Below, one piece after another: positions 1-64,000 of a stretch of DNA of 64,000 nt. The notes beneath the pieces were generated by a model. The model saw only the letters and a program-made list of their open reading frames with translations. It did not search any database and was not told the origin of the DNA. The translations under genes and the position numbers were made by a program. The stretch is from Candidatus Methanoperedens nitratireducens (lineage in GTDB: Archaea > Halobacteriota > Methanosarcinia > Methanosarcinales > Methanoperedenaceae). The first letter of the stretch is position 1. Each line of letters begins with the position of its first letter. Location of the stretch: the NCBI RefSeq assembly GCF_000685155.1, contig NZ_JMIY01000001.1, positions 603,458 through 667,457 of the forward strand, given 5' to 3'.

Positions 1-17
1 GACTATCAGATTTCAAG

Positions 18-1214
18 ATGAGGAGGAAGAAATGCGTTTATACTTTCCTATACGTTAAAAAAGGGGTTCAAAAGCAGATAACCGATTTCCTGAGATTACT
101 GGATAAAATAAAGGACAGAGTAAGTAAATATGTACCCAGACTAAAAACAGTCTTTTGTAAGAGATATGAAGGAGATAACCTCACAAGAACCGAAAAAATA
201 GCGTATGAATTTTATCCTGGCTACAAAGGCGATATCCGCCATTTATTTCTATTTTACGACTGGAGCAAGGTAGATGAAATCGAAAAAAAATATGCAGACA
301 AGATAGGAGATTATCAACTCAGATCAATCTTGAAAACACAAATATTCATGTGCAAGAGACGTATCAGAACATACTCTGATCTAATTGAAGAATTGAGAGA
401 AAACCCAAACCTGGCAAAGGTTTGTGAGTTAAATCCTGAATGCATTCCAGATAGAAAAATATTCAGCAGAGCTGCTGATAGAACAGGTATCGAGGTTTTT
501 AGACAGATCGCTATCGATATGACAAAAGAGTGTCTATCTCTTGGTTTAATGAAGGGTAGAATGATCGGAGTCGATGGAAGCCTGATAAAATCAAATACCA
601 GTGCCCATAAAAATAAAGAGATGGAAGAATACACGGATAAATATGCTGGATTGTATGTGAGAGGTAATTATCTCAAAGGTGTGGGTCATCTCGCATATAA
701 GCTTGTAGATATAGAGTATGGGCTACCCATGCTGGTTCAACGATACAAGGGCAGTGCAAATGAAAATCCTTTACTGATCGAGATTATTGAAGATTTTCAT
801 AAAGGGTATGGATTTTATCCTGAGTTATTGTCTATCGATAAGGGAATGGATAGCGAAAAGAATAACAAATTTTGCAAAGAAAAAGGGATAGGAGCATATA
901 TTCAGGCAAGAGATTTTGGAAATAAGGAGCTTATTAAAACTGAAAAAGGTAAGACGTTTCATCCTGAATATGTAGAAGTAACTGATCCACGAGTATTGGA
1001 ACGAATCGCTAACAGGAGAAGTGAATGTGAAAGAGAGTTCAGCCGGGATAAATGGGGTTATAGGCGGGATAGGATGTCAAACAGGGGAGAGGACGAGGCT
1101 GAGTTATTCATGTTGATCACATTGATTACGACCTTATTGACTGCAATTACAGCTTTTTGGGTGGGAAGAGCTGATCTGATCAGAAGCACGAGTGCTTTCA
1201 AGAGGCTGCACTGA
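18..1214 (+). CDS. DDE transposase (IS1182/IS4-like)
   Basis: A 398-residue cut-and-paste transposase. A basic N-terminal DNA-binding part is followed by an RNase H-like DDE core. The likely catalytic residues are Asp186 (in GVDGSL), Asp274 (LSIDKGMD) and a Glu at 338-340 in RRSECEREFSRDKWGYRR, which resembles the Y-R-E-K region of IS4-like enzymes. The length is normal for a complete enzyme and there is no internal stop. The left end of the element lies outside the window, so its inverted repeats could not be paired. The sequence just after the stop contains a short hairpin (GGATT...AATCC near 1279-1304) that may belong to its right end. With the IS4-type gene at 6029 it brackets the restriction-modification genes. 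Confidence 0.8.
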   Translation: MRRKKCVYTFLYVKKGVQKQITDFLRLLDKIKDRVSKYVPRLKTVFCKRYEGDNLTRTEKIAYEFYPGYKGDIRHLFLFYDWSKVDEIEKKYADKIGDYQLRSILKTQIFMCKRRIRTYSDLIEELRENPNLAKVCELNPECIPDRKIFSRAADRTGIEVFRQIAIDMTKECLSLGLMKGRMIGVDGSLIKSNTSAHKNKEMEEYTDKYAGLYVRGNYLKGVGHLAYKLVDIEYGLPMLVQRYKGSANENPLLIEIIEDFHKGYGFYPELLSIDKGMDSEKNNKFCKEKGIGAYIQARDFGNKELIKTEKGKTFHPEYVEVTDPRVLERIANRRSECEREFSRDKWGYRRDRMSNRGEDEAELFMLITLITTLLTAITAFWVGRADLIRSTSAFKRLH

Positions 1215-1342
1215 GAAGAGCTATTAAAAATTTATAGGCTAAATCAAGGTAATATAGGTCATGAATTTGAAAATAAAGGATTAGTTGGGTTCACGCCCAA
1301 TCCTCAAACCAATTTGAGAAATCCGCGCTTTGAACGTATAAG

Positions 1343-1636
1343 TTGAACTTCTTTACGCGCTGCATACAATCTAATATATTTTTTCCGCTTATTTTAGACC
1401 AGAATGCGCCTCAAAGACTTTCAATTTCGAGTGACGGGGTGCGAATAAAAAGCACTGAAAATATACAACACCCTCTGGGTTGGTTGTTCCTCATAGTGAT
1501 TTTAAGTTTTTTCTCTTGGATTTTGCCGAAATCCTTGTTTTTGAAGAAGGCAATATTGAAGAATAACAAACATCTAGATTTGCTGACGTTTTCTATAGCT
1601 GCTGTGATGACAGCGATTATTTTTGTGGCTTTTTGA
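1343..1636 (+). CDS. Small membrane protein, possibly a remnant
   Basis: A 97-residue reading frame with two hydrophobic stretches (about residues 46-62 and 80-96) separated by a short basic segment. It has no recognisable family and no clear ribosome-binding site. It sits between a transposase and a broken zinc-ribbon gene, so it may be the tail of a disrupted gene. The hydrophobic pattern is the only reason to keep it. Confidence 0.3.
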   Translation: MNFFTRCIQSNIFFPLILDQNAPQRLSISSDGVRIKSTENIQHPLGWLFLIVILSFFSWILPKSLFLKKAILKNNKHLDLLTFSIAAVMTAIIFVAF

Positions 1637-1640
1637 AGCT

Positions 1641-1824
1641 TTATGCGAATTTATTTTCATTCAGCGTTCTTTTACGCTGTTCGATATACTCCTCCATGTA
1701 CTTCTTATCCCGTGAACTGATATTCCTTGCACCACAGAATCCGCATATATAGCTATGTTCTGTACCATCTATGAGAGTCATTTTTTCGCCGCAATTAGGA
1801 CATTTTGGCTGGTCTTTTTGGCAT
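1641..1824 (-). pseudogene. Zinc-ribbon protein broken by a frameshift
   Basis: On the minus strand an ATG at 1824 begins MPKRPAK and stops after two more codons. Another frame then reads KCPNCGEKMTLIDG...YICGFCGARN and on through a charged helix (RDKKYMEEYIEQRKRTLNENKFA) to a stop at 1641. Removing one A from the A-run at 1803-1806 (T-run on the plus strand) joins the two parts into a compact four-cysteine zinc ribbon of about 60 residues. It lies directly downstream of hsdS on the same strand. Either the gene is inactivated or the run contains a sequencing error. Confidence 0.45.
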
Positions 1825-1866
1825 ATTTAACGATTCTCCAGCAATATAGATTATGGCGCAATGGTT

Positions 1867-3273
1867 TTATGCAATAGCCATTTCAATAATTTCGTCTATT
1901 TTATTTCTTTCAGTTTCAATCTTCTGCTTTACTTCATCCTGTTTATCTAATTCAGCTTTGATTTCATCAACGATTTTTTGTTGTTCATTCGGTGTTATGT
2001 CAATAAGCGGAAACTCTTGGATTTGGCTAGGAAAAATATTTGTGTTATTTCCAAGTCCTTTTTTATTTATTTCAACTAAATATTGAAGGTAATCAGTTCT
2101 AAAATAGTAGTACGCAAAAAGAGGATTATAGTTTTTTAACCTGATTCGCATTGTAAAATCAGCAAAAATACCTTTAAGTTCTTCATCTTCAATTAAAGCG
2201 ACTTTTCCAATTGTTCCCTCTCCAGAACGAGCTAAAATAATATCATTTTTTGTAACTGTTTTATTTTTATTATTGTCAGAGTATTCTTTTGAGACTGCTT
2301 TAGAGTCTTCGCTTTCAAATTTCCAGTTTTTAATATTTGCCATAGATATATAATTAAAATCTCCGTTATCATCGTAGTCAGAAGGAGAAATACCGGAACC
2401 AAGAACTATTGGATCGGAAATAAAATGTTTGATTTTTTTATCCGTTATTTTCTTTAGCTCTTTAATCACAAAAAGACCAGACTCTCTATGAAATTTTACA
2501 CTTTGCCTTACATCTTTATTGTTTGCAAAATTTGATAAATATAGGTTATAATTTTTAATCTTTCTCAATTCATTAAACGTATCTAAATCAAAATGAAACT
2601 CTCTAGCAAAAACATTGTTTATAATTTCATGATTTTCTTTAATTTGTTTATTGAGATCTTTTATTTTTTGCTCAATCGGTTCTATTTCGGCAATGATTTT
2701 GTCTCTGTTCGGTTTAGAGATTAAAGGAATTTTAATTTTAAGAAATTCGTAGGGATTAACTCTTTTATGTGATGGTGTTTTCCCTGATTCTAATGCAGAA
2801 TATGCAAGCAGCATTTTGCGATTTAGTAGAATATATTTTAAATATTTGAGGTAACTAAGGTCTTTTACCTTGTATGGAATAAATTCTGACGAACCTAAAA
2901 TATTCTTCCCCTTGAAAGTATTTATAAACACGTACCCCTTAGGCATGCCAAGTTTTGAAATAAATATATCTGCCTCTCCCAAAAATGTCTTATCTGAACC
3001 AATCTCATTTGTTTTTTCTATATTTTCTAGTTTCCCACTTATTTGTTGTTGGTCAGATATATTTACTAAGAATGCATCATCTTCTAATTCGCCCTTTGGG
3101 ATTTTTACGATAGGTAATTCTATAAGAAAGTCAGATATCTTTACTTGTTTAAGTTTAGTTTCAAAAACTTCCCAGTTTTGAATTTGAGTGAAACAGGTGT
3201 ATTTTTGGTCTAAACGACAATGTTTCCCTGAAGAAATTACTTCAGAATTAATGGTAAATTGCTTTAGTGTCAC
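1867..3273 (-). CDS. hsdS: Type I restriction-modification specificity subunit (HsdS)
   Basis: A 468-residue DNA-recognition subunit with the usual two-part layout. There are two target-recognition domains, each followed by a helical spacer rich in Lys and Glu (about 195-225 and 440-468). The second half carries the typical stretch NDIILARSGEGTIGKVALIEDEELKGIF, and the first half a degenerate version (ADIFISKLGMPKGYVFINTFKGKNI). It should give sequence specificity to the methyltransferase encoded just upstream, whose stop is three bases from this start. The gene is A+T-rich, like the rest of the block and unlike the housekeeping genes, which suggests acquisition by transfer. Confidence 0.9.
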   Translation of the reverse strand: MTLKQFTINSEVISSGKHCRLDQKYTCFTQIQNWEVFETKLKQVKISDFLIELPIVKIPKGELEDDAFLVNISDQQQISGKLENIEKTNEIGSDKTFLGEADIFISKLGMPKGYVFINTFKGKNILGSSEFIPYKVKDLSYLKYLKYILLNRKMLLAYSALESGKTPSHKRVNPYEFLKIKIPLISKPNRDKIIAEIEPIEQKIKDLNKQIKENHEIINNVFAREFHFDLDTFNELRKIKNYNLYLSNFANNKDVRQSVKFHRESGLFVIKELKKITDKKIKHFISDPIVLGSGISPSDYDDNGDFNYISMANIKNWKFESEDSKAVSKEYSDNNKNKTVTKNDIILARSGEGTIGKVALIEDEELKGIFADFTMRIRLKNYNPLFAYYYFRTDYLQYLVEINKKGLGNNTNIFPSQIQEFPLIDITPNEQQKIVDEIKAELDKQDEVKQKIETERNKIDEIIEMAIA

Positions 3274-3276
3274 AAT

Positions 3277-5661
3277 TTATTCCCATTCTATCTTCCGGAG
3301 ATAATCAAGAGTCGCTTCTTCCTTTCCATCATCAACTAAAACATCACCTTTTTCATTTACTCTGAAAAGTTCATTTGGCATAGGCTTTTCTCCTCTTTTG
3401 GTTCTTTTGTAGCCGATATTTTCCACTTCCGCCATAAAAATTTTATAATTTAATTCCTTGGCAACCTCGCCAAAAACCCACCAAGTATTTACAAAACCAA
3501 AAGTGTCCTTTGTATCCTTATCATATCTACAAAGGTCTTCGAGCTCATCTTTGTATTTTTCAATAATGTCTTTTGAAGAAAGCTTTTTGTCATCTTCTTC
3601 CATAGAATCTTTTAGCAGTCTCACCAAAATATCCGTTTCTTGTTTCTCAGTTAAATCTTTAATTGATGGAAGTTTCTTTCTATCTTTTCCATCAAGATAA
3701 ACCATTATCAAATTTTCACATCTTGTTTTAAATTGATTCCATTCATTTGAATATTTATTCCAGAGTTTATTCCATTCTTCAATTTCTTTCTTTGTCTTCT
3801 TTTGAGCAAAAAGCAAACTAACCTTTGTAGAAGTAAACGGCTCAAAAGTAAGCTGTGGAAGAGAAACAACAGCTTTTACTTTAAAATATTTGTAGATAAA
3901 AAGCCGGATATATTTGTTTTCAGTTGTGTCATACACACTTTCAGGCAAAACTACGCCACAACGTCCGTTCGGCTTTAGAAGCTGATACCATCTTTCAACA
4001 AAAAGATTCTCGGAGTTCTTTTTGTCCCCAAAAATAAATTCTTGTTTGACATTCTTTTTTGTCTCGTTATCCAAATCAACACTAAAAGGCGGATTAGAAA
4101 TAACTACGTCAAATTGCTGATTGACCTCTTTGTTGAAATAAAGTTTGTCTTCTTCATATTGTTTTAAGAAATTTGGTGCAGTTTCTTTGTGATAGTACCT
4201 GAACGGCAAAAGACCATCTTTGACGAACACATTTGCAGATCCATCCCCATGCAAAATCATATTTACTTTGGTTGCAGTCCCAAGGTTAAAATTTATATCT
4301 GCACCATAAATAAAGTGTTGTGCCCATTTATGTTCCCTAGGATCTGGCATGAACCACTGGTTGAATTTATCTTCTACATCTCTTGTTTCGTCAAGTTTAT
4401 CCTTGAACCTATACTTTAAGTTTTGAGTAATAAATTTCATATACTCTATTAGAAAAGTTCCGCTTCCGGCACTAGGATCAATAATATATGGAATTTCTAA
4501 ATCCTCGTTTACTCTTTTAATAGCAAGTTTATCAAGCTGTAATCCCCATAGCAAGAATTTAACTATGTTAATATGAGTGAAAAATTGACCCTTTGTTTGT
4601 TTGAATCCTTCCCTGATAATACCCTCGAAGAAATCTCCTAGAATATCTTTGCCATCAAAACTATTTTTCCCATCAACAAAAGAAAACCGCTCAAGCTCAG
4701 AAACAGTATATTTCAGCTTATTTAAAGAGAACTTATTTTCGTCAATAACAAAAGATTTTTTTAATTTCGATTCTTCTAATATATTTAGCCTCTGCTTTAA
4801 TGCTCTTCTGTAAAGTTCGTTAATCCTATCAAAAAGTTCCTCGTTTGATTCGAAGCTTTCTCCATCTTTATAAGAAAATATCTGAAAATCATATTTCTCG
4901 CCTTTCTTTTTCTCACTTTCATCTTGAATCTTTGCTAAAATCAAGTTTACAAGCGATGAAAAAACATCATTATCATCCGTTCCGCCACCTCCCCAAAGCA
5001 CATTATGAAGATTTTTCCTTAAACTATCCAGTTGTTCATGTGTGAACGTGGTATCCAAATCTTTTTTACCGTTTTTAACATACGGCTCTTTTTGTGCCTT
5101 GCCGTACCTTACAGGAATCGCATCTGCAAAATCTCTTTTTTCTTTCCAAGAATCGAAGGAAGTAAATTTTTCATAATCAATGAGGATGCACTTATCTTTG
5201 ATGCTATCCTTAACTATTTCAAAAGTGTACAGAACGAGATATTTTACTTCTTTCCCTTGTCCCCTTTCTTGGCTGGCAAGATTGAAAAGCTGCTTTTCAA
5301 TTATTCCGTCCTTTTCTTTTTCATACTCTTCTGGGCTTTTTAACTCGATATAAAGAAATGCGTTTCCGTCTTCATCTCGAACAATGACATCTATCCTCGG
5401 CTTATTTGTTTTAGGTCTTCCGATATCGTATTCTTTTTCTATTTCAATATTTTCAGGTTTATATCCTAATTCGTTTACGAGTCTAGAAAGAATAAATGCC
5501 CGAACTACTTCTTCGTCTCCCCTGAACTTATCGATTTTCCAGCCTTTTATTTTCTCCGAGTATTTTACTTTTTTAACCTCAAAATCATAGGTCTCTACAA
5601 CTTTATTTTTCTGCTTATCAAGATACTTTTTTATGACTAAAAAATCTAGGCTTGAATTCAT
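3277..5661 (-). CDS. hsdM: Nuclease-methyltransferase fusion (HsdM with HsdR-type N-terminus)
   Basis: A 794-residue protein with two enzymatic parts. The N-terminal ~200 residues look like a PD-(D/E)xK nuclease of the HsdR-N type: Asp91 in PRIDVIV and Glu106-x-Lys108 in YIELKS. From about residue 340 it is an N6-adenine DNA methyltransferase with SAM motif I DPSAGSG (395-401) and catalytic NPPF (523-526). There is no SF2 helicase domain and no hsdR gene nearby, so cutting, if it occurs, must use the fused nuclease, as in type IIG-like enzymes. It is co-transcribed with hsdS. The N-terminal domain could instead have a structural or regulatory role. Confidence 0.88.
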   Translation of the reverse strand: MNSSLDFLVIKKYLDKQKNKVVETYDFEVKKVKYSEKIKGWKIDKFRGDEEVVRAFILSRLVNELGYKPENIEIEKEYDIGRPKTNKPRIDVIVRDEDGNAFLYIELKSPEEYEKEKDGIIEKQLFNLASQERGQGKEVKYLVLYTFEIVKDSIKDKCILIDYEKFTSFDSWKEKRDFADAIPVRYGKAQKEPYVKNGKKDLDTTFTHEQLDSLRKNLHNVLWGGGGTDDNDVFSSLVNLILAKIQDESEKKKGEKYDFQIFSYKDGESFESNEELFDRINELYRRALKQRLNILEESKLKKSFVIDENKFSLNKLKYTVSELERFSFVDGKNSFDGKDILGDFFEGIIREGFKQTKGQFFTHINIVKFLLWGLQLDKLAIKRVNEDLEIPYIIDPSAGSGTFLIEYMKFITQNLKYRFKDKLDETRDVEDKFNQWFMPDPREHKWAQHFIYGADINFNLGTATKVNMILHGDGSANVFVKDGLLPFRYYHKETAPNFLKQYEEDKLYFNKEVNQQFDVVISNPPFSVDLDNETKKNVKQEFIFGDKKNSENLFVERWYQLLKPNGRCGVVLPESVYDTTENKYIRLFIYKYFKVKAVVSLPQLTFEPFTSTKVSLLFAQKKTKKEIEEWNKLWNKYSNEWNQFKTRCENLIMVYLDGKDRKKLPSIKDLTEKQETDILVRLLKDSMEEDDKKLSSKDIIEKYKDELEDLCRYDKDTKDTFGFVNTWWVFGEVAKELNYKIFMAEVENIGYKRTKRGEKPMPNELFRVNEKGDVLVDDGKEEATLDYLRKIEWE

Positions 5662-5769
5662 TTTATTGCACTTTATTATATCTGTTGAATATATAGTTTG
5701 TTATCTTCTGGCTTTGTTGGATATGTCTAGTGGAATCTGCAAAAAGCCGACTTTAAGTGCAGAAGTGGA

Positions 5770-5895
5770 TCAAGATAAAATTAACTTCTTCAACTCCTTA
5801 GCTTGCTTTTCCTCATCATCTTTTGTGCTATCAATCCATTGGTCATCGGTTAAGGATTTCTCATTGAGATATTTTAAAAAAGATTGTATAATTAC
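5770..5895 (-). pseudogene. C-terminal remnant upstream of the R-M genes
   Basis: An open stretch of 41 codons without a start codon. It encodes a charged, helical tail (NEKSLTDDQWIDSTKDDEEKQ, then AKELKKLIL) on the same strand as hsdM-hsdS and just upstream of them. It is closed at its 5' side by an in-frame stop. I read it as the end of a lost gene, perhaps the former first gene of this operon, removed when the adjacent IS element arrived. The rest of 5662-6028 holds nothing else I can support. Confidence 0.35.
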
Positions 5896-6028
5896 TTATT
5901 TTTAGTCAGATCTCTTTGTTTCCAGTTGAAATAATCGTGCGATAGCGAAGCATTTATTCTCTAAGAACGTATGTATTACTTAAAAATTTTAATTTTACTG
6001 TATTAAAATTAGAAAGAGGATTAGGAGC

Positions 6029-7366
6029 ATGAAGAAGACAAAAGAACCCAACACAGAAATCCCACCTTATGAACCAGACATTATCGAAAAAGATCTCTGC
6101 ACCCTCTTCTCACCAGAATGGTTAAACCAAGCTGCAAGAGAAACTGGACTAATAAAAAGAGAGAGAAAAGTAACTGCCGTAGAAATGTTTTGGGTTCTTG
6201 TCAATAGTTACGGTGTCCATCTTGCCCGAAATCTTGCGAACATCAAACGGAATTATGAAAAATCGTCAAATAAAAAACTCAGCGATAGCAGCTGGTATGA
6301 GAGATTTACACCCGAACTTGTTGCATTCCTGAAACTATGTGTCACTCATGCCATTGAACAGCTTGCTCTGGAGCAAACCAAAGTTCTTAACCAAAAGCTC
6401 TCCAAATTTCAGGATGTATTGATACAGGATAGTACAATAATCAGGTTGCATAAGTCTCTTGCCAAGAAATGGCCAGCAGCACGATCAAGAACAGTAGCAG
6501 CAGGCGTTAAAGTAAGTATATTAGTAAGTGCCGTGGCAAATAGTCCAAAAAGTATCAGTATTCATGCTGAAAGTACAAATGAATTGAAAACTCTGAGAAT
6601 AGGTCCCTGGATAAAAGATAGAATTCTTCTTATCGATCTTGGTTTTTATAAACACCAGATTTTTGCAAGGATCGAACAGAATGGCGGTTACTTTGTATCC
6701 AGGTTGAAGGGAAATGCTGATCCTCTCATTGTAGATTTGCATAATACATGTCGGGGCAACAGTATTGATGTGAAGGGAAAACGCATCAGTGAAATTCTGC
6801 CAAAATTAAAGAGAAGGATACTTGATGTTGATGTTGAGATCTCTTTCAGAAGACAGAATTTTAATGGCAAAAGTAAGACCAGACTGGATACTGAAATATT
6901 TCGATTGGTAGCTGTTTTTAACGAAGATGAGACTAAGTACCATGTTTATCTCACCAATATTTCGAAAGATGTTTTAAGTCCGGAAAATGTTGCGAAACTC
7001 TATGGTGCAAGATGGGATATTGAACTGATTTTTAAAGAACTAAAAAGCAGATACGCTCTTGATGTTGTAAATACTAAGAATACGCAGATCGTTGAAGCTT
7101 ATATCTGGATAGCGGTTCTTACTCTTTTTATAAGCAGAAGAATATATTCACTGATTCGAAAGTATAATCCAAAAGAAATGGTGGCTCGCTATACCCAATT
7201 GAGGTGGAGTACGATTTTCACTGAAAATGCTGATAGACAACTTACTCTAATACTTCGATATTGTGGGATTGAAAGAACTCTTGAGACTGTCATGAATGTC
7301 TATTCTAGCCAAGCACTTGATCCTCATGTCAATAGATATCGATTTAGGGATGACTGGTGGTCTTAA
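6029..7366 (+). CDS. IS4-family transposase
   Basis: A 445-residue transposase with the DDE_Tnp_1 core. The first Asp is in LIQDSTIIRL, the second in LLIDLGFYKH, and the Glu is in YGARWDIELIFKELK, which fits the IS4 signature Y-(2)-R-(3)-E-(6)-K. The N-terminal 100 residues are helical and probably bind the ends. The ATG follows a GGATTAGGAG sequence. The frame is intact and of full length, so the copy may be active. I could not pair convincing terminal inverted repeats. It separates the A+T-rich R-M block from normal chromosome genes. Confidence 0.9.
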   Translation: MKKTKEPNTEIPPYEPDIIEKDLCTLFSPEWLNQAARETGLIKRERKVTAVEMFWVLVNSYGVHLARNLANIKRNYEKSSNKKLSDSSWYERFTPELVAFLKLCVTHAIEQLALEQTKVLNQKLSKFQDVLIQDSTIIRLHKSLAKKWPAARSRTVAAGVKVSILVSAVANSPKSISIHAESTNELKTLRIGPWIKDRILLIDLGFYKHQIFARIEQNGGYFVSRLKGNADPLIVDLHNTCRGNSIDVKGKRISEILPKLKRRILDVDVEISFRRQNFNGKSKTRLDTEIFRLVAVFNEDETKYHVYLTNISKDVLSPENVAKLYGARWDIELIFKELKSRYALDVVNTKNTQIVEAYIWIAVLTLFISRRIYSLIRKYNPKEMVARYTQLRWSTIFTENADRQLTLILRYCGIERTLETVMNVYSSQALDPHVNRYRFRDDWWS

Positions 7367-7543
7367 CCGATGACACATGAACCACTCTACTATCCGCCCA
7401 TCTCTCTCCAAATCTTTTGTATCCATAGCTTTATTTGCTCCCAAATCTTTATATATAACAAAGAAAGTATAAAAAAACCCTTAATTTTTTCTTTCGCAAA
7501 GCCTATTAACCCTTGTAACATAGACAGGGGGCGAGGCACGACA

Positions 7544-8023
7544 ATGAAAGAAATACTCGAGATAATTGAGAACAATCCCAGAATTGAACCTGAGAAGATC
7601 GCAACCATGACGGGTATCACTGAAGCAGAAGTCGCCTCAAGGATAAAAGACATGGAGGAGAAGGGGATAATACGGAGATATAAGACCGTAATCGACTGGG
7701 ATAGGGCAGGGGAGGAATATGTGTATGCGATCATCGAAATAAAGGTCACCCTGAACGCAAGAACAGGCTATGATTCTATTGCTGAGAGATTAGCAAAGTT
7801 CCCCGAGGTCAGGTCTGTACGCCTTATCTCAGGTGATCATGACCTCTCACTCACCGTTCGCGGTAAGTCGATGAGGGATGTGGCTTTTTTTGTGGCTGAA
7901 AAAATAGCCACCCTTGAGCAGGTTCAGGGGACTGTGACGCATTTTGTGCTGCGCACATACAAAGAAGACGGTGAGATCATGTTCGAGAAAGAACACCCGG
8001 AACGCCTTGCTGTTTCTCCTTGA
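7544..8023 (+). CDS. Lrp/AsnC-family transcriptional regulator
   Basis: A 159-residue regulator. Residues 1-55 form a winged helix-turn-helix (IEPEKIATMTGITEAEVASRI) and the rest a RAM/AsnC ligand-binding domain. The chosen ATG gives the standard Lrp start MKEILEIIENN; the upstream extension of the frame is low-complexity and lacks family resemblance. The gene ends 10 bases before an aminotransferase gene. Lrp regulators paired with aminotransferases usually sense an amino acid, so control of amino-acid metabolism is likely (inference). Confidence 0.85.
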   Translation: MKEILEIIENNPRIEPEKIATMTGITEAEVASRIKDMEEKGIIRRYKTVIDWDRAGEEYVYAIIEIKVTLNARTGYDSIAERLAKFPEVRSVRLISGDHDLSLTVRGKSMRDVAFFVAEKIATLEQVQGTVTHFVLRTYKEDGEIMFEKEHPERLAVSP

Positions 8024-8033
8024 TAGTGGTAGT

Positions 8034-9194
8034 ATGTCAGAGAGATACATTTCAGAGCATATAAAAGGCGTCCCTCCTTCTGGTATAAGAAAATTCTTTG
8101 ATCTTGTGCTCGAAATGGATGATGTTATATCGCTTGGTGTCGGAGAACCTGATTTTGTCACTCCGTGGCATATCAGGGAAGCATGTATATACTCACTTGA
8201 AAAAGGGTTTACCTCATATACCTCAAACCACGGTATTCTTGAATTGAGGGAGTTGATCTCCAGATGCTACAGAAAAGACCATGATATCGATTACAATCCG
8301 GAACATGAGGTTCTCATCACCACAGGCGTGAGCGAGGCTGCAGATCTTGCGCTCAGGGCGATAATAAACCCTGGGGAAGAGGTAATAATTCCGGAGCCAT
8401 GCTATGTTTCATATAAGCCCAGCGTTGTTTTTGCAGGCGGAAGACCCATCCCTGTGCCAACGTACCAGGAGGATGAGTTCAGGGTTACTGCTGAGCAGAT
8501 AAAGAGGAGCATCACGGATAGAACAAAAGCGCTGATATTGAGCTATCCCAATAACCCCACAGGCGCTGTCATGAGAAGAAGTGACCTTGAGGAGATCGCC
8601 GATGTGGCCAGTGAGAATGATCTTGTGGTAGTATCGGATGAGGTTTACTGCAAACTAACTTATAACGGCGTTCATACCTGTTTCTCATCCATCCCGGGAA
8701 TGAGGGACAGGACTATAATATTAAACGGGCTTTCCAAATCACATGCCATGACGGGACTGCGCATAGGCTTTGCTGTTGGAAGTGAGGAGATAATCAGCGC
8801 CATGACCAAGATCCATCAATATACCATGCTGTGTGCCCCAATTACAGCCCAGATGGGGGCAATAGAGGCCCTGCGGAACGGCGATGAAGAGATGAAAAAG
8901 ATGGTGGGTGAGTATAACCGGAGAAGACGTCTTATCGTAAACGGCCTGAATAAGATGGGTCTTGAGTGCTTTGAGCCAGAAGGCGCGTTCTATGCATTTC
9001 CCAGCATAAAGAGCACGGGTCTTACCTCTGATGAGTTTGCAGGAGGGCTCTTAAAAGAACAGAAGGTAGCTGTTGTGCCTGGCGATGTGTTCGGTGAATG
9101 CGGTGCAGGGTATCTGCGGTGCTCATACGCAACATCGTATGAGGAGCTGACCGAGGCCCTCTCACGAATCCAGGCTTTTATTGAGGGTCTTTAG
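8034..9194 (+). CDS. Class I/II PLP-dependent aminotransferase
   Basis: A 386-residue fold-type I aminotransferase. The PLP-binding lysine is in LNGLSKSHAMTGLRIGF and the cofactor Asp/Tyr region in VVVSDEVYCKLTY. The substrate-carboxylate Arg is in GYLRCSYATSYEEL. It likely moves the amino group between an amino acid (aromatic, aspartate or alanine) and 2-oxoglutarate; the exact substrate cannot be read. The start MSERYISEHIKGVPPSGIRKFFD matches the archaeal group, while an upstream in-frame ATG overlaps the regulator gene and is rejected. Probably in one transcript with the Lrp gene. Confidence 0.9.
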   Translation: MSERYISEHIKGVPPSGIRKFFDLVLEMDDVISLGVGEPDFVTPWHIREACIYSLEKGFTSYTSNHGILELRELISRCYRKDHDIDYNPEHEVLITTGVSEAADLALRAIINPGEEVIIPEPCYVSYKPSVVFAGGRPIPVPTYQEDEFRVTAEQIKRSITDRTKALILSYPNNPTGAVMRRSDLEEIADVASENDLVVVSDEVYCKLTYNGVHTCFSSIPGMRDRTIILNGLSKSHAMTGLRIGFAVGSEEIISAMTKIHQYTMLCAPITAQMGAIEALRNGDEEMKKMVGEYNRRRRLIVNGLNKMGLECFEPEGAFYAFPSIKSTGLTSDEFAGGLLKEQKVAVVPGDVFGECGAGYLRCSYATSYEELTEALSRIQAFIEGL

Positions 9195-9204
9195 GCTTTT
9201 ACTT

Positions 9205-10107
9205 TCAGGCTTTAAGCTCATTCGGGTGAGCCAGAAGCTCATTAAAATAGATCTTTTTGTCGGTTCGTGTCATGTATAGACGTGTCCACCAGACCGCAGT
9301 GAGGGGCTGGATGACCAGAACACTGATAAATACACCGATAAACGGCCAGATTATGTTCATAATCGGAATGAGTCCCATGATCTGCCCTATAACTGTAAAG
9401 ATAATTGCAATTGCTCCTGTAATCAGCCACAGCAGGAATACATCGAATTTATGCCTGTTAAAAAACCCGATACCTGTGATTATTGCATCAACAGGCCCGA
9501 GATTATCTACTACCAGGGAGTACCTGTAGATTGCAAGAACAAGACTTAAAACAAGTATATATACTATCCATAACAGAAACCCGCCTGCAAGCAGTAAGAG
9601 CGCGCCTGTATCTGCAGAAGACAGCATCTGATCTAAATTAGCGCTGAGGGCTCCAGGCACAAGAAATACAATACCTGCAAGGTAGAGCAACCCTGCTAAG
9701 ATCTGGGCAAGATAAAGGTTTACAACATTCTTTTTACCGGCATCCATCATGGTAGAGAGATCTGTTCTCCCTGCCTCGGTAGCCTGTCTTGCCATTCCTA
9801 TAGCTCCTGCCGTGAAGAAAGACTGAAAGAACAGGGAAACAAGAAGATATACTATTACCAGAACCGCGATCCCAAAAAGATTTCGGGTTATAATGGGAAG
9901 GATAATTAAGATCACCTGCTCAGGGGTTGTGGCATTCTCAAGAGAGGATAAAGATGCGCCAAAGATATACGCAATTCCAAAAGAGAGCATGATGACGAAG
10001 AATAAACCTGTTAAAACCAGATTAATGATAAAAGGAATACCCAGGTTCAGGTTATTTGTGTATGTATCAAGACCGCGACCTATAATTTTTCCGATATCTT
10101 CCATCAT
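9205..10107 (-). CDS. Polytopic membrane protein of unknown function
   Basis: A 300-residue integral membrane protein with about six transmembrane segments (near residues 23-50, 65-100, 130-150, 168-195, 215-240 and 245-270). It begins with a short cytoplasmic segment (MEDIGKIIGRGLDTYTNN). The layout resembles glycerophosphoryl-diester phosphodiesterase membrane-domain-like or DUF4013-like families, but no catalytic residues stand out. The gene starts 17 bases after the end of the TIM-barrel gene on the same strand, so they probably form one unit. Confidence 0.7.
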   Translation of the reverse strand: MMEDIGKIIGRGLDTYTNNLNLGIPFIINLVLTGLFFVIMLSFGIAYIFGASLSSLENATTPEQVILIILPIITRNLFGIAVLVIVYLLVSLFFQSFFTAGAIGMARQATEAGRTDLSTMMDAGKKNVVNLYLAQILAGLLYLAGIVFLVPGALSANLDQMLSSADTGALLLLAGGFLLWIVYILVLSLVLAIYRYSLVVDNLGPVDAIITGIGFFNRHKFDVFLLWLITGAIAIIFTVIGQIMGLIPIMNIIWPFIGVFISVLVIQPLTAVWWTRLYMTRTDKKIYFNELLAHPNELKA

Positions 10108-10124
10108 ATTACGGTCATAATAAC

Positions 10125-10934
10125 TTAATAATTTATATATAGTTTCTCAAGCATCCTCTTACCTTTGCGCACATCCTCTATCGAGAATACCTCAAGGTTA
10201 TATACGCCATCAAAGTGCAGCTCTTTTAGCACTGAGAAATCGATGTTGCCCTCTCCAGGTGCTCTGTGCATGTCCCCGAGGTATTTTCCTCCCGGTCTGC
10301 CGATGTTATCGTGCACATGCACATGCGCAACACTGCCCCTCAGCTCTCTTGCGAAGTCTCGCAATTTCTCCATATCCCCGCTGTATGTGAGGTTAGCATG
10401 CCCTATATCAAAGGTGGCCTTTAAATTTGGTGAGTTCACCTCTTTTATAGCACGCAGATGCTCCTCTACCGTACAGCACAGATTGTTCGGATCTGTTCCC
10501 TCCTTGTTCTCAAGTCCAAGGATAACCCCGCAGTTCTCAGCTTCGCTTGAGAGATGCTTCAGGTTATCCACCATCTGCACGAAGGATTCCTCCCTGTCTC
10601 CTATTGCGTTCCCGGGGTGAACCACGATCACACCTGAGCCAAGTTCGCAGGCCAGGAAGATGTTCTCCTCCATGAGCCTGAACTGTGCTTTGCCCATATG
10701 CGCGGTATCCACTATGAGTTCGGCAGGATAGGTCGGTGCCTCCCCATAATAGGGAGCATGGATCGAGGTGAGTACACTATCAGTTGAGAGGCTGTCGCGC
10801 AGCTTATATACATTCTCCTTTATCAATTCGCTCCCCCTGTACAGCCCAAGCCTGGGGATGTAGAGCTCTATACTCTTTACCTCCATGCGCAGCTCGGGCA
10901 GGGATGCAGCAAATGAAGAAGCGCCTATGATCAT
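10125..10934 (-). CDS. Xylose-isomerase-like TIM-barrel (AP endonuclease 2 family)
   Basis: A 269-residue protein of the sugar-phosphate isomerase/epimerase superfamily. The metal-binding residues of the barrel are visible: His in VVVHPG, Glu in LGLENKEGTDPNNLCCT, Asp and His in ATFDIGHANL, His in HVHVHDN, and a C-terminal Glu in YNLEVFS. Such proteins are isomerases, epimerases or apurinic endonucleases. The pattern supports a two-metal enzyme but not a substrate. The ATG sits at the fold's first strand (MIIGASSFA). Confidence 0.8.
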   Translation of the reverse strand: MIIGASSFAASLPELRMEVKSIELYIPRLGLYRGSELIKENVYKLRDSLSTDSVLTSIHAPYYGEAPTYPAELIVDTAHMGKAQFRLMEENIFLACELGSGVIVVHPGNAIGDREESFVQMVDNLKHLSSEAENCGVILGLENKEGTDPNNLCCTVEEHLRAIKEVNSPNLKATFDIGHANLTYSGDMEKLRDFARELRGSVAHVHVHDNIGRPGGKYLGDMHRAPGEGNIDFSVLKELHFDGVYNLEVFSIEDVRKGKRMLEKLYINY

Positions 10935-10965
10935 TACTACCTTATATGTATGCTATTGCGTGCAT

Positions 10966-11097
10966 TTAAAGGATGCTCTTTAAAAAATGGTAGTGCGTTA
11001 CGATCAGCACATCGGATCTCAAAGCGTGATTTTTTATACTCTCAAGATGCTCATCCATTCTCCTGTGTTCAATCGGATATAATTTGCATAGTATCAT
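10966..11097 (-). CDS. Very short open frame, possible gene fragment
   Basis: A 43-codon frame with a protein-like composition (MDEHLESIKNHALRSDVL, then IVTHYHFLKSIL). It ends 31 bases upstream of the TIM-barrel gene. No family is recognised and no ribosome-binding site is obvious. It may be the last part of a decayed gene. It overlaps the left end of the duplicated segment that begins near 11104. Confidence 0.22.
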   Translation of the reverse strand: MILCKLYPIEHRRMDEHLESIKNHALRSDVLIVTHYHFLKSIL

Positions 11098-11103
11098 ATA
11101 CTA

Positions 11104-11537
11104 AAGGCAAAGTATAAAATAGGCTCTAAGAGAAGAAGAGAGTAGATGTGATTAATATGGATAGATTAATATGGATAGGCAAAAAATAATCTTCATGGGG
11201 TTACTGGGCGCTGTATTTTTCCTTTCAGGGCTGTACTATAGAATCTTTGATCCGGCCAGGAGTGATATCTCTTATGAATATCTTGGCATCGGGACATGGT
11301 CGGCAGGCATCATATTCTATATACTTTATCCAAAGTATAAGGAATTCTCGTCATTCATCCTGGGCCTCCTGGTACTGCATGCAGGTGTATTACTTCTTCT
11401 AAAAGAAAAACTCTCAAACCCCAAGCTTCTGGGTGCTTTAGTATTCACTGCCGGAGTAATTGTTGTGCTGAGCTCCGGCTTTTCGGATTATATGAAAAAG
11501 AGAAAGGCTAAAAAGTAGGGATAAGAAAGCAAATCGC
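11104..11537 (+). repeat. Copy 1 of a duplicated ~400-bp segment
   Basis: The segment containing the small membrane-protein gene at 11171 is repeated almost exactly at 22250-22650 in the same orientation. Similarity begins in the 5' flank (AAGGCAAAGTATA) and ends shortly after the stop codon (GTAGGGATAAGAAAGCA). Copy 1 has about 16 extra bases in its leader and a small tandem repeat of ATTAATATGGATAG just before the start codon. Confidence 0.9.
11171..11518 (+). CDS. Four-helix small membrane protein, copy 1
   Basis: A 115-residue protein with four predicted transmembrane helices (about 7-22, 40-53, 60-78 and 86-103) and a basic C-terminus (YMKKRKAKK). It belongs to no family I recognise. 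An almost identical gene lies at 22289-22636; only four residues differ. Both copies have the same start context and sit at the edges of the cytochrome region. That fits a membrane component connected with it, or simply a duplicated flank. Confidence 0.75.
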   Translation: MDRQKIIFMGLLGAVFFLSGLYYRIFDPARSDISYEYLGIGTWSAGIIFYILYPKYKEFSSFILGLLVLHAGVLLLLKEKLSNPKLLGALVFTAGVIVVLSSGFSDYMKKRKAKK

Positions 11538-11635
11538 TTGAAATCCTGGGAAGGATATAAGTTCACAGGATACTAAAATAAAATTATAGATTTTGGGGGA
11601 ATGCAAGAGCTGAATGAGATAAAGGAGGTATCAGG

Positions 11636-12397
11636 TTGGGTGGAAGTCTAAGAGGTAAAGTTGCCCTGGTGACAGGTGGAAGTCTGGGAATAGGTAGAGC
11701 CTGTGCACTTGTGTTTGCCAGGGAAGGGGCAAAGGTAGTGGTAGCTGACGTTATGGTTGAAGATGGGGAGAGGGTAGTGCAGGAGATCAATGAGGCAGGT
11801 GGTGAGGCAATATTCGTCAGGACTGATGTATCAATGGCTGTCGAGGTCGAGACATTGATCAATACTGTCATAAAGACCTATGGCCGCCTGGATTACGCTA
11901 TTAACAATGCCGGCATCGAGGGGGTTATTGCCCCAACTGTGAACTGCACTGAGGAGAACTGGGACCGAACGATTAACATAAACCTGAAAGGCGTGTGGCT
12001 GTGCATGAAATACGAGATCCAGCAGATGATCAAGCAGGGTGGAGGGGCAATCGTCAACATGGCATCCGTGGCCGGGCTGGTTGGTTTTAAGGGCCTGCCT
12101 GCCTACTGTGCATCAAAGGGCGGCGTAGTGCAGCTGACGCGCACTGCTGCTCTGGAGTATGCCAGGGACGGCATCCGTATTAACGCAGTGTGCCCTGGCG
12201 TTATCCGCACACCTATGGTAGACAGGGTCACTGGCGGCAAACCGGAGGCTGAAGAACAGTTCATTGCGCTTGAACCTGTAGGACGGATGGGCAGGCCGGA
12301 AGAGGTGGCTGAAGCAGCAGTGTGGCTGTGCTCGGATGGGGCTTCATTTGTTACAGGCCATCCCATGGTTGTAGATGGCGGTCTTGTTGCGCAATAG
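11636..12397 (+). CDS. Short-chain dehydrogenase/reductase (SDR)
   Basis: A 253-residue NAD(P)-dependent oxidoreductase of the classical SDR family. The Rossmann motif TGGSLGIG (13-20), NNAG (90-93), catalytic Ser144 and YCASK (Tyr157, Lys161) are all present. Asp at the end of the second strand (VVVADVM) suggests NAD(H) preference. The C-terminus GASFVTGHPMVVDGG is standard. The start is a TTG preceded by a strong GGAGGT at good spacing, and there is no ATG that keeps the glycine motif. Its G+C looks higher than its neighbours and the sequence is bacterial in style, so recent acquisition is plausible. Confidence 0.9.
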   Translation: MGGSLRGKVALVTGGSLGIGRACALVFAREGAKVVVADVMVEDGERVVQEINEAGGEAIFVRTDVSMAVEVETLINTVIKTYGRLDYAINNAGIEGVIAPTVNCTEENWDRTININLKGVWLCMKYEIQQMIKQGGGAIVNMASVAGLVGFKGLPAYCASKGGVVQLTRTAALEYARDGIRINAVCPGVIRTPMVDRVTGGKPEAEEQFIALEPVGRMGRPEEVAEAAVWLCSDGASFVTGHPMVVDGGLVAQ

Positions 12398-12422
12398 CAC
12401 CTGGTTTCACAACACAGGAGTA

Positions 12423-15400
12423 TTACTTTTTCAGTGAAATAATTACAGTTTTCGAGGATCCGTCATCAATATCTATTCTTATCTGCCAGGTTCCAGTGGA
12501 CAGAGATTTGGTTCCAAGGTTATATTGGTATAGGTTGCTGGCAGGATCATATACGAATAGATTACCTGTTGTCTCAGTTTCGATTATGTAAGGCTCTAAA
12601 ATTGTTCCAGTAACAGTCGTACTGACTTTGGAAATATAAAACCTTGCAACCGCATCAGTAACAAAATTACCGCTGGCATCCCATAACTGGAACTTTACAG
12701 GTACTGTGCTCCCCAATTTAAAAATACTACTTTCATCCGGTTTTATAGGTGGAAGGATTTCGCTATAATTGTAACCAATGTAATATGTGACATTCTTTAT
12801 ATTTGTATTTCCTGCATTATCTGCTGCATATACACTGAATGTTTTTGTTCCTACCGAAGCTGTGTCAATAACACTTCCACTCGGATAAGTTCCCATTGCT
12901 GTGGCGATACCAGAGGTAGCATCACTGACAAGCCAATATGTGACTAAATTTTGGTCCAGAACATATATATTTCCGTTAACTGGAGAGTTGATCGTTATAG
13001 TCGGAGCTGTTTTATCGATATTTATCCCTGAAACAGTAAAGCTGGCCGAGTTACCTGCTTTATCTATTGCAGTTCCTGTTGCTGATTGATTTGCTCCTTC
13101 TGTTGAAAGCGTTATATCAGGTGTGACGCTATTTATGCCAGATAACACATCATCTGCTGTAAAATGAATAACAACGCTGTCATTGTACCAGCCGTTAGCA
13201 TTTGGAGATATTGTTGCTGCTCCGGTTATGGTCGGTGATGTTTTATCAATTGTGAAATTTATGGTCTTAGAATCGCTGTTACCCGCCTTGTCTGTTGCAG
13301 ATGCAACGAGCGTATATCTACCCTCTTCAGATATCACAGTACCGCTTGTATATGGAGTACCATTAAGCGTAATGGATTGAGTATTCGGGTTTGTATCTGT
13401 TATGGCTATGATTGGCGTTATGCTCTTATTGTAGTAGCTATTGTCAATCACGCCACTGATAGTTATGCTCGGTAGAGTCTTATCGATGGTGAAGCTCAGA
13501 GTTTTTGAATTATGATTACCAGCCTTGTCTGTAGCTGATGCCATGAGCATATAGCTGCCTTCAGCAGATATTGCAGTACCACTTGTATATGGAGCACCGT
13601 TCAGAGTAATGGATTGGATATTAGGGTTAGTATCAGTGATAGTGATGGCAGGTATTACATCATTATTATAGTAGCTATTGTCAACCACACCTTGGATATT
13701 GATGTCTGGCGATGTCGTATCAATTTTAACTTCCTGTGTTTTAGTAGATTCTGTATTTCCTAAAGTATCTACTGAATAATATTGTATTGAATGATTGCCG
13801 TCTGATAAAACAACAGGAGTTTTCAAAGTAAGTCCTGATCCTGGATTACTATTCCATATACCTCCATCTACGCTATAGTTCGTATATTTTATTCCATCAG
13901 GATCAGTAACATTTAAATAAACCGTGTTAGTTTTATACCAGCCATTTTGTCCATCAGGCGGATCTACTGCCGTTACTGGTTTAGAATCTGAATGGATATA
14001 ATATGTGACATTTTTAGTATATATATTTCCCGCATTATCCGTCGCATTTACAACAAAATTCTTTGTTCCAGCGGAGGTTGTATCTATAATGCTTCCATTT
14101 GGATAAGTTCCTGTTGCTGTGGAGATGCCAGATGCAGCATCACTGACAGACCAGTCTGCGACTAAATTCTGGTTCAGAACATATATATTTCCGTTAACTG
14201 GAGAGTTGATCGTTATAGTTGGAGCCGTCTTGTCAATGCTGATTCCTGAAAAAGCAGCACTGGCTGAGTTGCCTGCCTGATCGGTAGCGTAACCTGTTGC
14301 TTCTTGATTAGCACCTTCTCCAGACAGAGTCGTTGGAGAGCTGCAGGATGCTATGCCTGAAAGAGCATCAGAACATGTAAAGCTTACAGTCACGTCCTGA
14401 TTTGTCCATGCGCCAGAAGTGTATGGATTGCCGCTTGTGGTTGCGCTTGCTGTGATGCTGGGCGGTGTCTTATCAATTGTGAAATTTATGGTCTTAGAAT
14501 CGCTGTTACCCGCCTTGTCTGTTGCAGATGCAACGAGCGTATATTTACCCTCTTCAGATATTACAGTACCGCTTGTATATGGAGTACCATTAAGCGTAAT
14601 GGATTGAGTATTCGGGTTGGTATCTGTTATGGCTATGACTGGCGTTATGCTCTTATTGTAGTAGCTATTGTCAACCACACCTCCGATATTGATGTCTGGC
14701 GATGTCGTATCAATTTTAACTTCCTGTGTTTTAGTAGATTCTGTATTTCCTAAAGTATCTACTGAGTAATATTGTATTGAATGATTCCCGTCTGATAAAA
14801 CAACAGGAGTTTTCAAAGTAAGACCTGATCCTGGATTACTATTCCATGAGATACCTCCATCTACGCTATAATTCGTATATTTTATTCCATCAGAATCAGT
14901 AACATTTAAATAAACCGTGTTAGTTTTATACCAGCTATTTTGTCCATCAGGCGGATCTACTGCCGTTGTTGGTTTAGATTCTGGTACCACATTCCAGTTC
15001 CAGGTTCTTGAGACTGTATCAATATTATCTGTTGCACTTGCGGTCACATTCCATGTATCCGTTTCGGCAGTTGAGTTGGTATAGCTAGATGAAGTGATAC
15101 CTGTATCGGTATGAACCTTAGTGCCGTTCATGTACCATGTTACATTAGCAGTTCTGTTCAAGGTCACACTGAAAGTCTGTGCCGTGCTCTGTGTAGTTGT
15201 TGGGTCGGATGGAAGTGAGAATGAAGTAATAGATAGCGGTATATTATTTACATTAACGGTTACTGTTTCAGTTGTAACTCCGCCGTAGCCGTCGCTTGAG
15301 TTGAAGTACCAGGTATAAACTCCCGCATCTGAGTACGTTATCAGCCATGAGAAGTTGCCTGTTGTAGTATTAAAGCTTCCTTTTGTGGCATTAGTGCCGT

Positions 15401-17111
15401 AAGTCATCAAATCATTATCAGCATCTGTAGCTTTAACAGTAAAGTTCAACCACTGCCCTTCATCTACGGATTTAGATCCTATTGGTGACTGTACCGGTGG
15501 ATTATCCGGGATTTGAGTATTCTTTATAGCCGGAGATGTACTCAATGAACCGCCTCCAGAAGCGTTGTATGCATAGACCGTTACATTCTGCCATGCATGT
15601 GCTGGTAGGGATGATGAATTAACAGAAGTGCTGGCGGTTCCATTAGTCCATACATTATTTACACTTAAGTTATAACTATCAGTTGCATTACCAGTTCCTG
15701 CCTGCCACGTTGTATTTACCCAGAAACTGCCCGTTGTTGAGTTTATGTTTGTGGGAGTTGGAGGAATATACATAACAGGTTGTGCTTTGACTGTAACAGT
15801 CCATGTAATGGCGTTTGATGTACCATTGCTATTAGTAGCGTTTACCTGTACCGTCTCTGTTCCTGCCGTGTCCCAGGATGCTATGAAATTGTCATAGTTA
15901 TTGCTCTGGCTCACATCATTTAGGTACCAGTTCCATGAGGTTATCGTCTGGTTGGCTGTAGCGTTGAAATTAACAGATTCGCTAGTGTTTACTGCCAGTA
16001 TCAGGCTATCATTATTGGTCTTATTATTGCTCCATGAGATTATACTCGGTGCATAGACCGGTTGCGAGACCACATTCCATATCCATGAATATGAAGTACT
16101 GCCGTTAGCATTCGTCGCATTTATGACAACATCCCATACTCCAGGAGAAGAACTTGTATTAGTATAGCTCGCACCCATGACACTTTCATTGGACTGAACC
16201 TGGATCCCATTAATAAACCATGTTATATTGGCAATTTGATCAACCGTAATACCGAATTTTCTAGATGTTCCTGCAGTATCATTTGTGGGCGAATATGGAG
16301 CATAAAATGTAATGACTGGTGGAACAGGTACAATCGTTGTCACATTCCATGTCCAGGTATATTTAACAGTTCCATTAATATTAGAAGCAACGGCACTCAC
16401 ATTCCATATTCCAAGAATAGCACTCGTATTAGTATAGCTTGCATCAGTAACACTTTCATTAAACTGAACCTGAGCATCTTCGATGAACCATGTTATATTG
16501 ACAATCTGATCAGTCGTAATATCGAATTCCCTGGTGTCTCCTGCATTATCGATTACCGGTGATATTGGAGAAAAGGTAGTTATTGTCGGAGATACCGGTG
16601 GAGTAGGAGTCGGCGTAGGTGTTGGTGTAGGATCTGATGTTGCATTCCATTGTAATACTGTCGTGTGACATTCAGTACAGTCCCATATAATTTCAGGATA
16701 ATACGTCTGACTTTGAGAATCATATTTTATTGGATGACAGTCTGTGCATACAAATAAACCCTGCTGTACAAGTAGATGATGGGTATCAGTGTGATCTTTT
16801 CCAGGATGACATATCAGGCAATTTCTAATTACTTCAGGATAATATGTTTGATTTTGATCGTCATATTTCATTGCGTGGCAGTCTGTACATTGAAGCGAAC
16901 TGTCTGGTATTAAAAGATGGTGCCTGTCTACTGTAATTCCGTGGCAACTCCTACAATCTTGCTCTGTATTATAAGATGGATATGTTGTCGATGCTAAAGC
17001 ACTATAAATCGCTGTAAACATCAGCAAGGTAGTAAAAACTATTACCAATATCTTATCATTTTCCAAACATCTCCTTATTATACTTTTTTTTGTTTTCTTA
17101 TCATTTATCAT
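12423..17111 (-). CDS. Giant secreted pentaheme cytochrome fused to Ig-like repeats
   Basis: A 1562-residue surface protein. Residues 20-40 are a signal peptide or membrane anchor. Residues 45-155 hold five CxxCH c-heme sites (53, 75, 98, 122, 145) in a repeated module with TYYPE(V/I)I between hemes and extra His pairs (DRHHLL, DTHHLL) as likely axial ligands. A Thr-Pro linker (161-173) leads into about 1380 residues of beta-sandwich repeats (PKD/Ig-like and cadherin-like), several nearly identical (for example the one with PDINI and VDNSYYN). The C-terminal domain (KFQLWDASGNFV) resembles ends of archaeal surface proteins. There is no C-terminal membrane anchor or PGF signal. The heme module is shared with the gene at 21654. 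It probably displays hemes outside the S-layer; function is inferred. Confidence 0.85.
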   Translation of the reverse strand: MINDKKTKKSIIRRCLENDKILVIVFTTLLMFTAIYSALASTTYPSYNTEQDCRSCHGITVDRHHLLIPDSSLQCTDCHAMKYDDQNQTYYPEVIRNCLICHPGKDHTDTHHLLVQQGLFVCTDCHPIKYDSQSQTYYPEIIWDCTECHTTVLQWNATSDPTPTPTPTPTPPVSPTITTFSPISPVIDNAGDTREFDITTDQIVNITWFIEDAQVQFNESVTDASYTNTSAILGIWNVSAVASNINGTVKYTWTWNVTTIVPVPPVITFYAPYSPTNDTAGTSRKFGITVDQIANITWFINGIQVQSNESVMGASYTNTSSSPGVWDVVINATNANGSTSYSWIWNVVSQPVYAPSIISWSNNKTNNDSLILAVNTSESVNFNATANQTITSWNWYLNDVSQSNNYDNFIASWDTAGTETVQVNATNSNGTSNAITWTVTVKAQPVMYIPPTPTNINSTTGSFWVNTTWQAGTGNATDSYNLSVNNVWTNGTASTSVNSSSLPAHAWQNVTVYAYNASGGGSLSTSPAIKNTQIPDNPPVQSPIGSKSVDEGQWLNFTVKATDADNDLMTYGTNATKGSFNTTTGNFSWLITYSDAGVYTWYFNSSDGYGGVTTETVTVNVNNIPLSITSFSLPSDPTTTQSTAQTFSVTLNRTANVTWYMNGTKVHTDTGITSSSYTNSTAETDTWNVTASATDNIDTVSRTWNWNVVPESKPTTAVDPPDGQNSWYKTNTVYLNVTDSDGIKYTNYSVDGGISWNSNPGSGLTLKTPVVLSDGNHSIQYYSVDTLGNTESTKTQEVKIDTTSPDINIGGVVDNSYYNKSITPVIAITDTNPNTQSITLNGTPYTSGTVISEEGKYTLVASATDKAGNSDSKTINFTIDKTPPSITASATTSGNPYTSGAWTNQDVTVSFTCSDALSGIASCSSPTTLSGEGANQEATGYATDQAGNSASAAFSGISIDKTAPTITINSPVNGNIYVLNQNLVADWSVSDAASGISTATGTYPNGSIIDTTSAGTKNFVVNATDNAGNIYTKNVTYYIHSDSKPVTAVDPPDGQNGWYKTNTVYLNVTDPDGIKYTNYSVDGGIWNSNPGSGLTLKTPVVLSDGNHSIQYYSVDTLGNTESTKTQEVKIDTTSPDINIQGVVDNSYYNNDVIPAITITDTNPNIQSITLNGAPYTSGTAISAEGSYMLMASATDKAGNHNSKTLSFTIDKTLPSITISGVIDNSYYNKSITPIIAITDTNPNTQSITLNGTPYTSGTVISEEGRYTLVASATDKAGNSDSKTINFTIDKTSPTITGAATISPNANGWYNDSVVIHFTADDVLSGINSVTPDITLSTEGANQSATGTAIDKAGNSASFTVSGINIDKTAPTITINSPVNGNIYVLDQNLVTYWLVSDATSGIATAMGTYPSGSVIDTASVGTKTFSVYAADNAGNTNIKNVTYYIGYNYSEILPPIKPDESSIFKLGSTVPVKFQLWDASGNFVTDAVARFYISKVSTTVTGTILEPYIIETETTGNLFVYDPASNLYQYNLGTKSLSTGTWQIRIDIDDGSSKTVIISLKK

Positions 17112-17424
17112 TCCTATACTTCCTGTTTTTTTTACATATCTCCTGGACTGACCCCTCTGAGTGGAGAGTAAGTTAAGCTTCTATAAATGAAGTCGTTTCA
17201 AATTGTATAATATGATTTGAATCGGTAGTCGGCAGTTTGAACCTCGTTCTCACGCACAGGAGGTTATCTTACGTGCAGCGTACTTGTAAGTATTGCCGTT
17301 GCCGCTGAAGGCAGCATCAGGATTCTAACTCACGAGAGTGTCTTTTTCTTGTTATTTTTCTCATGTATTTCCCACCAGTTGTCATAGCTTAACTACCTGT
17401 CTACTTTGAGGTTTTCACTCCATT
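17112..17424. other. Intergenic stretch without a supported gene
   Basis: This 313-bp gap between the giant cytochrome and the subtilase gene has no open frame of note. Its central part (about 17230-17345) has a more even base composition than its flanks and several short coding-like but stop-interrupted frames. It may be debris of an insertion sequence. I see no clear terminator. Confidence 0.4.
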
Positions 17425-18981
17425 CTACAATTTCTTAATTGTTATATGTCCTGTTGATCCTTTACCGCCATAGGGTATGAATACAATTTTGAATATATTT
17501 TCAACATCTAGCTCTAATTCTATGTCTTTTGATTTATTGAACGTATATTTGGAGGATAGATCTTTTCGGATAACATCATTCTCGTAGACTTCCATATCGA
17601 GTTTTGATAGATCGATGTTATTAATCTTTATCGAGTATTTTCCTTGTGACAAAGAAACATTTTTCGCATCATTTATTTCTGGTCCAGTTGTCCTAAGCAA
17701 TGTCAAATTAATAACAAATGGCTCCTCCTCAGGAGGTTCAGGAGCAGGGCCAGGGCTTGGCTCAGGAGTAGGGTCAGGACTCGGTTCTGGAGTATATTCG
17801 ATACCTAGAACTGCTTTCCCGGCATCTACTAGACCGTATCCGTATATGTTATCCTTTCCAGGGTCTCCTGCATCTCTTGCTGTATCCTGAAGTATTTTTC
17901 TGACATCTTTGTTATCTCTTTTCCCATCACCATTAACATCGTTAAAATCCGTTGAAAAGATTAGAGCCGCTACACCTGCCACATGTGGAGCAGCCATAGA
18001 TGTTCCGTTTTTATAATCATAGCCATTACCTATTATTGTTGAATATATACCAACTCCAGGTGCGGCAAGCTCGATCTCAGGACCTACGGATGAAAAACTT
18101 GCTTTCTGACCGGTAACATCTGTAGCCGTAATCGCAATAACGGAGTCATATGCCGCCGGATATGTTACGCTACCTCCGTTAGTATTACCTGCTGACGCTA
18201 TCAAAAGTACACCGGCATTGTAAGCATTGTCAACAGCATTACGTATAGATATGTCATCCGGACCTCCCAGACTCATCGTTGCTATACTCATATTATTGTC
18301 TACTGCCCATTCTATACCAGAAATGATCCAACTGGCAAGGCCAGATCCTCCGCCATTTAGCACCTTTATCGCATATATATCTGCATTCGGTGCAACACCC
18401 ACTACACCAGCACCATTCTTTTCTGCAGCGATGATACCACTTACATGAGTACCGTGGCTATTGATATATGGTCCGGTACTATCATCCATGGGATCTAAAT
18501 CGTTGAAGACAAAATCATATCCACCTTTATAATTTTCTTTCAAGTCTTCATGATTATAATCTATTCCTGTATCCAGTACAGCTATCTTTACTCCTGTTCC
18601 GGTAATACTTTGATTGTGCACCATACTACTACCGATATATTGCACTCCCCAGGAACTGGTGTATTCATCTGTTGCCTTGAAAACTTTGTCATCTTCTATA
18701 TAAGCAACTTTTGGGTCCTTTTTCATTTTTTCTATCTCGCCTTCTGGCAATTTAGCGGCAATAGCCGGAATCAGATGGAAGCTCTTTTTTACTACTCCAC
18801 CATGACTGTGGATTAAAGCTTCTTCTGAAGTACCTGGTTTGTTTTTAAATCCAATAATTACATCGCGATCTGCTCCTGCAGCTATCCCGGTTATCAAAAC
18901 GAGAATAAGACAGAGAAAAGATAATCTTCGCTTATTCATAGTTTGGCAAAAGAGATTTGGGAGATTGGAAGGTAACTTCAT
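17425..18981 (-). CDS. Secreted subtilisin-like serine protease (S8) with I9 propeptide
   Basis: A 518-residue exported protease. After a hydrophobic signal (about residues 20-37) comes an inhibitor-I9 propeptide (DVIIGFKNKPG...KVAYIEDD). The S8 catalytic domain has Asp in AVLDTGIDYNHED, His in NSHGTHVSGIIA and Ser in GTSMAAPHVAGVAAL. A calcium-loop-like DVNGDGKRDNKD sits inside the catalytic part. A Pro-Glu-rich linker leads to a C-terminal beta domain of about 110 residues. A second ATG at 18939 would give a cleaner signal peptide (MNKRRLSFLCL), so that start is a serious alternative. It lies between two exported cytochromes on the same strand and may process surface proteins. Confidence 0.92.
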   Translation of the reverse strand: MKLPSNLPNLFCQTMNKRRLSFLCLILVLITGIAAGADRDVIIGFKNKPGTSEEALIHSHGGVVKKSFHLIPAIAAKLPEGEIEKMKKDPKVAYIEDDKVFKATDEYTSSWGVQYIGSSMVHNQSITGTGVKIAVLDTGIDYNHEDLKENYKGGYDFVFNDLDPMDDSTGPYINSHGTHVSGIIAAEKNGAGVVGVAPNADIYAIKVLNGGGSGLASWIISGIEWAVDNNMSIATMSLGGPDDISIRNAVDNAYNAGVLLIASAGNTNGGSVTYPAAYDSVIAITATDVTGQKASFSSVGPEIELAAPGVGIYSTIIGNGYDYKNGTSMAAPHVAGVAALIFSTDFNDVNGDGKRDNKDVRKILQDTARDAGDPGKDNIYGYGLVDAGKAVLGIEYTPEPSPDPTPEPSPGPAPEPPEEEPFVINLTLLRTTGPEINDAKNVSLSQGKYSIKINNIDLSKLDMEVYENDVIRKDLSSKYTFNKSKDIELELDVENIFKIVFIPYGGKGSTGHITIKKL

Positions 18982-19105
18982 ATTTATCTATCCTCTTTTT
19001 TAATCACTCTGGTTCATATGTCTTCGTTGTTATAGGTGTAATCAAAAAAAATGAAAAGAAGAGTTATAAATCTCTTCTTTTCTCACCATATATATTTTCG
19101 CTTAT

Positions 19106-20617
19106 TTATCTCTTGATCGATGTTGAGTCTTCACCATTCAACGCTTTTACAGTCAACAGGTTTCCTACGCTTGCTCCAGAGCCAGAGACTACAATCTCAG
19201 TATCAGACCAGCTGATGACCTCAGCCTTGAATGTAGTTTCTTGACCCTTCTTCGTAATGAATACGCCAAGATCACTGAATGCTGGATCAGGCTCGATACC
19301 GAACCCTGTACCAGTAACAGTTATCGTTCCTGAGGCCAGCTTAGCTGTTACAACATCTACCGGTTCTACAACTGCCAGTGAAGACAATTTGCTCGTCACG
19401 CCGCCTTTCTCAAGCTGGATACTGTGAACGCCTGCACTCAACGCTGGAACAGTCACCTCTATTTGTGTGTTTGTTACAGATATCACATCTATAGCATTTC
19501 CGTCTACCAACACATTAGTTGTGTATCCATCCTGCACAAAGTTGGTGCCTGTGATGGTCACTGTTGTAGCCACGCCTGGAGTCAATACATCTGGAGTCAC
19601 GCTGGACATACCTGGAGCAACTGGTCCCAGGAATGGATTCTCCACGCCTGCATCCCAGAATCCATGACAACCGTTGCAATCTGTGTTATTGTTTATGTGA
19701 CCATAACCAGCAGGTCCAGTGCCGCCTGGTACATAGTCAACCTGGATGTTGTGGAGCGTTCCCACATCATGACACTTTTGACATCCTGTGCCATTAACCG
19801 CATCGCCAGCGTTCAATAATGTTGAATTTCTGAGTTCCATTTTGGGATTGACAGTATCCCATCCAAGACCCCATTCATCGGTCAGGTAGATTCTCAGATA
19901 GTATGCGCTACCATCAGGTCTGAGTCGTGAGGTGTCGCCAACGTGGCAATAGGTACATTGTCTGCCCTGCATACCGCTTGTTGCTTGATGATGCGTTCCA
20001 TAGTTGCTGAGAACGTTATCTGGTCCAGCATCATGGCAAGCATCACATCCGCCCCATGCTTTCAGGAAAGTCGCGCTTTCATTCTTCACTTTGTAATTAG
20101 CAAGTGGAGTTACAAGAGATGTGTTATATGATGGTATGTAATGTCCATCATCATAGTTTGCCAGTATACTACTGCCGTGACATTTATTGCACTGTCTATC
20201 TATTGCCCAATATGCAGCCTGAATCACACTTGATGCAGAGTTCTTTGTCGTGTTATGATGTGGTCTGCCAGGCGGTCTAAGCTGTGACAGGTTTACAGCA
20301 GGATTTGCCCAGAATGCTGTACCGTTGTGACAGTTTTGACAACTCCTTTCAATATACTGATATTGGCTGGGATAAGTACCCTGTGTTGGGTGACAATCCA
20401 AACAACCAAGGTTTGTAGTTCCGCCTGATAACATCAGGTGATGTATATTTGCAGGGTTTGCTGTATGACAACCTTTGCATGTTTCACTTGATACGTTTGC
20501 AATATTGGTGTCGTACAGACCTAAGTTCTGATTCACTGGCGGTGGAGGTACCACTGCCCAAGATATGCCAACTAACACCAAAAAGGTGATAGCTGCCGCT
20601 AGGTATATTTTTCTCAT
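19106..20617 (-). CDS. Exported octaheme c-type cytochrome with IPT/TIG domains
   Basis: A 503-residue secreted cytochrome. A signal peptide (residues 1-21, ending near SWA) precedes eight CxxCH heme sites at 47, 72, 93, 143, 191, 221, 279 and 314. Many further histidines (IHH, RPHH, THH, GHI) can serve as distal ligands, so bis-His hemes are likely. From about 335 there are one or two IPT/TIG-like immunoglobulin folds (SSVTPDVLTPGVATTVTITG...). There is no C-terminal anchor. A protein of this build would carry electrons at or beyond the cell surface, and polymerisation into a filament is possible but unproven. It is the first gene of the minus-strand group and diverges from the six-heme cytochrome at 21654. 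Confidence 0.9.
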   Translation of the reverse strand: MRKIYLAAAITFLVLVGISWAVVPPPPVNQNLGLYDTNIANVSSETCKGCHTANPANIHHLMLSGGTTNLGCLDCHPTQGTYPSQYQYIERSCQNCHNGTAFWANPAVNLSQLRPPGRPHHNTTKNSASSVIQAAYWAIDRQCNKCHGSSILANYDDGHYIPSYNTSLVTPLANYKVKNESATFLKAWGGCDACHDAGPDNVLSNYGTHHQATSGMQGRQCTYCHVGDTSRLRPDGSAYYLRIYLTDEWGLGWDTVNPKMELRNSTLLNAGDAVNGTGCQKCHDVGTLHNIQVDYVPGGTGPAGYGHINNNTDCNGCHGFWDAGVENPFLGPVAPGMSSVTPDVLTPGVATTVTITGTNFVQDGYTTNVLVDGNAIDVISVTNTQIEVTVPALSAGVHSIQLEKGGVTSKLSSLAVVEPVDVVTAKLASGTITVTGTGFGIEPDPAFSDLGVFITKKGQETTFKAEVISWSDTEIVVSGSGASVGNLLTVKALNGEDSTSIKR

Positions 20618-20914
20618 AATATCTCCTATCCATTATATTTATTCTTTATTTCTTATTATTCTGTTCAACATCTTTTCCAATCTTTTCGATTATTGGTTAT
20701 GTAGATATATTTTCGGTATTTATCTGCATGGGACGTATTTTCGTTTAGCCTATTTCAAAGCATTACATGGATTTTTCAGCAATTACTAGCAGTTGCTAGA
20801 ATAATCCCTATCCTATCCTCATTCACCTCCTATTGGGACACGTTTTTGTTGTAATCTCAGATTGCTCTGAGATTACACAGGGATTTCGTTATTTAGCAGT
20901 TACTTACTGACATT

Positions 20915-21138
20915 TGATAATACCTGTCCCATATCCATTCATAGCATACGTTTGTTAGGCTTTATCATATATATAATTTTCCTTATTGTTATTATTATTA
21001 TTATAGCTACGAAGATTTAGATCTTCATCCGATGCAGCGATCTTTACAGCAACTTTAAGCAAATATTCATGAGCAGGATTCATGCATGGAACATGAAAAA
21101 CCGCAACGCTAGAGCATTACAATTTAAATTTTCCATAG
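20915..21138. repeat. Tandem repeat unit 1 (period 224 bp)
   Basis: The unit starts at ATAATACCTGTCCCATATCC. It contains TAGGCTTTATCATA, a palindrome GAAGATTTAGATCTTC and CATGAGCAGGATTCATGCAT. It is followed directly by a diverged copy with the same order of blocks. The palindrome is kept in both copies, which suggests selection for a hairpin or protein site. Confidence 0.85.
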
Positions 21139-21350
21139 GAATAATCCCTTTCCCATATCCATCCATAGCATACGTTCGTTAGGCTTTATCATATAAATAA
21201 TTTTCTCTTTTGTTATTATTATGGCTATGGAGATTTAAATCTTCATCTTATACAGCGATCTTTGCAGCAACTTTAAACAAATATTCATGAGCAGGATTCA
21301 TGCATGGAACATAAAAAACCGCAACGCTTGGGCATTATAATTTAAGTTTT
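21139..21350. repeat. Tandem repeat unit 2 (period 224 bp)
   Basis: Second copy of the preceding unit. The differences include a shorter TTA run and GAGATTTAAATCTTC in place of the first palindrome. A short frame beginning MSRIHAWN inside the ATTCATGAGCAGG block is kept in both copies but ends at different places, so it is not taken as a gene. Confidence 0.8.
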
Positions 21351-21653
21351 CTATATTAAACAAAAACCAATAGTTTTATGAAGGATAATAGCCACCAATA
21401 TTGTAACTAACAGAGAATTGAGAAAGCCCACCTGCAAAAACTGCAGAATGAGTCGTACTTCTATTTCAAAGGAGTACCTATCCCTGAAAAAACGTCTGCT
21501 ATGAATGGATTTTAAGGGATAGGCGGCATATACTATTCTTCTAGGGTCTATTAATGCTTTCTATAAGCAGGATCTGCCTGGAAGAATAGTTGAAATGTCC
21601 AGACTCTTGAAGTATAGTATATCGGTGGATACTTTAATTAGGGGAATCAAAAT

Positions 21654-22193
21654 ATGAATAAAAGATTGTTGATACTAATTTTTGCAGTACTGATGACTAC
21701 CGCAATATATCAGGGATTCGCGACAACGTATCCTTCATATAATACAGAACAGGATTGCAGAAATTGTCATGGCAATAATACATCTGATAGACATCATCTT
21801 CTTGCAACAGGAGGATATAATTGTACATACTGTCATCAAATCCTATATGATAATACCACTCAACAATATTATCCCGAAGTGATAAGAAATTGTTTAACAT
21901 GTCATTCTGGCGAAAATCATAACAACTGTATTAGGTGCCATGGTACAAATTATATAGGAGCTTCACCCTCGGTAACCACAACATTCGTCGATATCTCAGC
22001 CTTCAATGAATCCATACACCAGGACATTAATGCTACCCCGCCAGCTACGTTAAATGATCCTGATTGCTGGATGTGCCACTACAATAAGGACATGAACCGC
22101 CAGAATGTAAAGAAATGCGGCGATTGCCACAGAAAACCGAGCCAGTGGCATGGTAATGCAGATATTACGACCAACATATCAGAACTCTGGTGA
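21654..22193 (+). CDS. Exported six-heme c-type cytochrome
   Basis: A 179-residue secreted cytochrome with a signal peptide (1-23) and six CxxCH sites: CRNCH, CTYCH, CLTCH, CIRCH, CWMCH and CGDCH. The first part (TYPSYNTEQDCRNCHG, DRHHLL, YYPEVIRNCLTCH) matches the heme module of the giant protein at 12423 almost residue by residue. The two are therefore paralogs, one free and small, the other fused to a long adhesin-like stalk. It has no membrane anchor beyond the signal and ends with SELW. It probably exchanges electrons with the neighbouring octaheme and pentaheme proteins (inference). Confidence 0.9.
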   Translation: MNKRLLILIFAVLMTTAIYQGFATTYPSYNTEQDCRNCHGNNTSDRHHLLATGGYNCTYCHQILYDNTTQQYYPEVIRNCLTCHSGENHNNCIRCHGTNYIGASPSVTTTFVDISAFNESIHQDINATPPATLNDPDCWMCHYNKDMNRQNVKKCGDCHRKPSQWHGNADITTNISELW

Positions 22194-22249
22194 TAGAACA
22201 GGAAGCAGCCCTTGAACTGTGAACTGTAACCATCATAGCCCGGGTACTT

Positions 22250-22650
22250 AAGGCAAAGTATAAGAAGAAGAGAGTAGATGCGATTAATATGGATAGGCAA
22301 AAAATAATCTTCATGGGGTTACTGGGTGCTGTATTTTTCCTTTCAGGGCTGTACTATAGAATCTTTGATCCGGCAAGGAGTGATATCTCTTATGAATATC
22401 TCGGCATTGGGACATGGTCGGCAGGCATTATGTTCTACATACTTTATCCAAAGTATAAGGAATTCGCGTCACTCATCCTGGGCCTCCTGGTACTGCATGC
22501 AGGTGTATTACTTCTTCTAAAAGAAAAACTCTCAAATCCCAAGCTTCTGGGTGCTTTAGTATTCACTGCCGGAGTAATTGTTGTGCTAAGTTCTGGCTTT
22601 TCGGATTATATGAAAAAGAGAAAGACTAAAAAGTAGGGATAAGAAAGCAT
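22250..22650 (+). repeat. Copy 2 of the duplicated ~400-bp segment
   Basis: Direct repeat of 11104-11537, about 11.1 kb downstream of copy 1. It covers the leader, the whole 115-codon gene and about 14 bases past its stop. The two copies bracket the SDR gene and all four cytochrome-region genes, so recombination between them would excise or amplify that region. Confidence 0.9.
22289..22636 (+). CDS. Four-helix small membrane protein, copy 2
   Basis: Near-identical paralog of the gene at 11171. It has 115 residues, four transmembrane helices and a basic tail. The four differences (Ile/Met, Ser/Ala, Phe/Leu, Ala/Thr) are conservative, and the reading frame is kept in both copies. It follows the six-heme cytochrome gene on the same strand and could be expressed with it. 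Function unknown. Confidence 0.75.
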   Translation: MDRQKIIFMGLLGAVFFLSGLYYRIFDPARSDISYEYLGIGTWSAGIMFYILYPKYKEFASLILGLLVLHAGVLLLLKEKLSNPKLLGALVFTAGVIVVLSSGFSDYMKKRKTKK

Positions 22651-22722
22651 ATCACTTATCTGCATACCTATGGCAGGCAGTGTCACTGGCGGTAAATTGG
22701 ATGGTCTCCCTTATCCCGCAAA

Positions 22723-22731
22723 TTATTTATA
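22723..22731 (+). promoter_or_regulatory. TATA-like element of the thermosome gene
   Basis: TTATTTATA preceded by purine-rich sequence lies about 50 bp before the start codon. That places a transcription start near 22755 and a leader holding the strong ribosome-binding site GGAGGT at 22763. The spacing is normal for an archaeal promoter. Confidence 0.5.
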
Positions 22732-22776
22732 GAACTACAAACACTTAGAATTATCTTTGTTCGGAGGTAATTGATT

Positions 22777-24420
22777 ATGGCAGGCCAATTAAGCGGACAG
22801 CCTATTATTGTATTAGATAAAGATAAAACAAGGACTCAAGGGAAAGAGGCGCATGGATTCAATATCACGGCCGCAAAGGCGATTGCAGATGCTGTAAGGA
22901 CAACGCTCGGCCCAAAAGGCATGGATAAAATGCTTGTAAATCCTGTCGGAGATATGGTGATCACCAATGACGGTGCAACAATCCTGCAGGAGATGGATAT
23001 AAAGCACCCTGCAGCCAAGATGATGGTGGAGATCGCCCGTACACAGGAGGACAAGGCTGGCGACGGCACAACGAGTGCAGTCGTTCTTGCAGGAGAACTC
23101 CTGAACAAGGCAAAAACACTGATAGAACAGAACGTCCATCCCACAAACATAGCAAGGGGTTACAGTCTTGCCTCTGTAAAGGCACTTGAGATACTGGATG
23201 AGCTGGCTATTGACGCTTCTGATGATGTTCTTGATAATATCGCAAGAACAGCGCTCACAGGGAAGAGCTCAGACCTTGCGCTGGATCCGCTTGTTCAGTT
23301 ATGTGTTAAGACCGCTCAATCGATTAAAGAGGCGGGCAAGGTGAATATAAAGGACAACATCAACATCCTCCAGCAGCGAGGCGGCAGCATAAAAGACACA
23401 AAGCTTATTCACGGGATTGTGATTGATAAGGCAAGGGCACATAAGAATATGCCAAAAAAAGTTGAGAATGCAAGGATTGCCGTTCTTGATGTTGGAATTG
23501 AGGTTGAGAAAACACAGGTTGAATCAAAGATCCAGATCACATCACCAGAACTTCTCAGCGAAGCCAGACTTGAAGAGGGCAGGCTTGTGGATGAGAAAGT
23601 TGAAGCGCTTGCAAAGAGCGGAGCCAATGTCGTATTTACAGAAAAAGGCATAGACGATATCGGAATGCACTACCTGGTAAAGAGGGGTATATTCGCTGTA
23701 CGAAGATGCAAGGAAGATGAAATTAAAAAACTGGTAAAAGCAACAGGTGCGCGTATCGTTTCCAAGGTAGATGGGGTTGAAGAGGATGATCTTGGGAGGG
23801 CAGGTCTAATCGAAGAGCGCGGTGTTGGCAACTACAAGATGGTCTATGTCGAAGGCTGCGAAAATCCAAAAGCTGCATCCATCCTGATTCACAGCGGTGC
23901 AGAGCATGTGGCAGATGAGATAGAGCGTGCGCTCGATGATGCACTGCGCGTGGTGGGAGACGTGATAGAGGACGGAAAGATCGTTGCAGGAGGCGGTTCA
24001 CCTGAAATAGAACTTGCAATGAGGCTTAGAAGCTACGCAACAACACTTTCAGGCAGGGAGCAGCTTGCTGTTATGGCCTATGCTGATGCACTTGAGGAGA
24101 TACCAAAAGGTATTGCTGAAAACGCAGGTCTTGATGCAATCGACGTTATTGCGGAACTAAGAAACATGCACAACAGAGGTGTAAGGACAGCAGGGCTAAA
24201 TATATCCACAGGCAAAGCCGAGGATATGCTTGATTTAGGAATTATCGAGCCGCTCCGTGTGAAGACACAGATAATAAAATCTGCTACAGATGCTGCGACG
24301 ATGATCTTACGCATCGATGATATCCTGATGGCAAAGGAGACAGGCATGATGGATGTTAAGCCTGAGCATACTGCAGATTACTATGATGGGATTCAAGCAC
24401 CGGATGTTGGAGAAGACTAG
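22777..24420 (+). CDS. ths: Thermosome subunit (group II chaperonin)
   Basis: A 547-residue group II chaperonin subunit that forms a two-ring ATP-driven folding chamber in the cytoplasm. Visible motifs include [12 protein letters not shown], the ATPase motif [15 protein letters not shown], the substrate-side [14 protein letters not shown], and the C-terminal nucleotide-contact region [10 protein letters not shown]. The ATG at 22777 has GGAGGT at good spacing; a TTG six bases earlier is possible but less likely. Only one subunit gene is seen here. Confidence 0.96.
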
Positions 24421-24550
24421 TATTAAATAGAATAAGACACAACATATTAATTTAAGCAGTAGTATGTTGGTTAGAGGAGTCAGCATGTCCTTTATTTTTA
24501 ATTTTTTAAATTAATTATGGAGTTGTTTGATATTGAACAGCAGAGAAGGT

Positions 24551-25150
24551 ATGAATAAGGGAGAAGAACAGGCCAGGGAAAAAGAGGGCGAAATCTTAAA
24601 ATATAAAGAAGAAGTTAAAGTTGCTGAAGTTAGTGAAAAGGAGCTCATAAAAGAGTTGGATACAATTAAAAAGCAATTAGATACAACCAGGAAACAGCTT
24701 GATGAAGAGAAAGATAGATACCTCCGCATGGGTGCGGAGTTCGATAATTTTAGAAAACGAACACAGAGAGAGAGAGAAGAGCTCATAAAATATGCAAATG
24801 AAAAGCTCATATCAGAACTGATCGATATCATGGAGAATCTTGAGAGAGGGGTTGAAAATGCAAAGAAAATGGATAATAAGGATAAGTTAATTGAGGGAAT
24901 GGAGCTAATTTATAAGCAGTTCAAAGGCGTACTTGAAAAAAATGGTCTGACCCCGATCAAAGCGCTGGGAGAGAGATTCGATCCGTATAGACATGAGGCC
25001 ATGATGCAGACGGTTACAGATGAATATGAGGATGGTACAATCCTTGAGGAGCTTGCAAGGGGTTATATGTTAAATAACAGGGTCATTCGTTATTCTAAAG
25101 TCAGAGTATCGAAAAGGAAAGAGGATGAAATAGAGAATGAGGTGAGATAA
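24551..25150 (+). CDS. grpE: GrpE nucleotide exchange factor
   Basis: A 199-residue cochaperone that releases ADP from DnaK. The N-terminal half is a long coiled coil ([21 protein letters not shown]). The C-terminal half is the GrpE beta domain with [32 protein letters not shown] and the tail [18 protein letters not shown] 24 bases upstream is an alternative start. Its stop overlaps the DnaK start by one base (TAATG), so the two are translationally coupled. Confidence 0.93.
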
Positions 25151-27000
25151 TGGCAAAAATCATAGGTATTGATCTAGGAACAAGCAATTCTGCGGCAGCA
25201 GTTATGCAGGGAGGAAGGCCTGTAATAATTCCGAGTGCTGAGGGCATTACTATGTATGGAAAGGCATTTCCCAGCTATGTTGCCTTTACGAAGACAGGAG
25301 AGCGACTGGTAGGTGAACCTGCAAAAAGGCAGGCGATTACCAATCCCGAAGGTACGGTCACAGCCTTTAAGAGAAAGATGGGTACTGATTATAAGTACAG
25401 GATATCCGGGAAAGAGTACACGCCTCAGGAGCTTTCGGCAATCCTGCTGCAAAAAATAAGGCGTGATGCTGAGGCATTTCTGGGTGAGAAAGTCGAGCAG
25501 GCAGTAATAACCGTGCCTGCTTATTTCAATGATAACCAGAGAACTGCAACCAAGGATGCCGGTACGATTGCAGGCCTTGAGGTCGTAAGGATAATCAATG
25601 AACCCACTGCAGCAGCTCTTGCCTATGGCATGGAGAAGCAGGAGAAAGAGCAGAAGATTTTGGTATTTGACTTTGGCGGTGGCACGCTTGATGTTACAAT
25701 AATGGATTTTGGCGGTGGTGTTTTTGAGGTAAGGGCTACAAGCGGCGATACCCAGCTTGGCGGAACCGATATGGATAATAATATAGTGGACTACATTGTT
25801 GAAGAGTTCAGAAAACAGCAGGGTGTTGATGTGCGCAATGATAAGGTTGCAATGCAGAGAATAAGGGATGCTGCTGAAAAGGCAAAAATCGAACTCTCAA
25901 CAACCCTTACCAGTGATATTAACCTCCCGTTCCTGACCGCAGATGCCACCGGTCCAAAGCACCTGACCATGACGCTCACCAGAGCCAAACTTGAGGAGCT
26001 TGTTAATGATGTGGTAGAGAGGTGCAGAGGCCCGATGCGCACGGCAATGTCAGATTCAAAATTAGCACCTAAAGATATCGACAGGATAATCCTGGTTGGC
26101 GGACCTACAAGAATGCCAATCGTGCAGAAATTCGTCGAGGACTATGTGGGTAAGAAAGTGGAAAGAGGTGTTGACCCGATGGAATGTGTGGCACTGGGTG
26201 CGGCCATTCAAGCGGGTGTACTAGCAGGCGAAGTGAAAGAGCTGCTGCTGCTTGATGTTACTCCTCTCACACTCGGTATTGAGACACTCGGTCATGTTGC
26301 AACCCCGCTCATACCCAGGAACACAACGATACCGACACGGAAAAGCCAGGTATTCTCGACTGCTGCGGATAGCCAGACATCTGTAGATATCCATGTACTC
26401 CAGGGAGAGAGGCCCATGGCATACGACAACGTAAGCCTTGGCAGGTTCACTCTGGTTGGCATACCGCCAGCACCGCGCGGCATACCCCAGATAGAAGTTA
26501 CTTTTGATATCGATGCCAACGGCATACTGCACGTGACAGCAAAAGACCTTGGAACCGGTAAAGAACAGAGCATGAGGATTACTGCCCCTCTTAAGATGGC
26601 TTCAGATGAAATCGATCAGAAGGTAAAAGAAGCTGAGAGATATGCAGAGGAAGACAGGAAGAAGAAAGAGAGGGTAGAGCTCCAGAACCAGGCTGATAGT
26701 CTGATATACACGACAGAGAAGACACTCAGCGATCTCGGTGATAAAGTTTCTGCCGATCAGAGAGAGAGAGTCCAGAAGGCTATTGAGAATACAAGGGAAG
26801 CTGTAAAAAGCGAAGATGCGGCAAGGATCAGGTCTGCCATTGATGAACTCACAAAGGAGATGCATGCGATAAGTACCATACTGTACCAGCAGGCTCAGGC
26901 ACAGCAGGAAGGACAGGCAGGACCACAGCCAGAAGAAGAGAAGAAAGAAGAGAAAGTGACTGAGGCCGAATATAAAGTAGTAGATGAAGATAAGAAATAA
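25150..27000 (+). CDS. dnaK: Chaperone DnaK (Hsp70)
   Basis: A 616-residue Hsp70. The ATPase domain starts with [15 protein letters not shown] and includes the phosphate loop [13 protein letters not shown] and adenosine motif [12 protein letters not shown]. The substrate-binding domain begins near 390 ([16 protein letters not shown]). A charged helical lid and an acidic tail close the protein. Archaea with DnaK are thought to have gained the system from bacteria; here it is complete, in the order grpE-dnaK-dnaJ. Confidence 0.97.
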
Positions 27001-27024
27001 CTACACTGTAATTAACTGCTAATC

Positions 27025-28176
27025 ATGGCTACTACCAAACGCGACTACTACGAGGTACTCGGTGTGGATAAAACCACATCACAGGATGATATCAAGAAAG
27101 CATATCGCAAACTGGCTATGCAGTACCATCCTGATAGGAACAAATCCCCTGATGCCGAGGAGAAATTCAAGGAGATATCAGAAGCCTACGGAGTGCTATC
27201 CGACCAGAATAAACGCCAGCAGTATGACCAGTTCGGACATGCAGGCATAGATATGAGGTATTCCCAGGAGGACATCTTCAGGGGTGCGGCCCCGGATATC
27301 GAGGATATCCTCAGGGATTTTGGCCTGGGTGGGTTCGGTTTTGGCAGGGGCGGAAGCATCTTTGATATAATTTTTGGAAGGGAAAGACGCGAAGGCCCGA
27401 GGCGCGGATCGGATATACTCTATGAGCTGGCCATAAATTTAGAGGATGCAGCATATGGTAAAACTGTTGATCTGGAGATTCCCAGGACAGAGACATGTGA
27501 TGTATGCGGTGGAAGCGGGGCAAAACCCGGAACATCGCCCAGGACATGCCCTACATGTCACGGAAGCGGGCAGGTGAGCAGAACACAGAGCACGCCTTTT
27601 GGAAGGTTTATGACAACCACCACATGCACAACATGCCGTGGAAGAGGAGAGATAGTTGATACCCCCTGTTCCACATGTCACGGCGCAGGTACGGTGCAGA
27701 AAAAACGCAAACTGGAAGTTAAAATCCCTCCCGGTGTTGATACAGGCTCAAGGTTGAGAGTGACCGGGGAAGGTGAAGCAGGGGAAAGAGGCGCACCTCC
27801 AGGAGACCTGTACGTAGAGATCTATGTCAGACCCCATTCTGTTTTCACCCGCCAGGATAATAATATAATAATGGACTCAACTATCAGCTTTACGCAGGCT
27901 GCGCTGGGAGATGAGATAGTCGTGCCCACCCTGGATGGCAAAGCAGAGATGAAAATCCCGTCCGGGACCCAGAACGGACAGATGTTCAGGCTTAAAGGTA
28001 GAGGTATTCCAGGCCTTCATGGGCTTGGGAAGGGTGACCAGATTGTGAGAATAAAAGTAGCGGTTCCAACAAAGCTAACTGAGAGACAAAAACAGCTATT
28101 GCGGGAGTTTGCTGAAATAAGCGGTGAGAAAACCAGAAGCAAAGGTATTTTTGAAAAGGTAAAAGAACGTATTTGA
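27025..28176 (+). CDS. dnaJ: Chaperone DnaJ (Hsp40)
   Basis: A 383-residue type I J-protein. The J domain (6-70) has the HPD motif in YHPDRN. A Gly/Phe-rich region follows, then the zinc domain with four CxxCxGxG repeats ([32 protein letters not shown]) and the C-terminal client-binding domains. It delivers unfolded proteins to DnaK and stimulates its ATPase. Twenty-four bases separate it from dnaK. Confidence 0.97.
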
Positions 28177-28186
28177 ATTAAAAAAC

Positions 28187-29629
28187 CTAACCCTTTATAT
28201 TCCCGATCGGTTTTAACCTGACCACCTTCCTTGAGACCCCTGCCATCTCCATAGTATCAACTACCTCAGAGATATTCTTATAGGCAAAACCTGCTTCTTC
28301 TGCCAGGCCTGTCATGGAAGTTGACTTGACTATTATCCCCTCTTCCTCCATCTTCTTTTTAATCTCAGAGCCAGTAACCTTCTTCTTTGCCGCAGCCCTT
28401 GACATGGTTCTTCCAGAGCCGTGCATTGTGGAACCGAAGGTCTCGCTCATAGCCTTCTCTGTACCGACCAGGAGATATGAGCCTGTCTCCATCGAGCCTC
28501 CGATTATTACAGGCTGGCCTGTTTTTCGGTATATCTCTGGTAATTCCGCTCTCCCCGGACCGAAGCACCGGGTCGATCCTTTCCTGTGGACAACGAGTTC
28601 CTTCTCTACACCATCAACCTCGTGTGTCTCGATCTTTGCGATGTTATGGGCTACATCGTATACTATATCCATTCCCATATCCTCTGGTTCTCTCCTGAAG
28701 ACCTCGCTGAATACCTCTCTTAGCCTGTGGACTATTACCTGCCGGTTTGCAAAGGCCATATTTGCTGCACATTTCATAGCCTTAAAGTAGTCCTGCCCTT
28801 CCGGTGAGTTAAAAGGAGCGCATGCAAGCTCCCTGTCCCTGACCACAATTCCGTATTTTTTCATAGCGGTATCAAAGATCCGCAGGTAATCCGATCCAAC
28901 CTGGTGCCCGAACCCCCTGGAACCGCAGTGGACCATAATTACGGCCTGGTTCTCAAAGATCCCCAATGCCTTTGCCATGCTTTTATCGAATATGTTCTCA
29001 GGGGTGGCGATCTGTACCTCAAGATAGTGGTTTCCTGAGCCCAGGGTTCCCAGCTGGGATATTCCCCTGCTTATTGCTTTCTCGCTCACCTTTGAAGGGT
29101 CAGCGCCTGATATGCGGCCGTTCTCCTCTATTCTTTCCCGATCTCTCTCCCAGCCAAAACCACTCTCTATGCACCAGTCAACTCCGCGGATCATTACCTG
29201 CTTTAATTCCTCAACAGAGAGCTTCATAAGCCCCTTGCTCCCCACACCTGCAGGCACGGTTTTAAATAACAGGTCTACAAGCTCCCTTATCCTGGGCAGA
29301 ACCTCACTCACTGTCAGGTCTGTTCTGATCAGTCTCATCCCGCAATTTATATCGAAACCTATCCCGCCAGGAGAGATAACGCCATCCTCTTTAGAGAAGG
29401 CAGCAACACCACCTATCGGGAAGCCGTATCCCTGGTGGCCGTCTGGCATGCAGTATGCATATTTCTGTATTCCTGGAAGACAGGCTACATTGGTGATCTG
29501 TTCGAATACCCCTGAATCCATCTCATGCAGAAGCTTTTCGGTTGCGTATATCCTCGCCGGTACACGCATCCCCTCCTTCTCTGTAGCGGGTATCTCCCAG
29601 ATATAATCGGATATCTTTTTTATCTCCAT
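28187..29629 (-). CDS. rtcB: RNA ligase RtcB
   Basis: A 480-residue tRNA-splicing ligase that joins RNA ends with 2',3'-cyclic phosphate to 5'-OH ends using GTP and Mn2+. Metal and GTP residues are visible in GFDINCGMRLIR, HCGSRGFGHQ and the guanylylated-His region GSTMHGSGRTMSR. No intein interrupts it, unlike some archaeal RtcB genes. The ATG preceded by GGGGGTTAGT is preferred over a start six codons upstream. It follows the archease gene on the same strand. Confidence 0.96.
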   Translation of the reverse strand: MEIKKISDYIWEIPATEKEGMRVPARIYATEKLLHEMDSGVFEQITNVACLPGIQKYAYCMPDGHQGYGFPIGGVAAFSKEDGVISPGGIGFDINCGMRLIRTDLTVSEVLPRIRELVDLLFKTVPAGVGSKGLMKLSVEELKQVMIRGVDWCIESGFGWERDRERIEENGRISGADPSKVSEKAISRGISQLGTLGSGNHYLEVQIATPENIFDKSMAKALGIFENQAVIMVHCGSRGFGHQVGSDYLRIFDTAMKKYGIVVRDRELACAPFNSPEGQDYFKAMKCAANMAFANRQVIVHRLREVFSEVFRREPEDMGMDIVYDVAHNIAKIETHEVDGVEKELVVHRKGSTRCFGPGRAELPEIYRKTGQPVIIGGSMETGSYLLVGTEKAMSETFGSTMHGSGRTMSRAAAKKKVTGSEIKKKMEEEGIIVKSTSMTGLAEEAGFAYKNISEVVDTMEMAGVSRKVVRLKPIGNIKG

Positions 29630-29670
29630 ACTAACCCCCTGTATCAATCCAATATCATTTATATATTGAA

Positions 29671-30096
29671 TTATATGTCCAGAATAACCCTGGCAGTCCA
29701 GTTCTCCCCTGTTTTTTTAACCTCGAACATATGATAGGTAACAGCCTTCACATCCGCCCTGAGGCCGTGTTTCTCCTGATTGATATTCTCACCCGACACC
29801 TTTGCCCTGAGCTCATAGCCACCATTCTCCCTTATGTTCACATCAAATATACTGAAGAGGAGAGACTCAGCGTCCTTCAGGTAAACAAGCTCTGAGAGCC
29901 AGTCAAAGAATAATCCATCCACGGTTTCATCTCTCAGCTCAATCTCCCTGGTTATCCTGGGCTCTACGCTCTTAGTATCAACCATTACTTCAGATGTAGC
30001 AACCGCTGCATCTCTAAAGAGTTCTTCCAGCGTCCTGCCCTCGGCCTCAAAAGCCGCATCGGATGTCGCAATATCCTCAAGGTATCTGTATGGCAT
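29671..30096 (-). CDS. Archease
   Basis: A 141-residue archease, the activator that helps RtcB through guanylylation and multiple turnovers. The family start PYRYLEDIATSDAAFEAEG, the acidic metal site and the end KAVTYHMFEV are clear. It is immediately upstream of rtcB with a gap of about 40 bases, the conserved tRNA-splicing pair. Confidence 0.93.
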   Translation of the reverse strand: MPYRYLEDIATSDAAFEAEGRTLEELFRDAAVATSEVMVDTKSVEPRITREIELRDETVDGLFFDWLSELVYLKDAESLLFSIFDVNIRENGGYELRAKVSGENINQEKHGLRADVKAVTYHMFEVKKTGENWTARVILDI

Positions 30097-30266
30097 ATCA
30101 TCTCCATATTTGAGTTAGTCTATACCACTATAAATATTGATGTATCTCTCTGTTGATCTGATCGGCATTATAGGAATCGATAGCTGAATAGGCATATTGA
30201 TATCTCATCCTGACCGAAACCTATTTATTTCAATCAATCTAACGTTTGTATTGCGGGAGTGATTGT

Positions 30267-30689
30267 ATGAAAGTTAGTGAAATAATGACAAAGGATCTGG
30301 TTAAAGTAGACCCTTCATCTATGGCAATGGACGCAGCAGAGAAGATGCAAGCAGAAAATGTGGGGGCTGTTCTTGTCGCAGACGGGGATCATCTCAGAGG
30401 TATAGTGACCGACAGGCAGATCGCTACAAGGGTAGTGGCTAGTGGTCTGGACCCTGCTGAGATCCCGGTAACTGATATCATGACAAAGAATCCTGTTACA
30501 GCCAGCCCTGACATGGAACTGGAGGATGCTACACGGATTATGGGGGATAATAGATTTAGAAGAGTTCCTGTTGTGAAGGACGAGAGGCTGGTGGGAATAA
30601 TATCGACTGCTGATATCGCTGCACATGCAAGGGAATGTAATGTATGTATAAATAACATACTCAACGAGGTTGCAAAAGCTGCGAAATAA
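30267..30689 (+). CDS. CBS-domain protein
   Basis: A 140-residue protein made of two CBS domains (MKVSEIMTKDLVKVDP and VTDIMTKNPVTASP), which pair to bind adenine nucleotides or SAM-type ligands. It has no fused enzyme domain and ends with a short Cys-containing helix (ARECNVCINNIL). Stand-alone CBS pairs usually act as energy or ligand sensors; the partner is unknown. The ATG at 30267 directly precedes the first CBS motif. Confidence 0.88.
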   Translation: MKVSEIMTKDLVKVDPSSMAMDAAEKMQAENVGAVLVADGDHLRGIVTDRQIATRVVASGLDPAEIPVTDIMTKNPVTASPDMELEDATRIMGDNRFRRVPVVKDERLVGIISTADIAAHARECNVCINNILNEVAKAAK

Positions 30690-30718
30690 AAATAACCTGA
30701 AATTTTTAGACAGGGTCC

Positions 30719-30775
30719 ACTGGATGGACAGGATAAATGTTTATATTTCATCCAGCAGATCCTGTTTATCCTGTC
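30719..30775. repeat. Intergenic inverted repeat
   Basis: Two nested inverted pairs: CTGGATG (30719-30725) with CATCCAG (30750-30756), and GACAGGATAAA (30727-30737) with TTTATCCTGTC (30765-30775). It lies just past the first CBS gene and could be a terminator or a dispersed palindromic repeat. The interleaved pairing means only one stem can form at a time. Confidence 0.6.
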
Positions 30776-30873
30776 GAGAAATACGGGATTATTAATTATA
30801 ATTATTATTAATCATTAGCGATTAATTATTTAATAGAGCAATCCCTAAACTATGATTTAAGGAGGAATACATT

Positions 30874-31278
30874 TTGAGACTGGAACATAAATTATTAAGA
30901 GATGTGATGACCAGAGGCGTAGTAACAGTGCCAATGGATGCTACAGTCAAACAGATTGCTGCAATGCTGAGTAAGCAGGGACTTTCGGGGGTTGCTGTCA
31001 TTGGACCTGATTGTGAAGCAATGGGTATAATCTCTGACATGGATATACTTAAAGTGATAGGAAAAGAGAACTGGGAAAATATACCCGCAGAATCTATAAT
31101 GAGTTCTCATATGGAAACCATCAGACCGACATGCACGCTGGGTGAAGCAGCAAAGATAATGAACGAGAAGAATATTCACAGATTACTTATCTTCTCAGAG
31201 CGGGGCGTAGGGGCATCACAGAGGCCAATTGGAATATTGAGCGTGAGTGATATCGTAAGAGAAGCGGCAAGAGAGTAG
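30874..31278 (+). CDS. CBS-domain protein, second gene
   Basis: A 134-residue two-CBS protein (LLRDVMTRGVVTVPMDA; AESIMSSHMETIRPT). It differs clearly from the preceding CBS gene, so it is an older paralog. The start is a TTG seven bases after GGAGGA; the first in-frame ATG would cut into the first CBS domain. About 185 bp with a palindromic repeat and an A/T-rich promoter-like stretch separate the two genes, so they are probably transcribed apart. Confidence 0.88.
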   Translation: MRLEHKLLRDVMTRGVVTVPMDATVKQIAAMLSKQGLSGVAVIGPDCEAMGIISDMDILKVIGKENWENIPAESIMSSHMETIRPTCTLGEAAKIMNEKNIHRLLIFSERGVGASQRPIGILSVSDIVREAARE

Positions 31279-31295
31279 AAAAACGATCCATGGAA

Positions 31296-31949
31296 TTATA
31301 AAAATTCCCAGAGTCTCAACAACCAAACGATTACAGGAGTTATAAAAGTCTCAATAATCGCAGCTAAAAAGAGCAGAGGGGCGATCCATCTTATATAGAA
31401 CCAGAAGCCTTGCTTTAGTTCCGGTTTTATGTCTGTTCTTAGTCGGGTGATTATTGTCTTTATATAAGGCTTTCCCTGTCTTATATCAGTTTGCATGCCA
31501 ATTAGTGACAGGTACATCACATACCCCAGCTTGAGCCCTATACCTGCGCTTATCAGTACCATCGGTATTTCTATGATTCCATGAGGCAGGAGCGCAGCAA
31601 TAACAAAAAGAGCGCCCTGCTGCCTTGAGATAAAACCTATCACAATGCCCAGGATTATTCCATTGCCTGCCACAAAAAGAAATGGTATAATGCCAAGCCC
31701 GATACCCAGGACAAGAGCCACAAGACTTTTAATTGCATTATTCAGGAAAATCACGAGCATTATGGCAAGGGGATTAAGCGTTGTTATCCAGCCCACTGAT
31801 TGCTGGAACATTTCAAAGTAATTCTCCGAAAATCCGGGATATATTACCGATATCATCAGCCCTATAATTAACGACAGGATAAAAAGACCGGTTACTATAA
31901 GGATGTATTTTCTTAAAGAATACAAGTACTCTCTGTCTTTGTGTTTCAA
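31296..31949 (-). CDS. SpoIIM/DUF95-family membrane protein
   Basis: A 217-residue integral membrane protein with about five helices. The family hallmarks are present: NNAIKSLVALVLGIGLGIIPFLFVAGNGIILG and LPHGIIEIPMVLISAG. Archaeal members have no assigned role. It starts two bases after the end of the DUF63 gene, so the two membrane proteins are co-expressed. Confidence 0.85.
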   Translation of the reverse strand: MKHKDREYLYSLRKYILIVTGLFILSLIIGLMISVIYPGFSENYFEMFQQSVGWITTLNPLAIMLVIFLNNAIKSLVALVLGIGLGIIPFLFVAGNGIILGIVIGFISRQQGALFVIAALLPHGIIEIPMVLISAGIGLKLGYVMYLSLIGMQTDIRQGKPYIKTIITRLRTDIKPELKQGFWFYIRWIAPLLFLAAIIETFITPVIVWLLRLWEFL

Positions 31950-31950
31950 T

Positions 31951-32808
31951 TTATACCCCCATCAGAAGCCTCAGCGTATTTCGTACTGCAGGTGAGAGCC
32001 CAAGCACCAGTATGGCCAGTTTCATCAGGTTGATAAGTTTTTTTTCTTTATCATTATCAAATTGGTGATCAAGCATATATAATACTGGTATGAACACAAG
32101 CAATTTCAGGGGGTACATCACAAGCGAGGGGGAATCTACAAAATTTCCTGCCAGATTAATGAAAAACGTCGGAACCACATGCTTTTCGTAATATCCAAGC
32201 CAGTCCATCCCGATGAAAGTAGAAGAGGCATCCAGTAGATGGGTGAACAGGATAGATATATTGAGTTTATCTGTAAGAAGCGTAAAATTGAGTGTTCTGG
32301 ATATAAGATAGGCAATATACGTCGAGACTGCGCCTAAGATAAGTATTACAGCAGCCGGAACTGGGTTCTCTATTTCCCCTGCTGACAGCAGTACTGCAAT
32401 ATTAATTACTGTCCATACTACCCCCATGAGTCCAAAAAACGCATGATAGCTTTTGATTTTTCCTTTTCTCTCAAGAGTGACCGCAAGCGTAAGCAGGATT
32501 ACCGTCACTGCAAACATGGAAAAATAGATAATGGGTGTTATAAAGAGGTACCGCAGCGGTGGAGTGAATATATTCAGGTCCTCAAGCACACGCAGGGATG
32601 AGCCCGCAAGAATATAGGGCGTTACTGCGGCTATGAACCGTGAATCAATCTCAATATCGAGTTTTTCCAGTAACTTTAAGATGCCAAAAACACTAAGACC
32701 CAGTAGTATTGCGTATGTTATCGTATCCACAGGATTATAGGATGCATCATTGACTATGCCGCTTATGTAATACTTATATATATACTGCCAGACTGTATCT
32801 GTTATCAT
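31951..32808 (-). CDS. DUF63-family membrane protein
   Basis: A 285-residue archaeal membrane protein with seven or eight helices. The conserved DUF63 segments are visible: TPYILAGSSLRVLEDLNIF, HLLDASSTFIGMDWLGYYEKHVVP, and a C-terminal LGLSPAVRNTLRLLMGV. Function unknown. Its start is only 11 bases from that of the divergent G1P dehydrogenase gene, so the promoters must overlap or one start is annotated too far upstream. Confidence 0.85.
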   Translation of the reverse strand: MITDTVWQYIYKYYISGIVNDASYNPVDTITYAILLGLSVFGILKLLEKLDIEIDSRFIAAVTPYILAGSSLRVLEDLNIFTPPLRYLFITPIIYFSMFAVTVILLTLAVTLERKGKIKSYHAFFGLMGVVWTVINIAVLLSAGEIENPVPAAVILILGAVSTYIAYLISRTLNFTLLTDKLNISILFTHLLDASSTFIGMDWLGYYEKHVVPTFFINLAGNFVDSPSLVMYPLKLLVFIPVLYMLDHQFDNDKEKKLINLMKLAILVLGLSPAVRNTLRLLMGV

Positions 32809-32819
32809 GTTGAGACCCT

Positions 32820-33887
32820 ATGAAAGAAAATAAAGAGAGCTATAAGAATAAGTGGATGCAGCTTCCCAGGAATGTTGTAGTTGGTCATGATGTAATCAGT
32901 GACACTGGTAAGGTATGTAAAGACCTTAAACTTAATGGGAATGCTCTGATAGTTGCGGGTGAATCCACACTGAAGGCAGCAGGAAAAACGGTAGAGGCCT
33001 GCCTGGAAGAGTACGGTTTTAATGTAGATATTGCTGTTGTTAGAAGTCCTGCCTATGATGAGGTAAAAAGAGTTGAAGAACTATCAACCGAGATCAAAGC
33101 CTCATTCTTACTGGGTGTGGGAGGCGGAAAATCGATAGACATAGCCAAACTTGCATCCACGTATCTTGACCTGCCTTTTATAAGCATACCCACAGCAGCA
33201 TCACACGATGGCATAGTTTCCTCCCGTGCCTCTATCCTGAAGGATAACAGAACTGTATCAGAAGCTGCATCAACCCCTATAGCTGTTATAGCCGACACCG
33301 CTATTATAGCCGCAGCACCGTACCGACTTTTAATAGCAGGATGCGGCGATATCATCTCCAATTATACCGCAGTGCGAGACTGGGAGCTTGCCCACAGACT
33401 GCGTAACGAACCTTTTAGCGAATATGCATCTATTATCTCAAAGATGACAGCAAAAGTATTGATTGAATCAGCCCGGATGATAAGACCTGGCATAGAGGAG
33501 TCAGCATGGACTGTCATAAAAGCACTTGTAGCAAGCGGGGTTGCGATGAGCATCGCAGGTTCATCCCGTCCGGCAAGCGGATCTGAGCACAAGTTCAGTC
33601 ATGCACTGGATGAGATCGCTCCTCAACCTGCCCTGCATGGAGAGCAGTGTGGCGTAGGGACTATAATGATGATGTACCTGCATGGCGGCAACTGGCAGGA
33701 GATCCGTGATTCCCTCATAACAATCGGTGCTCCCAGCTGTGCTGTTGAACTGGGGATAGGGGAAGAATATATTATTCAGGCACTCCTTAATGCTCATGAA
33801 ATCCGTCCTGAGAGATATACCATACTCGGGACAGGATTGACCCGCGAGGCAGCAGAGAAGGTTGCAAGGATTACAAAAGTGATTTGA
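32820..33887 (+). CDS. egsA: sn-Glycerol-1-phosphate dehydrogenase
   Basis: A 355-residue enzyme that reduces dihydroxyacetone phosphate to sn-glycerol-1-phosphate, the backbone of archaeal ether lipids. NAD-binding [13 protein letters not shown], the substrate/metal region [11 protein letters not shown], and metal-ligand histidines in [11 protein letters not shown] and LHGEQCGVG are present. The family usually starts near [11 protein letters not shown], so an ATG at 32856 is a real alternative start. That would also relieve the tight spacing with the divergent neighbour. Confidence 0.95.
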
Positions 33888-33921
33888 TGATTATAATTAA
33901 AAATAAGATCAGGTGAATTGT

Positions 33922-34383
33922 ATGGAAGAATCGGATACAATAATAACATTAATAGGAACAAAACTGGCGAAAATCGGAAACGAGTTCATCTTTAGAGGTA
34001 CTGCAAAGGACTGCGAACCATGCAAACTTAATAGAACGTGTCTTGGATTGAATATCGGAAGCAAGTACAGGATAAACAGCATTCGAAAAGGAGGGAAACT
34101 TGAGTGCTTTATACACGACTGCGGTGTTTGTGCCGTAGAAGTCATCGAAACTCCAATCAGAATGAGCATTGAGGCCAGAAAAGCCATTAGAGGTTCAAAA
34201 ATAGTATATGAACCTGTGGCATGCAATTATTCAAGTTGTGAGAATTATGGTATATGCCATCCCTCCGGACTTATACGGGGTGATAAATTCACTGTTGTAG
34301 AAGTGGCGGGTGAGATGCCGGGGCACTGCAGGAGGGGTTATTCACTAAAAGTGGCTGAAGTAAAAAGAAGTGAGAGAAGTTGA
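33922..34383 (+). CDS. UPF0179 family protein
   Basis: A 153-residue archaeal protein with conserved cysteines in [32 protein letters not shown] and GHC, which suggest a metal or iron-sulfur cluster. The family is widespread in methanogens and has no known role. The ATG follows AGGTGA at normal spacing. Its stop overlaps the TTG start of hisD. Confidence 0.88.
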
Positions 34384-35642
34384 TATTAATCAAGCCTATC
34401 TCTCAACTTTCAGAAGATGAAACTGCAAAGCTCCTGAACCGCAGTACAGGGCTTCAGGATGTAATCGGGCCTGTGAGCTCAATACTGAAGGATGTTAAGA
34501 GGAACGGGGATGCTGCACTTCGGGAATTCACACTGCAGTTTGATAGGGCGCATATAGACAAAATCGAGGTTCCCGGTGATGATATCGATGCTGCCATGCT
34601 CTCTGTTGATAAAAAACTCCTTTTTCATCTGAATAATGCAGCCTCAAACATCCGTGCGTTCCATGAGGCGCAGGTCTCAAAGGACTGGATAAGGGAGTTT
34701 GCTCCAGGGATATGGCTCGGCCAGCGCATTACCCCTCTTGGAGCTGTGGGAGCGTATGTGCCAGGTGGAAGGGCTTCGTACCCTAGCACAGCCCTGATGA
34801 CAGTGATACCTGCTAAAGTTGCAGGTGTCGGTGAGGTCATCGTATGCACCCCGCCAGGGCCTGATGGAACTGTCAATCCACTCACGCTTGCTGCAGCACA
34901 TATTGCGGGCGCTGATCGGGTAGTCCGTGTGGGCGGCGTGCAGGCGATAGCAGCCATGGCATACGGGACTGAGACCGTACCTCAGGTGGATAAGATCGTG
35001 GGACCGGGCAATGTGTATGTTACCACTGCAAAGATGGTCTGTGGTGTTGCTATTGATTTCCCGGCAGGTCCGAGCGAAGTCCTGATAATTGCCGATGCAT
35101 CAGCGAGGGCTGATTTTATCGCATCTGATATGATAGCCCAGGCAGAGCATGATCCGAACGCTGTATCCATACTTGTGACGCCATCCGGGGAACTTGCAGA
35201 GAAGGTTAAGCGAGAGATAGACATGCGCTTAGAGAACGAAGTGAGAATGGACATTATTAGAAAATCACTGGAAAATGCCGCCATACTCACAGGTACGCTT
35301 GATGAGTGCATTGAGTTCTCAAATAAGTTCGCGCCAGAGCATCTTGAAATAATGACGGAGCAGGATATCATCAGCAGGATAAAACATGCAGGATCTATAT
35401 TTATTGGCCCGTACGCGCCAGTATCCGCAGGGGATTATGCCTCCGGCACCAATCACGTGCTTCCTACAGCCGGGTATGCACGTATGTTCTCGGGACTGAA
35501 TACTGATCATTTCGTGACGAAGTCGAGCGTGCAGATAATCGAGAAAAAGGGGCTTGAGAGCATAAGTGAGGCGATCATCGGACTGGCTGAGGCGGAGGGG
35601 CTTTCTGCTCATGCGAATGCTGTAAGGGTTAGAAAAAAATGA
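34380..35642 (+). CDS. hisD: Histidinol dehydrogenase
   Basis: A 420-residue zinc enzyme that oxidises L-histidinol to L-histidine in two NAD-dependent steps. Family blocks include [50 protein letters not shown] (Zn/catalytic Glu-His), FAPEHLEI and [15 protein letters not shown]. The start is a TTG that overlaps the UPF0179 stop codon, so translation is coupled. No other his genes are in the window. Confidence 0.95.
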
Positions 35643-35881
35643 TACCCGACACGTTCCTTATTTTTTATAGTGATGTCGGGCAGGGTTGGGAGGTGGTCGA
35701 GAAATATATTGAGACACAGGATGTGCACCATGCAAAAAACGCTATATACAGGCTCGTCCTTAAGTCCGGGGTTTGTGACTGCTCTCCGCGCTCGTTTTCA
35801 TGCTCTCAGAGGCGATGGAATAGCCCAAATTACACCCAAAATGCTGAAATTCAGGCGCTAATATTCCGATTCATCAGATAG
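35639..35881 (+). CDS. Possible small protein coupled to hisD
   Basis: An 80-codon frame whose ATG overlaps the hisD stop as ATGA. The first half ([17 protein letters not shown], then [14 protein letters not shown]) looks protein-like; the second half is rich in Cys, Ser and Arg and reads like non-coding sequence. A part of it (about 35760-35790) resembles the repeat-like hairpins seen elsewhere in this block. It may be a truncated gene at the edge of the accessory region. Confidence 0.25.
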
Positions 35882-35922
35882 ATTAATGTGCTATGTAGTT
35901 GAAGGTCAACATCGAAATACAA

Positions 35923-36918
35923 ATGGGACACAATACGGAAAATGAATCGGCTAAGCCAACTTTCGAAGCGATTATATTATTTAAAAGAATTCCATATTGG
36001 ATATATTGGCCTGCAATTGGATTCTTATCTTTTGTACTCGGAGAGTTACTAACTCGGTTTTTTGCAGAAAACTATTTTTTATGGAGCCGATTACTTTTTA
36101 ATGTAGCTTTTGGGACTTTACCAATTATAAATATATGGTTTTTTCATTCTTTTAGAAAAACAATGCAGGAAATATCGATATTTTTTTGGCAAGATGATGC
36201 AGAATTTCAGAGATGGTTAAAAAATAAAGAGATACATATTTTTACCCTTCGTTCTTGGATGGCGAAATGTGTTACAGGATTCATATTCGTTGCAGGATTA
36301 ATTACTATTATCTTATTGGGACTTCCTTTTAAGTCTGAACTCTTCAATTTAATAGGATTGATTTGTTTCTCAATTTTTTTGATGTTTTGTGGTAATACCC
36401 TTTATATTTCGATTGGCTTACTTTCAACACTAAGAGAAATTGTAAATCGACCCACAATTATTCCTTTCTTTATGCCCCACCATCGTGTTATTTCCAAATT
36501 GCAAAATTACTATTTAATCCAAACACTCTTCATTGTTCTTTATTATATTGGTTTGGTGATTGCTGTATGGAGAGGGCCATATGGCTTGAATTCTGCAATG
36601 CTAATATGGTTGACTGGTCTAGCGAGTTATCCACTTGTCATGTTTTCTTGGTCATTCCTTCAAATTCATTTTCTAATGCAGAATATTAAGCAATCATACC
36701 TTGAAACGATTAATTCGGAAGTGCAATATGCTTTCAAAAATGTATTTAATGGTCATGATTTTCAAGAGTTAGAACATTTGGAAAAAATCATGAACATTCA
36801 AAATAAAATACATACCCTCGCTGAATGGCCGGTATCTGTTGGGGGCGCGCTAACATTCTTGACAAGCCTTGCAACAGCTATAATTCAAATTATTGTTTCT
36901 ACTTACTTCAGAAAATAG
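35923..36918 (+). CDS. A+T-rich integral membrane protein, unknown
   Basis: A 331-residue membrane protein with about six helices (near residues 24-44, 57-75, 112-135, 140-160, 198-218 and 225-250, then one near the C-terminus). A cytoplasmic helical segment (YLETINSEVQYAFKNVFNG, LEHLEKIMNIQNKIHTLAEW) precedes the last helix. No family is recognised. The ATG at 35923 is chosen over a TTG eight codons upstream. Base composition is clearly more A+T-rich than hisD, consistent with an acquired region. Confidence 0.65.
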   Translation: MGHNTENESAKPTFEAIILFKRIPYWIYWPAIGFLSFVLGELLTRFFAENYFLWSRLLFNVAFGTLPIINIWFFHSFRKTMQEISIFFWQDDAEFQRWLKNKEIHIFTLRSWMAKCVTGFIFVAGLITIILLGLPFKSELFNLIGLICFSIFLMFCGNTLYISIGLLSTLREIVNRPTIIPFFMPHHRVISKLQNYYLIQTLFIVLYYIGLVIAVWRGPYGLNSAMLIWLTGLASYPLVMFSWSFLQIHFLMQNIKQSYLETINSEVQYAFKNVFNGHDFQELEHLEKIMNIQNKIHTLAEWPVSVGGALTFLTSLATAIIQIIVSTYFRK

Positions 36919-37086
36919 CCTTTTCCAATATCTTACTCTGGTTTGTGTTATCATTAGCAAGTATTGAGTCATGTTGTTCTAAGAAAAAAGGGATCAAAGT
37001 TAAATCCCACTTTAGAACATTAAATTGTTCTGCGCCTGAGAAATTCTATATGAAACAAACAAATTGACATGAATAACAAAAACCAT

Positions 37087-37120
37087 GAGCATCCTCCCGT
37101 TGATGCCTCGTGACTGAATC
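37087..37120. repeat. Dispersed intergenic repeat, GAGCATCCTCCC type
   Basis: The block GAGCATCCTCCCGTTGATGC followed by CTCGTGACTGAATC shares pieces with 39570-39620 (GAGCATCCTCC, GTGACTGAA), 42077-42094 (GGATGCCTCGTGATTCAG) and 53586-53601 (CATCCTCCCGTTGA). These look like decayed ends of a common mobile element, perhaps IS200/IS605-type. Confidence 0.45.
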
Positions 37121-37167
37121 CACGCTCGTTTGCATGCTTGTAAAGCTATAGGAAATCGGAACATATA

Positions 37168-38295
37168 AGTAAACCGCCAAAAATTCTGGCCTATTAGGAT
37201 TTTAACCCTGCGACTCTAAGCGCATCCTCGGAAGTAAGTGATGATAGCTTCTCTATGCATCCTTGCTTTAATGGTTCTAAATCAACATAAGTCCTGTTTG
37301 CCGCAACTTCTCCCTTTAGCCATCTCCATATGTGTTCTACAGGGTTCAGTCGTGGGCTTTTTGGGGGAAGATAGATCAAATGAATTTTTGGATTTTTTGT
37401 AAGCCATTCTTTCACCATTCTGCTTCTATGGTAGGTTGCTCTATCTACCACAAGATAGATATCCAGTGTTGGATAGGTTTTGAGAAGCAGCTCTAAGAAT
37501 TCAATGAAGTATCCACCATTTTTACGATCAAATATCTTGAAAATAATCTCACCGTCCAGTGGAGAAAAAGCCCCAAAAACAGAAAAATATCTGTTCCAAT
37601 TGTTAGGTGTAAGTATTTTCGCTTGCTGACCTACTTTCATCCACATCTTCCTTAATACTGGTAGGAGGTGGAAGCTTGTTTCATCCTGATAAAAGAGCTT
37701 CGCTTTCTTTTTTTTACTTCTTCAATGGCTTTTTCAATCTCAGGTGGTTTTTCTCCACCTGGCCCAGACCAAAGTTTGGGTCTTCTAAAAACGTAGTCCA
37801 TACGGTGTAATACTCTTCTCACCGTATTATCCGAGAGCAACAACCCGAATATAGCAAACAAATGGATGCAAAGAAGATTGCTTACCCAAAATCCGGATTT
37901 ATAGCCTACCTCTTCAGGATTCTTTTTCATTGCATCTTCAACAGCTATCTCTACTTTTTCATCAGCTTTTCTAGGTCTTCCCGTCCTTTCACCATCATGT
38001 AAGCCTAAAATTCCAGCTTCTCTGTATCTCCTTATCCAGCGTCTTACATTCCTGGATGATATATAAAGCAAGTTCCCGATCTCTGCCTCGGTCCTTCCCT
38101 CATCAAACCATATAATTACAAGAGCTCTTATTCCTTCTCTTCCTATTTCATTTCGCAAAAATCTGTATAATGTTTCTTTATCTTCGCTGGTTAGCCCTAA
38201 CCTGCCTGGAATGGATAGTCCAACGTCTTTGGTCATAGTTCCCACTTCCATATAAGTTAATGACGTAATAGGACTAATATTTTGGCTATCTACTT
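37168..38295 (-). mobile_element. IS630-family insertion sequence
   Basis: About 1.13 kb, bounded by imperfect terminal inverted repeats. The left end reads AGTAAACCGCCAAAA, with CCTATTA further in; the right end read inward on the minus strand gives AGTAGATAGCCAAAA, with CCTATTA. The size, transposase type and TA-rich borders fit IS630/Tc1-mariner. It sits inside the A+T-rich block between the two unknown membrane-protein genes. Confidence 0.75.
37194..38251 (-). CDS. IS630 transposase in two frames joined by -1 slippage
   Basis: The N-terminal part (38251-37652) has a helix-turn-helix (GRTEAEIGNLLYISSRNVRRWIRRYREAG) and arginine-rich linker (GERTGRPRKA). The C-terminal part (37646-37194) has LVVDRATYHRS and PRLNPVEHIW, the second and third DDE acids. 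The first acid (LFYQDETSFHLLP) is readable only after a -1 shift within a run of eight A (37708-37715 on the plus strand, as T). The codons AAA AAA re-pair one base back, a standard slippery arrangement used by IS630 elements. Without the shift the first protein ends 23 residues later. Confidence 0.85.
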
Positions 38296-38395
38296 ACTTC
38301 ACATCTGAAAAATAGGCGCTCATAAAGAAGAAAATTATAAGTACAGCATAAGACTCTATAAACAAAATTATAAATATTATTATCGGAGACATGGT

Positions 38396-38896
38396 ATGAA
38401 TAATGTAAACAGCTTCTTAAGCTTTTCAATTGAAAAAAATGAGGCCGAAATCCGAGACTTGAAAAGGTTCTGGGATGACCTTAGCTGGTGGGAGCGAGAT
38501 GAGTCAATGAACGCCGCATTAAACTTCTCCACCGTCGACCATAGATTACTCGCACAGAGACCTGACGACCTGAAACAACGGAGTGACAAAATTCTTGAAG
38601 AGATTAAGATGTTGGATATCTTGAATGCTAAGGCAAGACCATCAAAATTAAGATTAATGCTCCGTCTTGTGCCTTATGAAGGGCAGAAGCCTAATTTCCG
38701 TATCTGCCTATCCAAGATTTGGGCTCTATCTATAGATGATCTGGTTAACTTAGGTAAATACCTGGGCATAGAGAAGGTAGAGTCTCTTAGAGAACATCCT
38801 AATGACCTTTACAAATTATATTGGGATATCGGTGCTAACCGCACTCTGGCCATATTCTTTGCATTCAGAAATTACCTTGGAAAGTTAAATATTTAA
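38396..38896 (+). CDS. Hypothetical protein, 166 residues
   Basis: A soluble, mostly helical protein with charged, Trp-rich segments (RFWDDLSWWERDESMNAAL). No family is recognised. The ATG has GGAG about ten bases upstream and an A/T-rich promoter-like region before that. It is 9 bases from the next gene, an octameric-type membrane protein, so the two probably work together. A role in defence would fit such a cytosolic-plus-membrane pair in an accessory block, but nothing in the sequence proves it. Confidence 0.6.
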   Translation: MNNVNSFLSFSIEKNEAEIRDLKRFWDDLSWWERDESMNAALNFSTVDHRLLAQRPDDLKQRSDKILEEIKMLDILNAKARPSKLRLMLRLVPYEGQKPNFRICLSKIWALSIDDLVNLGKYLGIEKVESLREHPNDLYKLYWDIGANRTLAIFFAFRNYLGKLNI

Positions 38897-38905
38897 AATA
38901 ATTGT

Positions 38906-39475
38906 ATGGCTGAAATGGATGAATTAGATAAAAAGAAAATACGCCTAAAAATATCAAATGATACCAGAAAGTTTGAAATTGAATTATTTTGGAAAAGATC
39001 ATTATTCTTTTGGGGTTTTATCGCATCGGCATTTATTGCATTTGTTGCATCATATAAATCCAATCCAATTTTAAGCTTTGTTATCGCGAATTTTGGCTTA
39101 GCATGTTCTATTGCCTGGACCCTCGCAAATAGGGGTAGTAAGTTTTGGCAGGAAAATTGGGAGCAATGCGTTACAAATAATGAAGATGAAGTAATTGGTC
39201 CATTATTCAAAGAAGTGCAACCGAGATTAGATAAAGATGGCTTCTGGCTCAGTGCGAGAAGATTTTCAGTCAGCAAACTCACAATTGCACTGAGCGATTA
39301 TGTTGCAATTTTATGGTTATTTATCAATAGTTATTTAATTATTAAAATTCTAAATATAGAATTTGCGATCTTAATGGATAATACAGTCCTTCTATTAACA
39401 CTTTTCACGTTGATATGGATAGTTCTAACATTACATTTTTCGAAAGGTAAGAGTGTTGATTCAAAGGAGAAATGA
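38906..39475 (+). CDS. RipA-like membrane protein
   Basis: A 189-residue membrane protein with four helices in two pairs (about 34-50, 55-72, 128-145 and 155-173). The segment RKFEIELFWKRSLFFWGFIASAF and the loop GSKFWQENWEQCV resemble the RipA family of octameric membrane proteins of bacterial accessory genomes; this match is from memory and not certain. It follows the 166-residue gene closely on the same strand. Confidence 0.55.
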   Translation: MAEMDELDKKKIRLKISNDTRKFEIELFWKRSLFFWGFIASAFIAFVASYKSNPILSFVIANFGLACSIAWTLANRGSKFWQENWEQCVTNNEDEVIGPLFKEVQPRLDKDGFWLSARRFSVSKLTIALSDYVAILWLFINSYLIIKILNIEFAILMDNTVLLLTLFTLIWIVLTLHFSKGKSVDSKEK

Positions 39476-39848
39476 GATTTCTCGTGGTACTCTTATCCAA
39501 TTTCAATATTAACCATGCGCCTGAACAAGGAATATAGAACCTAAAAATAGAAATTAATCCCAAACCATCGAGCATCCTCCTGATGCCCCGGCGCTTTCAG
39601 CCCGGGGTAGTGACTGAAGGCGATAGGAGTTGTGTGCATCCTTAGAATATCATGAAAAGATATAATAATAATTATTGTATTAAAAACGGGGCACGGAAGG
39701 CACTATCTCAATATCTAGTTATGAATAAAAGAGTAATATCATCACAACAGATACTTATTTATTCTTTAATGTAATGATATTACTTTGGTTTTAGCAATGG
39801 TAACAATAGCTTCCAACCTTAATAACTTTTCCGAAATATCCAATCTTC
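39476..39848. other. Intergenic stretch with hairpins, no gene
   Basis: It contains a GC-rich hairpin at 39585-39607 (GCCCCGG, loop, CCCGGGG) within the GAGCATCCTCC repeat type. It also has a perfect inverted pair GTAATATCAT (39731-39740) and ATGATATTAC (39774-39783). No coding sequence is supported. Confidence 0.5.
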
Positions 39849-39927
39849 AAAATGGTGGTTACCAACGCATACTCAAAACCATTGGTAACTTTTACCGTAC
39901 CAGTGTAACTTGTTACAATAGGTAAAA

Positions 39928-40203
39928 TCATTGTTCAACGAATAGACTCCTCAACATATCCATGTTCTCTTTAATCTTCAATCTTTTAATCCATTTTTCC
40001 AAATGTTTTCGTTCTATTAAACCTCCTCCGATCTTTACTATTACTTCAGCAGCTTCTTTTTCATTAGGCACCTTCAGAATTATTGTTTTCTCAATATCAA
40101 CTCTTCCTAAGTACTTTTGTTTTGATCTCTTTTCCACCCTGTCCCAATATGTGAGATATTTGTACTTACGCCCCTTGATTTCCCGTATGAATTCCTTTGC
40201 CAT
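39928..40203 (-). CDS. Small basic protein inside the palindrome-flanked element
   Basis: A 91-residue protein. Residues 1-36 (KEFIREIKGRKYKYLTYWD, then RVEKRSKQKYLGRVD) resemble the N-terminal DNA-binding beta segment of IS1634/IS4-type transposases. The remainder is a Lys-rich helical region (RKHLEKWIKRLKIKENMDML) and no DDE core is present. It could be a truncated transposase that still binds the element ends, or a regulator of the TGTAACATGTTACA palindrome ten bases before its start codon. Confidence 0.55.
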   Translation of the reverse strand: MAKEFIREIKGRKYKYLTYWDRVEKRSKQKYLGRVDIEKTIILKVPNEKEAAEVIVKIGGGLIERKHLEKWIKRLKIKENMDMLRSLFVEQ

Positions 40204-40212
40204 TATTCCTGT

Positions 40213-40226
40213 TGTAACATGTTACA
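40213..40226. promoter_or_regulatory. Palindrome TGTAACATGTTACA before the 91-residue gene
   Basis: A perfect 14-bp palindrome 10 bases upstream of the start codon. Related palindromes lie at 39904-39917 (TGTAACTTGTTACA) and 40269-40281 (TGTAACTGTTACA). Placement and repetition suggest an operator or transposase-binding site. Confidence 0.5.
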
Positions 40227-40333
40227 ATAGCATAAGAATTTGCTAACATAATTTTTACTTTTGTATGTTGTAACTGTTACACTGGTTTACTGCAAGCATA
40301 AAAAACAGTTAAGTTTAAATGGTAAACCTATGA

Positions 40334-40705
40334 ATTGGTAACCACCAAAATGTTTTCAATGAGTTTGGGAATGAGTTTGAATTCACTGAAAATAACATCT
40401 TTCGCCGAAAAATTTCCCCTCAATGTCCTGAATGTGGGAACAATATGGTTCATAACGGCTACAACGAGTATACTAAAAAAAGTCTTGGCATAATAAAAAT
40501 TGGCAAATATCTATGCAAGCATTGTGGTAAAATGTTGGAAGAAAAAAGAACTGCATGGGAGAAAATTAAAACAGAATTTTTCAATCAACTTGGGCTAATT
40601 TACCAGCAGCTTAGATTGAATCATGTTTCATATCAGAGAATCTCAGACAAAAAATCACTGGATTTTAGGATTGTGCCGGCACGGAAAAAATTAGTATATT
40701 TCTAA
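40334..40705 (+). pseudogene. N-terminal fragment of a zinc-ribbon transposase
   Basis: An open frame that has no plausible start at its beginning reads [24 protein letters not shown], then [15 protein letters not shown] and a helical segment, and ends at 40705. CPECG and CKHCG form a typical transposase N-terminal zinc ribbon; the catalytic domain is missing. The first ATG (40445) lies after the first Cys pair, so the gene is broken at both ends. The inverted repeat of the neighbouring small element runs into its 5' end. Confidence 0.55.
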
Positions 40706-40863
40706 CACTCTTCTTCAGAAAGTATAGGAAATAAAGGTTCGGGTGATGCTGAAGATGTGTTCTCTACAGAGAAAATAATATTTGTAGTAACGTCAATTAT
40801 TTGACGCGCTGACGTCAATCCAGCACTTTTGAAAGGTGAATCTGTAGAACTTGAAGTTTCCAT
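40702..40863 (-). CDS. Short open frame after the SDH peptidase gene
   Basis: A 53-codon frame on the same strand as, and 44 bases after, the SDH peptidase gene. It encodes a Ser/Thr-rich, acidic-tailed peptide ([15 protein letters not shown] ... PILSEEEC) and contains two TGACGTCA-like blocks. No family or ribosome-binding site is evident, so it is only a possibility. Confidence 0.28.
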
Positions 40864-40907
40864 TATTAACACATCCGATATTGCCTATCAATATGTATGA
40901 TGGTAAA

Positions 40908-41927
40908 CTATATAGTATTATCTATTAACCATCCATCACTCAGTACTCTTTCTTGGAATGCCACCACAGGCATTGGTATCCCTGGCTGATTTATTTGCAT
41001 CCTTCTAACCTCTTTTGTTGTTCGATACACATGAGTTAGATCTATAGACTCAATGATACCCCTATTAAAGTTTCCTGTTTGAGTCTCAACTGTTCTTAGA
41101 AAGACCTCTGGACTATAAGGTGTGTCAAGGGACAGAAGTTCATTGTATTTATCGTAAAGCTTGACTGTATTCTTATCCAGACTTTCCGAAACATCAATTA
41201 CATTTAACTTAAAGACATCTTTTGCCTCTTTTCGCCCAATCAGGTAATCATGTGAGAATCTCTCTTTTGTCAAAGTGTTAACAATAAAATCTATCTTATC
41301 TTCATCTGACATATGATATGAAAGTAAAGTCTTTGCCAAGAATGCTATTTGCTCCCTTGCTCTATAAACTGCACCCAAAACGATAGGATTTACTCTTGAA
41401 GATAACTGTTCGAATGCTTTTACCCTAGAATCTTCATTTTTAAAATCTGCTTGAGTTTTACCGAGGTCCATATAACCCACAACATCTTCCACATTAATAG
41501 GAACATTCATGACAGCGCCTGGTTGACCCGGAATAGGAACTGTAGGGCTTAAAGGATGATTAACGGATGGATCTATTGGACCTAATTGCCCCATTTTTGT
41601 CATAATAATTTCGTTTGCCCCTAAAGCAATAAGAGTTGCGCAGCTATATGCTTTAAACGGAACAAAAACAGTAAGTTTATCACAAAACTCTCGAATTAAA
41701 TTTACTAAACCATACCCAGCTATAGTTATGCCACCAGTACTGTACAAAAATAAGTCTATCGAATCTTGATGGCCTATCTGTGAAAGGTGTTTAAAAAATA
41801 GAGGAAATATATCGCTTGCAATTCTTGTTTCTAATCCCCTTCTATCTCCTGCAATATATGATATAATCTTTGAACCTCGTTCCTCTTCGATTTCTTTAAT
41901 AATTTGTAATCTTTCTTGCCTTGTCAT
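40908..41927 (-). CDS. SDH-type serine proteinase (ClpP/SppA-like)
   Basis: A 339-residue protein of the serine dehydrogenase proteinase family, within the ClpP/crotonase fold. The oxyanion and nucleophile regions are visible: LFLYSTGGITIAGYGLVNLI and KAYSCATLIALGANEIIM (Ser nucleophile). MGQLGPIDPSVN is the conserved block that follows. No signal peptide or membrane helix is seen, so it should be cytoplasmic. Its role in archaea is unclear; such genes often sit in accessory regions. It has an A+T-rich composition like its surroundings. Confidence 0.82.
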   Translation of the reverse strand: MTRQERLQIIKEIEEERGSKIISYIAGDRRGLETRIASDIFPLFFKHLSQIGHQDSIDLFLYSTGGITIAGYGLVNLIREFCDKLTVFVPFKAYSCATLIALGANEIIMTKMGQLGPIDPSVNHPLSPTVPIPGQPGAVMNVPINVEDVVGYMDLGKTQADFKNEDSRVKAFEQLSSRVNPIVLGAVYRAREQIAFLAKTLLSYHMSDEDKIDFIVNTLTKERFSHDYLIGRKEAKDVFKLNVIDVSESLDKNTVKLYDKYNELLSLDTPYSPEVFLRTVETQTGNFNRGIIESIDLTHVYRTTKEVRRMQINQPGIPMPVVAFQERVLSDGWLIDNTI

Positions 41928-42613
41928 AATACTCTAAAACCTTTGATTCTATTTAGCATTTATGTTAAATATATCTCAAAATCTTATATCACTTATTCCA
42001 CTTGTTTCGTGCCCTTCCAATTAGCAAAAGCCAAAAGCGACAAGTGAACGATAGAACTCCTCATGCACCAGCGCGTGGATGCCTCGTGATTCAGAGTCTG
42101 TCTAGTAATTCAAAGCCTTGAAAAAAAGGAGACTTATTAGGGCCTTAAATCGAAAAACGAGGAAAAATTTTTGTTGATTTTTATTACTGCAAGTAATTAC
42201 CGGACAGCCTCTTCATCACGAGGTAGTGACGGGTTCATACTTTCAACTTATGAGTTTTTGCTTTCAACTTATGGTTCCAGTTCACAATACTTCCCTTAGC
42301 ATCGTTCCCACAAGAGAGCCGCTTACGACCAAAAAAAATCTTTGTCTTCGAGAAGAATGTATCTCAGTATTTCTGGAGGATGGACGGGAAGGCGGGCGTG
42401 CTTTTGAGTATTCCTACTCAAGGTGGTTTTGTTCTGATTCGCGGTTGATGAATATGGATGACGTGGATTTTACGAACATTTTTAGGCAATTGATAATCAC
42501 GACAAGCTTTATCTCATTTTAGCCTGAAATCAGCATGTAATGTTTATCAAACAGAGAATTTTTAATAAGTTTCAATCAATCCGAAAAAATAAGGAATGTT
42601 GGGGGCTCAATAA
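41928..42613. other. Intergenic region upstream of polC
   Basis: A 686-bp stretch without a supported gene. It has two fragments of the dispersed repeat type: GGATGCCTCGTGATTCAG at 42077-42094 and CATCACGAGGTAGTGACGGG near 42214-42233. A 98-codon plus-strand frame at 42226-42522 has no family resemblance or ribosome-binding site and is not called. The last 70 bases are A/T-rich and likely contain the polC promoter. Confidence 0.45.
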
Positions 42614-45600
42614 ATGAAATTCACCGCCAGCGACACAATGCTCGCCTACTTCAACACCCTCGAATCCGAACTTAACCGCGCCATCGCCCTCGCCAACCGT
42701 GCGCGAGCGAACGGCGCCGACCCAAGGCCAGAAATAGAGATACCCATTGCAAAGGACCTGGCTGACCGGGTCGAGAAGCTAATTGGCGTGGAGGGGGTTG
42801 CAAAAAGACTGCGGGAACTTGAGATGACCATGTCGCGTGAAGAGGCTGCCCTGCAGGTGGGCCTTGATGTGGCAGGTGGGAAAATCTCAAGCTTTGAATC
42901 TAAAAAAGATGCTATTGATAAAGCCGTGCGGGTAGCAGTTGCAGTTCTCACAGAGGGAGTGGTAGCTGCCCCGATTGAAGGTATTGCCAGGATCGATCTC
43001 TCAAAGAATGATGACGGCTCGGATTATATCCGTATATATTACTCAGGCCCTATCCGGAGTGCAGGCGGTACTGCACAGGCACTATCAGTCCTTGCTGCAG
43101 ATTATGTGCGCAGGAGCCTGGGGATTAGCCCGTTTATTCCGAGACCTGAGGAGGTTGAGCGGTATGTTGAGGAGATCACAGCGTACCGCAGGGTTGCCAA
43201 TCTCCAGTACCTGCCCTCTGATAACGAGATACGGCTTATCGTGAAAAACTGTCCTATATGCATAGACGGTGAGCCCACAGAAGAGGCAGAGGTTGAGGGA
43301 AGGCGCGACCTTCCGCGTATTGAGACAAACAGGATTCGCGGCGGCATGGCGCTTGTCATTGCAGAAGGCATAGCCCTCAAGGCCCCGAAAGTGAAAAAAC
43401 ATGTTGATAAGCTCAGGCTTGATGGCTGGGACTGGCTTGATAAATTTAATGTTACGGTTAAAAGTGATGATACCTCGGCAGTACTTAAGCCGAAGGACAA
43501 GTACCTGCAGGACCTGATAGCAGGCAGGCCTGTTTTTTCATACCCATCAATGCCAGGGGGATTCAGGCTCAGGTACGGAAGAAGCAGGAATACAAGTTTT
43601 GCCGCTGCAGGCATCAGCCCGGCCACAATGGTAATTATGGCAGATTTCATCGCAGCAGGCACGCAGATCAAGGTAGAGCGGCCGGGGAAAGCTGCAGGCA
43701 TAGCGCCTGTGGATACGATTGAAGGGCCAACTGTCCGCCTGCTCAACGGGGATGTTCTGAGGGTGGATACCCAGGAAGAGGCCCTCAGGATAAGGCAGTC
43801 AGTACAGGTGATCCTTGATATCGGTGAGCTCTTAATAAACTTCGGGGATTTTCTTGAGAATAACCACCCCCTTGCGCCATCCTCATACTGCTATGAGTGG
43901 TGGATACAGGAACTCGGGGCAAGAACATCCATAGAACCTGGAGACCTGAAAAATCCAGATCAAAAAACCGCACTTTCCTTATCCGATACCTATGCGGTGC
44001 CGCTTCATCCAAAATATACCTATCTCTGGCATGATATCAGCATAGAGCAGTATATTGAGCTTGCAGAGTACATACAGAAGAATGGTATATACGCTGAAAT
44101 AGTCTCGTTTCCTCTTGATGATAAAATAAAAGACATACTTGAGATACTTCTTGTGCCCCATAAAGTACGCGACAGGCAGATCCATATTGAGGAGCCCCTT
44201 CCTCTCCTGAGGTGCCTCGGGCTTGATTGCAGCCTGAACAAAACATGGACTGAGCCGGAATCTAACATCATGGATACAGTCTCAAAAGTGAGCGGTATCA
44301 CGATCAGAAAAAGGGCACCAACAAGGATCGGGGGCAGGATGGGGAGGCCTGAGAAGTCTGATAAGCGCGAGATGAGGCCTGCGCCTCATGTGCTTTTCCC
44401 TATCGGCGAGGCAGGAGGGAGGAGGCGCTCACTTAAGAGCGCAAAGGATTATGTCGATAACGGTGAGGAAAAGAATAGCGAGTTCAGAGTCGGGCTATCT
44501 GTCCAGAAAGAGAAGATAGGTACGATAACAGTCCAGGCAGGTGAGCGCATCTGTCCTCTGTGTAAAATCCGCACATTCAAGAACAGGTGCAAATGCGGTG
44601 AGTTCACGCATCTGCTGCTTAGATGTCCATCCTGCAATATAGAGGTAAATAAGCCCCTGTGCCCTAAATGTAAAAAAGAGACGACATCGGTCACAGAGAT
44701 GGATATCGACTTTAAATCAGAGTACCAGCTTGCCCTGAGTAATGTGGGCGAGAGGGATGTTTTTGAATCGATAAAAGGTGTTTTAGGGCTTACATCAAAA
44801 CACAAGACGCCTGAGCCGCTTGAGAAGGGGATTTTGCGCGCAAAACATGATATCGTGATGTTCAAGGACGGGACTGTGAGATACGATCTATCGGATCTGC
44901 CTCTTACGCATATCAGGCCTGATGAGATAGGCGTTACTGTGGAAAAATTAAAGCAACTCGGTTATATGTATGATATCCATGGAAAACCGCTTGCTGAGAA
45001 GAACCAGGTACTTGAGCTTAAAGTCCAGGATATTATCGTCTCAAAAGACTGCGCTGAATACCTCTTAAAGACTGCAGGGTTCATTGATGACCTCCTGACA
45101 AAATATTATAAAGTAGAGCCCTATTACTCTCTGGGCAGCATTGATGACCTGATCGGAGAGCTGGTAATAGGGCTTGCACCCCATACATCGGCAGGCGTGC
45201 TCGGGCGTCTGGTCGGGTTCACGTCCGCATCCGTGGGCTATGCCCATCCCTTCTTCCATGCTGCAAAGAGACGTAACTGCTTCCATGGAGATGAAAAATT
45301 ATTGATTTACAGAGGAGATGGCTTTGAGCTTTTAACGATTCGCGAGCTTGTTGAACACGGTCTTACCGGCAAAAGAGAAAAAGATGATTTTGGAACCGAA
45401 TACAAGGAGATACAAGGCCTGAAAACATTCGCTTTCAACATAAAAACAAAAAAATTCGAGCTGGCGGATATAACCCATGTTTCAAAACATATTCCTCCTG
45501 AAAAGCTGATCGAAATAAAAACGAAAAGCGGTAGAAAGATAATCGTGACTAAAGATCATCCGTTCCCGGATAAATCAGGAATAAAAGTGAGGGCGGAGTA

Positions 45601-47434
45601 TGCAGATGAATTATTAATCCCCTGGAACCTCAAAAGACCTCCTGTTGAAACTAAAGAGAACATCGACCTGCTTTCGATAAGCGACGCTGAAGACATAATG
45701 ATAAGGACAGAAAGCGATGTTTTCGAGGAGAATGTACCTCTTTCACAGATAAGCAAAAATCTTGGAATGAGTTATAAGACATTTACGAATTATATTTACA
45801 GAAAATCATATCCGTTAGAGCTGGTCAACAGATTTAATCCTGACGTAATCGATACAGGAAATTACCTGATAGGGAGCAGAAGAGATAAGGTTTCTATAAA
45901 ACCCAGCATAACCGTGGATGAAGATTTCTTATCACTGTTAGGATTTTATTTAGCTGAAGGGTTTATTAAGAAGAATCAAATCAATTGTCATCAGGTATCT
46001 GTAACCGCTACTAAAGAATGGACAAAACGCATATTAAAAGAAAAAATAAACGCTGTTTTTGGCTTATGCCCCAGTATTTCAGGAAACCATGTAACGATAT
46101 GCTCAAGATTTGTCTACGAACTTTTTGAGAAACTGAAAGTCGGTAAAGATGCGAAAACAAAGAGGGTTCCGAACTTTGTGTACTCTCTACCAGAGGATAA
46201 GATAAGTGCATTTTTGAGAGGTTATTTCACCGGAGATGGATCGTGCTCTTTGCAGAGCACGTTAGAGGTCAATTTAACTTCAGTAAATAAATGGCTGATA
46301 GATGGTGTGTCTTTCCTTTTGATGTTTTCTGGAATTAAGCACTCTATCTACGAGGAAGAACGGGCTGTAAAAAGCAACCTCATTCTAAAATTCTATGGAA
46401 AACCGAAATTGATCCATTCATATAAGATAAGGATTTATGGCAGCGAAGCAAGAAGATTCATAGAAGACATAGGCTTCCTCGGTGAAAAGCAGAAGCATGC
46501 TGAAGAATTGCTTAAAAAATGGCTGGCTAAGAAAGGTCGGTCAAGAACCTGTTTTGATGAAGATGTGTTCATTGATAAAGTTGTAGAAAGAAAAGAGATA
46601 AGCTCTCAAGATAAATATGTATATAATCTGACAGTCGATACCCACCACAGCCTCATTTGCTCGGGAATTACTACCTTTCAGTGCGACGGCGATGAGGACT
46701 GCGTGATGCTCTTGATGGATGGTCTTCTGAACTTCTCGCGCTCATATCTTCCAGATAAACGAGGCGGACAGATGGATGCGCCTCTTGTGCTGACCTCGCG
46801 CATCGATCCAAATGAAGTCGATAAGGAGGCGCATAACATAGATGTGCTCTTCCAGTACCCTCTTGAGTTCTATGAGGCAACGCTGGAATACAAGAATCCC
46901 AAAGACCTTGCCAGGCTCATAGATACTGTGAGCGGAAGGCTTGGCACGCCAGGACAGTATGAGGGCTTTGGCTTCACTCATGATACCACGAATATAGCAG
47001 CAGGCCCAAAGAACAGTGCATACAAAACGCTCGGGAGCATGATCGAAAAGATGGATGCACAGCTTGCCCTGGCCCGGAAGATAAAGGCTGTGGATGCGCA
47101 GGATGTTGCAGAGAGGATCATTAACTCGCACTTCCTGCCTGATCTGATCGGGAACCTGCGCCAGTTCTCAAAACAGAAGGTCAGGTGTACCAAGTGCAAT
47201 GCCAAATACAGGCGCCCTCCCCTGCGCGGGAACTGCTCGAAGTGCGGGGGGAATATCGTGCTTACGGTCCATGAAGGCTCGGTCAGGAAATACCTTGAGA
47301 CATCGATTCGGATCGCGGATGAGTACAATGTGCGAAAGTACACAAAGCAGAGGCTGGAGTTGCTTGAGCTTGAGATGAGGTCTTTATTTGAGAGCGATAA
47401 GGTGAAGCAGAAAGGGCTTGCGGATTTTATGTGA
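42614..47434 (+). CDS. polC: DNA polymerase II (family D) large subunit DP2, intein-containing
   Basis: A 1606-residue precursor of the catalytic subunit of PolD, the archaeal replicative polymerase. Removing the 468-residue intein leaves 1138 residues, normal for DP2. The N-terminal region starts with [16 protein letters not shown] zinc-binding cluster ([16 protein letters not shown]...CPSC...CPKC) lies at 654-696 and a second one (CTKC...CSKCGG) near the C-terminus. The catalytic aspartates are in the CDGDEDC motif right after the intein. The small subunit DP1 is not in the window. The ATG follows a GGGGGCTC sequence. Confidence 0.97.
45278..46681 (+). other. Intein in DP2 with LAGLIDADG endonuclease
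   Basis: An in-frame 468-residue intein (precursor residues 889-1356) inserted after RRN and before CDGDEDC, that is, directly in the polymerase active site. It begins with Cys (CFHGDEKLL, block A), has block B in VTKDHPF, two LAGLIDADG-like helices ([11 protein letters not shown] and [11 protein letters not shown]), block [14 protein letters not shown] and ends CSGITTFQ before Cys. The last residue is Gln rather than Asn and the usual His before it is missing, a variation known from PolII inteins. It is more A+T-rich than the host gene. The endonuclease motifs look intact. Confidence 0.93.
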
Positions 47435-47444
47435 GGGATGGGTT

Positions 47445-48329
47445 TTAAAATTCATAGATCTCCGGGCCATACGAGCTGAAAATAATAACCCTTTTCTGTA
47501 ATTTTGTTTCTATCGATCTATCGTAAAAGGATCTATGGATGAACGAAAGCTCAATCTCTCTTTTTTTCCTTACTATATCTTTTTCATTCCCTTCGTATTT
47601 CTTAGATAGATGTGTTCCTTTATTAAGCAGCATGCTTCTCAAACACAGGGCAATAAGCATAATAATCTGCCTATCGCTCCAGTTTATGTTAGAAGAGCCG
47701 TTCTGGGCATAAACAAAGCTGTTGCTATCCAGTTTTCCATAAAGCCACATATCGCCGTTCACATAACCCTTGGCATGCCTGAGGATTACATTTGCCTCTG
47801 GCAGTGTTTTAAAAAATTCCTTTCCCTCATATGCAGCCCATCTAGTAGAGTAGTTAATCAGGAAATGCACGGTATGCTCAGCGCTTATTGCAGTTATCTC
47901 TTCAAGGCTTCTTAGATCCTCTCTCAGATCGTAATCAGCATCCTTCGGGCCAATACTGCTGTCGTATTTACCCACAAACCTTAACCTGACATTGTTCTTC
48001 CTGGAATACTCCCTGTACATTTCAACATGCCGCCGCATGCCCTCATATATATCACTGTAATTTACTCTTTCCTTATGTCCCTCGTGTATAACATTGATAT
48101 AGCTGTTCTTTGCACCCAGCACTCTGAGAAAGTGGATAAATCTCATGACAAATAATCCACCATCGAAATATGCCTCAGATCCATCAAGTTCGGTAGACGT
48201 CCTGGTACCATCGGTCATATCGTAGATGACCAGCTCCTCCATATTTTTTCTGGAGCTATCAATATCCAGTTTCTCACAGCATTCTTTAAATATTCCATGG
48301 ATTTTTTCATCTGAAGGTAGGGTTATCAT
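47445..48329 (-). CDS. Hypothetical protein, possibly cis-prenyltransferase-like
   Basis: A 294-residue soluble protein. The order of segments (EGMRRHVEMYREYSRKNNVRLRFVGKYD, then HFLINYSTRWA, then ILRHAKGYVNGDMWLYG...NINWSDRQIIML) is loosely like undecaprenyl-diphosphate-synthase-family proteins, where an RxG region and a W-containing motif follow in that order. The canonical N-terminal DGNRR motif is absent, so any such activity is doubtful. It is convergent with polC, ten bases from its stop. Confidence 0.5.
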   Translation of the reverse strand: MITLPSDEKIHGIFKECCEKLDIDSSRKNMEELVIYDMTDGTRTSTELDGSEAYFDGGLFVMRFIHFLRVLGAKNSYINVIHEGHKERVNYSDIYEGMRRHVEMYREYSRKNNVRLRFVGKYDSSIGPKDADYDLREDLRSLEEITAISAEHTVHFLINYSTRWAAYEGKEFFKTLPEANVILRHAKGYVNGDMWLYGKLDSNSFVYAQNGSSNINWSDRQIIMLIALCLRSMLLNKGTHLSKKYEGNEKDIVRKKREIELSFIHRSFYDRSIETKLQKRVIIFSSYGPEIYEF

Positions 48330-48417
48330 AGTTATTCTTCCGTGTTTTAGTTCAGTAGGATGCCACTATATTAAGGATTGGATGTATTATAATTCTCTCT
48401 AAATAGCTCAAGGCAAT

Positions 48418-49146
48418 ATGACTACGTATGGTTCACTGTTAAAAGATGGAGAGAGAATCCAGGCCATTGATCTTATCAGAGGGGTTGATATTATTCTTAT
48501 GGTTTTGTTTAATTATTCCGTCACTTTAAGTTATTTCGGACTGATCTACTTATCATCAAGTTATCTCTACTGGTTTATTTTTCCAAGATCAATAGCTTCT
48601 ATTTTTATTTTCTTATCAGGCGTTGTTGCCTATATAAGCTATGAGAAGAGTAAGAATTTTAACAAAAGATATTTTGTAAGAGGGTTAAAGCTTCTGCTTT
48701 TTGCTTTTTTAATTACTCTTTTTACTTACATACTGGTGCCAGAGAGAACAATATACTTCGGCATACTGCATTTTTTTGCTGTTAGCTCTTTTCTTGTGCC
48801 ATTTTTCATTAAATACAGTAAACTCAACTTAATTGCCGGGGTATCGATTATACTATCAGGCTTATACTTACAGCGAACAGAATTCGATTTCCCTTACCTG
48901 TTATGGTTAGGCCTTATACCTGAAAACTTTTCTACATTCGATTACTTTCCCCTGATACCATGGCTTGGAGTGCTTTTGCTTGGTGCATATTCCGGGAAAT
49001 ATATTACCAGAAGAGCAAATAGAAGATTTAAAAGCAAGCTGGCTGGCATATTCATATCCTTAGGTAAAAACTCTCTGACAGTTTATTTAATTCACCAGCC
49101 AGTACTCGTCTTTCTTTTGATAATCATGGGGTTTAAACTCGACTAA
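48418..49146 (+). CDS. DUF1624/HGSNAT-like membrane acyltransferase
   Basis: A 242-residue integral membrane protein with about seven helices. The opening RIQAIDLIRGVDIILMVLFNYSVTL and the closing LGKNSLTVYLIHQPVLVFLLI are typical of the heparan-alpha-glucosaminide N-acetyltransferase-like DUF1624 family, which moves acyl groups across membranes. The histidine in YLIHQP is conserved in the superfamily. Substrate unknown. It diverges from the gene at 47445. Confidence 0.8.
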   Translation: MTTYGSLLKDGERIQAIDLIRGVDIILMVLFNYSVTLSYFGLIYLSSSYLYWFIFPRSIASIFIFLSGVVAYISYEKSKNFNKRYFVRGLKLLLFAFLITLFTYILVPERTIYFGILHFFAVSSFLVPFFIKYSKLNLIAGVSIILSGLYLQRTEFDFPYLLWLGLIPENFSTFDYFPLIPWLGVLLLGAYSGKYITRRANRRFKSKLAGIFISLGKNSLTVYLIHQPVLVFLLIIMGFKLD

Positions 49147-49236
49147 TAGTGTTATAATTAAGTGCTCAAGGGGCGCAACCCTTGATGCTTAAGAGACCAT
49201 GAGGATAGATTATAATGCTGCTGGATTATGAAAAAG

Positions 49237-50253
49237 TTATGCTATGGTCTCATTTATAGATCTATATAATGTATCGCGCTGCTGGGGTATTCTGTTTATC
49301 TCTCTTATCAGGTGCTCAAACTCCTCCGGCGCCATGTACTCTCCATTTCTTGAACCTGCGCTCCTGGATATATTCTCCTCCATCAGTGTTCCTCCCAGGT
49401 CATTCGCCCCGGCGTTTAGAGCAGATTGTGCCAGTTTCTTACCGAGCTTTACCCAGCTTGCCTGGATGTTCCTGATATGTGGATACAGGAGTACCCTGGC
49501 AAGCGCATGGAATTTTAGATCCTCGAACCCATAATAGATCTGCTTTCCTGCGCCCAGGCTGTTATTGGATGGCATAAATGGAAGGGGTACAAACTCTGTA
49601 AAACCATCCGTTTCTTTCTGTAGATCACGGATTATTAAAATGTGCTCGATCCGTTCCTCCAGGTTTTCGATATGCCCATACATGATCGTTGCAGTCGTGC
49701 GAATTCCCGATTTATGGGCACTCCTGACAACATCGATCCATTCACTGGTTGTTAGCTTCTCAGGACATATCTCCTTTCTAACCCTGTCAACGAGTATCTC
49801 TGCAGCCGTACCGGGCATGGAGCCAAGACCTGATTTTCTCAGGTTCAAGAGCGCTTCTTTTACACTTACATTGCTGTTCCGGGCGGCATGGTGCACTTCC
49901 ATGGGAGAGAATGCATGGATATGCAGTTGCGGGAATTCTTCCTTAATCGCCTCAAGAATCTCACAGTAGCTGAGAACGTCCCGATCAGGAAGAAGCCCAC
50001 CCTGGATACATACCTCTGTGGCATTGATCTTGACTGCGGCTCTTACCTTTCCAAGGATCTCAGGTATGGATAAGATATATCCATCAGGCTTCCTGAACGC
50101 GCAGAACCTGCATGTTCCGATGCACCTGTTTGTAAAATTGATGTTCCTGTTGATCACATAGGTTACTTTATCTCCTACTGCTTTTTTTCTAAGCCTGTCA
50201 GCAAGGGGAAAAAGAAACGATGGACTATTATAAAGAGCCTGCGCATCGTCCAT
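49237..50253 (-). CDS. cofH: F420 biosynthesis: CofH (tyrosine 4-hydroxybenzyl transferase)
   Basis: A 338-residue radical SAM enzyme that joins a tyrosine-derived group to 5-amino-6-ribitylaminouracil, the first half of Fo synthesis. The Fe-S motif is CIGTCRFC, with QGGLLPD, HAFSPMEVHHAAR and TATIMYGHIE as typical family blocks. The first ATG (50253) makes the protein start late. In-frame codons upstream (QSFKDDVLGHIETGNCTMDDA) look like the family's normal N-terminus but have no ATG, GTG or TTG. An AGGTGGT near 50333 suggests initiation on a rare codon (ATT or ATA). It follows cofG by 100 bases. Confidence 0.93.
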   Translation of the reverse strand: MDDAQALYNSPSFLFPLADRLRKKAVGDKVTYVINRNINFTNRCIGTCRFCAFRKPDGYILSIPEILGKVRAAVKINATEVCIQGGLLPDRDVLSYCEILEAIKEEFPQLHIHAFSPMEVHHAARNSNVSVKEALLNLRKSGLGSMPGTAAEILVDRVRKEICPEKLTTSEWIDVVRSAHKSGIRTTATIMYGHIENLEERIEHILIIRDLQKETDGFTEFVPLPFMPSNNSLGAGKQIYYGFEDLKFHALARVLLYPHIRNIQASWVKLGKKLAQSALNAGANDLGGTLMEENISRSAGSRNGEYMAPEEFEHLIREINRIPQQRDTLYRSINETIA

Positions 50254-50353
50254 TGTGCAGTTTCCTGTCTCGATATGCCCGAGGACATCATCCTTAAAGC
50301 TTTGTAGTATCTGTATAATACCACCTGAATTTGGGGTTTAAATGCGATACCTG

Positions 50354-51370
50354 TTAATATGGTTTACGAAAACCTTCAGCATCAGAAAGACTGTGAATAA
50401 GCTGCGCAATCTCTTTACTGTACCATTTTCTTTTAATATACTGCGGATATACAGGTAATCGCTCCCGCAGGGGAAGATCTACCATGGCCTGCAGCTCCAT
50501 AATGTTTGGCCATGGGGATTCAGGATTGATATAGTCGATAGTCCGGGGTGAGATCCCACCAAGATCAGAGGCGCCACACCTTATCAGTTCCTTCGGGCCG
50601 ATCAGATTGGGAGCCACCTGTATAGCCACATCCCCGGGAAGAATCTGTCTTGCCATCGAGACTGTCTTTTTCATCTCATTTAATCCAGGAGAAGGGCATG
50701 AAGCCATTTTAGTTCCGTGCTTGGGGATAAAATTCTGGATAATGACCTCCTGAATATGGCCGAATTCTTCATGGATCTCCCTGATAGCATGGATCGATCG
50801 CACTCTGTCTTCCCATGTTTCGCCTATGCCCACAAGGATTCCTGTAGTAAAAGGAATACCCAGTTCACCCGCAGTCCTGATAGTTCTAATCCGCAGTTCT
50901 GGATCTTTGCCTGCGCAGCCCTCGTGCGCATCGATAATACCCACGGTCTCAAGCATGAGTCCCATACTGGCATTATATGGTTTTAGTTTTTTTAGCTCCC
51001 ATGCTTCAAGTATGCCGGGGTTGCTGTGGGGTAAAAGACCAAGTCTTATTGACAGCCTGCACAGCTCTACAAGATAATCAATAATAGAATCATATCCCAG
51101 CTCCATTAGCAGGGGCATGAAGCCTTCAACTTCGTGTGGTCGCTCTCCAAACGTGAATAGCGCCTCGGTACAGCCTGCAAGTGCGCCTCTTTTAAGTGTA
51201 TCCATTACTTCAGTAGGGGAGAGAAGTTTTGCCTCAGGTTCTCCTATCATGCGCCTGAAGCCGCAATAACCGCACTTATTCCTGCAGATATTGGTAAGAG
51301 GGATGAAAACGTTGCGCGAGAACGTAATAAAGGGCAGGGACATATGCCATAATTGAATCGAGTTATACAT
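50354..51370 (-). CDS. cofG: F420 biosynthesis: CofG (Fo synthase subunit 1)
   Basis: A 338-residue radical SAM enzyme that closes the deazaflavin ring to make Fo (7,8-didemethyl-8-hydroxy-5-deazariboflavin), precursor of coenzyme F420. The cluster motif is CRNKCGYC, followed by GGF-like GFRR, LFTFGERPHEVEGF, HSNPGIL, TTGILVGIGET and GGISPRTIDYINPE. An internal ATG at residue 10 (MSLPFITFSRN) is a possible alternative start. With cofH it forms the two-gene Fo synthase of archaea. Confidence 0.95.
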   Translation of the reverse strand: MYNSIQLWHMSLPFITFSRNVFIPLTNICRNKCGYCGFRRMIGEPEAKLLSPTEVMDTLKRGALAGCTEALFTFGERPHEVEGFMPLLMELGYDSIIDYLVELCRLSIRLGLLPHSNPGILEAWELKKLKPYNASMGLMLETVGIIDAHEGCAGKDPELRIRTIRTAGELGIPFTTGILVGIGETWEDRVRSIHAIREIHEEFGHIQEVIIQNFIPKHGTKMASCPSPGLNEMKKTVSMARQILPGDVAIQVAPNLIGPKELIRCGASDLGGISPRTIDYINPESPWPNIMELQAMVDLPLRERLPVYPQYIKRKWYSKEIAQLIHSLSDAEGFRKPY

Positions 51371-51430
51371 AATTATATCGAGTAATACGTTAACTTAAAA
51401 TAATCCAAGATACATTTACGATAGCCATCT

Positions 51431-51488
51431 GCGGGGGTAACCAAGCCCGGCCAAATACAAAAGAGGCCAAAGGTGCAGGACTTAAGAT
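51431..51488 (+). pseudogene. 5' part of a tRNA-Leu-like sequence
   Basis: GCGGGGGTAACCAAGCCCGG opens like an acceptor and D arm of tRNA-Leu. After an insert that repeats GGCCAA, the sequence runs into GCAGGACTTAAGAT, which is the left anticodon stem and the UAA loop. No matching 3' half follows. It lies 87 bp upstream of an intact tRNA-Leu(UAA) and appears to be a remnant of a split or disrupted tRNA gene. Confidence 0.5.
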
Positions 51489-51510
51489 TATACTCGAAAC
51501 GCTACACAAG

Positions 51511-51520
51511 ATTTATATTA
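51511..51520 (+). promoter_or_regulatory. TATA-like element for tRNA-Leu
   Basis: ATTTATATTA is about 60 bp before the mature 5' end of the tRNA. A transcription start about 26 bp downstream (near 51541) would leave a leader of roughly 35 nt for RNase P removal. Confidence 0.45.
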
Positions 51521-51575
51521 CGTAAAACTAAAAAAAGGGCGCAATAACAAATTATCGTTAAAGAAGATATACTTT

Positions 51576-51658
51576 GCGAGGGTATCCAAGCGGCCAAAGG
51601 AGTTGGACTTAAGATCCAATTGCGCAGGCATTCGTGGGTTCAAATCCCATCCCTCGCA
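51576..51658 (+). tRNA. tRNA-Leu (anticodon UAA)
   Basis: An 83-nt gene with a perfect acceptor stem (GCGAGGG and CCCTCGC, discriminator A). The anticodon stem-loop is TTGGA-CTTAAGA-TCCAA. It has a long class II variable arm and a T arm GTGGG-TTCAAAT-CCCAT. No CCA is encoded. Virus-like genes start directly downstream, so its 3' half is the likely attachment site of the element to the right. Confidence 0.95.
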
Positions 51659-51669
51659 TACCTTATCAC

Positions 51670-51791
51670 TCACGTTCCCCCTTACAAACGGCGGATAATA
51701 CCGTCATACCGTCATTACCGTCATTTCCACGAGCAGGAGACAATGACGGTATTGATGACGGTACTATAAATGAGAAGTATAGTATCGTCAT
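51670..51791 (+). pseudogene. Inverted copy of part of the primase-helicase gene
   Basis: 122 bp starting 12 bp after the tRNA match the reverse complement of about 60903-61023 with few mismatches. The reading frame is kept (SRSPLQTADNTVIPSLPSFP, then RAGDNDGIDDGT), and the copy includes six of the ATGACGGT-type repeats. It has no start and soon leaves the homologous frame. It looks like a leftover of a related element or of a recombination event at the attachment site. Confidence 0.8.
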
Positions 51792-52106
51792 CCTGTGTGG
51801 TAGCACTATTAGTCAATCCATCTGCAGCAACTAAATTATCATTCAGCGCCGGGCTTCGCCCAGACCCGTGGAAGCGCCGCTTTCAGCGGGGGCAGCCTAT
51901 CGCCTTCACGTTTCCACCCATCACGTCACAACGGCGCGCAGGTTAGCTGCTGAAGAACGAGGCAGGACTTCCTGCAGGACAATGCGGCCGTGTTCACGCC
52001 GCAGGCGCAATGAGGACTTTTTTCTGCTTGTTAACTGGTCTAAAAAGCCGAAGGAAACCGGCGAGCATAAGATTAAGCCGTCCGGAGATAGAGAGATGAG
52101 TGATAT
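51792..52106. other. GC-rich stretch between tRNA and first element gene
   Basis: It contains inverted GC-rich pieces (GCCGGGCTTCGCCCAG near 51850; GCGCCGCTTTCAGCGGGGGC near 51875). An 80-codon frame (51868-52110) overlaps the next start as ATGA but is Arg/Ser-rich with no family resemblance. I do not call it a gene, although its last 25 codons could be a leader. Confidence 0.4.
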
Positions 52107-52463
52107 ATGACCGCAGAAAAAGTACCCGGCTGGATAAAGCAAGTCCTGATGCCTGAGCTCAGCGAAATAAAAGGCGAGCTCAAGGCAATCAACACAAGGA
52201 TCGATTCAACGAACGAGAAGATAGACAGCTTGAGAAATGAAACAAAATCAGAAACGGAAGGTCTCAGGAACGAGATCAGATCTGAGATAGCACGCCTCGA
52301 GGACAAGATAAACAGCCTCAGAAATGAAACAAAATCTGAATTTACAGGCTTGCATTACAGGCTCGATTCACTTGAGAAGCGTATTCCTGTCCTCGAAAAG
52401 ATAACTGCCTTGGAGCACAAGATCGCAGACCTGGAGAAGAGGCTGGCTGCAGCAGAGACGTGA
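52107..52463 (+). CDS. Coiled-coil protein
   Basis: A 118-residue protein, almost entirely a long coiled coil from residue 18 on, with a repeated SLRNETKSE block (residues 39-47 and 71-79). The N-terminal PGWIKQVLMPEL could be an interaction helix. Such proteins occur in mobile elements as structural or anchoring factors. No domain is recognised. The downstream gene is on the opposite strand and convergent. Confidence 0.6.
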   Translation: MTAEKVPGWIKQVLMPELSEIKGELKAINTRIDSTNEKIDSLRNETKSETEGLRNEIRSEIARLEDKINSLRNETKSEFTGLHYRLDSLEKRIPVLEKITALEHKIADLEKRLAAAET

Positions 52464-52524
52464 TCTTATCTTTTTTGTTTCAAAAAGCTGCATTTTGAAA
52501 GAACCTTTACACAGTTGAGCCTCC

Positions 52525-52539
52525 AGGATGCGATATAGG
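52525..52539 (+). repeat. Left arm of a 15-bp inverted repeat around the lipoprotein gene
   Basis: AGGATGCGATATAGG, with flanking TTTACAC-GTT...GAG similarity outward and CGTT inward. The perfect inverted partner is at 53520-53534. The pair encloses the minus-strand lipoprotein gene. Confidence 0.75.
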
Positions 52540-52594
52540 GCGTTGCGCGATCTGCCACAGGCAGGTCACGGCAAGGCTGATCACACTTCGCGGG

Positions 52595-53311
52595 TCATCT
52601 GACTAACCCATCATATTCATCCGCCATCTCGCGCAGATCGAACATACCTTTTATTTGCTCCGGGTCAGCAAGACTCGGCCCGGATCCCCTGAACCCTTCT
52701 TTATAATGCGTATCGTCGCCAAGCGTAACCATGTTGTAGAGTTCTCCGGGCACGGCCTGCATAGGCAGGTTGAATATCTTGTCTTTTTCCTCATTCCGCA
52801 GCCGCTTAAGCGCTTCGTACCCATTCCTGTATTCCCTGAGCGCAATGCCCGTCCTCTCAGCTTTCCCGATATCATAGCCAGCCTGGCTCCTCTCAAGTTC
52901 CTCAAGATGGGTTATGAACAGGGCGAGTTTGCTTATCTCAATATCGTAGAGCAGTACGTTGTTAAGTCTCAGGCTGTTGTACAGCATCCGCTCCTTCTCA
53001 GCATTGTTGATGAACTTTCCCGATTTCGTGAGATCGGTGCTGTTGATTCTCCTGATATCCTCGGCGTAGCTCTCATCGAGCCTGCGCCACTTCGTCGTTT
53101 CCTCAATGATCCTTCCCTCAAGCCCTGCGCGGTATGCCTCAGCGCGTGCTATATCGGCACGTTCGGCATCAGACACAGTCGCCACGGGCTGCCCGGTCAC
53201 GGCCCCATCGAGATCAACGGCGACGGGCTCGACTTCAGGGCTGCCGATGCATCCGGAGAGGGGCAGCAACAAAGCAACCATCAGAATAATATATGCCCAT
53301 TTTATGAACAT
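52595..53311 (-). CDS. Secreted lipoprotein with helical body
   Basis: A 238-residue protein with a lipoprotein signal: hydrophobic residues 5-17 followed by lipobox LSGC, with Cys21 as the lipid site. The mature part is acidic and helical (DAERADIARAEAYRAG, EKERMLYNSLRLNNV), with a C-terminal less ordered region. No family is recognised. The internal ATG at 53311 is chosen because it starts the signal peptide; the upstream extension is Cys-rich and not signal-like. The gene is on the opposite strand to its neighbours and is framed by inverted repeats, so it may be a separate inserted cassette or a lysogenic-conversion gene. Confidence 0.65.
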   Translation of the reverse strand: MFIKWAYIILMVALLLPLSGCIGSPEVEPVAVDLDGAVTGQPVATVSDAERADIARAEAYRAGLEGRIIEETTKWRRLDESYAEDIRRINSTDLTKSGKFINNAEKERMLYNSLRLNNVLLYDIEISKLALFITHLEELERSQAGYDIGKAERTGIALREYRNGYEALKRLRNEEKDKIFNLPMQAVPGELYNMVTLGDDTHYKEGFRGSGPSLADPEQIKGMFDLREMADEYDGLVR

Positions 53312-53519
53312 GTTCGAAATAGGAACGCACATGCATATATATATTTCGCAACTTATACTTCGTGTTGTATTCACATTATCTTTACAATGCAATAGTATTA
53401 TTTACAGCCATTGCAAGAGCCATGCACCCCTCAAACTCAATTTCTTTCCAGGCTGCCGTTAAAAGCTTTCAAGCGTTCTCCTGCCAGACGATACACTCAT
53501 ACTCTTTTGCTTAAAACGT

Positions 53520-53534
53520 CCTATATCGCATCCT
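53520..53534 (-). repeat. Right arm of the 15-bp inverted repeat
   Basis: CCTATATCGCATCCT, the exact reverse complement of 52525-52539. The surrounding ~40 bp also match imperfectly in inverted orientation, including TTTACAC(A/T)GTT on the outer side. Confidence 0.75.
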
Positions 53535-53682
53535 GAGCATTTTACTCTCTAACAGTGTAAATTATAGATATGCAATGGAGACAGCGCCATCCTCCCGTTG
53601 AGTGGGGTACTATCGAGTGAAGAAATGGCTGGATGCTGCCCCTCCTCCAGTGTTGGCTGCTGTTGCCCTCCTGGAGCATGAA

Positions 53683-53695
53683 ATTAAATGAAGTT
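53683..53695 (+). promoter_or_regulatory. Gene-unit box 1: ATTAAATGAAGTT
   Basis: Exact 13-nt box, 15 nt before the ATG of the next gene, followed by GGGTGATC, which pairs with the 3' end of archaeal 16S rRNA. Confidence 0.75.
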
Positions 53696-53710
53696 TTGAT
53701 GGGTGATCAT

Positions 53711-54223
53711 ATGGACGCGCAGATGACGGGCAAAGCTGATACTGGCCTCTCGAAGGTCATATCCTTTGAGAAACGGCAGGAGCTCAACAACATTCTGCAC
53801 TCAGAGGATCCTGATCACTATTCCCGCCTCTGGCTTGCAGGCTTCTTGAAGTTCTGCGGCTACAGCGTTGATGAGATCTGTGCCATAATCCATGCTGAAG
53901 CCAGCTGGTCGGATTACAACGAGAGGACAACCTGGTGCCAGGTTAACAGCGTCTTTCGTGAGTATAAGAGATCCAACAAACCGTGTACTGGTGATGGCCC
54001 TGTACCCGATAGAAAGGTATTCAGCCCGTTTGTAAAATGCAATTCCGACGATCCATGTCCCGATTCAGTGAACGGCTTTTGCTACATCGCTGCAGGCGAG
54101 TACAATATCCATTCGGTGGACGAGAGGATCCGCCGCGCGCTGGACTGTTCGATGAACAATCAAGCTGCAAGGTTCCAGCGCCAGGAACGGAGACTAAGAG
54201 CTTTACGGGACCTCTTCAGGTGA
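53711..54223 (+). CDS. Cys-containing protein, weakly primase-large-subunit-like
   Basis: A 170-residue protein. The region SRLWLAGFLKFCGYSVDEICAII, then DYNERTTWCQVNSVF and a cysteine cluster (KPC, VKCNSDDPCPDSVNGFCY) is reminiscent of the C-terminal Fe-S domain of archaeal/eukaryotic primase large subunits, though the match is weak. An RNA/DNA-binding zinc or Fe-S protein is the safer description. The ATG at 53711 is set by GGGTGATC; the longer open frame to 53633 would read through the box. The basic C-terminus (RFQRQERRLRALRDLFR) may bind nucleic acid. Confidence 0.6.
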   Translation: MDAQMTGKADTGLSKVISFEKRQELNNILHSEDPDHYSRLWLAGFLKFCGYSVDEICAIIHAEASWSDYNERTTWCQVNSVFREYKRSNKPCTGDGPVPDRKVFSPFVKCNSDDPCPDSVNGFCYIAAGEYNIHSVDERIRRALDCSMNNQAARFQRQERRLRALRDLFR

Positions 54224-54252
54224 GTACCTGAGGCCACACGGTGGGGAATGCA

Positions 54253-54265
54253 ATTAAATGAAGTT
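54253..54265 (+). promoter_or_regulatory. Gene-unit box 2: ATTAAATGAAGTT
   Basis: Exact box. The following ribosome-binding stretch is diverged (GGGTGAGTCAAAAGG). It heads a unit with a 28-codon frame (54269-54355) and then the 66-codon gene at 54367. Confidence 0.7.
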
Positions 54266-54268
54266 TCC

Positions 54269-54355
54269 ATGGGTGAGTCAAAAGGACTCCGAAGCGCAAG
54301 CAGTCGCAGGGGTACTATCCTGCGAGTGCCGAAGATGCGCTTACCGTCTGTTTAG
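54269..54355 (+). CDS. Possible 28-residue leader peptide
   Basis: The ATG three bases after box 2 opens MGESKGLRSASSRRGTILR and stops at 54355. The stop is followed at once by GGAG and the ATG of the next gene. Its position suggests a leader, but the coding evidence is slight. Confidence 0.2.
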   Translation: MGESKGLRSASSRRGTILRVPKMRLPSV

Positions 54356-54366
54356 GAGACGTAACC

Positions 54367-54567
54367 ATGGATATAGAATCGAATCGAATTAAGCCTTTCG
54401 CTCAATCGTCAGAGCGAGAACAGATACGAGAACATTTCATCAAGCGTGCACGCGAAGCGCCAATACCAGACCCATTCGATCCAGCATCGATGCTGAAGTG
54501 GGGAGAGTACGTTGACGAGATGCGCGAGCTCGAACAGATGCTGCGTAATGCAGGGGAGAAGTTATGA
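54367..54567 (+). CDS. Small acidic helical protein
   Basis: A 66-residue protein of two predicted helices (SEREQIREHFIKRARE and MLKWGEYVDEMRELEQMLRN). It has GGAG 11 bases before the ATG and its stop overlaps the next start (ATGA). No family is recognised. It is the first gene of a tightly coupled five-gene run up to 55918. Confidence 0.55.
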   Translation: MDIESNRIKPFAQSSEREQIREHFIKRAREAPIPDPFDPASMLKWGEYVDEMRELEQMLRNAGEKL

Positions 54568-54698
54568 AATACTTCTCCCGGATCATCTTGATAGTATTTG
54601 CTTGTGGCCATCGGAAGCGTGGCATAGACACCTATCAACAATTCGTGACAGATAATAAGGTGGACTGCCCGGCATGCAACTCTCGGGTGGTGATGTAG
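54564..54698 (+). CDS. 44-residue zinc-ribbon protein
   Basis: A very short gene that overlaps the previous stop by four bases and ends one base before the next ATG, so all three are translationally coupled. It contains ACGH (Cys14, His16) and CPAC (Cys35, Cys38), enough for one zinc ribbon. Too short for most gene callers; the coupling on both sides is the main support. Confidence 0.55.
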   Translation: MKYFSRIILIVFACGHRKRGIDTYQQFVTDNKVDCPACNSRVVM

Positions 54699-54956
54699 AT
54701 GATGCGAAAGGATCGCGTTTTCATGAACGTCTCGGATCCGGGAATGCTGGGCAGACTGTCACGGTCAGCAGATATCACCATCCTGAACCGCTTTGAGTTC
54801 TTCGAGGCAGTGAACAGCAAGAACAGGCACAGGTACAGAGTCAACGTCACGGAACGGGATATCACCTGCTCATGTCCTGATTCGAAGAAAGGCAACCACT
54901 GTAAACATGAAATCGCGGTCGCCAGGGATATGAGCTACTTTCTGGGAGGGGTCTAA
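54699..54956 (+). CDS. SWIM zinc-finger protein
   Basis: An 85-residue protein whose C-terminal part, ITCSCPDSKKGNHCKHEIAV, is a SWIM zinc finger (CxC...CxH). The N-terminal part may form beta strands (HRYRVNVTERD). SWIM fingers bind DNA or proteins and are frequent in archaeal mobile elements and in SWI2/SNF2 partners. It begins directly after the zinc-ribbon gene and ends at the start of the next. Confidence 0.8.
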   Translation: MMRKDRVFMNVSDPGMLGRLSRSADITILNRFEFFEAVNSKNRHRYRVNVTERDITCSCPDSKKGNHCKHEIAVARDMSYFLGGV

Positions 54957-55169
54957 ATGACCACTTCCCCTCTTGATGCTGTCTTTGATAAAGCCCAGCA
55001 TAAGCTATCCAGGGATGCATTCCATGACTGGCTGTGCAGAGCATACGGTGTGATGTCAGAAGCTCTGGCGAATCCTGGCGTATATTCAGAGCGCAACACA
55101 GTGCAGATCCTCAGGAACGCGATCACTGAGCTCTCTGTAGAGTACGCGAAGAAAGAAGAGGTGGAGTAA
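54957..55169 (+). CDS. Hypothetical 70-residue protein
   Basis: A helical protein (DAVFDKAQHKLSRDAFHDWL, AYGVMSEALANPGVY) with an acidic C-terminus. Start and stop are both joined to neighbours without gaps; the stop shares a base with the next ATG (TAATG). No family recognised. Confidence 0.55.
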   Translation: MTTSPLDAVFDKAQHKLSRDAFHDWLCRAYGVMSEALANPGVYSERNTVQILRNAITELSVEYAKKEEVE

Positions 55170-55918
55170 TGTCCGATCTGGCGCTGGGCGAAGATCTGCC
55201 TGTATTCGAGGTTCCTCTGTTCGATGACCAGCACGCTCCACTGGATCCACACCCGACCAGAGGGGCCCCATTAAGGCAGTGGTATCCTCGTCAACTCAAG
55301 GAAGTGACCATCCTTGCCAGGACTAAAAGCACCGGCCACATCAGAATCATCGAGGAGGTTCGATCTGCAGACGCGCAGTATTCACTGCTGATGCACTACT
55401 ACAAGGTCATTGGGATGGTCGAAGTGTCCAAAAGAAGGCCGCCGATGACCATTGAAGAGGAAGTAACAGCATATAACCTGTTTCAGAGCGGAGCATCGAT
55501 CCAGGAGGTAGCCGCAAGGCTCGATAAAAATATCTCCACGATCTGGAGGCTCGCACCAGGAGAGCCAACCCGCAAATATCATCACCTTCATAGATGCCAG
55601 ATAGAGGAAATTGATAGATTGTACGGGATGAAAACGCCCCCTAAAGAGATAGCGCGGGTGCTTAACCTGCCCTATAGGACGGTAACGTATCACCTCTATG
55701 AGAAGAAACGCCATCACTTACATACACATCAGAAGCAAGAGATTGACAGGCTGCACAGGATGAGAACGCCCCTTGAGAAGATCGCAAGAGTACTTAACCT
55801 GCCACGTAAGACGGTAGAGTGCTATCTCCTTGAAAGGAATGGTAAAGAGCTTGAAGAAGGGAGGGGAAAGCCCCCCCTCCTGCCGGGCGCCGGGATAGCG
55901 GGTGGGAAAACAAATTAA
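55169..55918 (+). CDS. Triple helix-turn-helix DNA-binding protein
   Basis: A 249-residue protein with three consecutive helix-turn-helix units. Unit 1 (94-128) has SGASIQEVAARLDKNISTIW, unit 2 (141-178) KTPPKEIARVLNLPYRTVTY and unit 3 (187-224) RTPLEKIARVLNLPRKTVEC. The second and third are close copies. The N-terminal 90 residues lack a known domain. Tandem HTH units would read a long or repeated site, so it is a candidate regulator of the six ATTAAATGAAGTT boxes in its own element (inference). Confidence 0.8.
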   Translation: MSDLALGEDLPVFEVPLFDDQHAPLDPHPTRGAPLRQWYPRQLKEVTILARTKSTGHIRIIEEVRSADAQYSLLMHYYKVIGMVEVSKRRPPMTIEEEVTAYNLFQSGASIQEVAARLDKNISTIWRLAPGEPTRKYHHLHRCQIEEIDRLYGMKTPPKEIARVLNLPYRTVTYHLYEKKRHHLHTHQKQEIDRLHRMRTPLEKIARVLNLPRKTVECYLLERNGKELEEGRGKPPLLPGAGIAGGKTN

Positions 55919-55926
55919 ATGAAGTT
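55914..55926 (+). promoter_or_regulatory. Gene-unit box 3: ATTAAATGAAGTT
   Basis: Exact box overlapping the last codons of the triple-HTH gene. The start codon it serves lies 44 nt downstream, farther than for the other copies. Confidence 0.7.
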
Positions 55927-55970
55927 ATCAGGTGTGTAGCTGTATGGCTACATCCAAAAAGGTGATTAAA

Positions 55971-56204
55971 ATGTGTGAAAAAAACAAAACAGATAAAGCA
56001 AGTGCAGAACAAGAGATCTGTGTAAGCATCAGGCTGCCGCGCAAGTATCATGTGTTCTTAAGGAACTATACCACCATGACGGGAGAAAGCGCAGAGGATA
56101 TTGCAGCGTCCGCTATGAAATCCTACCTGGAGATGTGTTCCTCCAACCTCGGTGTGATCTCAAGAGAAATCCCCTGGCGCCTGGAGAATCAAAAAACGGA
56201 ATAG
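55971..56204 (+). CDS. Ribbon-helix-helix-like protein
   Basis: A 77-residue protein. Residues 14-24 (QEICVSIRLPR) look like the DNA-binding strand of a ribbon-helix-helix repressor, followed by two helices (KYHVFLRNYTTMTG and SAEDIAASAMKSYLEMC). The ATG is fixed by GGTGATTAAA just before it; a start 13 codons earlier lacks a site. It is transcribed as a single-gene unit, closed by a T-tract at 56221. Confidence 0.65.
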   Translation: MCEKNKTDKASAEQEICVSIRLPRKYHVFLRNYTTMTGESAEDIAASAMKSYLEMCSSNLGVISREIPWRLENQKTE

Positions 56205-56220
56205 ATCTCATCCTCTTTGC

Positions 56221-56229
56221 TCTTTTTTT
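56221..56229 (+). terminator. T-tract after the RHH gene
   Basis: CTCTTTTTTTGCCACC lies 16 nt after the stop. The same layout (T-tract then TGCCACTGG or TGCTGCTGG) follows the next three genes. Confidence 0.55.
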
Positions 56230-56247
56230 GCCACCGGGTAGCGGGCG

Positions 56248-56260
56248 ATTAAATGAAGTT
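56248..56260 (+). promoter_or_regulatory. Gene-unit box 4: ATTAAATGAAGTT
   Basis: Exact box, 16 nt before the ATG. The spacer ends in TTGATCATT. Confidence 0.75.
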
Positions 56261-56276
56261 GCCGGGCTTGATCATT

Positions 56277-56525
56277 ATGAATAATCCAAAATCAATAGAA
56301 GAGTGTGTAGAAGAGATCGAGAAAACCCTTGCAGACGTGATTGAAGAGGCTGAGCGGAAGAACAAAGACCGTGAACACATGTTCTGTCCCCTCTCAAAGA
56401 TGATGTGCCGGGTGGATTGCGCCTGCTACACCAAAGCCACTGTTCATGGGATGCAGAGCCCAAAGCCGTACATCATGGGCGGATACTGCAGAGCTTATAT
56501 CCTGCAGGGTCCTGCAGGTCAGTAG
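56277..56525 (+). CDS. Small Cys-rich protein
   Basis: An 82-residue protein. The first half is an acidic helix (EECVEEIEKTLADVIEEAER). The second half has cysteines in FCPLSKMMCRVDCACY and GYCRAY that could hold a metal site. The ATG at 56277 is preferred. The ATG inside the box (56253) is also in frame here, but not in all units, so it is not used as the general start. Confidence 0.6.
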   Translation: MNNPKSIEECVEEIEKTLADVIEEAERKNKDREHMFCPLSKMMCRVDCACYTKATVHGMQSPKPYIMGGYCRAYILQGPAGQ

Positions 56526-56526
56526 T

Positions 56527-56539
56527 CTCTTTCTTTTTT
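56527..56539 (+). terminator. T-tract after the 82-residue gene
   Basis: CTCTTTCTTTTTTG begins a few bases after the stop, followed by CTGCTGG, as in the other units. Confidence 0.55.
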
Positions 56540-56554
56540 GCTGCTGGCTACTTG

Positions 56555-56567
56555 ATTAAATGAAGTT
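56555..56567 (+). promoter_or_regulatory. Gene-unit box 5: ATTAAATGAAGTT
   Basis: Exact box, 16 nt before the ATG. The spacer contains CAGGTGGGATCATT. Confidence 0.75.
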
Positions 56568-56583
56568 GCCAGGTGGGATCATT

Positions 56584-56745
56584 ATGGCTCCCATCACTAA
56601 ATATGCTAAAGATCGAAATGACCTGTATCTGAATTGTCAATATTGCAACCTGGTATTTAATCCACGGTGCTATCTCCCTGAACTGTGCCACAAGAATCTT
56701 GTCTGCTATCTCGGCCGCGCATATGATGAGTATTACCGGGGGTAG
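56584..56745 (+). CDS. Very small Cys-rich protein
   Basis: A 53-residue protein with five cysteines: CQYC, RCYLPELC and LVCYLG. The spacing could bind one zinc or an Fe-S cluster. It has its own box, ribosome-binding site and T-tract. No family recognised. Confidence 0.55.
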   Translation: MAPITKYAKDRNDLYLNCQYCNLVFNPRCYLPELCHKNLVCYLGRAYDEYYRG

Positions 56746-56750
56746 TACCT

Positions 56751-56759
56751 CTCTTTTTT
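56751..56759 (+). terminator. T-tract after the 53-residue gene
   Basis: CTCTCTTTTTTGCCACTG starts five bases past the stop codon. Confidence 0.55.
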
Positions 56760-56783
56760 GCCACTGATACATGCAGCAGGCTG

Positions 56784-56796
56784 ATTAAATGAAGTT
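56784..56796 (+). promoter_or_regulatory. Gene-unit box 6: ATTAAATGAAGTT
   Basis: Exact box, 17 nt before the ATG, followed by CAGGGGTGATCAATT with a strong GGTGATC ribosome-binding site. Confidence 0.75.
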
Positions 56797-56813
56797 GTCA
56801 GGGGTGATCAATT

Positions 56814-56963
56814 ATGAATAATCTCAATATCGTATCCAGGCTGCGTAAAGTATCGAATGATGAACGGGCCGAAGTGTCGCCGTATGCAATAGCTATCCTG
56901 GTTATTCTTATGACTATCCTCTTCCTTACCCCTGCTGCTATCATGTTTATTACGATGAAGTAG
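56814..56963 (+). CDS. 49-residue pilin-like membrane peptide
   Basis: A single-helix protein. The segment NDERAEVSPYAIAILVILMT resembles the N-terminus of archaeal type IV pilins (charged residues, then VSP, then a hydrophobic helix) processed by prepilin peptidase. Only three residues follow the helix, so there is no globular pilin head. It may be a membrane-embedded virion or conjugation component, or a mimic of the host pilin. The ATG is set by GGTGATC. It is the last plus-strand gene before the convergent operon. Confidence 0.6.
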   Translation: MNNLNIVSRLRKVSNDERAEVSPYAIAILVILMTILFLTPAAIMFITMK

Positions 56964-56967
56964 CTCC

Positions 56968-56974
56968 TTTTTTT
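56968..56974 (+). terminator. T-tract after the pilin-like gene
   Basis: CTCCTTTTTTTGCCACTGG, starting four bases past the stop, ends the run of single-gene units. Confidence 0.55.
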
Positions 56975-57131
56975 GCCACTGGTACAAGCTGATACGACCC
57001 ACGTTATCCTATCCCCATAAATCGCCTGGAAACTTTAGCAGAATTTTCTATGTAAAATTGAGTACCCGTCACCAAAATTTTTTTTAGATTTTTGGCTTAA
57101 GTTTCAGGAACAGTGTAAAAATCCAATGCCT

Positions 57132-57178
57132 GATATTCCGCGGGCACGGAGGCTAAAGGACCGAACCCGCGGGATATC
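57132..57178. repeat. 13-bp inverted repeat between the two arms
   Basis: GATATTCCGCGGG (57132-57144) and CCCGCGGGATATC (57166-57178) pair with one mismatch around a 21-nt loop. It lies where the plus-strand and minus-strand operons converge, so it could act as a bidirectional terminator. The even, GC-rich stem could also be a protein or recombination site. Confidence 0.65.
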
Positions 57179-57186
57179 AAGTTTTG

Positions 57187-57327
57187 TTATCGCTCTCGGC
57201 GGCGCCTCGAATCCTCCCGTATCCACCAGTTGCTGCCAGGCTTCTTCGTCAGGTCGTTGACCTTGCACCCCTTTGGATGGAGTTTATGCTGCCGTGTTTC
57301 TATCCTGTGCCTCTTCTGCCCCCCCAT
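57187..57327 (-). CDS. 46-residue strongly basic peptide
   Basis: A short gene at the end of the minus-strand operon, three bases after the preceding stop, with GGTGA just before its ATG. It is rich in Arg, Lys and His (MGGQKRHRIETRQHKLHPKG; C-terminal RRRRER). A DNA-binding or packaging role is conceivable. Confidence 0.5.
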   Translation of the reverse strand: MGGQKRHRIETRQHKLHPKGCKVNDLTKKPGSNWWIREDSRRRRER

Positions 57328-57330
57328 AGC

Positions 57331-57819
57331 TCACCGCTGCGGTGCAGGTAGCGGGAAGTCCGGGATCGCATCAAGCCTGGCGACCAGCGGAGCCGTTACC
57401 TCATCGTGCTTCTTCAACTTTGATTCAGCCTCTGTTATGGCAGCCTCGAGATTAGCGCATTTCTCTCTTGACAGGACGCCCTTAATCACACCCTGCTTGA
57501 GTGTCTGATCATTGGTTGCGATCGAGCTAACGTACCGCATTCGCTCAGCCCCGAACTCAAAGTTTCCAACGTCCAGAGTTCTGGCGGCTTCTTTGACTGC
57601 ATCGATCAGCTTCTCGAGCTTAACACTCTCCTGGCGCAGGGCGAACATAGTCTCAGAGATCGACTTCGCCTCCTCCCGATACGACGGATCAATTATAACG
57701 GAATATTTCGGATCCAGGGTGATATACTTCAATATATCTGCTCTCGCTGCTGAAATCTTCGCTTCAGCTTCGGCCTTCAGCCGTTCGAGTTTTTTGATGG
57801 TTTCTTTATTTAGTTGCAT
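57331..57819 (-). CDS. Coiled-coil protein of the virus-like operon
   Basis: A 162-residue helical protein (NKETIKKLERLKAEAEAKIS; SLSETM-like ALRQESVKLEKLIDAVKEAA). The C-terminal part has a second helical pair (LEAAITEAESKLKKHD) and a Pro-rich end. The ATG at 57819 overlaps the region of the preceding stop. No family recognised; helical scaffold, tail or fibre-associated proteins are typical here. Confidence 0.6.
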   Translation of the reverse strand: MQLNKETIKKLERLKAEAEAKISAARADILKYITLDPKYSVIIDPSYREEAKSISETMFALRQESVKLEKLIDAVKEAARTLDVGNFEFGAERMRYVSSIATNDQTLKQGVIKGVLSREKCANLEAAITEAESKLKKHDEVTAPLVARLDAIPDFPLPAPQR

Positions 57820-57820
57820 T

Positions 57821-58093
57821 TCAGACACCCGCCTTTTTCGCGTATGCATCGTTGATCCTCGCTTTTATGTCATTATGCCTCTCCACCCGGTCCGCGAGAT
57901 CTGTGAGGTGTTCTGTGGTCCAGCCCGTAAAGTCATCCTCTCGGAAAACAGGCGCGGCATCGATGATCCGCTTGATCAGCGGCGCCCTCTTCTCAGCCTC
58001 TGCAGCGTCTAGCTGTGCCTGCAGCCTCTTGAGCTCGGCGTCTTTACTTCTGATCTCGTCTTCAAGTTGTCTTGTTTTTGTGCTTGATTGCAT
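57821..58093 (-). CDS. Coiled-coil protein
   Basis: A 90-residue protein. The first 40 residues form a heptad-patterned coiled coil (TRQLEDEIRSKDAELKRLQA) and the rest a small mixed domain (DDFTGWTTEHLTDLADRVER). It has GGAG before the ATG and joins the next gene directly. No family recognised. Confidence 0.55.
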   Translation of the reverse strand: MQSSTKTRQLEDEIRSKDAELKRLQAQLDAAEAEKRAPLIKRIIDAAPVFREDDFTGWTTEHLTDLADRVERHNDIKARINDAYAKKAGV

Positions 58094-58145
58094 ATTTTCT
58101 TATTCTCCTTCTTTTTCTATATTGTCATTATATTATGACTTTAAT

Positions 58146-59579
58146 CTATTCTGAATATTCCCAGTCGATGTTGTATCGCATCCCCTCGATCCTCATTTTG
58201 GCCTGCGTCCCGGCGAATGTGAGCCGCTGCTTCGTGCAGACAAACGCTTCCATAGCGCCTGAGAAGTTATCGTAAAAGTCCACCCTCTTCCCGACCAGGT
58301 CTGAAAATACCGCATAGTCTTCCTTGATGTTGCCCTCCAGGTAGATCAATGGCGCGTGGTACAACCGCACAGCCTTGTCAGAGCGGGCGTTCACTCTGGT
58401 TTGGCTATCGAGTGAGCTGTCGATAACCGATTTTCGCTTCAGGCCAAAGGCGTTGATGCTGCGGCCGGCGACCCCGTGCAGTACCTCCTCAACCTTTAAG
58501 GTGCATCCTGAGAGCGAGTCCGCTCTGAAGCTGTTCAGCGCGCCCGTTGCCAGGCCGGCATAACGGTGGTCCGTGAAGTGTGTTCGTGCCGTGTACGCAG
58601 GGATCTGCAGGAAAAACCTTTCACTTAGTTCGTTCGGTGGCGGCGGGTAAGCATCGTCAGAGCCATTGATCAGTATGCTCCCGGTCTTGTCTGTGCCAGT
58701 TGGGTTTGTGACCGTGACCAGCAGGTAGTGGCGCGCCGACGGCTGAACCGCTGCGTTGAAGTACTCCTCGTTGGTTGGGATGGCCGTTTCATTCAGTATC
58801 GGGGTCGGCGCGTAGATCTGGTTTTTCAGCAGCCCTGCCCCCCACACGTCCATAAAATTTATGAGTCGGTAGTCTCGCCAGGTGTTTTTTGGAAGGATGA
58901 GCTTCGGATCCGTGAAGGTTGCAGCTGCATCAGCATCACTTACTTTCAGCAGCATCGGAACGATATAGATATTAAAATCAGACTGCAGCGCGTCTACCCG
59001 CAAGGCAAATTCCCAGACATGATTGACTGAAGCGGTATCCAGCGCCTGCGTTAAATCCTGCATCGCAGACCAGATGCTGCCGCTATACGTTCTTGTGATC
59101 TCAGTTTCGAAGACACCAGAGAGTTCGCCGTAATAAGGGATTTTTGAAGTATCGTATCTGTAGAGGGATTTTTTCGTGACACCGTAATCGTTGCTGATCC
59201 TGCAGAGATCATTGAAGATGAAATTGATCGACTTATCGATATAATCGACTCCGGCTGGAGGCAATCGAATTGAGTTCAACTCCTTCTCCCAGGAATAGGC
59301 TGTTGTGGTCAGCGTCCTCAGTTTGTTGTACTGCTGCGTGTACTCCGGGGCCCTGAGGAGCCCATCGAAGAGCTTTACACTGTCTTTATAGAACCTGACC
59401 GGCCTGGTCTTGTCGATCTGCGGATCCATATCTTTTCGCTTCGAGGTGATCTTCAGGATGTCGCCCTCAGTCAAAGAGCGCTCGATCTGGACGGACGCCC
59501 CGCGCAGCAGATGTGGCGCGTAGCTTCCTGACCCGAAACCATCGGAACTTTTGGAATAGATTTCGAATCTGAACGTCAT
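58146..59579 (-). CDS. Probable tail hub / baseplate protein
   Basis: A 477-residue beta-rich protein. The start SVQIERSLTEGDILKITSKR and the segment RPVRFYKDSVKLFDGLLRAPEYTQQY, then LTTTAYSWEKELNSIRL follow the pattern of tail-hub and baseplate proteins of head-tailed viruses (kernel strands, then D-type extension). The middle and C-terminal parts (NHVWEFALRVDAL, VDFYDNFSGAMEAFVCTKQRLTF) fit repeated beta domains. If right, the element is a tailed-virus provirus and not a plasmid. Head and terminase genes are not in the window. Confidence 0.6.
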   Translation of the reverse strand: MTFRFEIYSKSSDGFGSGSYAPHLLRGASVQIERSLTEGDILKITSKRKDMDPQIDKTRPVRFYKDSVKLFDGLLRAPEYTQQYNKLRTLTTTAYSWEKELNSIRLPPAGVDYIDKSINFIFNDLCRISNDYGVTKKSLYRYDTSKIPYYGELSGVFETEITRTYSGSIWSAMQDLTQALDTASVNHVWEFALRVDALQSDFNIYIVPMLLKVSDADAAATFTDPKLILPKNTWRDYRLINFMDVWGAGLLKNQIYAPTPILNETAIPTNEEYFNAAVQPSARHYLLVTVTNPTGTDKTGSILINGSDDAYPPPPNELSERFFLQIPAYTARTHFTDHRYAGLATGALNSFRADSLSGCTLKVEEVLHGVAGRSINAFGLKRKSVIDSSLDSQTRVNARSDKAVRLYHAPLIYLEGNIKEDYAVFSDLVGKRVDFYDNFSGAMEAFVCTKQRLTFAGTQAKMRIEGMRYNIDWEYSE

Positions 59580-60164
59580 CTATTCCTCCGCTGGTTCTCG
59601 ATCACTCATTTTTGTGGCCATGATCGCCAGTATTTTCATAAATGTATCATCTCCTTCTATATTTTTACTTTTTAATAATTTATACAAATCTTCCATGTTG
59701 TAGCGCGGCCCCTGTTCAGCATACAACCCAAAATTCTTGAGTTTTTCATGTATCCTGACATCGAATTTCAATATCGGGGTGAGCAGATGGTGCGCCCTCC
59801 ATCTCACGACTGCGCCTGTTTTTGAATCTTTCACTGCCCGCTTGAAATCTGCTGCGGCTGCGGTGTCAGTCATTAAATTGCGGGAAGCGATCTGGATCGA
59901 AAGGAAAAGGAGCTCAGTCATGCGCGGGTCCGTTGGTTCCCAGTCAAGCTGCCGTCTGAAGGACTCGGATACATCCTCAACAAATTTAGCAACATCTGGC
60001 TTGTTCTTCTTCCAGAAATCGAGCAGGCGCATGGGATCTTTGGTGAAACCGCCATGCGTAGACCTACTGACCCGTATCAACCCCTTTGGTCTACCGCGGC
60101 CGCGCTTCTTAGCTGGGTTGTGGTCACAACTCTGGTCACTGTTAGGGTTACAATTTGGGTGCAT
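59580..60164 (-). CDS. AT-hook protein of unknown function
   Basis: A 194-residue protein with an AT-hook-like core KKRGRGRPKG near its N-terminus and a helical C-terminal region (FWKKNKPDVAKFVEDVSESF; MTELLFLSIQIASRNLMTD). A small-terminase or DNA-architectural role is possible by analogy only. The ATG at 60164 is fixed by GGAGGG; the longer frame overlaps the upstream gene. Its stop is immediately before the tail-hub start. Confidence 0.6.
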   Translation of the reverse strand: MHPNCNPNSDQSCDHNPAKKRGRGRPKGLIRVSRSTHGGFTKDPMRLLDFWKKNKPDVAKFVEDVSESFRRQLDWEPTDPRMTELLFLSIQIASRNLMTDTAAAADFKRAVKDSKTGAVVRWRAHHLLTPILKFDVRIHEKLKNFGLYAEQGPRYNMEDLYKLLKSKNIEGDDTFMKILAIMATKMSDREPAEE

Positions 60165-60369
60165 AACGCCCTCCTTCCACGCCTTCCCCGGCTCCAGGGG
60201 CATGATTAAAATAAGATTCTAAAATAATAATAGCCGTTGACATGCCTTTCTCGCCGCGTAAAGCGCCAGAAAAAGGACAGGCTTCCTTGTGCGGGCAGTT
60301 CGAGCAGGCAAGGAGTGAGCAGGAGCGGATCATATTAATCTCCTCTTTTAGAATGCTGATACTCATCAT
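60148..60369 (-). CDS. Small Cys-rich protein
   Basis: A 73-residue protein with a compact cysteine cluster, CSLLACSNCPHKEACPF, likely a zinc or Fe-S site, then a hydrophobic short helix (STAIIILESYF). GGAGG precedes the double ATG at 60369; an ATG at residue 13 is an alternative. It overlaps both neighbours by a few bases. Confidence 0.6.
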   Translation of the reverse strand: MMSISILKEEINMIRSCSLLACSNCPHKEACPFSGALRGEKGMSTAIIILESYFNHAPGAGEGVEGGRYAPKL

Positions 60370-60556
60370 TCGCCCTCCTACACGCCTCACTAACACAATT
60401 ATGCACCCCCCGGCTATCCAGGTATCGCCTTAGCTGGAGATATGTTGTGAATCGTCTGGTTCTTGAGTCCTGAAGCACATCCCTTGCTAAGTCGCCAACT
60501 GGATCATCACGTTTCTTCTGGCCTTTCAGCCAATTCATGAAGGTGTCGCCGCTCAT
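60335..60556 (-). CDS. YozE/SAM-like small protein
   Basis: A 73-residue protein. The pattern FMNWLKGQKKRDDPVGDLARDVLQDSR, then YLQLRRYLDSRG and ACRRANDEY matches the YozE SAM-like fold (W-L..Q..RD.P.GDLA..D). Such small domains occur in phage and bacterial genes without known activity. The ATG at 60556 has GGTGAG before it and lies five bases after the helicase stop. Confidence 0.75.
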   Translation of the reverse strand: MSGDTFMNWLKGQKKRDDPVGDLARDVLQDSRTRRFTTYLQLRRYLDSRGVHNCVSEACRRANDEYQHSKRGD

Positions 60557-60560
60557 AGTC

Positions 60561-63489
60561 TCACCGCCCCCTGTCACGATCTGTAATCGCGGCTTTGATT
60601 AGCAGCTCTGCTTCCTCGTGGGACATCGTAAGCTTATGTTCCCTCCACATGTCGCCTATGAAGTACCTGACTTCTTCTTCCATGGCGTTTGCGTTTATTG
60701 GTTGGTAGCCGTAATCTCGCAGGATGCGATTGCGAGCTAATTTCAGCTTATCGATCTGTGAGGGCTCCCCCTTAGATACTTTGGATAATATCGTCATTAC
60801 CGTCATACCGTCATGGTGTGTTGCAGGTTCTTGTTTTCTTGATGACGATACTAATGACGATACTATTTTTGGTGTCGTCACGTCTCTGGTCCCACCCTCA
60901 TGAATGACGATACTATTCTTTTCATTTTTGGTACCGTCATCAATACCGTCATTGTCTCCTGCTCGTGGAAATGACGGTAATGACGGTATGACGGTATTAT
61001 CCGCAGTTTGTAAGGGGGAACGTGAAAGCTGTATAGTTCTCTGTTGGGCATCTCGAATGGCCACAAATATTATGCCTTCTTCCAGCAGGTTTGTTTTTAT
61101 TTCGTTTAACCGCCTGGTCAGTGTGTTGGCCGCCTTCGGAAATCCCTGGGCCTTGGTATTCACTCGACATGCTTCACCCAGCAACTCAAGCTCGATTAGC
61201 AGCTCGGAGGGTGTACCCTGCCACTCTGTCCTGTCCCCCATGAACTTAAGAATCAGATCACCTATAATGCTGCCTTCCAGCGCCTCCCGATTCTGTGCCC
61301 GGATATTAGCATCATATGCATCCAGGAAAGCATCCATACCATATCCCAGCGCCTCGGCAATCGCACATCCCCACACAGCAAAGTCTGCCATTCGGGGATA
61401 CTCATCAAGCTCTATAGAAGGATACAGCGCCATGGCCCTTGACACTGCCGTGAATATCCCGCCCAGTATCTCTCCCTGTACTTTTTCAAGGGCGGCCCAG
61501 AATTTAGCTTCCGGTATTCGCTTGTTTCTTGGTATTCTCTCGAGCCCTATCAATACGCTCCTATCCAGCAGATCAGGTTTAGTCGCCACTACATTAATAC
61601 CGTTAAGCCCTATGCAGCGCCTGTACTTGTAGATAAAATCTTCATCATCGCTGTAGAGCTCACGCTTTGTTATGCCATCGCCAGTGATAGCTCTGCAGAG
61701 TATATCGCTTTGCCATGTCTGCAGGGACGTGATATTATCGTAGGGGGCATAGTAATGGTGCGCCAGCTGCTGTACAAACTCTTTCTTATCGTGGGGCAGG
61801 GGAGAGGAGAGATAAGGCGCTCGGATCCACAAGCCTCTTGATGAGGGCATTCACAGTGCTTTTGGCAGCGCCTTTCTCGCCGTAAAATACTAAGCATACG
61901 TGAGCGATATCCGGGATAAAGTAAGACACAAGAGCTACCAGGAATAGCAGCTTTTCCCCTTCATCTTTGATAGGGATAAACTCAAGTATCTTCTTCACCT
62001 CTGCGATAGGTGCGTTTTGAGTAGGACTACTGCTTTTCATGTGCGATAGCGTCATGAACAGGATAGGCACATCCTTCATAATCCCCCAGCCCTGCGCTGT
62101 TATCTTGACTGCTGTCCAGTCTGCCAGGTCATACCAGATGGCGCCATCGTGCCAGCAGCATCTCACGGATAGATTGTACTGCTTTCCGTCGTGCTCTGCT
62201 ATTGCCTTAATTACGCTCAATGCACTGTTGATAGCATCGCTCCCGGGCGCAGTGCCAGTCTCTCTATAATACCTCCCTGACAGCCAGCTTCCAAAGGTCT
62301 GCGACTTGAGGGACAGTATCTTATTGACACCATTGATCTTGATCCGCGCATACAGCTTCAGGACGTCGTCATGAAATAGCTCGACATCACTCGATTCGAC
62401 ATAGTGTATGAGTGCGCTAGCCTGCGAATCTCCATTGCCCTTGCTTCCACTAGCCTTCTGCTTCTCACGCGGTTCACTTCCTCTCTTTTCTCTGTTCGGC
62501 TCTAGCTTATCTCTCAATGCCCTCCAGTCATGCTTTGCGCATGAGTTGTGAAAACAATGAAAAACTAATGCCCCGGATTGCGTTTGTATGATACTTGCAT
62601 CCGGGTATCTATGACTCGCATCAAAAGGGCACTTATCCAAAACGTACATAGTGCCACTATTCCATGGCTTAGTGGAAGCGACTGTTATATCGTATTGCTT
62701 CATCCAGGCCTGGATGTCAAAGCCATTGGAATATCCCTTGTCTGGCTTGTGTTCTTCTTCCACAGGTATAACTGCTATCAGTTCACCGATCTGATCTACT
62801 GATATAGGGTTTATTTCTGCAGGTACCTCCAGTATCTTGCTCTCCCTGTGCGGCCGCTCGGCGGTGCTATCTCCCTTCTTGGCGACAGTCCCATAGAGCT
62901 TGACTATCCGCGATGCATTAAATACCGTCAAGTCAATCCCTACTTCCTTATCACCGAAAACAAGATCGAATGCCTCCAGACACTTCTTGACGGTTTGGGT
63001 GCTTTCTTCGTTGTTTGGTAGGTCTATATGGTATATCAGGCTTGCACCGTTCCCCGAATCACAAACGACCGGATCAGCCCATCCATGTTTTGCCATAATT
63101 TCCCGGATGTGATAGGCTTTTGCTATTGCCGCGTTGTGCTCTGCATCGGTTGAAGATATACCCGCAGGCCGTATGGGGTCTATATCCACTAACAAAAACG
63201 TCCTCTTGAGTATGTCCTTGTCAGATGTGGTCAATTTAGAGTTTTCGTCTAGACGGTTGCTGCATCTGGATAGTAACGCCGGGTTCACGGGGTTGAGAGT
63301 AACGTATATCCCTGGTACTTTGGTATCATATTTTATTACGCTCTGGACTGCTTTATCCAGGTTATTAAAGTATCCCGCTATTGTTGTCTCGTATTTTCCG
63401 TTCAGCTTCGCCTTGGGTATTCTAATCTCTAGCACGGGGCTGTATTTAAAAAAGAAAGAGAGTGTGTTAGCTATGTCATCTCGGCTCAT
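60561..63489 (-). CDS. Primase-helicase, interrupted by a +1 frameshift
   Basis: A single replication gene of about 980 codons in two frames. The first part (63489-61787) starts with an archaeo-eukaryotic primase domain: DID at 102-104, SGNGASLIYHID at 145-156 and NASRIVKLYG. A zinc-finger-like CPFDASH...HCFHNSC follows, then the start of an ATPase with Walker A GEKGAAKST. The frame then stops at SLLSPAPR. The continuation (LPHDKKEFVQQLAHHYYAPYDNI, then LLDRSVLIGLERI) lies one base forward. A gain of one C in the CCCC run at 61799-61802 explains it. The C-terminal part has a winged-helix-like region and a Ser/Thr-rich linker that holds the iterons. The ATG overlaps the upstream stop (ATGA). 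Confidence 0.8.
60785..61010. repeat. Iteron-like cluster ATGACGRTA within the primase-helicase gene
   Basis: About eleven copies of ATGACGGTA or ATGACGATA (or complement TACCGTCAT, TATCGTCAT) in 225 bp, some in direct tandem (ATGACGGTAATGACGGTA), others inverted. They fall in the codons of the low-complexity linker. Initiator-gene iterons are classic replication origins of plasmids and viruses, so this is a candidate origin. Confidence 0.7.
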
Positions 63490-63746
63490 TTTAAACCCCT
63501 TTTTGCTGCCTGGACTGCCCTTCTGCAGGCCTGGCACTCCGGCCACTCATCTGGCCGCCCCACGTCACTCACTGCGTACTCAGCCGACAGCGGTACTTCG
63601 CAACCTCCGCAAAGGCTATCACCTAAATATTCTTTTAAAGTCAGAATAAAGGCGCGCTCTAAAGGGCTAAAACCGGGGAGTAGTTTTTCATTTGTACCCG
63701 CGAGCGCCCTCGCTTTTTGGGCCTGGTCCGGGGTTAGGGTCAACAT
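63486..63746 (-). CDS. Small zinc-ribbon protein
   Basis: An 86-residue protein with a helical N-terminus (TPDQAQKARALAGTNEKLLP) and two cysteine pairs (LCGGC and ECQAC) that make a zinc ribbon. The first true ATG at 63746 has GGTGG upstream. Its stop overlaps the primase-helicase start as ATGA, so the two are coupled. Confidence 0.65.
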   Translation of the reverse strand: MLTLTPDQAQKARALAGTNEKLLPGFSPLERAFILTLKEYLGDSLCGGCEVPLSAEYAVSDVGRPDEWPECQACRRAVQAAKRGLK

Positions 63747-63776
63747 GCCGCCACCAAAAAGCAAAAGTTTATGATA

Positions 63777-64000
63777 TTACAAGGGTAATATATCATCCGC
63801 GGTCACATCCACGTGATTTGCGTGTGTTGCATCGGCCTTGGTCTTGGCAGGCTTGACCGGCGCAACCACAATCTTCTTCCCATTTTTTAGCAGCCTGAAT
63901 ACGATTTTGTCGCCGGCCCGAAGCTCCATCAACTCTACAAGGGGCTTCGGTAAAACGGAGACATACGACCCGTGCTGCGCTTGAATTGTTCGTGTATATT
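63777..64000 (-). CDS. AbrB/SpoVT-type DNA-binding protein (partial)
   Basis: The C-terminal 73 codons of a gene that continues past the right edge. The pattern TIQAQHGSYVSVLPKPLVEL, then MELRAGDKIVFRLLKNG matches a swapped-hairpin AbrB domain, as in antitoxins and element repressors. A Lys-rich tail follows (VKPAKTKADATHANH, ending DDILPL). It lies 30 bp before the zinc-ribbon gene and is the first gene visible of the minus-strand operon, so it could control it. Confidence 0.75.
   Translation of the reverse strand, partial: YTRTIQAQHGSYVSVLPKPLVELMELRAGDKIVFRLLKNGKKIVVAPVKPAKTKADATHANHVDVTADDILPL

Follow-up and report, generated by a model that had tools for sequence, protein, structure and literature searches.

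The 13-nt box ATTAAATGAAGTT, repeated six times within 3.1 kb of a mobile element in the methane-oxidising archaeon Ca. Methanoperedens nitratireducens, is one local variant of a longer start module that, by comparison with relatives, also contains GGYGA and in many cases an RNA hairpin. This module is a real design, and its sequence and layout point to a portable promoter plus mRNA leader as the most likely role. We give a probability of about 0.6 to the reading that the small genes behind it are portable cassettes that each bring along a TATA-type promoter and leader, and often a T-tract terminator as well. We found no description of such a start-module design in the literature. The features are given below in the numbering of the window, which is the whole stretch of 64,000 nt that was analysed.

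51575..51659, + strand: tRNA-Leu (TAA), of which the final 55 nt form the element's left attachment repeat
53683..53695, + strand: box 1, ATTAAATGAAGTT
53711..54223, + strand: unit 1 gene, 170 aa, weakly like the archaeal primase large subunit, below the cut-off
54253..54265, + strand: box 2, ATTAAATGAAGTT
54276..54369, + strand: unit 2 leader RNA, structured, reaching the start codon (match to model R2, E 8e-22)
54367..54567, + strand: first gene of unit 2, 66 aa, conserved in genomes G002, G003, G007, G008, G009 and G013
54699..54956, + strand: SWIM zinc-finger protein, unit 2 run
55169..55918, + strand: protein with triple HTH match, closing the unit 2 run
55914..55926, + strand: box 3, ATTAAATGAAGTT, overlapped by the stop codon of the 55169-55918 gene
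55944..56204, + strand: unit 3 gene, ATG 30 nt from box start; other in-frame ATG at 55971
56223..56237, + strand: T-tract TTTTTTT with GCCACCGG, after unit 3
56248..56260, + strand: box 4, ATTAAATGAAGTT
56277..56525, + strand: unit 4 gene, 82 aa, Cys-rich, with a partial relative elsewhere in the G002 element
56534..56547, + strand: T-tract TTTTTT with GCTGCTGG, after unit 4
56555..56567, + strand: box 5, ATTAAATGAAGTT
56584..56745, + strand: unit 5 gene, 53 aa, Cys-rich
56754..56767, + strand: T-tract TTTTTT with GCCACTGA, after unit 5
56784..56796, + strand: box 6, ATTAAATGAAGTT
56814..56963, + strand: unit 6 gene, 49 aa, with a hydrophobic stretch, looks membrane-spanning
56968..56982, + strand: T-tract TTTTTTT with GCCACTGG, after unit 6
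57072..57095, no strand: inverted repeat flanking a T8 run (CCAAAATTTTTTTTAGATTTTTGG), separating converging gene blocks
about 65375-65429, past the window end: partner attachment repeat, 85% identical to the left repeat

The tRNA-Leu bounds the element at one end. At the far end, beside the tRNA-Leu repeat, lies a tyrosine integrase, and no second integrase was found in the element. Its named relatives are Ca. Methanoperedens. The inverted repeat at 57072-57095 has a similar counterpart in the same place in G008, G009, G023 and G030. No relatives of the tested proteins were found in IMG/VR, INPHARED or PLSDB, with 1-3 proteins tried per collection. Patterns and proteins together yielded one pattern match in the viral collection, in IMG/VR. 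Its contig looks like a T4-type phage and the match has no position-matrix score, and we regard it as chance.

All six exact copies of the box described in the earlier note are present on the + strand, within 53683-56796, where a dinucleotide model predicts 0.007 for the two strands of 64 kb together. The only other window matches with up to 2 mismatches are scattered 2-mismatch sites. The earlier note had set the finding of boxes at random host positions as the test of its reading, and the search did not refute it: the 13-mer is confined to the six element sites within the whole genome of 3.2 Mb, and 30 congeneric genomes have 0-2 matches each, at most slightly above a reversed-pattern control. 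Inspected singly, these matches were ordinary sequence without the start-codon context of the window. The distance from box end to ATG is indeed 15-17 nt in four units, and the box at 54253 does head a coupled run (54367-55918). Besides the in-frame ATG at 55971, 44 nt past the box, unit 3 has another at 55944, 17 nt past the box end, which had been missed. Thus five of the six units share the spacing, with 28-30 nt from box start to ATG, and unit 3 may not be exceptional after all. An upstream reading frame from the ATG inside the box was discarded as conserved coding, since some frames close after 3-10 codons and others continue in frame.

In the relatives the module consists of the box (TTTTAAATAAAATT in most of them, ATTAAATGAAGTT in the window), about 5 nt and GGYGA. 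Short-type units have a near-immediate ATG, 26-30 nt from the box core in 14 of 15, whereas hairpin-type units, found in most relatives, have a hairpin, a Shine-Dalgarno (SD) sequence and then the ATG at 53-57 nt; unit 2 of the window represents a third type with a structured leader. The exact module pattern was found in 11 stretches among 84,980 genomes, and all named matches are Ca. Methanoperedens, which bears out the label "archaeal" of the earlier note. Model R1 found the module in 10 of 31 congeneric genomes and in two other genera of the order. The downstream genes are unrelated (DUF488, SLOG, macro, primase-like, HTH), and the unit genes of the window have no evident similarity to each other. 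Gene content and order differ among the elements, while the module sequence is kept; unit 1 orthologues in G002, G013 and G017 follow the same module, and G009 has a small hydrophobic gene in the same last position as unit 6. Conservation starts at the box, and the unrelated contexts have no other upstream promoter in common. That the module is confined to the element within its own genome also supports the cassette model.

Each of the last four genes has a T-tract of 6-7 T, 4-18 nt past its stop codon, as the earlier note had seen, which makes these tracts candidate terminators; a T6 run lies within 40 nt of about 3% of positions there. GCCAC(C/T) comes after three of the tracts and GCTGCTGG after the other. 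Archaeal termination relies on U-tracts (PMC8716108). Several units of related elements also have T-tracts, and T-tracts with GCCACYGG mark the same elements as the module. A combined pattern of T-tract and box gave no match, the pattern being too strict.

The relatives' hairpins begin at the G of GGYGA, the long units being 96% paired, with a covariation score above all 500 shuffles. We disfavour a DNA operator here, because pairing is kept although arm spacing and loop length vary. The coupled run of unit 2 starts after a 113-nt interval that holds the structured leader. Its outer stem AGCGCA/TGCGCT pairs 54293-54298 with 54336-54341 and encloses an inner hairpin, and a further hairpin (54345-54361) contains an AGGAG ribosome-binding site. 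Eight pairs have double changes, compared to 1.3 in shuffles, and the leader has 17 matches in 9 genomes. An Rfam search of the element gave only tRNA and one sub-threshold miRNA match, and no family for this leader. The leader appears to hide its ribosome-binding site, which suggests translational control.

It is fairly likely that the box is the TATA-like core of a module that makes each small gene in this family of Ca. Methanoperedens elements its own expression cassette. Transcription would start at the G of GGYGA or just past it, with 20-28 nt between start and box core. The sequence geometry is compatible with this, the TATA-like octamer of an archaeal promoter being expected some 19-30 nt ahead of the transcript start. 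Three outputs would follow: a very short leader with the ATG at 26-30 nt (five window units), a 5'-terminal or near-terminal hairpin, then a ribosome-binding site and an ATG at 53-57 nt (most relatives), or a longer structured leader with the site in a hairpin (window unit 2). A T-tract would end each of the last units in the array. The core TTTTAAATA of most relatives is close to TTTAWATA and looks like a standard archaeal TATA box, while the window variant ATTAAATG is weaker. Methanolobus psychrophilus belongs to the same order as Ca. Methanoperedens. Its promoters lie 19-22 nt from the transcription start and about 16% of its mRNAs are leaderless (PMC5378194); in T. kodakarensis the median distance is 23 bp (PMC4247193). 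The main tension for a promoter is that the hairpins begin about 20 nt past the TATA-like centre, at the short end of the archaeal spacing between TATA and transcription start; were their outer pairs truly RNA, the start would lie no more than some 19-20 nt from that centre, at or below the usual range. Other observations also sit badly with a promoter: GGTGATC in the window is a good SD, superfluous for a leaderless mRNA, six identical 13-mers exceed the conservation that a TATA box needs, GCCACYGG past the T-tract has no role in it, and boxes 1-3 have no T-tract ahead of them.

A possible but rather doubtful alternative is that the genes are co-transcribed and that the A/U-rich box, hairpin and ribosome-binding site act in the mRNA, where they would affect its processing, its stability or the start of translation. 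A role of this kind has been proposed for the start-associated sequences (SAS) of Cluster K mycobacteriophages. The covarying hairpins of variable apical length, 20-21 nt past TTAAAT and thus tight for a TATA promoter, would fit this alternative, as would the SD matches of 5-7 nt at all window starts, above typical host genes in a rough count, and the overlap between box and preceding stop codon that is seen in unit 3 as well as in some relatives. On the other hand, the units turn up in unrelated contexts that share nothing else upstream, three boxes trail T-tracts by 15-24 nt, and the relatives' core resembles a TATA sequence. Furthermore, four short units keep the ATG offset without an SD match, so that the needs of an SD do not by themselves account for it. 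It is also unlikely, though conceivable, that the module belongs to an element-specific expression system, read by a specific factor and not simply TBP, which with its 5' RNA hairpins would be exchanged among elements with interchangeable cassettes, so that any captured gene would be expressed at once; a new regulatory leader RNA with hidden ribosome-binding site would be part of the system. A T7-like phage promoter system was dropped as unneeded; the single-subunit RNA polymerase (PF00940) had no match in 31 genomes, and control genomes were equally silent.

The idea of the earlier note that the triple-HTH protein reads the box as one switch found no support. The exact 13-nt identity does suggest a specific reader, and the HTH gene stands under the module in G009, G013, G017 and the unit 2 run; in L111, L140, L141 and L113 the module carries this gene as one of its passengers. 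But HTH homologues are absent from several box-bearing contigs of 9-16 kb (L039, L061, L065, L066, L067, L121), which speaks against a single switch, and were not detected with two query proteins in module-bearing G002, G010, G023 and G030, many of the genomes being fragmented MAGs. Relatives' HTH proteins are only 26% identical while the box is nearly unchanged, and the box has no clear dyad symmetry; a PDB sequence search with the protein gave no match. An operator with the units as one regulon is distinctly improbable. Still less credible are recombination sites for integron-like cassette exchange at box and T-tract/GCCACYGG, in spite of the variable gene content beside a constant module, TTGCCAC/TTGCCAG at both ends, and a place in G009 where a T-tract follows the box with no evident gene in between. 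The fixed spacing and the order of hairpin and SD point to expression, no dedicated recombinase was seen beside the arrays, and homologous recombination would suffice. TATA boxes of the TTTAAATA type are common in archaea and the genes are clustered, yet an ordinary host promoter repeated through recent array duplication is the least probable of all, as the unit genes are dissimilar and the module, absent from host genes, precedes many unrelated families in relatives. The earlier claim that each small gene is an independent transcription unit keeps its place as the best reading, plausible rather than established, as module and T-tracts recur before unrelated genes and conservation starts at the box.

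Among the closest known systems, the SAS is similar in its working, a 13-bp asymmetric sequence just upstream of many small-gene starts and absent from the host, mostly in one orientation, about half with inverted repeats and variable spacers (extended SAS) (PMC3203893). Its consensus GGGATAGGAGCCC sits right against the start codon, and part of it pairs with 16S rRNA (PMC3203893). The archaeal box is not a member: it is unrelated in sequence, from another domain of life, TATA-like and upstream of the SD, with the inverted repeat downstream, and its units partly have T-tracts and a covarying leader RNA. Ordinary archaeal BRE/TATA promoters with U-tract terminators share the TATA-like core of the relatives, the start spacing and the gene-end T-tracts, but the module is near-identical over 12-14 nt, has a conserved GGYGA and hairpins unusually near the TATA, and is restricted to element genes. 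A phage moron is one accessory gene that brings its own promoter and terminator; the small unrelated accessory genes here resemble such autonomous units, but are arrayed, share one start module and belong to an archaeal element. Integron cassettes are also unrelated small genes arrayed with a repeated structured sequence between them, attC, which lies 3' of the gene and is recombined by IntI, whereas the module lies 5' at a fixed distance from the ATG, and neither an integron integrase nor an attC core turned up.

The leader of unit 2 is a covarying structured RNA outside the Rfam families. The module can serve as a search handle, which finds SLOG, macro-domain and DUF488 cargo in poorly known Ca. 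Methanoperedens elements without protein similarity. Archaeal mobile elements are rich in tiny unrelated genes, and a portable start module would be a concrete, testable answer to how captured genes get expressed.

The box ATTAAATGAAGTT occurs exactly six times in the window, at 53683, 54253, 55914, 56248, 56555 and 56784, and every copy is on the + strand. Copies at random host positions were looked for as well, and the whole genome held the six window copies only, as compared to 0.35 expected per genome (0.007 per 64 kb) in a dinucleotide model. In each of 30 congeneric genomes there are 0-2 copies, and their contexts are unrelated. The ATG lies 28-30 nt from the box start in five of the six units (the genes behind each box), if the in-frame ATG at 55944 is counted for unit 3, and four T-tracts were found, 4-18 nt after the ends of the last four genes. 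The boxes and T-tracts of the earlier note are thus confirmed, and the pattern is real and not due to chance.

The boxes sit inside an integrated element, with the following features in window coordinates:

51575-51659: tRNA-Leu, its last 55 nt being the repeat
53.7-57 kb, + strand: gene block
57.3-63.5 kb, - strand: gene block convergent with the former, its products including a weak match to DnaB-like helicases and a protein resembling YozE
about 65375-65429: repeat of the last 55 nt of tRNA-Leu, 85% identical, adjoining a tyrosine integrase

Most of the element genes lack a family match, and no relatives of the proteins tried were found in IMG/VR, INPHARED or PLSDB. Two related genomes have contigs (G009:C88 and G003:C5) with orthologues of the unit 2 gene and of genes in the - strand block, which implies a family of elements. 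A 122-bp inverted duplication, 96% identical and with CCGTCAT repeats, has one copy adjoining tRNA-Leu (51670-51791, +) and the other within an ORF of the replication region (60904-61025, -). On the - strand at 60561-63546, two ORFs overlap in different frames (61786-63546 and 60561-61850), perhaps a single replication helicase/primase gene that a frameshift has broken in two. Between the converging blocks there is an inverted repeat around a T8 run (57072-57095), in the same place in loci L023, L039, L067 and L111 and preceded by AAACTTTAG in several loci, possibly a two-way terminator.

The arrangement of box with TATA-like core, GGYGA, leader and start codon, here called the module, is also found in other elements of the genus. 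Contig G008:C206, reached via a partial homologue of the HTH protein (55169-55918, unit 2 run), has three units with TTTTAAATAAAATT (one TTTTAATTAAAATT) in the box position and GGGYGAATTAT, or nearly that sequence, after it, and further elements were located by the T-tract pattern TTTTTTGCCACYGG. Intermediates between the window box and the common form are TTTAAATGAAGTC (genome G002), TTTAAATRAAGTT (G032) and ATTAAATGAAATTG (G003). A search of 84,980 genomes for the exact pattern TTAAATAAAATT, 5-9 nt, GYGAATTATC gave 11 stretches, every one from Ca. Methanoperedens. A covariance model of the module gave 28 matches at E<=0.1, the weakest uncertain, in 10 of 31 congeneric genomes; elsewhere in the order it gave a strong match in one other genus and a weak match in a second. 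The module stands before genes without relation to each other (DUF488, SLOG, macro domain, primase-like, HTH, small Cys-rich and hydrophobic proteins). SLOG and macro-domain genes are repeatedly together there (L065, L066, L112), a possible cargo of an NAD/ADP-ribose-related system. In L111 (about 7206-7262, -) a 6-bp hairpin and a T-tract come after the box, and no gene is evident in the interval; this would be a unit without a gene or else a very small gene for an RNA. GC-rich, REP-like palindromes (e.g. CGCCGTCTGCGGACGGCG) lie upstream of several units (boxes of L023, L037, L039 and L062).

The earlier note had suggested one switch, perhaps read by the HTH protein. The protein has three HTH matches, and relatives stand behind the module in G009, G013, G017 and G008; none was found on box-bearing contigs of 9-16 kb or in several module-bearing genomes, a test limited by fragmented assemblies. 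The suggestion was not borne out: the protein looks like a passenger and is a possible regulator.

The units have three forms, with distances counted from the core TTAAAT. In short units the ATG is at 26-30 nt in 14 of 15 (23 nt in the remaining one), and four of the 14 keep this spacing with no match to a ribosome-binding site (SD). In long units the ATG is at 53-57 nt, behind a hairpin, GAATTATCGA-N4-TCGATAGTTC, and then an SD. Over 16 units 96% of the hairpin cells are paired, seven cells are changed on both sides (2.0 in shuffles), and none of the 500 shuffles reaches the covariation score, but the count of doubly changed pairs is not above all of them. The double changes are located in the inner pairs, and the G032 units supply more compensations. 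The unit 2 form is a leader RNA (54276-54369; loci L123-L139) made up of an outer stem, an inner hairpin and a further hairpin in which the SD lies; in most leaders of this type the box and its distance are unchanged. Among eight sequences, double changes affect eight pairs as compared to 1.3 in shuffles. With its covariance model, 17 matches were obtained in 9 of 31 genomes, a search of 186 genomes of the order gave none outside the genus, and no Rfam family matched the RNA. As a covarying structured RNA with the SD in a hairpin, it is a candidate riboregulator in its own right. In L024 (about 4522-4187, -) a deletion has probably brought about what looks like a fusion of the unit 2 gene with a portion of the HTH gene.

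The simplest account would be that the module is a portable promoter-leader. Its core is TATA-like, conservation begins at the box, and no other upstream feature is common to the contexts; in three window units the T-tract is only 15-24 nt before the box, so that a further promoter would have scant space. The distance of BRE/TATA to the transcription start is about 19-22 nt in Methanolobus psychrophilus, where leaders shorter than 10 nt are found on about 16% of the mRNAs (PMC5378194). By that distance the start would fall at GGYGA or slightly downstream, so that short units would give leaderless or nearly leaderless mRNA and long units a transcript starting with the hairpin. A weakness of this account is the position of the outer hairpin pairs, whose distance to the TATA centre, about 19-20 nt, is at the lower limit of the range; with a start a few nucleotides later, the transcribed hairpin would consist of the inner pairs only, those with the double changes. 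It is conceivable, and in our view rather unlikely, that the genes are instead co-transcribed, with box, hairpin and SD acting in the mRNA.

The nearest described design that we found is SAS/ESAS of Cluster K mycobacteriophages, in which a 13-bp repeat of unknown function precedes many small genes and is often accompanied by inverted repeats (PMC3203893). Since both sequence and arrangement differ, the module would be a functional analogue at most. Borgs have been described, and a limited search of titles and abstracts brought up no account of the module in elements of Methanoperedens. The module is a real, element-specific start module and, as we infer the mechanism, probably a portable archaeal promoter-leader cassette.
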